DNA from: Chloroflexota bacterium
GTDB lineage: Bacteria > Chloroflexota > Limnocylindria > P2-11E
Length of the DNA: 36,987 nucleotides
Reading direction: 5' to 3'
Assembly: GCA_005889405.1 (NCBI GenBank)
Contig: VBFY01000028.1
Coordinates: 1 to 36,987 of the forward strand
Positions 1 through 36,987 of the stretch are shown piece by piece (within the stretch, counting starts at the first letter, position 1; every line of letters starts with the position of its first letter). A program made the position numbers and the translations under genes. The notes beneath the pieces are model-generated. The model did not search any database, had not been told where the DNA came from, and was given only the letters and a program-made list of their open reading frames with translations.

Positions 1-2
1 GG

Positions 3-818
3 GCCTTCCTCGTACCGGTGTCGACGATCGCGCAGCGCATCGTCCGTGCGAAACGGACGCTCACCGAAGCGCGCGTCCCGTTCGAGGTGCCCGTCGGCGC
101 CGAGCTCGACGCGCGCCTCGCGTCAGTGCTCCAGGTCATCTATCTCGTCTTCAACGAGGGTTACTCGGCGACCGCGGGCGACGACCTCATGCGCGCGGGA
201 CTCTGCGAGGACGCCCTTCGTTTGGGTCGGATACTCGCCGGGCTCGCGCCGAGGGAGCCGGAGGTGCATGGCCTCGTCGCTCTGATGGAGATCCAGGCTT
301 CGCGAACGCGCGCGCGGATCGGACCGTCGGGTGAGATCGTCCTGCTGCTCGATCAGGACCGCACACGCTGGGATGCGCTCCTCATCAGTCGTGGCCTCGC
401 GGCGCTCGACCGCGCCGAGAAGCTCGGCGGCGCGCTCGGCCCGTACGCGTTGCAAGCCGCGATCGCGGCCTGTCACGCGCGTGCGCGAACGCCGACGGAG
501 ACGGACTGGGCGCGCATCGTCGCCCTCTACGACGCCCTCGCCCAGCTCACGCCCTCACCGGTGGTGGAGCTGAACCGCGCGGTCGCGGTGGGGATGGCCT
601 TCGGACCCGCCGCGGGCCTCGAGCTTGTCGATGCGCTGAGCTCGGAGCCGACGCTGCGGACGTATCACTTCCTGCCGAGCGTGCGCGGCGACCTATTGGC
701 AAAGCTCGGCCGCTCCGAGGAGGCGCGCGCGGAGTTCGAGCGCGCGGCATCACTCACCCAGAACGCGCGCGAGCGCGAGCTGCTGCTCGGCCGCGCCGCG
801 GCGTGCTCACGGATGTAG
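3..818 (+). CDS. ECF RNA polymerase sigma factor with DUF6596 C-terminal domain (ECF42-like), 5' truncated
   Basis: The reading frame is open to the left edge, so this is the 3' part of a longer gene. The first residues visible, AFLVP followed by STIAQRIVRAK, look like the end of sigma region 4, where the recognition helix of this group usually reads roughly 'FLVPxxTMAQR'. The next ~250 residues are the all-helical C-terminal extension (DUF6596), recognised by VIYLVFNEGY and by helical repeats such as SPVVELNRAVAV. In this family the extension replaces an anti-sigma factor and affects activity; members often sit next to a YCII/DGPF protein, which would lie upstream of this window. A GTG at 18 could be mistaken for the start, but homology clearly continues upstream of it. 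The frame ends 16 nt before the next gene. Family assignment is firm; target genes are unknown. Confidence 0.88.
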   Translation, partial: AFLVPVSTIAQRIVRAKRTLTEARVPFEVPVGAELDARLASVLQVIYLVFNEGYSATAGDDLMRAGLCEDALRLGRILAGLAPREPEVHGLVALMEIQASRTRARIGPSGEIVLLLDQDRTRWDALLISRGLAALDRAEKLGGALGPYALQAAIAACHARARTPTETDWARIVALYDALAQLTPSPVVELNRAVAVGMAFGPAAGLELVDALSSEPTLRTYHFLPSVRGDLLAKLGRSEEARAEFERAASLTQNARERELLLGRAAACSRM

Positions 819-834
819 CCACCGCTCGATCAGA

Positions 835-1770
835 ATGATCGGTGCGATGCGCATTACGCGGTCCCGTGCGCGATTCCTCGTGGCCCTCGCGTCTGGGGTC
901 GTGCTCCTGAGCGGCTGCGGAGTGACGACCGGCGCGCCCGCCGCGTTGAGCGCGCCACCCGCGACGCCGGCTCCTCCGGTCGTGTCGGCGACCGCGGCCC
1001 CGCCGGTGCCGGGACCGACGCTCCCGACAGCAACGCCGCGCGAAGACCCGCCCGCCGTCGCGTCGGATCCCGCGGCGATCGCCGCGCAGGTCGCTGTCGC
1101 CGAGCGCGCCGTGCGGGACCCCCGTCTGACCGGCACGACCCTCGCGTGGATGGGTCATCTCCAACAGCGGGCCTATCGGGCGGTCGCGGCGCGACCCGAG
1201 TGGCATGACGCGTTCCTCGCCGCGGTGCCAACCGACCTCCGCGCCGTCGCGACCGCGAACCTCGAGGCGACCGCCGATCTGCGCGCGACGGTCGTACCCG
1301 GTCCGGACCTGCCGAGTGCGTGGCGGATCGTCGCGCCCGCGCCGATGGACGACCTGGCCCGGTACTACCGCGAGGCGGAGGCCGACTTCGGCGTGCCGTG
1401 GTCGTACCTTGCGGCGATCCACCTCGTCGAGACGCGCATGGGTCGGATCCGCGGAACCTCTGTCGCTGGAGCGCAGGGTCCGATGCAGTTCATGCCGGGG
1501 ACCTGGGCGGCGTACGGCGAGGGCGACGTGAACTCCGACCGCGACGCGATCCGCGCGGCCGCGCGCTATTTGAAGGCGAACGGCGCTCCCGCGAACATGC
1601 CCAACGCGCTGTTCCGCTACAACAACTCGCAGCGATACGTGCGGGCCGTGACCGCGTACGCCGAGGTGATGCGCGCGGAGCCCAACGCGTACCGCGGCTA
1701 CTACAACTGGCAGGTGTATTACCTGACCACCAAGGGTGACATCCTGCTGCCGGTCGGATACGGCAGCTGA
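835..1770 (+). CDS. Lipoprotein lytic transglycosylase-like (SLT/MltB-type) murein hydrolase
   Basis: Predicted outward-facing lipoprotein that cleaves peptidoglycan. Residues 1-28 form a basic, hydrophobic signal ending in a lipobox (LSGC, lipidated Cys28). An Ala/Pro/Thr-rich linker runs to about residue 80. The lysozyme-fold domain at ~175-285 contains the likely catalytic Glu199 in HLVETRMG, then the glycine/Met loop GPMQFMPGTW and the closing segment ALFRYNNSQRYV, all typical of goose-lysozyme-like transglycosylases. The C-terminal ~40 residues are Tyr-rich and not recognised. No clear Shine-Dalgarno sequence precedes ATG 835 or the in-frame ATG 847, so the exact start is uncertain. It follows the sigma factor by 16 nt and precedes the next gene by 14 nt, so co-transcription is likely. 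Catalysis is inferred from motifs only. Confidence 0.85.
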   Translation: MIGAMRITRSRARFLVALASGVVLLSGCGVTTGAPAALSAPPATPAPPVVSATAAPPVPGPTLPTATPREDPPAVASDPAAIAAQVAVAERAVRDPRLTGTTLAWMGHLQQRAYRAVAARPEWHDAFLAAVPTDLRAVATANLEATADLRATVVPGPDLPSAWRIVAPAPMDDLARYYREAEADFGVPWSYLAAIHLVETRMGRIRGTSVAGAQGPMQFMPGTWAAYGEGDVNSDRDAIRAAARYLKANGAPANMPNALFRYNNSQRYVRAVTAYAEVMRAEPNAYRGYYNWQVYYLTTKGDILLPVGYGS

Positions 1771-1784
1771 GGGAGGTCCGCAGG

Positions 1785-2522
1785 ATGGCGTTCGAACGCA
1801 GCTTCGCCGGCACGGGCATCGGTGCCGAGCCGGGTCCGAATGCGAGCCCGGCGGACGTCAGCCAGGGCGACGCGGCGACGCCTGCGATGCGGCTCCAGAT
1901 CCTGTCCACCGAACACTGGAGCCTCCTCGCGTCGCGCGCGCTCGCCTGGAACGAGTCGTTCAGCCGCGCCGGGATGTTCCTCACGACGTTGACGGGAGCG
2001 ATCGTGGCGCTGGCGCTGGTCGCGCAGGCATCGGCGTTCGGCGAGGGGTTCACCCTCTTCGCACTGGTCATCCTGCCGGTTGTGCTCTTCATCGGCGTGG
2101 CAACGTACCTCCGCCTCGGATCGTCGAACTACCACGAGGCGATGTGCGTCGTCGGCATGAACCGCATCCGGGCCGCGTATCTAGAGCTCGCACCGGACCT
2201 CGAGCGTTACTTCGTGATGAGCGCGCACGACGATCGCCCGGGCATGGGCGTCACGATGGGCGTGCCGCCCGGCGGCGGCGCGATCTGGATCGCGCATTTG
2301 CTCGCCGGAACGCCGACCGTTGTCATCGTCCTGAACTCGGTGCTCGCAGGCGTCATCGCGGCTGTGGCGGTCGTCCGTGGCGGAGCTGCCGTATCGGTGA
2401 CGCTCGGCGCCGGCGTCCTCGTCTTCGCCGTCGCGGTGGTGCTGCACGCTCTGTACGCGCGCCGCAACATCACGAAGACGAAGTTCGCTCCACTTTTTCC
2501 CACACCCGTCGCGAAGCCGTAG
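1785..2522 (+). CDS. Conserved membrane protein of unknown function
   Basis: A protein of 245 residues with a good Shine-Dalgarno sequence (GGGAGG at 1771-1776). I do not recognise a named family. Residues 1-45 are polar, and LQILSTEHWSLLASRALAWNE may be an amphipathic helix facing the cytosol. Two hydrophobic helices follow (about 62-83 and 86-108), then a soluble loop with charged residues and a Gly-rich MGVPPGGG stretch (~110-170), then two more helices (~172-200 and 202-225) and a basic tail. This gives four membrane segments with both ends inside. The 14-nt spacing suggests it is expressed with the lytic transglycosylase upstream. The 3' end is followed by a promoter-like region serving the ABC genes, so it probably ends its transcription unit. 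Confidence 0.75.
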   Translation: MAFERSFAGTGIGAEPGPNASPADVSQGDAATPAMRLQILSTEHWSLLASRALAWNESFSRAGMFLTTLTGAIVALALVAQASAFGEGFTLFALVILPVVLFIGVATYLRLGSSNYHEAMCVVGMNRIRAAYLELAPDLERYFVMSAHDDRPGMGVTMGVPPGGGAIWIAHLLAGTPTVVIVLNSVLAGVIAAVAVVRGGAAVSVTLGAGVLVFAVAVVLHALYARRNITKTKFAPLFPTPVAKP

Positions 2523-2534
2523 GCCATGTGCTGA

Positions 2535-2566
2535 TTGACCGTCCGCACGTCGTCCGGTGCTAGGCT
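2535..2566 (+). promoter_or_regulatory. Putative sigma-70-type promoter of the first ABC importer operon
   Basis: TTGACC at 2535-2540 and TAGGCT at 2561-2566, the latter preceded by TGC as in an extended -10 element. The 20-nt spacer is longer than ideal, so the extended -10 may be the main determinant. Transcription from about 2573 would give a ~28-nt leader that includes the GGGGGAGG ribosome site at 2586-2593. The same TAGGCT hexamer precedes the peroxidase-fusion gene. Confidence 0.45.
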
Positions 2567-2600
2567 CGTCCGACGCCTAGTGGCAGGGGGAGGAACGTTC

Positions 2601-4211
2601 ATGACGTACCGACGCTCGTCCATTCTTTTCGTCATCGCACTGCTCGTCGCCGCGGCGTGCAGCCAACCGCCGCCGAGTGGGAGCAGCCAAACGCCTCAGA
2701 CGACCGGGGGGGCCGCGAGCACGCTGGTCTGGTATGCCGATACGAGCGACCTGATCTCGCTCGACCCGGCCGTCGCGTACGAATTCACCGGGGTCCTGCT
2801 CACCCACAACGCGTACGAGACCCTTGTGAAGTTCGAGGGCGCCGACCTCGCGACCATCAAGCCCGCCCTCGCCCAAAGCTGGGACATCAAGGACTCCACC
2901 TCACAGTGGGACATCACCTTCAAGCTGCGCTCGGGTGCGAAGTTCGCGAGTGGCAATGCGATCACTGCGGACGATGTCGTGTACTCGTTCCAGCGCGTCC
3001 TCAAGCTCAACAAGTCGCCCGCGTTCCTGTTCACCGACATCGCTCAGATCAAGGAATCGAGCATCAAGGCGAGTGACCCGTCGACCGTCGTCATCAGTCT
3101 CCCGAAGACGGCGAGCCCGCAGGGCTTCCTCGCCGTTCTGACGTTCACCATCGGGAGCGTCGTCGACTCGAAGGACGTCAAGGCCAAAGAGACCGGCGGC
3201 GACTCGGGATCCGGGTACCTGCTCGACCACTCGTCCGGCAGCGGGGCGTTCGTGATCGACCACTGGACCAAGAACTCGGAGGTCCAGCTGAAGGCCAATC
3301 CGAACTACACCGGCAGTCCGAAGCCGGCACTCGGCGGCGTGCTGGTGAAGCACGTGCCTGAGTCGACGAACCAGCAGTTCGCACTCGAGAAGGGCGATGC
3401 CGACATTGCGCGAAACCTCGGTGCGCAGCAGATCACAGCTCTGCAGGGCAAGCAGGGTGTCGTGACCACGACCGGGAACAGCCTGCAGCTCGTGTACGTC
3501 GGCATGAACGTGACCGTGAAGCCGCTCGACAACGTGAATGTGCGCGAGGCGCTCCGCACGGCGATCGACTACGACGGCATCGTGAAGGATCTCTTCAAGG
3601 GCGGCGCGAAGAAGGTGCAGGGCATCGTCCCGGCGGGTCTCGCCGGGTACAACGAATCAACACCCTTCCAGGCCGATGTCAACAAGGCCAAATCGCTGCT
3701 GCAGCAGGCCGGACAGACCGCCATCACGCTCGAGCTCCTTGTGCCGACGGGCCCCGCGCCGGGCGGCGTGGCGTGGGCGGACCTGGCAGCCAAGCTCCAG
3801 TCGGACTGGAAGAACATCGGCGTCACGGTGAACATCAAGCAGACGACCCAGGCCGACCTGCTCGGTACGTATCGCGCGCAGAAGGGTCAGCTGGTCATGA
3901 TCCTGTGGGGGCCGGACTTCCCAGACCCTGACGCGAACGTCGGTCCATTCACTGACTACGCCGCGAAGTCGATCGCCTTCCGCAACGGTTGGGACGACAA
4001 GACGATCGCGGCCAAGGGCCGCGATGCCGCCCTCATCACCGACGCGGCCAAGCGCTCCGCGGCATACAAGGAGATCACCGACTACGTGCTTCACAACGGG
4101 CCCTACGTCGTGCTCTACCAGCCGACCGAGCCGTTCGGCCTGCGCTCGAATGTGAAGGGGTTTGTCTGGAGCCCGATGGACTGGACGGATTTCGCAGCGA
4201 TAAGCAAGTAG
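2601..4211 (+). CDS. ABC transporter substrate-binding lipoprotein, peptide/nickel family (SBP_bac_5)
   Basis: Extracytoplasmic binding component of a Dpp/Opp/Nik-type importer, 536 residues. ATG 2601 is chosen because GGGGGAGG lies 7 nt upstream and the protein then begins with a signal ending in the lipobox VAAAC (Cys20); an earlier in-frame start at 2535 would fall inside the promoter. Family signatures include the mature N-terminal sequence SLDPAVAYEF, the lobe motif SQWDITFKLRSGAKFASG, ITADDVVYSFQR and NVREALRTAIDYDGIV. The product should be tethered to the membrane and deliver ligand to the permeases encoded 14 nt downstream. Ligand identity (peptide, sugar or other) cannot be read from sequence. 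No ATPase gene follows in this cluster. Confidence 0.93.
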   Translation: MTYRRSSILFVIALLVAAACSQPPPSGSSQTPQTTGGAASTLVWYADTSDLISLDPAVAYEFTGVLLTHNAYETLVKFEGADLATIKPALAQSWDIKDSTSQWDITFKLRSGAKFASGNAITADDVVYSFQRVLKLNKSPAFLFTDIAQIKESSIKASDPSTVVISLPKTASPQGFLAVLTFTIGSVVDSKDVKAKETGGDSGSGYLLDHSSGSGAFVIDHWTKNSEVQLKANPNYTGSPKPALGGVLVKHVPESTNQQFALEKGDADIARNLGAQQITALQGKQGVVTTTGNSLQLVYVGMNVTVKPLDNVNVREALRTAIDYDGIVKDLFKGGAKKVQGIVPAGLAGYNESTPFQADVNKAKSLLQQAGQTAITLELLVPTGPAPGGVAWADLAAKLQSDWKNIGVTVNIKQTTQADLLGTYRAQKGQLVMILWGPDFPDPDANVGPFTDYAAKSIAFRNGWDDKTIAAKGRDAALITDAAKRSAAYKEITDYVLHNGPYVVLYQPTEPFGLRSNVKGFVWSPMDWTDFAAISK

Positions 4212-4225
4212 GGCGCTAGCGCGCC

Positions 4226-5239
4226 GTGCGTTTTCTCGGCTTTCTCTTACGGCGCATCGTCGGGATCGCGGCCGTGATGATCGGTGTTTCGGTCATCACG
4301 TTCGCGATCTCGCACATCATCCCCGCGGATCCGGTGGCCGCCGCGCTCGGCGATCACGCGACCGATGCGCAGATCGCGCAATTCCGCGCCGAATACCACC
4401 TCGACCGACCGCTCCCCGAGCAGTACTTCATCTACGCGACCGGCATTCTTCACGGCGATCTCGGGAAGAGCATCCGCACGCGACGCTCCGTGGCTGACGA
4501 CCTCGCGGACTCCTTCCCGGCGACCCTCGAGCTCTCGTTCGCGGCCCTCCTCATCTCGATCGTGCTGGGAGTCCCTGCGGGCGTGTGGTCGGCGGTCTCG
4601 CGCGGCCGGCTCCCGGACTACGTCGTGCGCGTGCTCTCGCTCGCGGGCGGCTCGCTGCCCGTCTTCTGGCTCGGGCTCATCGTGATCGGGCTCTTCTACT
4701 ACCAGCTCGGGTGGTTCCCCGGTGGCGGCCGTCTCGACACGTTCGTCCCGCCGCCGCCGACACGCACCGGCCTCTACGTTCTCGACAGCATCCTCGCGGG
4801 AAACCTCGAAGCGCTGCGCAGCAGCCTCGTCCACCTCGTGCTCCCCGCGATCACGCTCGGATACTTCTCGACCGCGTTGGTCGCGCGGATGACCCGATCG
4901 AGCATGCTCGACGTGCTCGGTCAGGATTACATGCGGACCGCGCGGGCCAAGGGTCTGCGCGAGCCGGTGATCGTGCTCCGCCACGCGCTGCGCAACGCGC
5001 TGATCCCCACGATCACGATCATCGGCCTCACGTTCGGCAGCCTTCTCTCGGGCGCCGTGCTCACCGAAACGATCTTCAGCTGGCCGGGGCTCGGCCGATA
5101 TGCGACCGCGTCGGCCGTGAGCCTCGATTTCCCCGCGGTGCTCGGCGTGACCCTGCTCGCGGCCGTCGTCTATCCGGTCGCGAATCTCGTCGTCGATGTC
5201 GCCTATTACTGGCTCGATCCGCGGATCCAGCATGGGTAA
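4226..5239 (+). CDS. ABC transporter permease, DppB/OppB family
   Basis: Inner-membrane permease of 337 residues with the normal six-helix BPD_transp_1 layout. The N-terminus LRRIVGIAAVMIGVSVITF is the first membrane helix, followed by the periplasmic loop with DHATDAQIAQFRAEYHLDRPLPEQY typical of DppB. The cytoplasmic EAA-like coupling loop is visible as RTARAKGLREPVIVLRHALRNAL at ~233-255. It starts at GTG 4226, 14 nt after the binding-protein stop. The intergenic stretch contains the palindrome GCGCTAGCGC (4213-4222) but no strong hairpin or good Shine-Dalgarno sequence. The stop overlaps the next permease start by 8 nt, so the two are translationally coupled and likely form the heterodimeric channel. 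Confidence 0.93.
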   Translation: MRFLGFLLRRIVGIAAVMIGVSVITFAISHIIPADPVAAALGDHATDAQIAQFRAEYHLDRPLPEQYFIYATGILHGDLGKSIRTRRSVADDLADSFPATLELSFAALLISIVLGVPAGVWSAVSRGRLPDYVVRVLSLAGGSLPVFWLGLIVIGLFYYQLGWFPGGGRLDTFVPPPPTRTGLYVLDSILAGNLEALRSSLVHLVLPAITLGYFSTALVARMTRSSMLDVLGQDYMRTARAKGLREPVIVLRHALRNALIPTITIIGLTFGSLLSGAVLTETIFSWPGLGRYATASAVSLDFPAVLGVTLLAAVVYPVANLVVDVAYYWLDPRIQHG

Positions 5240-6065
5240 GCGCACACCGATCCTGCGCGAACCGCTCAACGTCGTCGCGCTCGCGCTGATCACCGCGTTC
5301 GCGGTGTGCGCCGTGCTCGCTCCACTCCTCGCGCCGTATGACCCGCTGGCGCAGACGCTCAGCTCGCGTCTCGAGCCACCCTCGGCGACGCACTGGCTCG
5401 GCACCGATTCGCTCGGGCGCGACATCGCCAGCCGCATCCTCTATGGCGCGCGCATCTCGCTCATCGTCGGCGTGGTCGTCGTCGCGCTCGCGGGCGTCTT
5501 CGGAACGTTCGTGGGGCTCATCGCGGGGTATGCCGGCGGGCTCGCGGACGAGGCGCTCATGCGCTTCACCGAAGTGTTTTTGGCGTTCCCGCCGCTGATC
5601 CTCGCGATGGCGATCGCGGGCGCGCTCGGGCCGAGCCTCACGAACGCGATCATCGCCATCGCCGCCGTCACATGGGCCGTCTACGCACGCCTCGCGCGCG
5701 GGCAGCTCCTCTCGCTGCGACGCCGCGAGTACGTCGAGGCGGCGCGGAGCATCGGGGCGTCGCCGGGGAGGATCCTCGGGCGCCATCTCCTGCCGAACGC
5801 GATCGCGCCGCTGCTCGTCCAGGCGAGCTTCGACATGGGCGCGGCGATCATCGCCGCTGCCGGACTCAGTTTCATCGGATTCGGCGCCCAGCCGCCGACA
5901 CCGGAGTGGGGCGTGATGATCAGCGAGGGCCGGAACTTCATCAGCACGCAGCCGTGGCTGTCGCTATTTCCCGGGCTCGCGATCCTGTTCGCGGTCGGCG
6001 CCTTCAACGTCCTCGGTGACGGCCTGCGCGACGTCTTCGACCCGCGGCTCCGTCGGGCGGGCTGA
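5232..6065 (+). CDS. ABC transporter permease, DppC/OppC family
   Basis: Second permease, 277 residues from ATG 5232, which overlaps the end of the first permease gene by 8 nt. It shows the OppC_N-type first helix (LNVVALALITAFAVCAVLAPLLAPYDPL), the conserved motif HWLGTDSLGRDIASRILYGARISL, the coupling loop EYVEAARSIGASPGRILGRHLLPN, and the near C-terminal NVLGDGLRDVFDPRLR. These features make the DppC assignment secure. It should pair with the preceding permease. The gene is the last of its operon: about 100 nt with a palindrome and a new promoter follow. The importer needs DppD/DppF-type ATPases, which are not encoded nearby. Confidence 0.93.
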   Translation: MGKRTPILREPLNVVALALITAFAVCAVLAPLLAPYDPLAQTLSSRLEPPSATHWLGTDSLGRDIASRILYGARISLIVGVVVVALAGVFGTFVGLIAGYAGGLADEALMRFTEVFLAFPPLILAMAIAGALGPSLTNAIIAIAAVTWAVYARLARGQLLSLRRREYVEAARSIGASPGRILGRHLLPNAIAPLLVQASFDMGAAIIAAAGLSFIGFGAQPPTPEWGVMISEGRNFISTQPWLSLFPGLAILFAVGAFNVLGDGLRDVFDPRLRRAG

Positions 6066-6083
6066 CCAGCTACATGCGATCTT

Positions 6084-6099
6084 CGTCATCGCGATGACG
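6084..6099. promoter_or_regulatory. Perfect 16-bp palindrome, possible operator upstream of the peroxidase fusion
   Basis: CGTCATCGCGATGACG reads identically on both strands with no spacer, in the 100-nt gap between the ABC operon and the peroxidase-fusion gene. Its right edge ends 22 nt before the TAGGCT -10 box, so it abuts or overlaps the expected -35 position, where no good -35 hexamer is seen. That geometry suits a dimeric regulator acting at the promoter. As RNA it would have an unfavourable tight loop and no U-run, so a terminator role is less likely. The binding protein is unknown. Confidence 0.4.
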
Positions 6100-6121
6100 T
6101 AAGCCGCTGTCGCTCGCGGTG

Positions 6122-6127
6122 TAGGCT
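6122..6127 (+). promoter_or_regulatory. Putative -10 element (TAGGCT) for the peroxidase-fusion gene
   Basis: TAGGCT fits the TAnnnT pattern seen upstream of several genes here and is identical to the -10 box of the first ABC operon. Initiation near 6134 would leave a ~33-nt leader containing the GGAGGAG ribosome site at 6154-6160. No convincing -35 is present, consistent with dependence on a regulator at the adjacent palindrome. Confidence 0.35.
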
Positions 6128-6166
6128 CCCGACTCTCTAATGCGGCTATGAATGGAGGAGGCCCGG

Positions 6167-8974
6167 GTGGGCGCGAAGGCGATCTGGCGTGAGGATCTCG
6201 TCACCAGCCTGCTCGCGACGCTGCTCGTCTTCGGACTCTTCCTCGATGGTTGGAACCACATCAACCTGCAGAACGGTGCGCTCGGCGGGTTCTTCACGAT
6301 CTGGCATGCGCTGCTCTACGCCGGCTTCAATGGCACCGCGCTCTGGGTCATCACACGCAACCCGCACCTCTATGACCGCGGCGCGCACCCGGCTCCCTAC
6401 TTCCACAAGTTCCTCGGGATCTCGCTTCGCTATCCACTCGCGGTCGGCGGTCTTGCGATCGCGACCGTCGCCATGTTCGGCGACATCGCCTGGCACACCG
6501 CGTTTGGCGAGGAGGCCGGCGTCGCTCGGGTCATCGCGCCGTTCCACCTCCTCCTGTTCGCCGGTGCCGCAGGTCTCGTCTCCGCGCCGCTGCGATCGGC
6601 GTGGTATGCGCCGCAGTTCTACCCGAAGACATTGTCGTTCCGCCGGATCCTGCCGCCGCTGGTGTCCCTGACGCTCGTCACCTGCGTAGCCGCCTTCATG
6701 TTCCAGTGGCTGAACGCGTTCCTCGACTGGACGCCGTCAGTGACGATCGGTCGGATCCCCGCGGAGTTCGCGAGCGACCCGCGGATCCGGGGAACGACGG
6801 AATTCGCGGGCGCGGCACGCATTCTCGTCACCAATCTCATCCTGCTCGCGCCGCTCTTCCTCGCGCTGCGCCGCTGGCGCCTACCGTTCGGGAGCGCGAC
6901 GCTGCTGTTCGTCGTGGTGAGCTTCGCCATGAGCGCCCTTTCCACCTTCGACCTCGGCGCGACGGTCGTTGCCGGTCTGGTGGGCGGACTCGTCGCGGAC
7001 GCGTTGATCGACGGGCTGCGACCCGACGATGAGCGCAGGCTCGGGTACCGCGTGGTCGCAACGGTCACGCCGCTCGCTCTCTGGTCGGCCTACTTCCTGA
7101 TCCTGATCTTCGTCTACCGGACCCCGTGGCCGTTCGACCTCTGGCTCGGAACGACCCTGCTTGCGGCGATCTCCGGTCTACTGTTGAGCCACATCGCGAT
7201 CGCTCCAGCGCTTCCAGAGTCGGTCGCCGAAACGCGCGTTCCCGTTCGCGACGACGCCGGCGCCGTGCCGGCGGTTGCGATGTCGGGACAAGGAGCGATG
7301 GATCTTGGAGGAGGGGCCGAGATGGCGGCTCCACAGCCAGCTGCTGAAAAGCGCATCAGCCGACGCGGCTTCTTGACCGGTCTGGGGATCGGGCTCGGCG
7401 CCGCAGGAGCAGCCGGCGTCGCGACCGGCGTCAGTCTCGGACGCACCGAGCTGCGCCTGTCCGCCACGACCCCGGGCAACTTCAGTCGGATGTTCCCGAA
7501 CCTGCCGCCCTTCTTCGAGGATCTCCGGCCCGGGGGCGCGACCGATCAGCTCCGCGACGCCGTGCGCGACATCGGCAAGCTCGGCGGGTTGCTCGATGCG
7601 AAGGACGCACTCGCTGCCGGTCCCGTCGCGCTCATCGCGAATGCGGCCGTGAATGGGAACGATCCGCCGACCAATCCCGACAACCCAACGCACACGGCGG
7701 GCGTGACCTTCTTCGGTCAGTTCATGGATCTCGACATCACCTTTGACAGTCGATCGACGCTCGGCGTGCCGACCGATCCGACGACGACGCCAAACGCCCG
7801 TGCCGCTGCCTTCGACCTCGATACGGTGTACGGACAAGGACCCTTCGTGACGCCATCGTTCTACGACATCGCGGATCCCGCGAAACTGAGGATCGAGAGC
7901 GGCGGCATCTTTGAGGACCTACCGCGCAACCCGGACATGACCGCGATCATCCCCGATCCGCGCACCGACCAGAACCTGATGGTCTCGGGCCTGCACTGCG
8001 CGTTCATCCGCTTCCACAACAAGACCGTCGACTACGCGCGCACGGAGCTGGGACTCATCGACCCAGCCGCCATCTTCGCGGAGGCGAAGCGCCTCGTGCT
8101 TTGGCACTACCACTGGATGATCCTGAACGAGTTCCTGCCCCTCTTCATCGGCCCGGCGATGCTGAACGACATCCTCACCAACGGCCGACGTTTCTTCCGG
8201 CCCGATATGGGCCAGGCGACGATGCCGATCGAATTCCAGGCCGCGTGCTTCCGCGTCGGTCACACGATGGTGCGCCCGTCCTACCGCGCGAACCTCAAGG
8301 GAATGGACGGCAAGCCGTTCTTTGGGTTCATCTTCGATCCCGCGCTCGGTGACATCACGCCTGGGCCCGGTCTCGATCCGGCGGATCTGCGGAGTGGCTT
8401 CCGTGCGCCGCGACGGTTCATCGGCTGGCAGACGTTCTTCGACTTCAAAGATGGCGAGGTCAAACGCAACAAGCTCATCGACAACAAGATCTCGACGCCG
8501 CTGTTCACACTGCCGCTCGGCGCGATCGCGAGCCACAAGGCGCCGATCGCGCTCATGCAGCGCAATCTGCTGCGCCACATCACGTGGTCGATGCCGTCGG
8601 GGCAATCGATCGCGCGCGACATGGGCGTCGACCTCTTGAGCGCGGGCGACCTCGACGAGCTCAAGATGTACGACATGGATCTCGAGAAGAACACGCCCCT
8701 TTTCTATTACATGCTCAAGGAGTCGGCGCTCGTCCCAAGCTCAGACATCGGCAAGAACACCGGTGGTTTCCACCTCGGACCGGTCGGAGGCCGCATCGTG
8801 GGCGAGGTCGTCATCGGTCTCCTGCAGACCGATCCTGCTTCGTACGTCACGAAACAGCCCTCGTGGACGCCAACGCTGCAGAACCCGGGCGCGGGCTTCC
8901 GCATGGTCGACTTCCTCACCTTCGCGGGCGTGGACCCAGCGACGCGGCACGCGCAGAAACCGGCGTTCGCCTGA
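6167..8974 (+). CDS. Fusion of a ~10-TM membrane domain and an animal-type heme peroxidase domain, with internal twin-arginine signal
   Basis: Start GTG 6167 is preferred because GGAGGAG sits 6 nt upstream; ATG 6152 is the alternative. Residues ~12-360 contain about ten hydrophobic helices with several membrane-proximal histidines (GWNH, TIWHA, IAWHT, APFHL). I do not know a function for this domain. A cytosolic linker leads to a twin-arginine-like motif SRRGFLTG (first Arg ~399) and another hydrophobic helix. An animal-type heme peroxidase domain (PF03098-like) follows from ~430 to the end. It has the GQFMD segment (Gln518, Asp521), the catalytic-type Arg615 in FIRFHN, and the proximal haem ligand His699 in RVGHTM. 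The distal histidine expected right after Asp521 is Leu522, and the read is unambiguous (GAT CTC GAC). Even-numbered helices put the twin-Arg inside, so the peroxidase would lie outside the cell membrane. Peroxidase homology is firm; activity is uncertain. Confidence 0.85.
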   Translation: MGAKAIWREDLVTSLLATLLVFGLFLDGWNHINLQNGALGGFFTIWHALLYAGFNGTALWVITRNPHLYDRGAHPAPYFHKFLGISLRYPLAVGGLAIATVAMFGDIAWHTAFGEEAGVARVIAPFHLLLFAGAAGLVSAPLRSAWYAPQFYPKTLSFRRILPPLVSLTLVTCVAAFMFQWLNAFLDWTPSVTIGRIPAEFASDPRIRGTTEFAGAARILVTNLILLAPLFLALRRWRLPFGSATLLFVVVSFAMSALSTFDLGATVVAGLVGGLVADALIDGLRPDDERRLGYRVVATVTPLALWSAYFLILIFVYRTPWPFDLWLGTTLLAAISGLLLSHIAIAPALPESVAETRVPVRDDAGAVPAVAMSGQGAMDLGGGAEMAAPQPAAEKRISRRGFLTGLGIGLGAAGAAGVATGVSLGRTELRLSATTPGNFSRMFPNLPPFFEDLRPGGATDQLRDAVRDIGKLGGLLDAKDALAAGPVALIANAAVNGNDPPTNPDNPTHTAGVTFFGQFMDLDITFDSRSTLGVPTDPTTTPNARAAAFDLDTVYGQGPFVTPSFYDIADPAKLRIESGGIFEDLPRNPDMTAIIPDPRTDQNLMVSGLHCAFIRFHNKTVDYARTELGLIDPAAIFAEAKRLVLWHYHWMILNEFLPLFIGPAMLNDILTNGRRFFRPDMGQATMPIEFQAACFRVGHTMVRPSYRANLKGMDGKPFFGFIFDPALGDITPGPGLDPADLRSGFRAPRRFIGWQTFFDFKDGEVKRNKLIDNKISTPLFTLPLGAIASHKAPIALMQRNLLRHITWSMPSGQSIARDMGVDLLSAGDLDELKMYDMDLEKNTPLFYYMLKESALVPSSDIGKNTGGFHLGPVGGRIVGEVVIGLLQTDPASYVTKQPSWTPTLQNPGAGFRMVDFLTFAGVDPATRHAQKPAFA

Positions 8975-8977
8975 CTT

Positions 8978-8996
8978 CCGTCTGCTGAGCAGACGG
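8978..8996 (+). terminator. Hairpin just after the peroxidase fusion, possible transcript end
   Basis: The inverted repeat CCGTCTGCT / AGCAGACGG starts 4 nt after the stop codon. It can fold as a 7-bp stem with a 5-nt loop. There is no T-run after it, so it is a weak intrinsic terminator candidate or an mRNA 3' stabiliser. The remaining ~95 nt to the next gene contain only a possible TAAAGT -10 element at 9042-9047. Confidence 0.4.
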
Positions 8997-9090
8997 TGGA
9001 GACAAAGGCGACGTCGCGCGGCCGAATTCATTGGGTGCCACTAAAGTCGTGCTTGACCATGGGTCTGCCAAAGCGTAAGAGTTGCCTCCA

Positions 9091-10998
9091 GTGAGGGATG
9101 AGGCCGCGCGCTCGGGCGGTCGCGTGCCCACAGTTCTCATCGCCGACGACGACCGCGCCGTGCGGGCGCTCGCGCGCGTCACGCTCATGGCGCAGGGCTG
9201 GCGCGTGCTCGAAGCGACGAGCCCGGACGAAACGCTGGCCATCGCGCGCCGTGAACAACCGGAGATCGTCCTGCTTGACGTCATGTTCGAGGGGAGCGCG
9301 CGCGACGGGTTCGTCGTCTGTCGCGAACTTCGAAGCTCGGGAGGAACAAGGGATGTCCGCGTTGTCATGCTGACGGCGCGTGACGATCCCGAGAGCCGCG
9401 CGTTCGCGAGCGCCGTCGGTGCGACCGCGTACATCGTGAAGCCGTTCGGTCCGCTCGATCTTGTCCGGATGCTGCAGCTCGTTCTCGATCAGCCCACGTC
9501 CGATCCGGGTCTGGGCCTGTTCCTCGTCGACGCCGGTGTGATCCAACCGGCGCAGCTCGAGCGCGCGCTTGCCGAGCAGCGTCTCCGTCAGGGCGAACGC
9601 GTGCCGATCGGCGCGATCCTCACCGAGCTGGGTTTCGCTGATCGCGCCGATATCGACCGCGCGGTGGAGCGTCAGCGCCGCGCGCGCGACGTGCCTTCGC
9701 GCGCGGCTCCCGCGCAGAGACAGATCCGCCTTGTCATCGCCGACGACAACCCGATGGTGCGCGAAGGGCTTCGCAGCGCCATCGCGACGAGCGACGACCT
9801 CGTCACGGTCGGCGTCGCGCCGGATGGCACCGAGGCACTGCGCCTCGTCCGGGATCTCGACCCGGATGTCATCGTGCTCGATCACCGCATGCCCGGTCAG
9901 CTCGGACTCGATGTGGCCGCACGGTTGCGCGCCGACTCCAACACCGCGGTCGTCATGTTCACCCTCGATGAGGGCATCCGTGAGCAGGCGCTGGCAGCGG
10001 GTGTGGCCGCGTTCGTTCCGAAGGACACGCCGCTTGCGACCCTCGTCAGCGAGATCCGCCGCGTCGCACGTCCAGCGGCGTCGCCTCCTGCGTCGGAAGA
10101 AAGATCCGCGCGCATCGTCATGACCGCGCGTGATGTATCGCGCGTAGCGTTCGGCGCCCTGGCGCGGCGGCGGCGAGCGATCATGACGCTGGGCATCCTG
10201 CTCGTCCTCTACGCCGCGGTCTTCCTTGTCACCGAGCCGACGTTCGGCGCAGCGGCCGCGCTCGTCTCGATCGTCCCGGTGGCGATCGCCGGCTCGCTCT
10301 TCGGACCGGAGACCGGGGTCGTTGCCGCACTCCTCGCCGTCGTGACGAACCTCATCCTCTGGGCCGCGACGGACCACGCGATCGGCGAGCCGATCATCCG
10401 CGTTGGCGGCAACGGGCTCGGGGCGCTCGCGCTCGTGGGCATCGGCGGTGGCTTCGGGGCGATGCGACTGCTGCGGGGTCGATTCGACCCTCACGGACGA
10501 CGGCTGGGTGCGGTCGCGGAGGTCGCACTCGCACTGGCCGCGGGGCCGACACCCGACGTGCTGCGGCTTCTCGCCGAGGGCGCGCTCGAGGTCGTGCCGG
10601 GCGATGCGGCGCTGCTGTACGCCGCCGTTCCCACCGGTGGGCTCGAGCTCGTCGCGGCGACCGGCGGCGCGCGAACGGAGGTGGGGCAGCGCGAGACGAC
10701 CGGCGAGCTCGTGCGGGCTCAAACCCAGCGGCACGCATCCATCTCGTGGAACGTCGCGAGCGGTCCGATCGGACGCGCGGTGCCCGACGCGAAGGGCGCG
10801 GTCGTCGTACCGATCCCGGGACTTGCCGAAGCCGTCGCCGGGGTGCTCGTCGTCGCGACCGCGCGACGGCGCGGGTATGGCGAAGCGCACGTGCAGGTGC
10901 TCTCCAGCTACGCCACCTTCATCGGCGCCGCGCTGAACGCTCCGAGCGTCGGATCCGAGCGCGGCGCGCTCATCTCTCAGTCGGTGAGCAGCCGCTAG
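9091..10998 (+). CDS. Double-receiver (REC-x-REC) membrane protein with C-terminal GAF-like domain
   Basis: About 635 residues. Order: a receiver domain (~12-132, phospho-acceptor Asp63 in VLLDVMFEG, acidic pocket ADDD, Lys in VKPFG); a helical domain (~143-200) with LFLVDAGVIQPAQLERAL and GAILTELGFADRADI, resembling the MshE/GspE N-terminal fold; a second receiver (~210-330, Asp264 in VLDHRMPG, closer to NarL/LuxR-type receivers); about four membrane helices (~365-455); and a GAF-like domain (~470-605). No histidine kinase, HTH, GGDEF or ATPase domain is visible, so its output is unknown. GTG 9091 is chosen; GTG 9124 and TTG 9082 are alternatives and no Shine-Dalgarno sequence decides between them. 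It probably receives phosphate from separate kinases and signals through the membrane or GAF domain, which is inference. Confidence 0.8.
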   Translation: MRDEAARSGGRVPTVLIADDDRAVRALARVTLMAQGWRVLEATSPDETLAIARREQPEIVLLDVMFEGSARDGFVVCRELRSSGGTRDVRVVMLTARDDPESRAFASAVGATAYIVKPFGPLDLVRMLQLVLDQPTSDPGLGLFLVDAGVIQPAQLERALAEQRLRQGERVPIGAILTELGFADRADIDRAVERQRRARDVPSRAAPAQRQIRLVIADDNPMVREGLRSAIATSDDLVTVGVAPDGTEALRLVRDLDPDVIVLDHRMPGQLGLDVAARLRADSNTAVVMFTLDEGIREQALAAGVAAFVPKDTPLATLVSEIRRVARPAASPPASEERSARIVMTARDVSRVAFGALARRRRAIMTLGILLVLYAAVFLVTEPTFGAAAALVSIVPVAIAGSLFGPETGVVAALLAVVTNLILWAATDHAIGEPIIRVGGNGLGALALVGIGGGFGAMRLLRGRFDPHGRRLGAVAEVALALAAGPTPDVLRLLAEGALEVVPGDAALLYAAVPTGGLELVAATGGARTEVGQRETTGELVRAQTQRHASISWNVASGPIGRAVPDAKGAVVVPIPGLAEAVAGVLVVATARRRGYGEAHVQVLSSYATFIGAALNAPSVGSERGALISQSVSSR

Positions 10999-11020
10999 TC
11001 GTCGGTGTCCAGCGCGGGAA

Positions 11021-11026
11021 TATCCT
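11021..11026 (+). promoter_or_regulatory. Putative -10 box (TATCCT) for leaderless deoC operon transcript
   Basis: TATCCT ends 7 nt before the GTG start of deoC, which would place the transcription start at or next to the start codon. No ribosome-binding sequence is present in the 35-nt gap after the previous gene. The arrangement matches other probable leaderless promoters in this window (30026-30031 and 36286-36315). Confidence 0.45.
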
Positions 11027-11033
11027 CAGTAGA

Positions 11034-11975
11034 GTGGCGACCGCACCTGCGCTTCCCGGCGGTTTCGAGCTCCCGCTAGAGCCGCGCCTCCCGCGGCTCG
11101 GCTCTGTCGACGCCGTCGCGCTCGAGGAGCGCGCCGACGTGCTCTCGAAGCGCTCGATCAAGCGCGAATCGAAGGTCTTCGCGCTCGACCTCGCGATCCG
11201 CATGATGGATCTCACGACGCTCGAGGGCGCCGACACGCCGGGAAAGGTCGCGGCGCTCAGCTCGAAGGGCATCCGGCCCGATCCCACCGACCCGGGCATC
11301 CCCTCGGTCGCCGCGATCTGCGTCTACCCCAACCTCGTTCCGTATGCACTCGAGCGCACCCGCGGGACCGATGTGAAGGTCGCGAGCGTCGCGACTGCGT
11401 TCCCGTCGGGCCAGTCGCCACTCGAGGTGAAGCTCGAGGAAACGCGTTGGGTCGTGGAGGCAGGCGCTCACGAAGTCGACATGGTCATTGATCGCGGGGC
11501 GTTCCTATCCGGTCGCTATGCGCAGGTATATGACGAGATCGTGCGCGTCAAGGAGATCTGCGCCGGACGCGCGCACCTCAAGGTGATCATCGAGACCGGC
11601 GAGCTCGGCACCTACGACAACGTGCGGCGCGCGTCATTGCTCGCGATCGCCGGCGGCGCGGACTTCATCAAGACCTCGACCGGCAAGGCGGCGACGAACG
11701 CGACGCTGCCGGTCGCGCTCTGCATGCTCGAAGTGATCCGAGATGTTCACGAGGAGACCGGGCGCGTCGTGGGCATGAAGGTCGCCGGTGGCATCCGTCA
11801 GTCGAAGCAGGCGGTGCAGTTTCTCGTGCAGGTGCACGAGACGCTCGGTCTCGCGTGGCTCACGCCCGATCGATATCGCATCGGGGCGTCGACGCTGCTC
11901 AACGACGTGCTGATGCAGATTCGCAAGGAGCGCACCGGCCGCTACCAGAACCCGGACTACTTCACCATTGACTGA
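11034..11975 (+). CDS. deoC: Deoxyribose-phosphate aldolase
   Basis: Class I aldolase that cleaves 2-deoxyribose-5-phosphate to glyceraldehyde-3-phosphate and acetaldehyde; cytosolic TIM barrel, 313 residues. The Schiff-base lysine is Lys213 in ADFIKTSTGK and the second active-site lysine is Lys249 in GMKVAGGIR, 36 residues apart and close to the E. coli spacing. HEVDMVID carries the conserved Asp, and IETGEL is also present. It is longer than the minimal bacterial DeoC by an N-terminal extension (~50 residues), as in the DeoC forms paired with aldehyde dehydrogenases. GTG 11034 follows a TATCCT box by 7 nt and fits a leaderless start. The two downstream ALDH-family genes would oxidise the acetaldehyde released, so the operon likely serves deoxyribose or deoxynucleoside use. 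Confidence 0.95.
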   Translation: MATAPALPGGFELPLEPRLPRLGSVDAVALEERADVLSKRSIKRESKVFALDLAIRMMDLTTLEGADTPGKVAALSSKGIRPDPTDPGIPSVAAICVYPNLVPYALERTRGTDVKVASVATAFPSGQSPLEVKLEETRWVVEAGAHEVDMVIDRGAFLSGRYAQVYDEIVRVKEICAGRAHLKVIIETGELGTYDNVRRASLLAIAGGADFIKTSTGKAATNATLPVALCMLEVIRDVHEETGRVVGMKVAGGIRQSKQAVQFLVQVHETLGLAWLTPDRYRIGASTLLNDVLMQIRKERTGRYQNPDYFTID

Positions 11976-12015
11976 GCGCAAGCAGGACGTCGCGCGCCGC
12001 GCCGACAAGGCGCCG

Positions 12016-13464
12016 ATGGCGACCGCGTGGGACTACGCGCCGGCGCCCGAGGCCCGCGACATCGTTCGCATCCAGGAGCGCTACGGCCTCTTCATCGGAG
12101 GGAAGTTCGTCGAGCCACTCTCGGGTGAGCGCTATACGACGATCGACCCCGCGCGCGAGGAGCCGCTGTCGGAGGTCGCGCAGGCGAACAAGGCCGACGT
12201 GAATCGCGCCGTGAAGGCGGCGCGCGGCGCGTTCGAGGGGGCGTGGTCGAAGCTGCGTCCGAGCGAGCGCGCGAAGTATCTCTTCCGGATCGCCCGGATC
12301 CTCCAGGAGCGCTCGCGCGAGTTCGCCGTCCTGGAGTCGCTCAACGGCGGCAAGCCGATCCGCGAGTCGCGCGACGTCGATGTGCCCCTCGCCGCCGCGC
12401 ACTTCTTCTACTACGCGGGCTGGGCGGACAAGCTGGAGTACGCGTTCCCGAACCGGAGGCCGCGGCCTGTCGGCGTCGCGGGGCAGATCATCCCGTGGAA
12501 CTTCCCGCTGCTCATGCTCGCGTGGAAGATCGCACCCGCGCTCGCCGCCGGGAACACCGTCGTGCTCAAGCCCGCGGAGACGACGCCGCTCACCGCGCTG
12601 CTGTTCTGCGACGTCATCCGGCAGGCGGAGCTGCCGCCAGGTGTGGTGAACATCGTGACCGGCGACGGCCGCACCGGTGCCGAGATCGTGGCGCACCCCG
12701 GGGTCGACAAGATCGCCTTCACCGGCTCGACCGAGGTGGGGAAGGCGATCCAGCGCACGCTCGCGGGCACGGGAAAGCGCCTCACGCTCGAGCTCGGCGG
12801 GAAGGCGGCGAACATCATCTTCGACGACGCGCCGCTCGACCAAGCGGTCGAAGGGATCATCAACGGCATCTACTTCAATCAGGGCCACGTTTGCTGCGCG
12901 GGATCGCGCCTCTTCGTGCAGGAGTCCATCTACGAGGCAATGATCGCGAAGCTGAAGCGGCGCATGAAGACGCTCCGCGTCGGCGACCCGCTGGACAAGA
13001 ACACCGATGTCGGTGCGATCAACTCGAAACAGCAGCTCGACAAGATCACGTCTCTCGTGCAATCCGGGATCGACGAGGGCGCCGAGCTCTACCAACCGCC
13101 CTGCACGCTGCCCGAGCGCGGCTACTGGTTCGTGCCGACGGTCTTCACCAACGTCGCGCAGTCCTACCGGATCGCGCAGGAAGAGATCTTCGGTCCGGTG
13201 CTCTCGGTGCTGACGTTCCGCACGCCTGACGAGGCGATCGAGAAGGCGAACAACACGCCGTACGGACTGTCGGCGGGCGTGTGGACGGAAAAGGGATCGC
13301 GCATCCTTGCGATGGCACAGCGTCTTCGCGCCGGCGTCGTCTGGGCGAACACCTATAACCGCTTCGATCCTGCTTCGCCCTTCGGTGGATACAAGGAGTC
13401 CGGGTTCGGGCGCGAGGGCGGTCGACACGGACTCGAGGCATACGTAGCGCTGGATGACACATGA
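12016..13464 (+). CDS. NAD(P)-dependent aldehyde dehydrogenase (deoC operon)
   Basis: Full-length ALDH-superfamily enzyme, 482 residues. The catalytic pair is present and correctly spaced: Glu259 in LELGGK and Cys293 in NQGHVCCAG. Also seen are IPWNFPLLM, the cofactor motif FTGSTEVG, EEIFGPVLSV and the C-terminal PFGGYKESGFG. ATG 12016 gives the usual family N-terminus (YAPAPEA...YGLFIGGKF). A TTG at 11968, overlapping the deoC stop, would add 16 residues and cannot be excluded. It lies 40 nt after deoC and shares an ATGA overlap with the next gene. By context its substrate is probably acetaldehyde from 2-deoxyribose-5-phosphate cleavage, but aldehyde specificity is not evident from the residues. 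Confidence 0.93.
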   Translation: MATAWDYAPAPEARDIVRIQERYGLFIGGKFVEPLSGERYTTIDPAREEPLSEVAQANKADVNRAVKAARGAFEGAWSKLRPSERAKYLFRIARILQERSREFAVLESLNGGKPIRESRDVDVPLAAAHFFYYAGWADKLEYAFPNRRPRPVGVAGQIIPWNFPLLMLAWKIAPALAAGNTVVLKPAETTPLTALLFCDVIRQAELPPGVVNIVTGDGRTGAEIVAHPGVDKIAFTGSTEVGKAIQRTLAGTGKRLTLELGGKAANIIFDDAPLDQAVEGIINGIYFNQGHVCCAGSRLFVQESIYEAMIAKLKRRMKTLRVGDPLDKNTDVGAINSKQQLDKITSLVQSGIDEGAELYQPPCTLPERGYWFVPTVFTNVAQSYRIAQEEIFGPVLSVLTFRTPDEAIEKANNTPYGLSAGVWTEKGSRILAMAQRLRAGVVWANTYNRFDPASPFGGYKESGFGREGGRHGLEAYVALDDT

Positions 13465-14255
13465 AACGGCTGCCGGTGCAGAAGACATACAAGCTGTTCA
13501 TCGGCGGTGCGTTCCCGCGCTCGGAGTCGGGTCGCACGCTCGTCGCGGAGGGCGCGAACATCGGGCGCGCGTCGCGGAAGGATCTGCGCGATGCGGTGCG
13601 TATCGCTCGGCAGGCGGGTGTGGGCTGGGCCAAGGCGACGGCGTACAACCGCGGCCAGGTCCTCTATCGCATCGCCGAGATGATGGAGACGCGGCGCACC
13701 GAGCTCGCGGCGGTCGCGTCGAGCGCGGGTGAGGTGGATCGCGCGATCGACCGCGTCGTCTGGTACGCCGGCTGGGCCGACAAGATCGCGCAGGTCGTCG
13801 GCACGGCAAATCCCGTCGCTGGTCCGTACTTCAACTTCACCGTGCCGGAGCCGACCGGTGTGGTGGGTATCCTCGCTCCGGAGCCCCCGCTGCTCGGGCT
13901 GGTGTCGCGCCTTTCGCCCGTGATCGTCGGCGGCAACACCGCCGTCGTCATCGCATCGGAAGCGCATCCGCTCGTCGCGATCGAGCTGGCCGAATGCCTC
14001 GCGACCGCCGACGTCCCGCCGGGCGTGGTGAACATCCTCACCGGCCTGCGCAAGGAGCTCGCTCCGTGGCTGGCCTCGCACATGGACGTGTCCGGGCTCG
14101 ACCTCACCGGTGCGGACGGCGATGCCGCCGAGCTCGAGCGCCTCGGCGCGGAGAACGTGAAGCGAGTGGTCCGCGGGAAGGCCGATGGCCAGAGCCCCTA
14201 CGACATCACCGCCTTCCTCGAGCTCAAGACCGTCTGGCACCCGATCGGTATGTGA
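13461..14255 (+). CDS. Half-length ALDH-like protein lacking the catalytic domain
   Basis: 264 residues starting at ATG 13461, which overlaps the previous stop in ATGA. The sequence follows the ALDH N-terminal and cofactor-binding region (YKLFIGGAF, PTGVVGILAPEPPLLGLV, GGNTAVVIASE, PPGVVNILTG). The expected GSTxxG loop is degenerate (LDLTGADGD), and the catalytic Glu and Cys and the whole C-terminal catalytic domain are absent. The end, ELKTVWHPIG, looks like a designed terminus rather than a random truncation, and there is no ALDH remnant downstream. From memory, similar short proteins accompany DeoC and ALDH in actinobacteria and Chloroflexota; I cannot verify this here. A structural or regulatory partner of the full-length ALDH is a reasonable inference. 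The stop lies 3 nt from the convergent minus-strand gene. Confidence 0.85.
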   Translation: MKRLPVQKTYKLFIGGAFPRSESGRTLVAEGANIGRASRKDLRDAVRIARQAGVGWAKATAYNRGQVLYRIAEMMETRRTELAAVASSAGEVDRAIDRVVWYAGWADKIAQVVGTANPVAGPYFNFTVPEPTGVVGILAPEPPLLGLVSRLSPVIVGGNTAVVIASEAHPLVAIELAECLATADVPPGVVNILTGLRKELAPWLASHMDVSGLDLTGADGDAAELERLGAENVKRVVRGKADGQSPYDITAFLELKTVWHPIGM

Positions 14256-14258
14256 CGA

Positions 14259-14674
14259 TCACCCCGGCTTCGCGGAGCGCCTGAAGCGCGTCGCGGACCA
14301 CGTTTCATCGAGCGCCACAAGCGAGACGCCTTGGAGGCCGTGCTTGGCCAGCACTTCGCGGAGCACATCGCGGTTGAGATCAGTCTCGAGCGCGCCGCCC
14401 TTGGGATACGCCACCCAGATCAGTCCATCCGCCTTGACGGACTTCGCCGCGTCGCGGGCGGCTGGCAGGTCGCGCGTCGAGCGTACGAAGATGAGCGCTC
14501 CGTCGATCGGTTCGCTCTCTTTCCTGACTGCCGTGCCGCGGGTCACCTCGATGTCGCGATGACCCGGCGCCGGCGGCCGTTCCTTCGCGGCGTAGCCCGG
14601 GGTGCGTAAAAGAGCGCGAAGCGGTCATCGGGCGCGATGCGGAGCTTCACCGCGGTCGGCGTGGGCGGCGCCAT
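14259..14674 (-). pseudogene. DUF3052-like protein gene, interrupted by a frameshift
   Basis: From ATG 14674 (TGATG overlap with the upstream cyclase-family gene) the frame reads MAPPTPTAVKLRIAPDDRFALFYAP, matching the N-terminal part of DUF3052-type proteins. The rest of the family (GYAAKERPPAPGHRDIEV..., LIWVAYPKG, TDLNRDVLREV, VALDETWSATRF) continues in another frame to the stop at 14259. The switch lies in the CCCCGGG run at about 14596-14602. Restoring one base would give APxGY, the usual join, for a complete protein of ~138 residues. The downstream part keeps a clean protein-like sequence, so this is either a very recent mutation or an assembly/sequencing indel. Function of the family is unknown; members resemble small cytosolic proteins. 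Confidence 0.75.
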
Positions 14675-15336
14675 CAGGAGCCTTCGGCGATCACGTAGGC
14701 ACGCACGGGAAAGCTCGCGCCGCCGACCCACGCGATCGGTACCGCGTGCAGAAGTCCACCCGTGCGCGGGACCTTCGCGAGGTCGGTCAGGTGCTCGCAC
14801 ACCGGGATGCCCGCGCCGAGCAGCCTGGAGTGCGCGGGCCGTGAGAGGTCGGCGGTGTCGTCGATGTTGAGGGAATCGATCCCGACGAACGCGGGCCTTG
14901 CCCGCACGAGCACCTCGGCGCTGTCCGCGCTCAGGAAAGGATGATCGGTGAAGTACGCCTCCGTGCCCCAGTGACGCGAGAAGTCCGTGCGGACCAGGAC
15001 GGCGTGGCCCGCGAGCGTGATGCCGCGGAAGACGTCGGGCCCGATCGCGCGCCCGGCTCGAGTGGCATCGACGACCAGGGTGGGCAGGTGCGCGAGGCGC
15101 TCGAGCGGGAGATCCGCGAGGTCGACGCCGGCCGGGTAGCGATGGTGCGGCGAGTCGATGTAGGTGCCGGTGTTGCCGCACAGATGCAACGAGGCGATGA
15201 GGAACTCCGCGTTGCCGCCGTAGCGCTCGCGCGAAGACTCGTAGTCCATGATCATGTCGACCGTCGGTTCGGGCAAGCCCGGGTACGTCTTCATCCCTGG
15301 CACGACGCGGTGGCTGACCTCGATGAAGCGGACCAC
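14674..15336 (-). CDS. Cyclase-family (kynurenine formamidase-like) metal-dependent hydrolase
   Basis: About 220 residues from GTG 15336, giving the usual N-terminus VVRFIEVSHRVVPGMKTYPG. It belongs to the PF04199 'cyclase' family, whose members include kynurenine formamidase and hydrolases of amides, esters and lactones using a bound metal. The metal motif reads GNTGTYIDSPHHRYPAG: Asp and His are present but the His of the classical GTHxDxPxH is Tyr, as in one subgroup of the family as I remember it. Other signatures are VVDATRAGRAIGPDV and the C-terminal HLTDLAKVP. No Shine-Dalgarno sequence precedes GTG 15336; an in-frame ATG at 15375 would overlap the divergent gene's ribosome site. It is divergent from the second ABC operon and coupled to the DUF3052 gene. 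Confidence 0.85.
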   Translation of the reverse strand: MVRFIEVSHRVVPGMKTYPGLPEPTVDMIMDYESSRERYGGNAEFLIASLHLCGNTGTYIDSPHHRYPAGVDLADLPLERLAHLPTLVVDATRAGRAIGPDVFRGITLAGHAVLVRTDFSRHWGTEAYFTDHPFLSADSAEVLVRARPAFVGIDSLNIDDTADLSRPAHSRLLGAGIPVCEHLTDLAKVPRTGGLLHAVPIAWVGGASFPVRAYVIAEGS

Positions 15337-15372
15337 GGTGCTACTGTGCCACCTGTCACGACGCGGGGAGGG
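15337..15372. promoter_or_regulatory. Divergent control region between the cyclase-family gene and the second ABC operon
   Basis: Only 42 nt separate the two start codons. On the plus strand TACTGT (15342-15347) can serve as a -10 box, and GGGGAGGG (15365-15372) is a strong ribosome site 6 nt before ATG 15379. The TACTGT box is framed by a GGTG-N9-CACC dyad (15337-15340 and 15350-15353), a possible operator. No good -35 is seen. Promoter elements for the minus-strand gene are not evident. Confidence 0.4.
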
Positions 15373-15378
15373 CATGCG

Positions 15379-16956
15379 ATGTTGCGTCTTTCGAACATCA
15401 CCGGGGTGGCGATTCTCATCATGGCCACGGTCGTGTCGGCGTGTGCGCCGGCGACGACCACGCCGAGCCCAACGGCAAGCGTCGCAAGCGGGCCAAAGAA
15501 GGGTGGCACGCTGATCCTCGCCCGTGCGGGCGAGGTCACCAACCTCGACCCGCACAAGGTGCCCGCCTTCACGTCGGCCCGCGTGTTCGAGCTCGTCTAC
15601 AGCTACCTCATGCGCCTCGATGAGAATCTCGCCGTTCAGCCGGACCTCGCCGACTCGATGCCGACGACGTCCTCGGACGGAAAGACGGTCACGGTCAAGA
15701 TCCGCAGCGGCGTCAAGTTCCACAACGGCGACGCGCTGACGAGCGCGGACGTGAAGTACACCTTCGATCGGATCATCGACCCCAAGAACGCCGCCGTCGC
15801 GCGGTCGTTCTTCGGCGACGTCGACACCATCACCGCGCCCGACGCGACGACGGTCGTGTTCAACCTGAAGACGCCGAACGCGGCGCTCATCGCCTACATG
15901 GCGCATCCGAACACCGGCATCGTGTCGAAGAAGATCGGCGACGCCAACGCGGATCTCTCGAAGAAGGAGACCGCGATCGGCAGCGGCCCGTTCAAGCTGG
16001 CCGAGTGGGTCCCGGACAACTACATGCGCTTCGAGGCGAACAAGGACTACTACGTCGCCGGCCAGCCGTACCTCGACGGCATCCGCATCAACGTCGTTCC
16101 CGACGAAACCGCGATCACCGCCGCACTCCGCACCAAGGCCGCCGACATGGCGATCGTCGTCGACGCAAAAGTGGCACGGACGCTCCGGAGCGAGGCGGGC
16201 GTGACGCTGTCGGCGAAGCCGAGCCTCAGCTACAACCTCCTGTTCGTGAACACCAAGCGCCCGCCGTTCGACAACCTGAAGGTCCGTCAGGCGATCGCCT
16301 ACGCGATCGATCGCAAGGCGATCATCGACGCGGTCGCGTTCGGCGAAGGCGAGGTCACCGGCCCGATCGCGCCCGGCCTCGCGAACTACGCGCTCCCGAC
16401 GTCGCAGTACCCGCTCTACACGCGCGACGTCGCGAAGGCGAAGCAGCTCCTGACGGAGGCCAACGTCGGACCGGTCTCCTTCACGATGCTGACGCAGACG
16501 ACGGAGCCTGTGTACGCGAAGGACATCGCCCAGCTGGTGCAGGCGCAGCTCGCCGAGATCGGCGTGACGATGAAGATCGAGACCCTCGAATTCACCCAGT
16601 GGGTCGACCGCTGGCTGAAGGCGGACTTCGACATGGCGCCCGGGCTCAACGGTGGCGGTCCCGACCCGGACTTCTACGTCTTCCGGTACTTCACCGATGA
16701 CGGGAACCTCAACTTCGTGACCAGCTACAAGAATCCGATCTCCAGCGACGCGATCAAGCAGGCGCGTGCGACGACCGATGTCGCCAAGCGCAAAGAGCTC
16801 TACACGACGGCGCAGAAGGAGCTCGTCAACGGCGTCCCGTTCATCTGGCTCTACGTCGGACGCGACTACAACGCGATGTTGCCGACGACGAAGGGATTCA
16901 TCCACCTACCGACGGGGTCGATCATCTATCTGCGACAGACCTGGCTGGACAAATAA
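15379..16956 (+). CDS. ABC transporter substrate-binding lipoprotein, peptide family (SBP_bac_5), second system
   Basis: 525 residues from ATG 15379, chosen for the GGGGAGGG site 6 nt upstream and the lipoprotein signal that follows (lipobox VSAC, Cys22). Family signs are the N-terminal KKGGTLILARAGEVTNLDPHK, TVKIRSGVKFHNGDALTSADVKYTFDRI, IGSGPFKLAEWVPDN, and DNLKVRQAIAYAIDRKAII. It is clearly related to, but well diverged from, the binding protein at 2601. The product should sit on the outer face of the membrane and feed the permeases downstream. Two hairpins directly follow its stop codon and may raise its mRNA level over that of the permeases. The ligand is unknown. Confidence 0.94.
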   Translation: MLRLSNITGVAILIMATVVSACAPATTTPSPTASVASGPKKGGTLILARAGEVTNLDPHKVPAFTSARVFELVYSYLMRLDENLAVQPDLADSMPTTSSDGKTVTVKIRSGVKFHNGDALTSADVKYTFDRIIDPKNAAVARSFFGDVDTITAPDATTVVFNLKTPNAALIAYMAHPNTGIVSKKIGDANADLSKKETAIGSGPFKLAEWVPDNYMRFEANKDYYVAGQPYLDGIRINVVPDETAITAALRTKAADMAIVVDAKVARTLRSEAGVTLSAKPSLSYNLLFVNTKRPPFDNLKVRQAIAYAIDRKAIIDAVAFGEGEVTGPIAPGLANYALPTSQYPLYTRDVAKAKQLLTEANVGPVSFTMLTQTTEPVYAKDIAQLVQAQLAEIGVTMKIETLEFTQWVDRWLKADFDMAPGLNGGGPDPDFYVFRYFTDDGNLNFVTSYKNPISSDAIKQARATTDVAKRKELYTTAQKELVNGVPFIWLYVGRDYNAMLPTTKGFIHLPTGSIIYLRQTWLDK

Positions 16957-16979
16957 GGAGGATCGCGTCGCGATCCTCC
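16957..16979 (+). promoter_or_regulatory. First intra-operon hairpin after the binding-protein stop codon
   Basis: A perfect 10-bp stem (GGAGGATCGC / GCGATCCTCC) with a GTC loop begins at the first base after the TAA stop. There is no T-run, and the operon continues, so it probably acts as an RNA 3' stabiliser or partial terminator. It would also hide the GGAGG it contains. Confidence 0.65.
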
Positions 16980-16985
16980 GTACGT

Positions 16986-17012
16986 GCGGGGTCACCGTGA
17001 TGGTGACCCCGC
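16986..17012 (+). promoter_or_regulatory. Second intra-operon hairpin before the permease genes
   Basis: A perfect 11-bp stem (GCGGGGTCACC / GGTGACCCCGC) with a GTGAT loop lies 6 nt after the first hairpin and ends 17 nt before the permease GTG. It is followed by TGTAGGAAACG rather than a T-run. Together the two hairpins fill nearly the whole intergenic region. Confidence 0.65.
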
Positions 17013-17029
17013 TGTAGGAAACGTCGCCG

Positions 17030-17983
17030 GTGGGTCGCTATCTCGGGATGCGGCTGCTCGGGGCGATCCCGACGCTGCTCGGCGTGACCGTGCTCACGTT
17101 CCTCTTCATCCGGCTCATCCCGGGCGACGCGATCGCGGCACGCCTCGGGACATCGACCGCGCTCTCGCCTGAACAGCTCGCGAGCCTCCGCGCGTACTTC
17201 GGCCTCGATCAACCGCTGTACCAGCAGTACTGGACCTGGCTGACCTCGCTCCTCCGCGGTGACTTCGGTTACTCGATCAGGACGGGCCGCCCGGTCCTCG
17301 TCGAGATCACGGAACGTTTGCCGGCGACGCTGGAGCTCGCGGTGGCGGCCACGGCCATCGCGGTCGCGATCGGGCTTCCGCTGGGGCTACTCTCGGCGAT
17401 GCGCCCGCGTTCTCGAGCGGATGTCATCGCCCGCATCGGTGGGCTCATCGGACTTTCGCTCCCGAGCTTCTGGCTTGGCACGCTCATCATCGTGTTCTTC
17501 TCGCTGTATCTCCGATGGTTACCGAACACGGGAGGCTACGTCGACTTCGTCCACGATCCCCTCGGCAACCTCACGCTCATCGTGCTGCCGGCGCTGACGC
17601 TCGGCGTCGCCCTCGCTGCCGCGACCATGCGCATGACCCGCTCGGCCATGCTCGACGTGCTCGGCGCTGACTACGTGCGAACCGCCCGGGCCAAGGGCCT
17701 CGCCGGCGCGCTCGTGGTCCGGCGGCACGTGCTCAAGAACGGCCTCATCGTCGTGGTGACGCTGCTCGGCATACAGGTGGGGCAGCTTCTTGGCGGCACG
17801 GTCGTCGTCGAGGAGATCTACTCCATCCCCGGGGTCGGCCGGATGCTTCTCGCCGCGATCGTCCAGCGCGATTACGCGCTCGTTCAAGGAGGCGTGCTCG
17901 TGATCGCGATCCTGTTCGTGCTCGTGAACATCGTCGTGGATCTGCTCTATGGCTACCTGGATCCCCGAATCCGCCTCGCCTAG
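17030..17983 (+). CDS. ABC transporter permease, DppB/OppB family, second system
   Basis: 317 residues from GTG 17030, with a weak ribosome site (AGGAA) 9 nt upstream. The first helix (LLGAIPTLLGVTVLTFLFI) is followed by IPGDAIAARLG and ALSPEQLASLRAYFGLDQPLYQQYWTW, the standard DppB loop. The coupling loop RTARAKGLAGALVVRRHVLKNGL is intact. About six membrane helices are visible. The gene lies behind two strong hairpins, so its expression is probably lower than that of the binding protein. It overlaps the next permease by 35 nt if that gene starts at 17949. It forms the channel with the next gene product; the energising ATPases are missing from the cluster. Confidence 0.93.
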   Translation: MGRYLGMRLLGAIPTLLGVTVLTFLFIRLIPGDAIAARLGTSTALSPEQLASLRAYFGLDQPLYQQYWTWLTSLLRGDFGYSIRTGRPVLVEITERLPATLELAVAATAIAVAIGLPLGLLSAMRPRSRADVIARIGGLIGLSLPSFWLGTLIIVFFSLYLRWLPNTGGYVDFVHDPLGNLTLIVLPALTLGVALAAATMRMTRSAMLDVLGADYVRTARAKGLAGALVVRRHVLKNGLIVVVTLLGIQVGQLLGGTVVVEEIYSIPGVGRMLLAAIVQRDYALVQGGVLVIAILFVLVNIVVDLLYGYLDPRIRLA

Positions 17984-18836
17984 TCCCACCCTCGCGGGAC
18001 GATCGTTCGGGCTCGCCGGCATCGGCGCGGCGATCGTGCGCGAGCCGGTCGCGCTGCTCGGCCTCGCGCTGGTGGCCCTCTACGTCGCGGTGGCGCTCGT
18101 CGTGGGTTTCCTACCGCTGCGCGACCCGCTGCAAGTCTCGACGCAGCGCCTGATCGGTCCGACGCCGGAGTTCCCATTCGGAACCGATGCGCTCGGCCGC
18201 GACGTCCTGAGCCGGGTCCTCTTCGGAGCGCGTCTCTCCATCCGCGTCGCCGTGCTGTCCGTGGCCATCGCGACGATCGTCGGTGGCGCGCTGGGCTTGA
18301 TATCGGGCTACCTCGGGGGTTGGGCGGACCTCGCGATCGGTCGCGTGCTCGACGTGTTCTTCGCCTTTCCCGCCATCCTCCTCGCGCTCGGCATCGTCGC
18401 CGCGCTCGGCCCGGATCCGAGCAACGTCATCATCGCCATCGCGGTGGTCTACACGCCGATCTTCGCGCGCGTCGTTCGCGGTCCGGTGCTGGCGCTGAGG
18501 GCGCGGGACTTCGTCGAGGCGGCGCGTGCCGTCGGCGCGACCTCGACGCGGATCGTGGTCCGGCACATCCTGCCGAACCTGATGTCGACGCTCGTCGTGC
18601 AGGTGAGCCTCGCGCTCTCGTGGGCGGTGCTGACGGAAGGCGCGCTGTCGTTCCTCGGCCTTTCGGCACAGCCGCCGGCGCCGTCGTGGGGCGTCATGCT
18701 GAGCGAGGGTCGGCAGTACCTCGAATTCGCCACACACCTCGCGGTGTTCCCGGGTCTCGCGATCATGGTCGCGGTGCTGGGGTTCAATCTCCTCGGCGAC
18801 GGTCTGCGCGACGCGCTCGACCCGCAGCGACGATGA
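17949..18836 (+). CDS. ABC transporter permease, DppC/OppC family, second system
   Basis: 295 residues from ATG 17949. Signatures are PVALLGLALVALYVAVALVVG (first helix), FPFGTDALGRDVLSRVLFGARLSI, the coupling loop DFVEAARAVGATSTRIVVRHILPN, and NLLGDGLRDALDPQRR at the C-terminus. The 35-nt overlap with the previous gene is long; later in-frame starts such as GTG 18036 would cut into the first helix, so the ATG is preferred. It lacks the long periplasmic extension found in some OppC proteins. The stop overlaps the following acetyltransferase start in ATGA, so the two are coupled. Confidence 0.92.
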   Translation: MATWIPESASPSPTLAGRSFGLAGIGAAIVREPVALLGLALVALYVAVALVVGFLPLRDPLQVSTQRLIGPTPEFPFGTDALGRDVLSRVLFGARLSIRVAVLSVAIATIVGGALGLISGYLGGWADLAIGRVLDVFFAFPAILLALGIVAALGPDPSNVIIAIAVVYTPIFARVVRGPVLALRARDFVEAARAVGATSTRIVVRHILPNLMSTLVVQVSLALSWAVLTEGALSFLGLSAQPPAPSWGVMLSEGRQYLEFATHLAVFPGLAIMVAVLGFNLLGDGLRDALDPQRR

Positions 18837-19300
18837 GGATCACGCGCGCGACACGCGCGCACGTCGGGGGGCTGGTGGGCCTCATGACCGGATCGCCGCT
18901 GCTCCGACGCTACGGCGTGACCAGCGGCGGCGCGCGAGCGAACCTTCTCGAGGGGCTCCGAGAACGCGAGCTGCTCCTGGTCGCGCTCGAACGCGGCGAG
19001 ATCGCGGGATTCGCGTGGGCCATCACGACACGTGCGCTCGATCGCGCGGCATATCTGCGCCTCCTGCTCGTCGCGGAGGGAAAGCAGTCGCGCGGCGTCG
19101 GCGCATTGCTGCTGCGCGACGCGGAGCGCAGGGCGCGCGCGTCCGGCTGCCGCCACCTCGTCCTGCTTGTGACCACCACGAATCGACGCGCGCGAACCTT
19201 TTACGCCCGACACGGCTACCGGCACGTCGGAAATCTGCCGGGCTTCGTTCGTCCGCGTATCGGCGAATCGCTCTACGTCAAGAGTTGGCCGACGCGCTGA
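18833..19300 (+). CDS. GNAT-family N-acetyltransferase
   Basis: 155 residues starting at ATG 18833 in an ATGA overlap with the permease gene. It has the GNAT fold signs: N-terminal MRITRATRAHVGGLV, the central strand with FAWAITT, the acetyl-CoA pyrophosphate loop QSRGVGALLL (Q/RxxGxG/A), and the C-terminal NRRARTFYARHGYRHVG. It probably transfers an acetyl group from acetyl-CoA to an amine, in the cytosol. Its coupling to a peptide-type importer suggests it may act on the imported compound, but this is inference. A terminator begins 11 nt after its stop, so it is the last gene of the operon. Confidence 0.9.
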   Translation: MRITRATRAHVGGLVGLMTGSPLLRRYGVTSGGARANLLEGLRERELLLVALERGEIAGFAWAITTRALDRAAYLRLLLVAEGKQSRGVGALLLRDAERRARASGCRHLVLLVTTTNRRARTFYARHGYRHVGNLPGFVRPRIGESLYVKSWPTR

Positions 19301-19311
19301 TCGCGGGCTCG

Positions 19312-19341
19312 GCGGCCACGAGCGTGGCCGCGTCTTTGTTT
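19312..19341 (+). terminator. Intrinsic terminator of the second ABC importer operon
   Basis: An 8-bp perfect GC-rich stem (GCGGCCAC / GTGGCCGC) with a GAGC loop is followed by GTCTTTGTTT, a T-rich tail. This is the best intrinsic terminator in the window. Its tail runs directly into the -35 box of the next promoter. Confidence 0.75.
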
Positions 19342-19368
19342 GACCGGTCGATATGGCGGGACTAGCCT
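19340..19368 (+). promoter_or_regulatory. Sigma-70-type promoter of the molybdenum hydroxylase operon
   Basis: TTGACC (19340-19345), a 17-nt spacer and TAGCCT (19363-19368) form the best promoter in the window. Initiation near 19375 would give a ~70-nt leader up to GTG 19446. In that leader I see only the GGGGAGG ribosome site at 19433-19439 and no obvious riboswitch or molybdate-responsive element. Confidence 0.7.
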
Positions 19369-19445
19369 GACGCCGCCTCACCGCAGCTGGGGAGCTACAG
19401 GGGGCGCCGCCTATCGCTAGTGCGGACGACGTGGGGAGGTGTCGT

Positions 19446-19952
19446 GTGGCCAAGATCACCGTCACCGTCAATGGCACCGAGCAGGTCATGGACATTGAGC
19501 CGTCTCTGCTCCTGGTCGAGCTGCTGCGCGAAAAGCTCAGGCTCACGGGGACGCACGTCGGTTGTGACACGAGCCAGTGTGGCGCGTGCACCGTCCTGAT
19601 CGACGGCAGCGCGGTCAAGTCGTGCACCGTGCTCGCGGTCCAAGCCGATGGTGCCGAGATCACCACCGTCGAGGGGCTGGCGAAGGATGGCGAGCTCCAT
19701 CCGATCCAGCGGGCGTTCAGCGCCGAACACGCGCTGCAATGCGGCTTCTGCACGCCGGGCCTGATGATCACGGCGATCGACCTCCTCGAGCGGAAAGGGG
19801 CCCCGACCGACGCGGACATCCGCCATGCGATCAAGGGGAATCTCTGCCGCTGTACCGGCTACCACAACATCGTGAGCGCGATCCGCTCCGCCGCGACCGA
19901 GATGCGCGGCGCGACGACGCCGATGAAGGTCGGCGCGGAGGTGAAGAGATGA
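19446..19952 (+). CDS. coxS: Molybdenum hydroxylase small subunit, [2Fe-2S] (CoxS-like)
   Basis: 168 residues, the usual size. GTG 19446 is chosen because GGGGAGG lies 6 nt upstream; GTG 19431 would place that site inside the gene. The N-terminal ferredoxin-like domain binds one [2Fe-2S] cluster through Cys40, Cys45, Cys48 ([10 protein letters not shown]) and Cys60. The C-terminal helical domain binds the second through Cys99, Cys102 (QCGFCTPG), Cys134 and Cys136 (CRCTGY). It passes electrons from the Mo site in the large subunit to FAD in the medium subunit. It is the first gene of a tightly coupled S-L-M set (ATGA overlaps). The symbol denotes family similarity, not proven CO oxidation. Confidence 0.95.
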
Positions 19953-22306
19953 CCACTGCCACACCTTCCACCTACATCGGCGCGCGCACGCCTCGCAAGG
20001 AAGATCCGAGGCTCATCCGGGGTAGCGGCGTCTTCACCGATGACGTGACCCTGCCCGGTATGGTCTACGTCTCGCTGGTACGGAGTCCGCATGCGCACGC
20101 GCGGATCCGTCGCATCGACGCGGCGGCCGCGCGCAAGGAGCCCGGCGTCGTTACCGTCGTGACCGGCAAGGACGCGGAGGCCACCGGCGTGCTCCCCGTG
20201 TTCATCACGGTGCCGGGGATGAACGGCTCGAAGCACATGCCACTCGCGAGTGATAGGGCCCGCTACGCAGGTGACGCGATCGCGGCTGTCGTCGCCGACA
20301 CGCACAAGGCGGCGAAGCGCGCGGCCGACATGGTGACGATCGACTACGAACCGCTGCCTGTCGTCGTCGACGCCACGAAAGCGCTCGAACCGGGCGCGCC
20401 CATCCTGCACGAGGAGCTGGGCACGAATCTCGTCTTCACCTATCCCGTGAAAGGTGGCGACATCGACAAGGCGTTCCGCGATGCCGAAGCCACCGTGAAG
20501 CTCCACATCGTGAACCAGCGCCTCATCCCGAACGCGATGGAGCCGCGCTCGGTCGTGGCGAAGTTCGAGGCCGGTGAGCTCACGGTCTGGTCGAGCACAC
20601 AGATCCCGCACTTCGTGCAGCTCATCCTCTCGGTCAACCTCGGGCTCTCGCAGAACAAGGTGCGCGTGATCGCGCCTGAGGTGGGCGGCGGGTTCGGAAG
20701 CAAGCTGCAGGTCTACGCCGAGGAGCTGCTCATCGCGCATCTTGCGAAGACGCTTGGCCGTCCCGTGAAATGGACAGAGGACCGTCGCGAAGCCTATCTC
20801 GCCACGATCCACGGCCGCGACCTCGTCGAAGACGTCGAAGTCGCCGCGAAGCGCGACGGCACGATCCTCGGCGTGCGCATCCGCACCGTGGCAAACGTGG
20901 GCGCGTACCTGCAGGCATTCGCGCCCGGCATCCCCACGATCCTTCACGCTTTCATCATTCCCGGCGCATACCGGATCCCGGCGTTCGACTGCGAGGTGCG
21001 CGGTGCGTACACGAACACGACGCCGGTCGACGCCTACCGCGGCGCGGGGCGGCCCGAGGCGACCTTCGCGATCGAACGCGCGATGGACCGACTCGCGGAC
21101 GAGATCGGGATGGATCCGGCGGAGCTCCGCCGCAAGAACTTCGTCCCGCCCGACGCGTTCCCCTTCACGACGATCAGCGGCATCACCTACGACAGCGGCG
21201 ACTACGGTCCCGCGCTCGATCGCGCGCTCGCGATGGCCGACTACAAGGGCTTCGAGAAACGCCGCGCTGAAGCGAAGGCGCGCGGCAAGCACCGCGGCAT
21301 CGGTCTTTCGAGCTACGTCGAGATCTGTGGTCTCGCGCCTTCGAAAGCGAATTCAGCCCTGGGTGTCGGGTGGGGCGGCTACGAGAGCGCTCGGATCCGC
21401 GTGCACCCCACCGGCGCCGTGCAGGTCTTCACCGGGACCTCGCCGCACGGCCAGGGTCACGAGACCTCCTGGGCCCAGATCGCCGCCGACGCGATCGGCG
21501 TCAGCCCCGACGACATCGAGGTACGTCATGGCGACACATTCGAGTCGCCGGGCATGGGCGTGGGCACCTTCGGCAGCCGCAGCCTCGCCGTCGGTGGGAT
21601 CGCGGTCCATAACGCGGCGCAGAAGATCCGCGAGAAGGTGATCCAGATCGGCGCGCATCTGCTGGAGGCGTCGCCCGCGGACGTGGTCGTCGAGGGCGGG
21701 AAGGTCTTCGTGAAGGGCGTGCCGGAGAAGGCGAAAGCGTTCGGCGAGATCTCGATGGCGGCCTATCTCGCGTCGAACCTGCCGGACGGCATGGAGCCGG
21801 GTCTCGAGGCCACGACGTACTACGACCCGCCGAACTTCACGTTCCCGTTCGGGACGCACGTCGCGGAAGTCGAGGTGGATCCAGAAACAGGGACGATCGA
21901 GATCATTCGCTACTCCGCGTGCGACGACTGTGGCCGGCAGATCAACCCGATGATCGTGGAGGGCCAGCTGCACGGCGGGATCACGCAGGGCATCGGGCAG
22001 GCGCTGTACGAGACCGCGGTCTACGACGCGAACGGCCAGCTGCTGTCCGGCAGCATGATGGAGTACCACGTGCCCACCGCGGCCGACGTGCCGCCATTCG
22101 CGCTCGACCACACCGTGACGCTCACGAAAACGAATCCGCTCGGTGTCAAGGGGATCGGCGAGGCCGGAACGATCGCGTCGACCCCCGCGGTGGTCAACGC
22201 GGTGATCGACGCGCTGTCTCCACTCGGCATCAAACACATCGACATGCCGCTGACCGCGGAGAAGGTCTGGCAGGCCATTCGCAAGGCGGGGGAGGCACGA
22301 CGATGA
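19949..22306 (+). CDS. Molybdenum hydroxylase large subunit, form II CoxL-like
   Basis: 785 residues from ATG 19949 (ATGA overlap with the small subunit). It carries the molybdopterin cytosine dinucleotide and substrate site of a xanthine oxidase-family enzyme. Landmarks are the N-terminal [21 protein letters not shown], the Gly-rich [10 protein letters not shown], the active-site loop AYRGAGR (362-368), [14 protein letters not shown], and the catalytic Glu738 in [10 protein letters not shown]. Form I CO dehydrogenases carry AYxCSFR with the copper-binding cysteine; here that cysteine is absent and the AYRGAGR signature marks form II. The enzyme therefore probably hydroxylates another substrate, such as an aromatic, N-heterocycle or aldehyde. 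The gene order S-L-M differs from M-S-L of form I operons, which supports form II. Confidence 0.93.
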
Positions 22307-23169
22307 TCACGCACCCGTTCACCTACGCAGCGCCTACGACCATCGACGAGGCGGTCAAAGCACTCGGTCGGTCGCGCGACGCGAAGGTGCTGGCCGGCGG
22401 CCACAGTCTCATTCCGCTGATGAAGCTCGGGCTCGCCGAGCCCGAACTGCTGGTCGACATCGGCCGCATCGCCAGCCTCCGTGAGATCAAGAGCGAGGAC
22501 GGCGCCATCGTCGTCGGCGCGCTCGCGACACACCGGTCGATCGCCGACAGCTCGACGATCGGCAAGGCGCTCACTGCGCTCGCGGAAGCCGCGGCTGCCG
22601 TCGGAGACCTGCAGGTGCGTTCGCGCGGCACCATCGGTGGAAGCCTTGCCCACGCGGATCCCGCGGCGGACGAGCCCGCACCGACCCTCGCGTTCGACGC
22701 GACGATCCGCGTCATCGGCCCAAAGGGCCGTCGAGACATTCCCGCACGCGAGTTCTTCAAGGAGACCTTCGAGACGGCGCTCGGTCCGAACGAGATCGTC
22801 GTCGAGATCCGGTTCCCCGCGCCCGCCGGACACGCCGGCAGCGCGTACGCGAAGTTCCCGCATCCTGCGTCAGGCTTCGCGATCGTCGGAGTCGCCGCGC
22901 TGGTCGCCGTCAAAAGCGATGGCACGATCGACCGAGCCGCGATCGGCGTGACCGGCGCCGCCGCGGGTCCATTCCGCGCGACCGCGGCCGAACGCGCCCT
23001 CGTCGGCACGCGCGGCGATGCGAGCGCGATCGGAGCGGCGGCGGCCAAGGCGGCGGAGGGCGTGACGATGCTGGCGGATCTCACCGCGTCGTCGGAGTTC
23101 CGGAAGCAGCTCGTGATGGTTCACACGCGCCGAGCGCTGGAGCGTGCCCTGGAGCGCGCTCGGGGCTAA
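22303..23169 (+). CDS. coxM: Molybdenum hydroxylase medium subunit, FAD-binding (CoxM-like)
   Basis: 288 residues from ATG 22303, again in an ATGA overlap. It has the two FAD-pyrophosphate motifs of the family, AGGHSLIPLMKLGLA (~31-45) and TIGGSLAHADPAAD (~111-124), plus the C-terminal CO_deh_flav_C-type domain. It accepts electrons from the FeS subunit and passes them to the quinone pool or another acceptor. The 168 nt after its stop hold no hairpin with a T-run that I can see; they contain a 28-residue ORF (23255-23341) running into the next small gene. The symbol denotes family similarity only. Confidence 0.94.
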   Translation: MITHPFTYAAPTTIDEAVKALGRSRDAKVLAGGHSLIPLMKLGLAEPELLVDIGRIASLREIKSEDGAIVVGALATHRSIADSSTIGKALTALAEAAAAVGDLQVRSRGTIGGSLAHADPAADEPAPTLAFDATIRVIGPKGRRDIPAREFFKETFETALGPNEIVVEIRFPAPAGHAGSAYAKFPHPASGFAIVGVAALVAVKSDGTIDRAAIGVTGAAAGPFRATAAERALVGTRGDASAIGAAAAKAAEGVTMLADLTASSEFRKQLVMVHTRRALERALERARG

Positions 23170-23254
23170 CTGGCTCGATCGCGTCCGCTGATACCTGACC
23201 GGCACCAAAAACGGCGGCGGGCAGCGTTGGCATGGTGTGTGCCTCTCGGCTCAT

Positions 23255-23341
23255 ATGAACAGCGACGCGACCGACACACGGACCCCTCCATCGGACGGGT
23301 TTGCGCGCCGCCTGGACGCGCGCACCGTGGTGAGCCGATGA
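23255..23341 (+). CDS. Possible 28-residue small ORF overlapping the next gene start
   Basis: ATG 23255 opens a frame encoding MNSDATDTRTPPSDGFARRL and eight more residues, ending in a TGA that overlaps the ATG of the next gene (ATGA, 23338-23341). The overlap matches other junctions of this operon, which is the main argument that it is translated. It lacks a clear ribosome site and has no family I recognise. It could be a leader that couples translation, or chance. Confidence 0.25.
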   Translation: MNSDATDTRTPPSDGFARRLDARTVVSR

Positions 23342-23541
23342 CGACGAACGAAGCCCTGGACGCCATCGTCGCGCTTCGCGCCGTCTGGGCGCGCAAGAGC
23401 GGCCGCGTCACTCTGGCCGACCTTGGCCTCGTCCTCCGCCGCTGTGTGCGCAGCCGCGGCAACGCGGCGATGCTGCCCGAGCGCTGGCGCTCTTATCCGA
23501 CGACCGTCTCCACGCGCCACGAATGGGTCCTCGAGGCCTGA
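23338..23541 (+). CDS. Small hypothetical protein in the cox-like locus
   Basis: 67 residues from ATG 23338. I do not recognise the family. The sequence starts MTTNEALDAIVALRAVWARK, predicted to be helical, and continues with LADLGLVLRRCVRSRG; it is basic, with one Cys, and has no membrane segment or signal. Codon use has the G/C-rich third positions of the surrounding genes, which supports coding. An upstream in-frame start at 23227 would add a low-complexity stretch and is less likely. It lies between coxM and coxG in the same direction. Whether it takes part in maturation of the hydroxylase is unknown. Confidence 0.55.
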   Translation: MTTNEALDAIVALRAVWARKSGRVTLADLGLVLRRCVRSRGNAAMLPERWRSYPTTVSTRHEWVLEA

Positions 23542-23567
23542 TCGCTCGCACCTTCTCGCTGAAGGAC

Positions 23568-23573
23568 TAGCAT
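23568..23573 (+). promoter_or_regulatory. Possible -10 element (TAGCAT) before coxG
   Basis: TAGCAT fits the TAnnnT pattern, lies in the 96-nt gap between the small gene and coxG, and would start a transcript ~58 nt before GTG 23638. No -35 hexamer is convincing. It may give coxG-D-E separate expression within the locus. Confidence 0.3.
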
Positions 23574-23637
23574 CGGCCCCGCCTGTCCGAGGTTGGTGAG
23601 CACACGTCGCGAGTGACGCGGAGGTAGTCCCAGCGTC

Positions 23638-24093
23638 GTGCATTTCGAGGGGACCGCTGACATCGGCGCGCCGCGTGAGCGCGTCTGGGAGTTCGTGACC
23701 GACGCGCAAAGGGTCAGTCGGTGCGGCCCGGACGTGCAGCGTGTCGATGTCATTGACGCGACGCATTTCAAGGTCGTCGCACGTGCGGGCGTGGGCGCGA
23801 TCCGCACCACGTTCGCGCTCGACGTGGTGTTCACCGAACTACGCGCGCCCGAGCACGCGGCCGTGCGTGCCCGTGGGCATGCGCCGGGAAGCGCGCTCGA
23901 AATGACGAACACGCTCGATCTCGCCGACGCCGCACCAGGACGGACCACGCTGCGCTGGGCGAGCGAGGTCACGGTGAGCGGGATGATCGCGAGCGTCGGC
24001 GCGCGCCTCATGCAGGGCGCCGCCGATAAGGTCACGCAGCAGGTCTTCGCATGTATCAAGGAGCAGCTGGACAGCCCCGCGGCGAGAACGTGA
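23638..24093 (+). CDS. coxG: CoxG-like SRPBCC-fold protein
   Basis: 151 residues from GTG 23638, with GGAGG 13 nt upstream (longer than ideal spacing). It is a carbon monoxide dehydrogenase subunit G-type START/SRPBCC protein: IGAPRERVWEFVTDAQRVSRCGP is the typical first helix, and the conserved GxGxxRTTF strand and TTLRWASEVTVSGMIASVGARLM fit the family. In Oligotropha carboxidovorans and mycobacteria CoxG helps attach CO dehydrogenase to the membrane; members bind hydrophobic ligands such as menaquinone. Here it would serve the form II enzyme encoded upstream. It lacks the C-terminal membrane-anchor tail found in some CoxG proteins. It overlaps the next gene in GTGA. Confidence 0.85.
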   Translation: MHFEGTADIGAPRERVWEFVTDAQRVSRCGPDVQRVDVIDATHFKVVARAGVGAIRTTFALDVVFTELRAPEHAAVRARGHAPGSALEMTNTLDLADAAPGRTTLRWASEVTVSGMIASVGARLMQGAADKVTQQVFACIKEQLDSPAART

Positions 24094-25001
24094 GACCGAT
24101 GGGTGAGCCGGGCGTGCCGTGGACGACGCCCGACGAAGTGCGCGAGGCGCTGGAACGCGAGAGGTACGTCGCCGATCGCGACCTCGCGGTCACGCTGTTC
24201 CTCTCACTGCGTCTCGGCAAGCCGGTCTTCCTCGAAGGCGAGGCAGGCGTCGGGAAGACCGAGGTCGCGAAGGTCCTCGCGTCGGGGCTCGGGCGCCGTC
24301 TCATCCGACTGCAGTGCTACGAAGGTCTCGATCTCGCGTCGGCCGTGTATGAGTGGGACCACGCGAGGCAGATCCTCGAGATCCGCCTGGCGGAGGCTGA
24401 GGGGCGGGCAGCGGCGGCCCGCACGCGCATCTATTCGGAGGAGTTCCTGATCAAGAGGCCGCTCCTCGACGCGATCGACCCGGCCGGTACGCCCGCGGTC
24501 CTGCTCATTGACGAGGTCGACCGCGCGGACGAGGAGTTCGAGGCGTACCTCCTCGAGCTGCTCTCGGACTTCCAGATCACCGTTCCCGAGATCGGTACGT
24601 TCCGCGCGATCGCTCCACCGCCCGTCGTGATCACGTCGAACCGCACGCGCGAGGTCCACGACGCCCTCAAACGCCGCTGTCTGTACCAGTGGATCGACTA
24701 CCCCACGCCGCAGCGCGAGCTTGCGATCCTGTCGCGTCGGCTACCCGACCTGTCGGCGCGTCTCGCCCGGGCCGTCGTCGCTGTCGTCCAGGCACTGCGG
24801 CGGGAGGACCTGTTCAAGCGACCTGGTGTGGCCGAGACCATCGACTGGGCACTGGCTCTCGCCGCGCTTGGGACGGTCGAGCTCGACACCGATGCGCTCG
24901 GCGACACCCTCGGCGTCCTGCTCAAGTACGAGGAAGATGTACGCCGCGTCCGCGAGGAGTCGATGCCGCGTCTGCTTGAAGAGGCCGCCGGTGCACGCTA
25001 G
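24090..25001 (+). CDS. coxD: MoxR-type AAA+ ATPase (CoxD-like)
   Basis: 303 residues from GTG 24090, which overlaps the coxG stop in GTGA; ATG 24099 is the alternative. It is an AAA+ ATPase with Walker A GEAGVGKT (50-57), Walker B VLLIDEVD (Asp141, Glu142), sensor 1 TSNRTRE, an arginine-finger region RRCLYQWIDYP and a C-terminal lid. CoxD in O. carboxidovorans is needed to assemble the Mo active site, working with the VWA protein CoxE. The neighbouring coxE starts 11 bases before the end of this gene, so the pair is coupled. It probably acts as a chaperone for cofactor maturation of the form II enzyme. Confidence 0.92.
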   Translation: MRPMGEPGVPWTTPDEVREALERERYVADRDLAVTLFLSLRLGKPVFLEGEAGVGKTEVAKVLASGLGRRLIRLQCYEGLDLASAVYEWDHARQILEIRLAEAEGRAAAARTRIYSEEFLIKRPLLDAIDPAGTPAVLLIDEVDRADEEFEAYLLELLSDFQITVPEIGTFRAIAPPPVVITSNRTREVHDALKRRCLYQWIDYPTPQRELAILSRRLPDLSARLARAVVAVVQALRREDLFKRPGVAETIDWALALAALGTVELDTDALGDTLGVLLKYEEDVRRVREESMPRLLEEAAGAR

Positions 25002-26148
25002 TCCGGTCGCGTCGAACCTCCTGCAGCTGCCCCGCCTCCTCCGGCGAGCCGGGATCCCGGTGGACGCGGAACGCGCGCGGCTGCTGCTGCGTGGACTCGT
25101 GGAGATCGACCTCGCGCGCGAGAGGGACGTCCGGGCCGCGTGCCGCGCGATGCTCGTCACCCATCCGGCTGAACGCGCTCGCTTCGACGAGGCATTCGAT
25201 CTCTTCTGGGCGCTCCTGCGCGGATCGCGCCTGGTGCTGGCGAGCGACGGTCCGGCGCGCACGAACAAGAACGACGCGTGGGCGGTCGCGTCAGGCGCGC
25301 CGCTGTCACGCGAGGGGCACGAGACCGCCGCACGTACGCTTCGCGTCGTCGCGAGCCCCGCGGAGGTGCTGCGGCTTCGGGACTTCGCTCAGATGACGGC
25401 GGACGAACGGAGCGCCGCGGCGCGGTTTCTCGAGGATCTGGATTGGTCGCCCGGGCTGCGCCCGAGCCGTCGTTTCTCTCCGGTGAGGCGTGGCACCACC
25501 CTCGATACCCGAGCGACGCTCCGTCGCAGCCTCGCGCGCTTCGGTGAGCCGATCGAGCTCGTCCGACGCGGACCGCGCACGAAACAACGACCACTGGTGC
25601 TGCTTCTCGATGTGTCCGGATCGATGGAGGTCTACACCCGGCTCCTCCTTCACATGAGCCACTCCCTCACGCGGGGCTGGGGTCGAGTCGAGGTCTTCAC
25701 GTTCGGAACGCGGCTCACGCGCGTGACGCGCCAGCTGCGTCACAGGCGTGCGGACGTCGCCCTCGCACGCGTCGGCCGCTCAGTGACGGATTGGTCGGGA
25801 GGCACGCGCATCGGCGACGCCCTGCGCGAGTTCAATCGCCGCTGGTCGCGCCGCGTACTTGGTCGGGGCGCCGTCGCCCTGCTCGTGACCGATGGCTGGG
25901 AGCGCGGTGATCCGTCGCTGCTCGGCCACGAAGCACGAACGCTCCAGCGTGCGGCCTACCGTGTCCTCTGGCTCAACCCGCTCGCGGGCACGCCCGGCTA
26001 CGCGCCGGTGGCCTCGGGAGCGCGCGCTCTTGCCGACGCCGTGGACGACCATCTCGCGGCGAATACCCTTGATGCGTTGGTGACGATCGCGAAGCTCCTC
26101 GGGCAGGCCGGGCGCGGCCGACCGGTGCGGCGGCAGATGTCGGGCTGA
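24991..26148 (+). CDS. coxE: VWA-domain protein (CoxE-like)
   Basis: 385 residues from GTG 24991, with GAAGAGG upstream inside coxD. The N-terminal ~190 residues are helical (QLPRLLRRAGIPVDAERARL), followed by a von Willebrand A domain. Its metal-ion-dependent adhesion site is intact: DVSGS (207-211), Thr272 in SGGTRIGD, and Asp301 in VTDGWERGD. CoxE-type proteins partner with MoxR ATPases, the VWA part contacting the client protein. In CO dehydrogenase operons this pair matures the active site; here it would serve the upstream hydroxylase. CoxF and a molybdopterin cytidylyltransferase (MocA/CoxI-like) are not encoded in the window. Confidence 0.92.
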   Translation: MHASPVASNLLQLPRLLRRAGIPVDAERARLLLRGLVEIDLARERDVRAACRAMLVTHPAERARFDEAFDLFWALLRGSRLVLASDGPARTNKNDAWAVASGAPLSREGHETAARTLRVVASPAEVLRLRDFAQMTADERSAAARFLEDLDWSPGLRPSRRFSPVRRGTTLDTRATLRRSLARFGEPIELVRRGPRTKQRPLVLLLDVSGSMEVYTRLLLHMSHSLTRGWGRVEVFTFGTRLTRVTRQLRHRRADVALARVGRSVTDWSGGTRIGDALREFNRRWSRRVLGRGAVALLVTDGWERGDPSLLGHEARTLQRAAYRVLWLNPLAGTPGYAPVASGARALADAVDDHLAANTLDALVTIAKLLGQAGRGRPVRRQMSG

Positions 26149-26178
26149 ACGAGCGCCGGAGAAGTCACGTTGGCCGCT

Positions 26179-26184
26179 ATCCTC
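26179..26184 (+). promoter_or_regulatory. Possible -10 box (TATCCT) for the following membrane-protein gene
   Basis: TATCCT is identical to the deoC box and lies 10 nt before ATG 26195. The 46-nt gap has no ribosome-binding sequence, so a very short or absent leader is plausible. Confidence 0.35.
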
Positions 26185-26194
26185 GACGCGCCTC

Positions 26195-26707
26195 ATGTCC
26201 GAAGAACTCGTCCTCTGGCACGACTTCAATGTCAGTCTGGTCACGGCCTCGGCCGGACTGCTCGGGCTCCTCTTCGTCGCGCTCTCGATCCACGTAAGCG
26301 TGCTCAGCGCGCGCCAGAACGCCGAGCTGCGAGCCGTCGCGCGGACCATCTTTCTCGGCTACGTCCTCGCACTTGCGATCGGATTCCTCGCGCTCATGCC
26401 ACAGAGCCTCTCGGCTTTCGGTCTCGAGGTGCTGGTCGTGGTCCTCCTGGCGACGCTGCCATTCGCCGCCGCGGCGCGCAGCGGGCTACGTGCGACGGGC
26501 GTCGGGTACGACCGAAGGGTGACGGTCATCCAGTTCATCGCCGGCTTCTTCCTGTTCGCGGTCTCGATCGCCGCGTCGATCGGTGTCTTCGTCGGCGAGG
26601 CTGCGGCGCTCTACTTCGTCGGAGGCATCGGTGTGCTGAGTCTGGTCTGGGGCGTCTTCAACACCTGGGAGCTCATCTTCCGCGTCCAGGGGCTCGACCG
26701 GCCCTGA
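26195..26707 (+). CDS. Small membrane protein of unknown function
   Basis: 170 residues. Four or five hydrophobic segments are visible: ~13-37 (SLVTASAGLLGLLFVALSIHV), ~50-68, ~73-94, ~110-131 and ~137-155. The N-terminus WHDFNVSLVTASAGLLGLLF resembles a group of small bacterial membrane proteins I know only as hypothetical. No catalytic motif is seen. It follows the CoxE gene by 46 nt but probably has its own start point. It is convergent with the GTPase operon, whose stop is 12 nt away; the gap includes a weak 5-bp inverted repeat (GACCG...CGGTC) without a T-run. Confidence 0.75.
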   Translation: MSEELVLWHDFNVSLVTASAGLLGLLFVALSIHVSVLSARQNAELRAVARTIFLGYVLALAIGFLALMPQSLSAFGLEVLVVVLLATLPFAAAARSGLRATGVGYDRRVTVIQFIAGFFLFAVSIAASIGVFVGEAAALYFVGGIGVLSLVWGVFNTWELIFRVQGLDRP

Positions 26708-26719
26708 CCGACTCGCCGG

Positions 26720-28342
26720 TCAAGACATCGCCCCGGGTGTGGCAGCGGACACACAGTCTTCGGTCGCGCCCCGCGCGGCGTTCGCCAGCTGCTGGCGCGC
26801 GGAATCGAAGCGCTCGATCGGGAGCAGCAGGCTTTCGGTGATGCGCTCGCGCACCTCGCGTGTGACGCGGTCACCGATCCGCCGCGCCCAGCGCCGGCCG
26901 AGCCAGCCCGCGTGCAGGCGCAGCGCCTGCGCGAGCAAGAAGCCGATGAGCAGCGTCACGCTGAGCAGCACGACCGGCGTCGGCACCCGGCCGAGGTAGG
27001 GGACATCGACCGATCCGACCGGTGCCTCGTGAATGAGGAACAGCGCAGCGAACCAGAGAGCACAGAACAGGAGCAGCGCGGTCACCGCGTACTGCGCGAG
27101 ACCGATGACCGACCAGAGCACGCTCGTCGGCACGCGGAACGCCGCGCTCTCGGCCACCAGAGACTGGTCGATCGCCCCGGCCAGCCGCTGTTCGAAGATC
27201 GCCGGCGTGCTCAACGTCGCGAGCGCGCCGCGGACCGAGCCGGGCACCGTGGGCAGCGTCACCGCGATGAGCTCGCGCAGCGGCTCGATCGCTGGAGCCA
27301 ACGAACCGCGCGACTGCCAGCGACGGAGGAACCCGGCGGGATCGGCGGACGCGCGCGCTCGACCGGTCAGGCGATAGACCCAGCTCGTCAGGTGGCCGAA
27401 GGGACCGGCGCCCCGCGGTCGCGCGGCGAGCCGCGTCGCGGCGACGGCCTGGCGCTCGAGGCCGCGGATGTCAACGAGAGCGAGAACGCCGCGCCCGACG
27501 GCGTCCAACGCGCGTTCGCGCCGCGCCGGATCGATCAGGGGCACCGCGCCGCCGTCGGCCACGCCGGTTCGCGCGGCGAGATCCCGCACCGCTTCGTGCG
27601 CCTCGGCGGCGATGCGCGACGCGACGATCCGCTTCGCCTCGACACCCGAGTCGAGCCAGTCGCGGAACTCGCCGATGCCGGCCGCTCCATCGCGCGCGCG
27701 TGTGATCGCGACGCCGATATCGGCAAGACCTTCGCGTCCGAGCTGGGTGCGCATGTCTTCGCTCACGCGCATCGCGTCCTCGGCGCTCAGCAGGTCACTG
27801 CGATTGAGCACCACGAGCTGGTGCCGTAGGCGCGGAGCGAACGTGCGCATGTAGCCGCCGTGCATGATCTCGTCCTTGTATTTCTCGGGGTCGACGACCC
27901 AGGCCACGGCGTCGACGCGCGGAAGGAGCGCGTCGACGCGCTCGCGATGCTCGGGGGCGATGGAGTCGAAATCAGGCAGGTCGAGGACCGCGAGCTGGCC
28001 GAGGCTCTCGGCGCGATGCTCGCGCACCTGCGTCACGCCGAGCCAGCTCAGAAGACCCGCGAGCTCCTCGCGCTTCTTGGCCGGGATCCATGCGACGGGC
28101 TCGGCCGTGGTCGGGCGACGCGCGCTCGCTGGGCTCACCTCCTCGCCGGCGAGCGCGTTCAGGATCGTGCTCTTTCCGACGCCGGTCCCGCCCGCCATGG
28201 CGAGCACGTACGCGTCGCTCGGAAATCCGAGACGCGTCCGTGCGGTGTCGCGCACGCTCGCGGCGGCGGTCGCGTCGATGCCGAGCACCGCCGCGGCTTC
28301 GATCGCCTCATCGAGGTGCGCGAGACAGCGCTGGAGATCCAT
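26720..28342 (-). CDS. Dynamin/YfjP-like membrane-associated GTPase, second of a coupled pair
   Basis: 540 residues from ATG 28342, which shares one base with the preceding stop (TGATG). The GTPase domain has G1 GGTGVGKST (51-59), a G3-like DLPDFDS (121-127) and G4 NRSD (180-183). A long helical region follows, with two membrane helices at about 400-470 (VLWSVIGLAQYAVTALLLF and VVLLSVTLLIGFLLAQAL). The C-terminus is again helical (RITESLLLPIERFDSAR). This layout suits bacterial dynamin-like or YfjP-type GTPases, which act on membranes. Adjacent dynamin genes commonly work as heteromers (for example DynA/DynB in Streptomyces), so a complex with the upstream product is likely. I cannot tell its target process. 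Confidence 0.85.
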   Translation of the reverse strand: MDLQRCLAHLDEAIEAAAVLGIDATAAASVRDTARTRLGFPSDAYVLAMAGGTGVGKSTILNALAGEEVSPASARRPTTAEPVAWIPAKKREELAGLLSWLGVTQVREHRAESLGQLAVLDLPDFDSIAPEHRERVDALLPRVDAVAWVVDPEKYKDEIMHGGYMRTFAPRLRHQLVVLNRSDLLSAEDAMRVSEDMRTQLGREGLADIGVAITRARDGAAGIGEFRDWLDSGVEAKRIVASRIAAEAHEAVRDLAARTGVADGGAVPLIDPARRERALDAVGRGVLALVDIRGLERQAVAATRLAARPRGAGPFGHLTSWVYRLTGRARASADPAGFLRRWQSRGSLAPAIEPLRELIAVTLPTVPGSVRGALATLSTPAIFEQRLAGAIDQSLVAESAAFRVPTSVLWSVIGLAQYAVTALLLFCALWFAALFLIHEAPVGSVDVPYLGRVPTPVVLLSVTLLIGFLLAQALRLHAGWLGRRWARRIGDRVTREVRERITESLLLPIERFDSARQQLANAARGATEDCVSAATPGAMS

Positions 28343-30018
28343 CAGCGCAGCTCCGAAACCGAGGCGCGAAGCTTGACGGCAAGCTCGTGGAGCGCGGCTG
28401 GCCGCGGGGCGAGCGCGTCGAAGCGCTCGCGCTCCGCCGCGAAGAGCGAGGTCAGGAGCGCGTCGAGTCGAGATCGCGCCTGCTCGATCAGCTGCTCCAT
28501 CGCGCGTTCGCCGAAGAGCGCCTCGAGCAGCTTCTGATTGAGGTAGGCGGTCCCTGCGGCGATGCCGAGCTCGGCGCCGGTGAGTCCCGCGGTGTGCGCG
28601 AACACGCCGAGCATCACGGCGACTCCGACTGCGTTCACCCCAAGCGCGGCGACCTGCGCGACGGCACGCTTGCGTCCGCCGCCGGCGCGCACATCGTCGA
28701 TGGTCGCGCGCATCCACGTCGCGAGCCCTTCGCGGATGGCGGGAGCGAACCGGTCCGATGCCGACCACAGTGCCGCATCGCCGTCGATCAAGACCGCCGC
28801 ATCCGAGCGTTCCGACCACGCGGACGCGGTCCGGCGCGCGGCTTCGGTCGCGTGGCGCAGCGCCAGGGCCTCGAGCGTGCTCGCCATCTCTTCCTCGACG
28901 ATCGAGACCGGCGCGGTGGGCGTCCCGCGGAACGCGGTCAGCAGCAATCCGCGCAGGCGTCCCAGGCCGGACGAGATGAAGCGCGTGACCTGATCGGCGC
29001 CCACGAAGTCGTGCCAGCGGCGAAGCACCTCCGCGCGAAGGAGCACGCCGCCACGCAGATCGTGCGAGAGCTTGGTCAGCTCATCCGCGTACGCGGTCTC
29101 CGCGATGCGGCGAAGCGCCTCGGCGTCGATCGCCTCGTGCTCGAGATCGTCGGCGACGGCGTGCACGAGCGGCGCGAGTCCGCGCACCGCGCCGGCGAGC
29201 GCGTCCATCGCGACGCTTCGCCGCTCCTCGCTCTCGGTGGTGAGCTGTGCGATGCGGTCGAGCAGCGGACGCACGGTCTCTCGCGCGAGCCCGTTGACAC
29301 GCGCGTCGACGTCGCCCTCGGTGACGGCGATCAGATCGAGCGTCTCGTCGGCCTCGTTCATGCCGGCCTCCGACAGCAGGCGGCGCGCATCGGCCAGGAC
29401 CACGTCGCGGTCGCGGGCATCGCCCGGCACGCGGTTGAGCAGCACCACGAGCGGCAATCCGCGCTCCTGCGCTCGGCGCAGCACCTGCCAGGGCACCAGG
29501 TCCGCATAGCGCGTCGCGGTGGTGACGAACACGCAGAGATCGCTCACTTCGAGGAGGACGTCGGCGAGCTCGCGATTGTCGCGCTCGACCGAGTCGATGT
29601 CCGGCGCGTCGATGACGGCGACACCGCTCGATGACTCGGGGGCAGGCACGTGGATGATGCGATCACCGGCGATGAGCCGGAGCCGATCACCGGACAAGAT
29701 GTGTTTCGCATCGCTCTCGCTGGCGTAAAGGACAGCCTCGCGCGTGGTCGGTCGTAGCACCCCCGCCTTGCTGACCTCGGCGCCGGCGATGGCGTTGAGG
29801 AGTGACGACTTTCCCGCGCCGGTGGGTCCGAGCAGCAGCACGATCAGCGGGGCTTCGATGTCCGCCGCGCGCGGGCGCACGAATCCTTCGAGGTGGTCAC
29901 GAAGCTGACGCGCGCGCTCGCGCGCGGGTGAGTTCGTCGGCGCGAGTCCCAACCGCTGCTGCGCGAGATCGGCGAGCCGCTCGCTGCGTTCGATGAGGTC
30001 GGTCCCGACCGGGTCCAC
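28342..30018 (-). CDS. Dynamin/YfjP-like membrane-associated GTPase, first of a coupled pair
   Basis: 558 residues from GTG 30018. A longer in-frame extension upstream looks non-coding, and the GTG lies 7 nt after a TAGAGT -10 box. It has a short N-terminal helix, then G1 GPTGAGKS (64-71), the switch threonines RPTT, a G3-like IDAPDIDS (136-143) and a G4 position reading NRVP (195-198), where the usual Asp of NKxD is missing. The rest is helical, with two weak membrane segments near 475-515 (VAALGVNAVGVAVMLGVFA and ELGIAAGTAYL). The loss of the G4 Asp suggests altered guanine recognition, possibly making this the non-hydrolysing or less specific partner of the pair. It is divergent from the secreted glycosidase gene. 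Confidence 0.85.
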   Translation of the reverse strand: MDPVGTDLIERSERLADLAQQRLGLAPTNSPARERARQLRDHLEGFVRPRAADIEAPLIVLLLGPTGAGKSSLLNAIAGAEVSKAGVLRPTTREAVLYASESDAKHILSGDRLRLIAGDRIIHVPAPESSSGVAVIDAPDIDSVERDNRELADVLLEVSDLCVFVTTATRYADLVPWQVLRRAQERGLPLVVLLNRVPGDARDRDVVLADARRLLSEAGMNEADETLDLIAVTEGDVDARVNGLARETVRPLLDRIAQLTTESEERRSVAMDALAGAVRGLAPLVHAVADDLEHEAIDAEALRRIAETAYADELTKLSHDLRGGVLLRAEVLRRWHDFVGADQVTRFISSGLGRLRGLLLTAFRGTPTAPVSIVEEEMASTLEALALRHATEAARRTASAWSERSDAAVLIDGDAALWSASDRFAPAIREGLATWMRATIDDVRAGGGRKRAVAQVAALGVNAVGVAVMLGVFAHTAGLTGAELGIAAGTAYLNQKLLEALFGERAMEQLIEQARSRLDALLTSLFAAERERFDALAPRPAALHELAVKLRASVSELR

Positions 30019-30025
30019 CGCACGG

Positions 30026-30031
30026 ACTCTA
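30026..30031 (-). promoter_or_regulatory. Putative -10 box (TAGAGT) for the leaderless GTPase operon
   Basis: On the minus strand TAGAGT ends 7 nt before GTG 30018, placing transcription initiation at the start codon. No ribosome site is present. No clear -35 hexamer is seen. Confidence 0.45.
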
Positions 30032-30131
30032 CGGGGAGCGGCCCGATGCACCGCGAGTTTCAGACCGGCATCCGTTGCACAGAGCCGCGTGCGCTCGTAT
30101 TGGCGCGCCTCGAGTGTCGTTAGGCCAAGCG

Positions 30132-31445
30132 GTGGGTCGTTCGCTCTGCGCGCGCATCCTCGGCACGCTGCTGATCGCCAGCACGCTCGTGCTGGGTCAA
30201 CCCGCGCGGCCCGCCAACGCGGCGTGTGTCGCGAGCACCGGGCCCGGCATTCCTGCTCCGACCGGTCTTCCAACGGGCATCCCCGGTTTCCACGCACGGT
30301 GGTACGGACAGAGCGGCTATCCCACGCTGTGTCCGGGCGGACGGTCGACCGCGACGGTCGCGTTCTACAACAGCGGGTCACTCGGATGGGTGAGTGGCCG
30401 CATGGGCGAGGTCGCGTACCTCGGAACGTGGGGTCCCGAGCCGGGACAGGACGCGGTCAGTCCCCTCGGTGGCGACGGGACCGCGGGATCGCTCGCGACC
30501 GGATGGCCTCGTTACAACCGCATCGCGATGCAGCCCGCGCCGTACGTCGGTCCGGGCCAGGTCGCATGGTTCCAGTTCACGATCCAGGCGCCCCTCGTGC
30601 CTGGCTATTACCGGCTCTACCTGCGACCGCTGATCGAAGGCGCGACGTGGCTCGAGGACTTCGGCGTGTTCTGGCTCGTCACCGTCCTGAACGCCGACGG
30701 CAGCGTCCCGGCGCAGAGCGGCGCCGTGTACAGCCCGCTCGGCTACAGCAACCTCAGCGTGCCCACGGCACGTGGCACCTTCAACGTGCATCTCATCAAG
30801 GAGCGCCTCGCCGATGTGACGGTGCGCACGCTCACCGCGAACAGCACCGATTGCACGAGCGACTGTCCGGCAAAGCCGCTCGCGCAGTACGTGACGGAGA
30901 ACGCCGGGTACGCGGGCATGAACGGGACGTATCTCTGCCCGCCCGACTATCCCGCGTGCGCGGGCAAAGTGAACTCCTACGACTACGCCGTGTACAACAG
31001 CAACCTGCGCCGCTGGATCAACCGTCCTGCGCTCATCGGGCAGAACAGCCTGCTGACCTTCAACGGCAGCGCGACCAACGTTTACCGGCGCAGCTTCGCG
31101 TACGGACAGAACGCGTCGCTGACGAGCGCGCCGATCACCGCGGGCATCACGATGTTCCCGCTGCTCGTGCAGGGCGGGGCGGTCATCGATTCGGAGTTCG
31201 AGCAGACGGGCGTCCAGATGACGCGCGGAACGAAGGGCGCCATCGGCGTCGACGGCACCTACGTGTATCTCGCGATCGTGACGGGCGCGACGGTTACCGA
31301 GTCCGCGTTTGTGATGGCGGCCCTCGGCGCGAAGGACGCGCTCAACCTCGACGGCGGCGGCACCGCGGCGATGTACATCGGCGGCGCGTACACCGTCGGA
31401 CCCGGCAGGCTGCTCCCGAACGCGATCGTTCTCACGAAACCCTAG
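30132..31445 (+). CDS. Secreted phosphodiester glycosidase-family (NAGPA-like) protein with N-terminal NBR1-Ig-like domain
   Basis: 437 residues from GTG 30132 (GTG 30114 is possible). Residues 1-30 form a Sec signal peptide ending ANA before ACV. An NBR1-like immunoglobulin domain (~45-190) is suggested by HARWYGQSGYPTLCPGG, ATVAFYNSGSLGW and VPGYYRLYLRPLIEG. The C-terminal half matches the phosphodiester glycosidase family (PF09992) with AGMNGTYLC, TRGTKGAIGVDG, and ALNLDGGGTAAMYIGG, where the DGGG is the hallmark. Human NAGPA removes covering GlcNAc from phosphate diesters; bacterial substrates are likely wall or exopolymer sugars, unproven. Several Cys suggest extracellular disulfides. 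Its stop codon and that of the convergent exporter share the 4-bp palindrome CTAG. Confidence 0.85.
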   Translation: MGRSLCARILGTLLIASTLVLGQPARPANAACVASTGPGIPAPTGLPTGIPGFHARWYGQSGYPTLCPGGRSTATVAFYNSGSLGWVSGRMGEVAYLGTWGPEPGQDAVSPLGGDGTAGSLATGWPRYNRIAMQPAPYVGPGQVAWFQFTIQAPLVPGYYRLYLRPLIEGATWLEDFGVFWLVTVLNADGSVPAQSGAVYSPLGYSNLSVPTARGTFNVHLIKERLADVTVRTLTANSTDCTSDCPAKPLAQYVTENAGYAGMNGTYLCPPDYPACAGKVNSYDYAVYNSNLRRWINRPALIGQNSLLTFNGSATNVYRRSFAYGQNASLTSAPITAGITMFPLLVQGGAVIDSEFEQTGVQMTRGTKGAIGVDGTYVYLAIVTGATVTESAFVMAALGAKDALNLDGGGTAAMYIGGAYTVGPGRLLPNAIVLTKP

Positions 31446-33019
31446 CCCTGCGGGGCGGCGGCCTTCTTCGCGACGTCGTCGACGATGCCGACCGCATTCG
31501 TGACCGCGCCGGCGGCCAGCAGCGCCGCGGCGATCAGCATCGCGAGATGGAACGCATCGGTGGACGCCTCGCGCTCGGCTCCGATGCGCGCGACGTCCTC
31601 CGGTGTGGGTGACGCCGAGCGCTCGACGTTGAGCGGCGAGATCGTGCGCCGGATGTACGGATCGTTGACGTCGACGCTTGGCACGCGCGCGGCCAACCCG
31701 GCGTAGAAGCTCGCGGTGATCGCGACGAAGATGAGCGCCCCCGCGAGCTGGGGCCCGACGCGTGAGATCGCGTTGTTCACCGCGGACGCGACGCCAGCGC
31801 TGTGGACGGGCACGCTGGTCATCAGCGCCGTCGTGAGCGGCGCCACCATCATCGCGAGACCGAGGCCGTACAGAAGGCTGCCCGGCAGCAGGTCGATGGC
31901 GTAGCTGAGCGGTGGCAGGTACGTGCGCGTGTCGTCGAACGCGAACAGCCATGGGGTCGTGTTCGGCGGGACCCGCACGTACCACAGAAGGCCGAGACAC
32001 ATCACCGCCGGTCCGAGGGCCATGAGGCGACGCGGGCCGTGACGGCCGGCGAGCGCCCCGAATCGCGAGCTGAGGAGCACGACGAAGATCCCCTGTGGGA
32101 TGGATGCGAGGCCGGACGCCGCGGCGCTGAACCCGACGGTGCTCTGCACGAATAGCGTGAAGAAGTAACCGACGACGTAGATCGCACCGTAGATGAGCAA
32201 GGTCGAGATGTTGGTCACCGTGAAGTTGCGCGAGCGGAATAGCGACGGAGGGATCAGCGGGTCGCGACGCAGGAGCATGAGGAACGGCAGCGCGACCGTC
32301 GCGAACGCGCCGAGCGCCAGAACGACGATCCCAAGCGGATCGCGCCACTCTCGTTGCTGGCTGTAGATCGTCCCAAACGAGAGGCCACCGACGGAGAGCG
32401 CGACCACGCCGGCTCCGAGCCAGTCGAACGAGCCCGTCGCCGTATCGTCCCGGCTCTCGCGCACGAAGGTGAGCGCCGCCCACAGCGCAATAACGCAGAG
32501 CGGCACGTTGATGAGGAACGCCGCGCGCCACGAGAGCGTGTCGACAAGGACGCCGCCGACGAATGGCCCGAGGATCGTTGGCGCCAGCGACGCGCCGGCC
32601 CAGACACCGAACGCGCGACCCTCCGCCTCGCCGGTGAACGTCGCGGTCAGGAGCGCGAGCGATCCTGGGACCAACAGGGCACCCGCAGCGCCCTGAAGTA
32701 CGCGGAAGGCGATGAGCAGCTCCATCGACGGCGCCACACCGCAGAGCAGGCTCGTCACGAGGAATCCAGCGAGGCCGATGACGAACATCCGCCTGCGGCC
32801 GAAGTAGTCCGTGAGCGCGCCGGCAAGCACGAGCAGCGCCGAGAGCGTCAGCAGGTAAGCGTTGTAGACATACGACTGTCCCTCGAGCACGCCGAAGACA
32901 GATGAAGGCAGCTCGCGGCCGATGCGCGGTAGCGCGACGTTCACCATGGTGGAGTCGAGGAACACGATCCCCGACGCGAGGATCGCCGCGAACAGCGTCC
33001 ACCGCTCGGCGCGGGTCAG
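31442..33019 (-). CDS. MFS drug exporter, DHA2/EmrB-QacA family (14 TM), probable CTG start
   Basis: About 525 residues with ~14 membrane helices. Motifs include the first helix with FLDSTMVNVALPRIG, motif A LTDYFGRRRMFVIG, FRVLQGAAGALLVPGSLALL, the motif C region LAPTILGPFVGG, and SWRAAFLINVP, all typical of proton-driven multidrug exporters. No ATG, GTG or TTG fits the start of helix 1. A CTG at 33019 does: it overlaps the DUF1684 stop in CTGA, has GGAGAG 5 nt upstream, and begins LTRAERWTLFAAI. A GTG at 33085, deep within the upstream gene, is the conventional alternative. A long tail with ASPTPEDVARIGAEREAS precedes the last helix. It is the third gene of the nucleotide-cyclase operon. 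Confidence 0.88.
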   Translation of the reverse strand: MTRAERWTLFAAILASGIVFLDSTMVNVALPRIGRELPSSVFGVLEGQSYVYNAYLLTLSALLVLAGALTDYFGRRRMFVIGLAGFLVTSLLCGVAPSMELLIAFRVLQGAAGALLVPGSLALLTATFTGEAEGRAFGVWAGASLAPTILGPFVGGVLVDTLSWRAAFLINVPLCVIALWAALTFVRESRDDTATGSFDWLGAGVVALSVGGLSFGTIYSQQREWRDPLGIVVLALGAFATVALPFLMLLRRDPLIPPSLFRSRNFTVTNISTLLIYGAIYVVGYFFTLFVQSTVGFSAAASGLASIPQGIFVVLLSSRFGALAGRHGPRRLMALGPAVMCLGLLWYVRVPPNTTPWLFAFDDTRTYLPPLSYAIDLLPGSLLYGLGLAMMVAPLTTALMTSVPVHSAGVASAVNNAISRVGPQLAGALIFVAITASFYAGLAARVPSVDVNDPYIRRTISPLNVERSASPTPEDVARIGAEREASTDAFHLAMLIAAALLAAGAVTNAVGIVDDVAKKAAAPQG

Positions 33020-33615
33020 ACGAGCTCTCCGGCCTCGACCGCGGCGGTCAGCCGATTCGCCAGCGGCGCGAGCGGGCAGACCCACCTGGCGTCGTACACG
33101 CACGAGGGGTGGTACGCGAAGTTGAAATCCAGGATGAGCGCGTCGCCGATCGATCCCAGATCGGCGCCCTTCGCCGTGTCGAGGAGATAGCGGCCGCCGC
33201 CGTATGTCGTCCTCCCTGACGTTGCGTCGCGGAACGGGAGGAACACGCCGCCGCTGTACTCGTCGAGCCACAGGACCTCGAGCGTGCCGATCGGAAGGTC
33301 GACCGCGCCAAAGCGCACGAACCGGATCACGCCACCGGTACTCGTGTCGACGTCATAGCGCTCGCGCGGAAGCGGACGTACGACCGCGGTGAACGCGAAG
33401 GCCGGGTCGTAGTCGCGGTACGGAAGTCCGCGGAACGCGGCACGACCTTCGGGCGGAAGCGCGGACTGCGGATGCGAACGAAATAGCTCGTCGCGCACGG
33501 CGCGCCATCGCTGGTGGGCCGCGCGCGCGTCGCGTTCTCGGAGCGCACGAACTTCCCCGTAGAGGTCTCTCACGCGGCGGCGGTAGTCGAGAAGATCGAG
33601 GAGCTCGTCAGCCAC
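33016..33615 (-). CDS. DUF1684 family protein
   Basis: 199 residues from GTG 33615, 3 nt after the stop of the cyclase-family regulator. The AAAGG in that junction can act as its ribosome site. It fits DUF1684 through FRGLPYRDYDPAFAF, GTLEVLWLDEYSGGVFLPFRDATSG, TTYGGGRYLLDT, and the strongly conserved end DFNFAYHPSCVYDARWVCPLAPLANRL. Members are cytosolic proteins of unknown function with conserved His, Cys and Tyr near the C-terminus, suggesting a catalytic or metal site; I can say no more. It is coupled to the exporter gene. Confidence 0.9.
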   Translation of the reverse strand: MADELLDLLDYRRRVRDLYGEVRALRERDARAAHQRWRAVRDELFRSHPQSALPPEGRAAFRGLPYRDYDPAFAFTAVVRPLPRERYDVDTSTGGVIRFVRFGAVDLPIGTLEVLWLDEYSGGVFLPFRDATSGRTTYGGGRYLLDTAKGADLGSIGDALILDFNFAYHPSCVYDARWVCPLAPLANRLTAAVEAGELV

Positions 33616-33618
33616 CTT

Positions 33619-36279
33619 TCACGTGGTCTTTGCGGGCTGCCCGGTGAGCGCGTAGGCGATGGCCTCGTCGGTCGTCATCGCGAAGCCGCGCTTGAACGCG
33701 GCTTGGCGTTCGGGTGGGACGTCCGACGCCACCGCCCGGCCTTCGGTCGTGCCCCAGAGCGTCGCAAGACCAACACCGGTGCGCTGCGACAGTGCCGTCC
33801 ACGCGCCGACGAGCGTGTCATGCTGCTCGATGTCGCCGCGGGCCTTGGCCAGCTCGGCGAAGTTGCTCAGTTGAAGGACGATCCCGCTCGAGTCGCCCGC
33901 GTCGATGAACATCTGGAGCGCTTCTCGCCAGTCGCGCTCGGCATCATCGAGCTCGCTGAGCTTGAGCGCAGCCAGCCCGGTGGCGTACAGGTCCCATGCG
34001 ATGTCAAAGCGATTTCCAAGCGCGCGATGCTCGGCCAGAGCCTCGTGCGCGAATTGCTTGCCCTTCACGTGGTCCGCGTGTGTTCTGTTCGGTCCCTCGA
34101 TGTAGATCGAGCCGAGAGCCCAGGCAGTCCGTCCGATGCTCGCTCGGTCGCCGAGCCTGCGGAAGATGGTGATGGCCTCTTCCAAGAGCGCGAGGGCCTT
34201 CGGGTGTTCAGGGGCGCCCGAGAACATGTCGACGAAGGAGAGGTTGTAGGCACTCTTCGCGCGCTCGGCTTCCGCGCCAAGAGATCCGGCGATCTCGTAC
34301 GCCTCGCCGTAGTAGCGCTCCGTCGCTCCCATCTCCGCCAACCAATACGCGAGTCCGCCGGCGGCTTCGAGCGCATGCAGCCGCGACGTCAGGTCGGCAC
34401 CTGGAAGCGCGAGCACACGCTCGCACCAGAGCAGGCCTTCGCGCAGATAGCCGCGCACCTGCCAGAAGCGCCAGACGGCGAAGACCATCCGGGACGCGGC
34501 GTCGACTCTTTTTGCGCCAATGGCGTGTTCGAGCGCCGCACGCATGTTGTCGTGCTCGAGCTCAACTCGGTCGAGCCAACGTCGCTGTTCGTTGCCTTGC
34601 AGCTCCGGCGACGCGCGTTCTGCCAGGGCCAGATAAGCCGCGAGGTGGCGATCGCGGATCACGGCGTCTTCGCCGCTGGCCGCGAGCTTCTCGATCGCGA
34701 ACTCTCGGATGGTCACGAGCATCCGGAAGCGTGGCTCGCCTGCCGCTTCGAGCTGTCGGATGAGGCTGCTGTCGAGCAGCTCCGACGCGCGGTCCAGAAC
34801 GTCGCCGCCGATCTCGCTCGCGGGTCCGCATACGAACTCGAGCTGTTCGAGCGTCGCGCCCGCGACGAATACGGCTCCGCGCGCGAAGAAGCGTCGCAGC
34901 CCGTTGTCGAGAAGGTCGTAGCTCCACGCGATCGCGCCTCGGAGCGTGCGCTGACGATCGGTGCGGTCCGGTGACGTGCTCGCGAGGAGGTCGAGACCTT
35001 TCCGGAGACGGGGCAGCATCGCTTGGGGCGAGAGCAGCTTCACACGCGCGGAGGCCAGCTCGATCGCAAGCGGCAGGCCGTCCAGCCGCACGCAGATCTC
35101 CGCTACGGCTGCGGCGTTCTCCGGCGTGACCATAAAGTCGGGTTTCACCGCGCGCGCTCGCTCGATGAACAGTTTCACCGCGTCCGACTGGGCGAGCACC
35201 TCGAGCGAGGGGAGGCGCTCCGGATCGGGGAGCTCGAGCGGGGGAACGGGGAACTCCTGCTCGCCCGAGATGCGGAGCGGCGCGCGACTGGACGTGATGA
35301 CCTTGAGGTCAGGCCCGCTCGCGAGCAGGGCGGAGACCGAAGGCGCCGCCGCGAGGATCTGCTCGAAGTTGTCGAGGACCAGCAGCATCCGCTTTCCACG
35401 CACGTGCTCGAGAACGCGCTGGAGCGGATCCTCCTTGCCACCGACCTGCACACCCAGCGCGTGCGCGACCGTCGAAGGTACGAGCTCCGGGTCGGAGATC
35501 GGAGCGAGCGGGACCCAGAAAGCGCCGTCGGGGAAGCCCGTCGCCGCTTCGGCCGCGAGCTGCAGCGAGAGGCGCGTCTTTCCGGTCCCTCCCGGCCCCG
35601 TGAGGGTCAGGAGGCGCGTTCGATCGAGGAGGCGAAGTCCCTGGAGGATGTCGCCGTCCCGCCCGATGAAGGTCGTGACCTGCTCCGGCAGATTGTTCGG
35701 GATGCGATCCAGGCTTCGGAGCGGCGGAAAGTCGTTCGGCAGTCCCTCGATGACGAGCTGGTGGATGCGCTCCGCGAGCGCGAGGTCCTTGAGGCGATGT
35801 TCGCCCAGATCGCGCAGGGTCGTACCGTCGCCGAGGTCATGCCCGGCCAGCATCGCCGTCGCACCGGAAAGGAGGACCTGCCCGCCGTGGGCGACGTTGG
35901 CGATACGCGCGGCACGGTGCACGTCGATGCCGACGTAGTCCGCGCCCGCTTCTTTGCTGGCAGGAACTCCGTCGCCGGTATGCATGCCCATGCGGACGCG
36001 GACGACGGCGTCGTGCGGGAAGCGCGTCGCGGCGAGTGCGCGCTGCGCCGCGGCCGCGGCGCGGATCGCCTTCGACGCGCTGTCAAAGACCACGAAGAGC
36101 GCGTCGCCCTCGATCCGCACCTCGGTGCCCTCCGCGAACGCGGCCCGGAGCGTCTTCGTGTGCGTCGCGAGCACCTCGTGATACCGGTCGGTGCCGAGCG
36201 CGTTCAGCAGCTTGGTCGAGCCCTCGATGTCCGTGAATAGGAAGGTCAGCGTGCCGCTCGGTAGACCCCGGTAGTTCAT
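33619..36279 (-). CDS. Class III nucleotide cyclase fused to an AAA/NB-ARC-like ATPase and TPR-like C-terminus
   Basis: 886 residues from ATG 36279, six bases after the promoter -10 box. The N-terminal cyclase domain (~10-175) has both metal aspartates (Asp17 in FTDIEGST, Asp59 in IEGDALF), and HRAARIANVAHGG carries the transition-state Arg, so it is probably active. An ATPase domain follows (P-loop GPGGTGKT 228-235, Walker B VLDNFEQ with Asp303, and RLDGLPLAIELASAR typical of the NB-ARC/STAND group). From ~560 on there are TPR-like helical repeats. No HTH is present, unlike the LuxR-type relatives in mycobacteria. It likely makes cAMP (or cGMP) in response to a ligand or protein sensed by the STAND module. 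It heads an operon with DUF1684 and the exporter. Confidence 0.92.
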   Translation of the reverse strand: MNYRGLPSGTLTFLFTDIEGSTKLLNALGTDRYHEVLATHTKTLRAAFAEGTEVRIEGDALFVVFDSASKAIRAAAAAQRALAATRFPHDAVVRVRMGMHTGDGVPASKEAGADYVGIDVHRAARIANVAHGGQVLLSGATAMLAGHDLGDGTTLRDLGEHRLKDLALAERIHQLVIEGLPNDFPPLRSLDRIPNNLPEQVTTFIGRDGDILQGLRLLDRTRLLTLTGPGGTGKTRLSLQLAAEAATGFPDGAFWVPLAPISDPELVPSTVAHALGVQVGGKEDPLQRVLEHVRGKRMLLVLDNFEQILAAAPSVSALLASGPDLKVITSSRAPLRISGEQEFPVPPLELPDPERLPSLEVLAQSDAVKLFIERARAVKPDFMVTPENAAAVAEICVRLDGLPLAIELASARVKLLSPQAMLPRLRKGLDLLASTSPDRTDRQRTLRGAIAWSYDLLDNGLRRFFARGAVFVAGATLEQLEFVCGPASEIGGDVLDRASELLDSSLIRQLEAAGEPRFRMLVTIREFAIEKLAASGEDAVIRDRHLAAYLALAERASPELQGNEQRRWLDRVELEHDNMRAALEHAIGAKRVDAASRMVFAVWRFWQVRGYLREGLLWCERVLALPGADLTSRLHALEAAGGLAYWLAEMGATERYYGEAYEIAGSLGAEAERAKSAYNLSFVDMFSGAPEHPKALALLEEAITIFRRLGDRASIGRTAWALGSIYIEGPNRTHADHVKGKQFAHEALAEHRALGNRFDIAWDLYATGLAALKLSELDDAERDWREALQMFIDAGDSSGIVLQLSNFAELAKARGDIEQHDTLVGAWTALSQRTGVGLATLWGTTEGRAVASDVPPERQAAFKRGFAMTTDEAIAYALTGQPAKTT

Positions 36280-36285
36280 CGGGCG

Positions 36286-36315
36286 ATTGTCCGCTCGCGC
36301 CCGTCGAGTTGCCAA
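36286..36315 (-). promoter_or_regulatory. Leaderless promoter of the nucleotide-cyclase operon
   Basis: On the minus strand TTGGCA (36315-36310), an 18-nt spacer and GACAAT (36291-36286) are followed by 6 nt and then ATG 36279. There is no ribosome site, so the transcript probably begins at the start codon. Its -35 box overlaps that of the divergent promoter base for base. Confidence 0.6.
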
Positions 36316-36337
36316 CCGACCGCGGCGGGCCTAGACA
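36309..36337 (+). promoter_or_regulatory. Leaderless promoter of the cNMP-binding-domain gene
   Basis: TTGCCA (36309-36314), a 17-nt spacer and TAGACA (36332-36337) are followed by 8 nt and ATG 36346. The TTGCCAA heptamer serves as the -35 element of both divergent promoters, so two polymerases could not bind at once. Confidence 0.55.
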
Positions 36338-36345
36338 TGTGCGAC

Positions 36346-36771
36346 ATGGCTACGACACGCGGCGAGCTCGCCGACACGCTTTCCAGCCTCTCGCTGTTCG
36401 CCGATCTCAGTGCCGCTGAACTCGAGTCGGTCGCGCACATCGTCGACGAGCGCCGCTTCGCGGCGGGGGAGCGCATCTTGCGACAGGGCCTCTCGGGTTC
36501 GGGGTTCTACATCATCCTCGCGGGCGAAGCGGCGATCCGCGTGGACGGGAAGGAATACGGAAAGCTGGGCCGCGGGGATTTCTTCGGCGAGATCTCCGCC
36601 CTCCTCGGTGATCCACCCGTCGCGGACATCGTCGCGGGCCGCGAGCTCCACTGTGCGATCATCCCCGGCCCCGCGCTCGAGCAGTTCATGGTCGGACACC
36701 CGCAGGTGATGTTCCGCATGCTGCAGAGCGAGGCGCGCAAGCTACGGACGGCAACGCGCTGGCGGAGCTAG
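36346..36771 (+). CDS. Stand-alone cyclic nucleotide-binding (CAP_ED) domain protein
   Basis: 141 residues from ATG 36346; ATG 36337 is inside the proposed -10 box, so it is less likely. It is a single cNMP-binding beta-roll: FADLSAAELESVAHIV, GERILRQGLSGSGFYIILAGEAAI, and the phosphate cassette region GDFFGEISALLGDPPVADIVA. The cassette Gly81 and Glu82 are present, but the Arg that normally binds the cyclic phosphate (PR[ST]A) is Pro91. There is no HTH, so it is not a CRP transcription factor. It is divergent from a nucleotide cyclase, which hints at a linked signal, yet the missing Arg makes classical cAMP binding doubtful. The following oxidoreductase gene may be its partner. Confidence 0.88.
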   Translation: MATTRGELADTLSSLSLFADLSAAELESVAHIVDERRFAAGERILRQGLSGSGFYIILAGEAAIRVDGKEYGKLGRGDFFGEISALLGDPPVADIVAGRELHCAIIPGPALEQFMVGHPQVMFRMLQSEARKLRTATRWRS

Positions 36772-36806
36772 CCGAGGAGCCCTTCCCTCCCGGCGAATAC
36801 CCCGTT

Positions 36807-36987
36807 GTGGTCGTCGGCAGTGGCCCGGGCGGCCTTCAGCTGTCGTATTCGCTCACGCACCTCGGCGTTCCTCACGCGGTCATATCCGCCGATCCGGCGC
36901 CCGGCGGGATGTTCCGACGGTGGCCGTTCTTCCAGCGCCTTCTGTCGTGGACCAAGCCGTTCGCGCCGTTCGAGCGCGGCACGCGCT
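36807..36987 (+). CDS. FAD/NAD(P)-binding oxidoreductase, N-terminal fragment (runs off the window)
   Basis: The open frame reads VVVVGSGPGGLQLSYSLTHL, a Rossmann FAD-binding motif (GxGxxG), then HAVISADPAPGGMFRRWPFFQRLLSWTKPFAPFERG. This is like flavin-dependent monooxygenase or NAD(P)-binding oxidoreductase proteins. GTG 36807 is the only standard start codon in frame since the last stop, but the coding similarity starts a few residues earlier (PPGEYP); a CTG at 36759, inside the end of the preceding gene, could be the true start. No ribosome site helps to decide. It is in the same direction as the cNMP-binding gene and close behind it, so co-expression is likely. The 3' part lies outside the window. 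Confidence 0.75.
   Translation, partial: MVVGSGPGGLQLSYSLTHLGVPHAVISADPAPGGMFRRWPFFQRLLSWTKPFAPFERGTR

Follow-up and report, generated by a model that had tools for sequence, protein, structure and literature searches.

How does a protein work in which a polytopic membrane domain is joined to an animal-type haem peroxidase, and in which the distal histidine of the peroxidase is replaced by leucine? Such a protein is encoded in the window, that is, the whole stretch of 36,987 nucleotides from a Chloroflexota bacterium that was analysed.

Layout and recurrence of the fusion gene

Read as an open reading frame, the gene is a single uninterrupted frame from 6152/6167 to the stop at 8974. The GTG at 6167 is favoured as the start codon because the Shine-Dalgarno sequence GGAGGAGG lies 5 nt upstream of it. 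The features referred to below are the following (+, forward strand).

6154-6161, +: Shine-Dalgarno sequence GGAGGAGG of the fusion gene (direct reading)
6167-8974, +: fusion gene, 935 amino acids, with membrane domain, linker, predicted Tat helix, and haem-peroxidase-like domain (open frame, fused orthologues, dN/dS)
6167-7216, +: predicted 10-helix membrane domain, residues 1-350 (family collected by HMM; hydropathy and positive-inside pattern)
6245-6307, +: first putative metal-site motif, D27-x3-H31 ... T44-x2-H47, CuC-like (invariant; motif common to PmoC/AmoC)
6482-6547, +: second putative metal-site motif, D106-x3-H110 ... E116 ... P125-x-H127, CuD-like (invariant ligands)
7307-7324, +: internal Shine-Dalgarno sequence GGAGGAGGGG and in-frame ATG, residue 386 (direct reading; also in orthologue L004)
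7358-7438, +: predicted Tat motif within the protein, SRRGFL (398-403), with helix 11 of apparently low hydrophobicity (398-424), then RTELR
7472-8956, +: haem-peroxidase-like domain, residues 436-930 (PF03098 and lactoperoxidase matches)
7730-7732, +: codon CTC of Leu522 at the distal-histidine position (Leu in 4/4 of the fusion clade, His in 18/18 aligned relatives)
7961-7963, +: Arg599, aligned with the catalytic distal Arg (DPRTDQ versus DVRSNE in lactoperoxidase; invariant)
8111-8113, +: His649, gained where all relatives have Gln (the clade departs from the family in this invariant column and in just one other)
8261-8263, +: His699, proximal haem ligand (lactoperoxidase alignment; invariant)

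The linker that follows residues 1-350 is variable. A first-pass annotation of the sequence had described one frame with about ten membrane helices and a peroxidase, and this is borne out by ten hydrophobic peaks, alternating loop charges, and the PF03098 match (E=3e-16). Leu522 (GAT CTC GAC, 7727-7735), Gln518, Asp521, and the proximal His699 had likewise been read correctly; the Tat motif at 398-403, the pairing of D27 and D106 with histidines, and His649 had been overlooked.

The fused frame is uninterrupted in two further Chloroflexi MAGs, at 90% (L004) and 68% (L005) identity. In the genome G163 (L006), the two halves are separate ORFs overlapping by 14 nt, which could be taken to mean that an assembly or frameshift error has joined two genes in the window, an artefact that the first-pass annotation had itself considered. 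As an explanation this is next to negligible, and it was dismissed: the fusion is free of stops in three separate assemblies, and both halves are under purifying selection. Relative to the window, dN/dS is 0.14-0.33 for the membrane half and 0.08-0.26, the lowest of the protein, for the peroxidase half; with values of 0.08-0.33 in both halves, the fusion protein is evidently maintained. In L006, the peroxidase ORF opens with a Tat signal peptide and begins at the spot matching the internal Shine-Dalgarno/ATG of the window. Since GGAGGAGG plus an in-frame ATG is kept at 7307-7324 in both the window and L004, a free Tat-peroxidase may be a second product, with the internal ATG as its possible start.

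The four members (window, L004, L005, and L006) form a clade with a support of 100/100 in the tree. The nearest stand-alone relatives, from Nostoc (L007), Nonomuraea (L101), and the Chloroflexota genome G217 (L009), are 52-57% identical over the peroxidase domain and all carry the distal His. In G250, a sister species, the gene is reduced to a broken 5' end adjoining the same downstream response-regulator gene; the gene is therefore dispensable, which weighs against the main reading given below. A contig-end fragment in a distant Chloroflexota family (G223, C78:3679-4023, L023) shows 76% identity to the fusion C-terminus and may reflect transfer or contamination. No relatives were found in viral contigs or phages.

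Active-site residues of the peroxidase-like domain

The domain matches PF03098 (animal haem peroxidase) with 59.4 bits against a Pfam cut-off of 25, and lactoperoxidase was the only match when the fusion protein was compared with PDB sequences. In the peroxidase-family alignment, the proximal His699, the distal Arg599, and Gln518 are all invariant. Arg615, to which the first-pass annotation had assigned the catalytic role, was dismissed; two fused orthologues have Leu in its place and the relatives vary there, and the residue that the alignment matches to the catalytic Arg of lactoperoxidase is Arg599. Asp521 and Asp523 are both retained in the fusion clade, the former being one of the two carboxylates of the covalent haem links. 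The position of the other, a Glu that provides one covalent haem link in the mammalian enzymes, is occupied by Gln602, which is not peculiar to the fusion because the Nostoc relative with a distal His has Gln there as well.

What is absent is the distal His, the acid-base catalyst of the PF03098 family. All four clade members have Leu522, and only two columns that are invariant among the relatives are altered in the clade, namely, His522 to Leu and Gln649 to His; the rest are kept. A sporadic change to Leu, of the kind that close homologues with His would indicate, was dismissed, since Leu is fixed across the fusion clade. This conservation supports the earlier suggestion that the protein is not a classical peroxidase. 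In the literature searched, nothing specific was found on the evolution of haem peroxidases or on distal-His mutants.

The membrane domain and its resemblance to PmoC/AmoC

No match to the membrane domain was found in Pfam, NCBIfam, or PDB sequences. By HMM, 71 ORFs of its family were gathered, which are mostly stand-alone and occur in many Chloroflexota families, Deinococcus, Paenibacillus, and Nonomuraea; the genome of the window encodes two stand-alone paralogues. At three loci (L058, L075, L097) the stand-alone gene is present as two tandem copies, and at three others (L069:356-2449, L070:6372-8417, L080:6033-7565) the outer loop that connects helices 5 and 6 contains an inserted PD40 beta-propeller. 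AlphaFold2 models of the membrane and peroxidase halves, built from shallow alignments, were unusable (pLDDT of 47 and 29, respectively), and a Foldseek search with the low-confidence membrane model returned nothing meaningful. A DUOX- or NOX-like membrane domain was considered and dismissed, being without Pfam support.

The residues D27, H31, T44, W46, H47, Y51, D106, W109, H110, E116, P125, and H127 are invariant in the family alignment. The ligand string DHHDHH (D27, H31, H47, D106, H110, H127) is identical in 46 distinct full members. It is missing from five degenerate ones, of which three are fused to a histidine kinase, TIR, or HTH domain. This joint retention or loss of six ligands is the pattern expected of a metal site. 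The degenerate members comprise a 1373-amino acid protein (L059:7121-11242, G288) in which the membrane domain, interrupted by a PD40 propeller, is combined with GAF and a HisKA_3 kinase, and those at L085:1767-3266, L086:5778-7352, L083:4454-5923, and L084:5819-7285, one being a TIR fusion and one an HTH fusion. Averaged over 47 sequences, the number of Lys plus Arg per loop is 0.9, 4.4, 0.5, 4.3, 2.2, 2.0, 0.5, 3.4, and 0.6, the loop with 2.2 carrying more acid. By this alternation, the six ligands would all lie at the outer edge of the membrane, with both the N-terminus and the linker on the inside.

The ligand pattern recalls PmoC/AmoC, in which the CuC ligands are Asp156, His160, and His173 (PMC7584546) and the CuD ligands are Asn227, His231, and His245 (PMC12576850). 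The AmoC peptide used for comparison was checked against the PDB, where 14 PmoC/AmoC chains matched, with D156/H160/H173 at the expected places. The CuC pattern Asp-x3-His...His is present in the family as D27/H31/H47, and the CuD pattern Asn-x3-His...His corresponds to D106/H110/H127, with Asp replacing Asn. The family consensus reads DGWAH...FFTPWHAxLYSG and DxxWHTxFGxE...SPxHL, that of AmoC reads DGTWH...DFTPSHIIEFYLSY and NEWGHTFWFxEE...APLHW. The double motif occurs in 56 of 71 family ORFs, in 9 of 10 AmoC proteins, and in none of 1553 other ORFs or 162,000 shuffles; as the pattern was written after both families had been viewed, the informative number is its rarity elsewhere. Thus, of the suggestion that the four membrane-edge histidines (H31, H47, H110, H127) could bind a metal or haem, the metal part is supported by their conservation far above chance, and haem is disfavoured because the six-residue pattern fits the copper ligands of PmoC/AmoC better.

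With HMMs built without AmoC, the top non-member was an AmoC protein (E=0.002), and with an HMM of TM1-4, searched against real, reversed, and shuffled sequences, three AmoC proteins were the top non-self matches (E=6e-4, 0.16, and 0.56). Profile-profile comparison of the family alignment A3 with AmoC gave scores of 34.9-36.2 (E=4-7e-4), compared with a mean of 15.4, an SD of 3.0, and a maximum of 25.7 for 60 polytopic decoy families. Against the main reading, a trimmed 47-sequence alignment scored only 19.2, which is within the decoy range, so that the HMM and profile scores exceed the decoys in most, not all, settings. The alignment register varies as well, one hhalign run pairing the second motif with CuC and another pairing both motifs in order. 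PF04896, the Pfam model of AmoC, had no match in the genome of the window (E up to 10) or in family members; weak matches in G071, G347, and G378 were set aside, these sequences being without the double metal-site motif. None of the A and B genes of an xmoCAB operon adjoin the fusion gene, whose neighbours include an ABC permease and a response regulator, and a CuMMO A subunit (AMO family) was not found in the genome of the window by a search that had no positive control. The membrane family is not a member of PF04896, because the Pfam model fails to recognise it and A/B genes do not lie alongside.

Summarizing, the membrane family and PmoC/AmoC are likely to have a metal-site architecture in common; the profiles make a good, though not conclusive, case for homology, and common ancestry is probable, albeit not proven. 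PF04896-positive AmoC genes are themselves found in three Chloroflexota genomes (L117 in G193, L118 in G231, and L119 in G233). In L117 and L119, AmoC is preceded by an alcohol dehydrogenase and followed by ORFs that, judged by eye, resemble the A and B subunits; these are apparent xmoCAB operons.

Hints of copper and redox chemistry come from neighbours of stand-alone members, which were noted at scattered loci rather than in a systematic survey. In a Chloroflexota genome, the neighbours are CopC-CopD-YtkA; in Paenibacillus and Nonomuraea, they are secreted proteins that are homologous to each other and carry H-x-HP motifs, followed by YtkA in Nonomuraea; in G318, the neighbour is a cytochrome c. 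The fusion gene itself lies among ABC peptide-transport genes, with a double receiver-GAF protein encoded downstream. In three genomes (L056, L066, L068) a membrane-family gene or fusion adjoins genes for a NarL-type histidine kinase and response regulator.

Proposed function and comparison with known systems

Dual Sec/Tat membrane proteins are characterized by an even number of helices, an RR motif, one further helix, positive charges, and a C-terminal cofactor domain (PMC5449189). The fusion protein has this layout, with ten predicted helices, SRRGFL, helix 11, and a C-terminal domain of cofactor type. The putative Tat helix is Ala/Gly-rich, has a Kyte-Doolittle value of 1.44, below 8 of the 10 other helices, and is followed by RTELR. 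Matches of Tat-family profiles to the internal motif are weak; SRR is kept in the fused orthologues, and TatC is encoded in the genome of the window. These predictions would put the haem domain outside, together with the putative metal sites.

A dual-translocon membrane metalloprotein, in which a PmoC/AmoC-like domain, probably containing copper, has a Tat-exported haem domain as redox partner, is given about an even chance of being the correct description. The PmoC/AmoC-like domain would be formed by ten Sec-inserted helices and would bear, at its extracytoplasmic edge, a pair of adjacent Asp/His metal sites, probably for copper. The eleventh helix with its twin-arginine motif would direct the folded, haem-loaded peroxidase-like domain to Tat for passage across the membrane, and the haem would end up on the side of the metal sites. 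The exchange of the distal His for Leu would deprive the domain of its acid-base catalyst in peroxide cleavage; the haem would probably be retained as redox partner for copper-site chemistry, be it as electron relay or for the handling of O2 or peroxide. A redox partner is preferred to a free-standing peroxidase because the distal His is gone and the remaining pocket is under strong purifying selection. Rather than an ordinary peroxidase, the fusion of these soil Chloroflexota is thus probably a copper-and-haem membrane enzyme of a new kind, and among the roles named by the first-pass annotation that of an oxygenase or electron-linked enzyme is preferred. A more far-reaching version can be put forward only tentatively: a single-polypeptide copper-haem membrane oxygenase, having a PmoC-like domain with two copper sites and without A/B subunits, whose haem domain would have been re-tuned from peroxidase to electron partner by His522Leu and Gln649His, and behind which would stand a widespread and as yet unnamed family of PmoC-like copper proteins with a single subunit.

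Alternatively, the protein may still be a working haem peroxidase or peroxygenase, with His649, Asp521, or Arg599 plus water in place of the distal His and with the membrane domain mainly as an anchor. The otherwise strictly conserved pocket under purifying selection, the appearance of His649 in the same clade exactly at the family Gln, and the internal start that could free a Tat-peroxidase are all in its favour. It is nonetheless unlikely: every relative sampled has the distal His, haem peroxidases that lose this residue form compound I more slowly by orders of magnitude, and a mere anchor would not need six invariant ligands. The opposite view, that the membrane domain acts alone and the peroxidase domain serves as a scaffold, inert or free of haem, starts from the same loss of the catalytic His and has a precedent in human DUOX, where an inert peroxidase-homology domain is joined to a membrane redox domain. 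This pseudo-enzyme is improbable given that the proximal His, the distal Arg and Gln, Asp521, and Asp523 are retained in the domain with the lowest dN/dS of the protein; the predicted Tat export, too, would suit a cofactor-loaded domain.

As to the membrane domain, its resemblance to PmoC/AmoC may be due to convergence or chance, the Asp/His sites binding haem, iron, or zinc instead. The dependence of the profile support on the alignment used and the missing Pfam recognition speak for this view, which is doubtful all the same: two motifs with six ligands occur in the same order and with similar spacing, flanking residues (DGxxH, FTPxH, H[ST]xF..E, [AS]PxH) are common to both families, and neither the unrelated ORFs nor the shuffles gave a match. 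It is decidedly improbable that the membrane domain senses metal, O2, or the redox state, with the haem domain as part of the sensing device. One family member is indeed fused to a histidine kinase and others to HTH or TIR, NarL-type kinase/regulator genes are neighbours at three loci, and a double receiver-GAF protein is encoded downstream of the window gene; yet the members fused to signalling domains are those that have lost the ligands, and the window protein is without a cytoplasmic signalling module. The haem-based sensor of the first-pass annotation also becomes less likely, as the kinase-fused member has lost all histidine ligands.

If the copper-and-haem reading is correct, its value would extend to the known monooxygenases. 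In pMMO/AMO, the copper site that bears the chemistry is disputed, with CuD now being favoured, and a natural single-chain family that has both ligand sets and no other subunits would be a simpler system for studying metal binding and O2 chemistry. The fusion is also a rare case in which the invariant catalytic His of an animal peroxidase has been lost and the loss then held under strong selection.

In the libraries and the literature searched, this architecture did not correspond to any described family. PmoC/AmoC (PF04896) resembles the membrane family in that D-x3-H...T-x2-H is followed by D/N-x3-H...P-x-H, both at the ends of helices and at a similar distance from each other, but differs in having about 5-6 helices instead of 10 and Asn instead of Asp in the second site; the fusion, moreover, is joined to a haem domain and has no adjoining A/B subunit genes. 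With the bacterial PF03098 peroxidases, the haem domain shares, beyond overall identity, the proximal His, the distal Arg and Gln, and Asp521, and with that of G217 (L009) also a Tat signal; these relatives occur unfused and have the distal His, whereas the fusion clade has Leu522 and His649. The known dual Sec/Tat proteins (actinobacterial Rieske, Sco3746, polyferredoxins, YkuE-like) correspond in their even helix number and RR motif, and apparently also in a weakly hydrophobic helix, positive charges, and a C-terminal cofactor domain outside; the predicted 10+1 helices and the haem-peroxidase-like passenger set the fusion apart, and PMC5449189 never mentions peroxidase. DUOX likewise has an animal-peroxidase-like domain outside a membrane redox protein, but the fusion has no Pfam match to a ferric-reductase, FAD/NAD, or EF-hand domain, and its domain order is reversed. 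From these comparisons, the kinds of parts appear to be known, while their combination and the PmoC-like single-chain family appear to be new.
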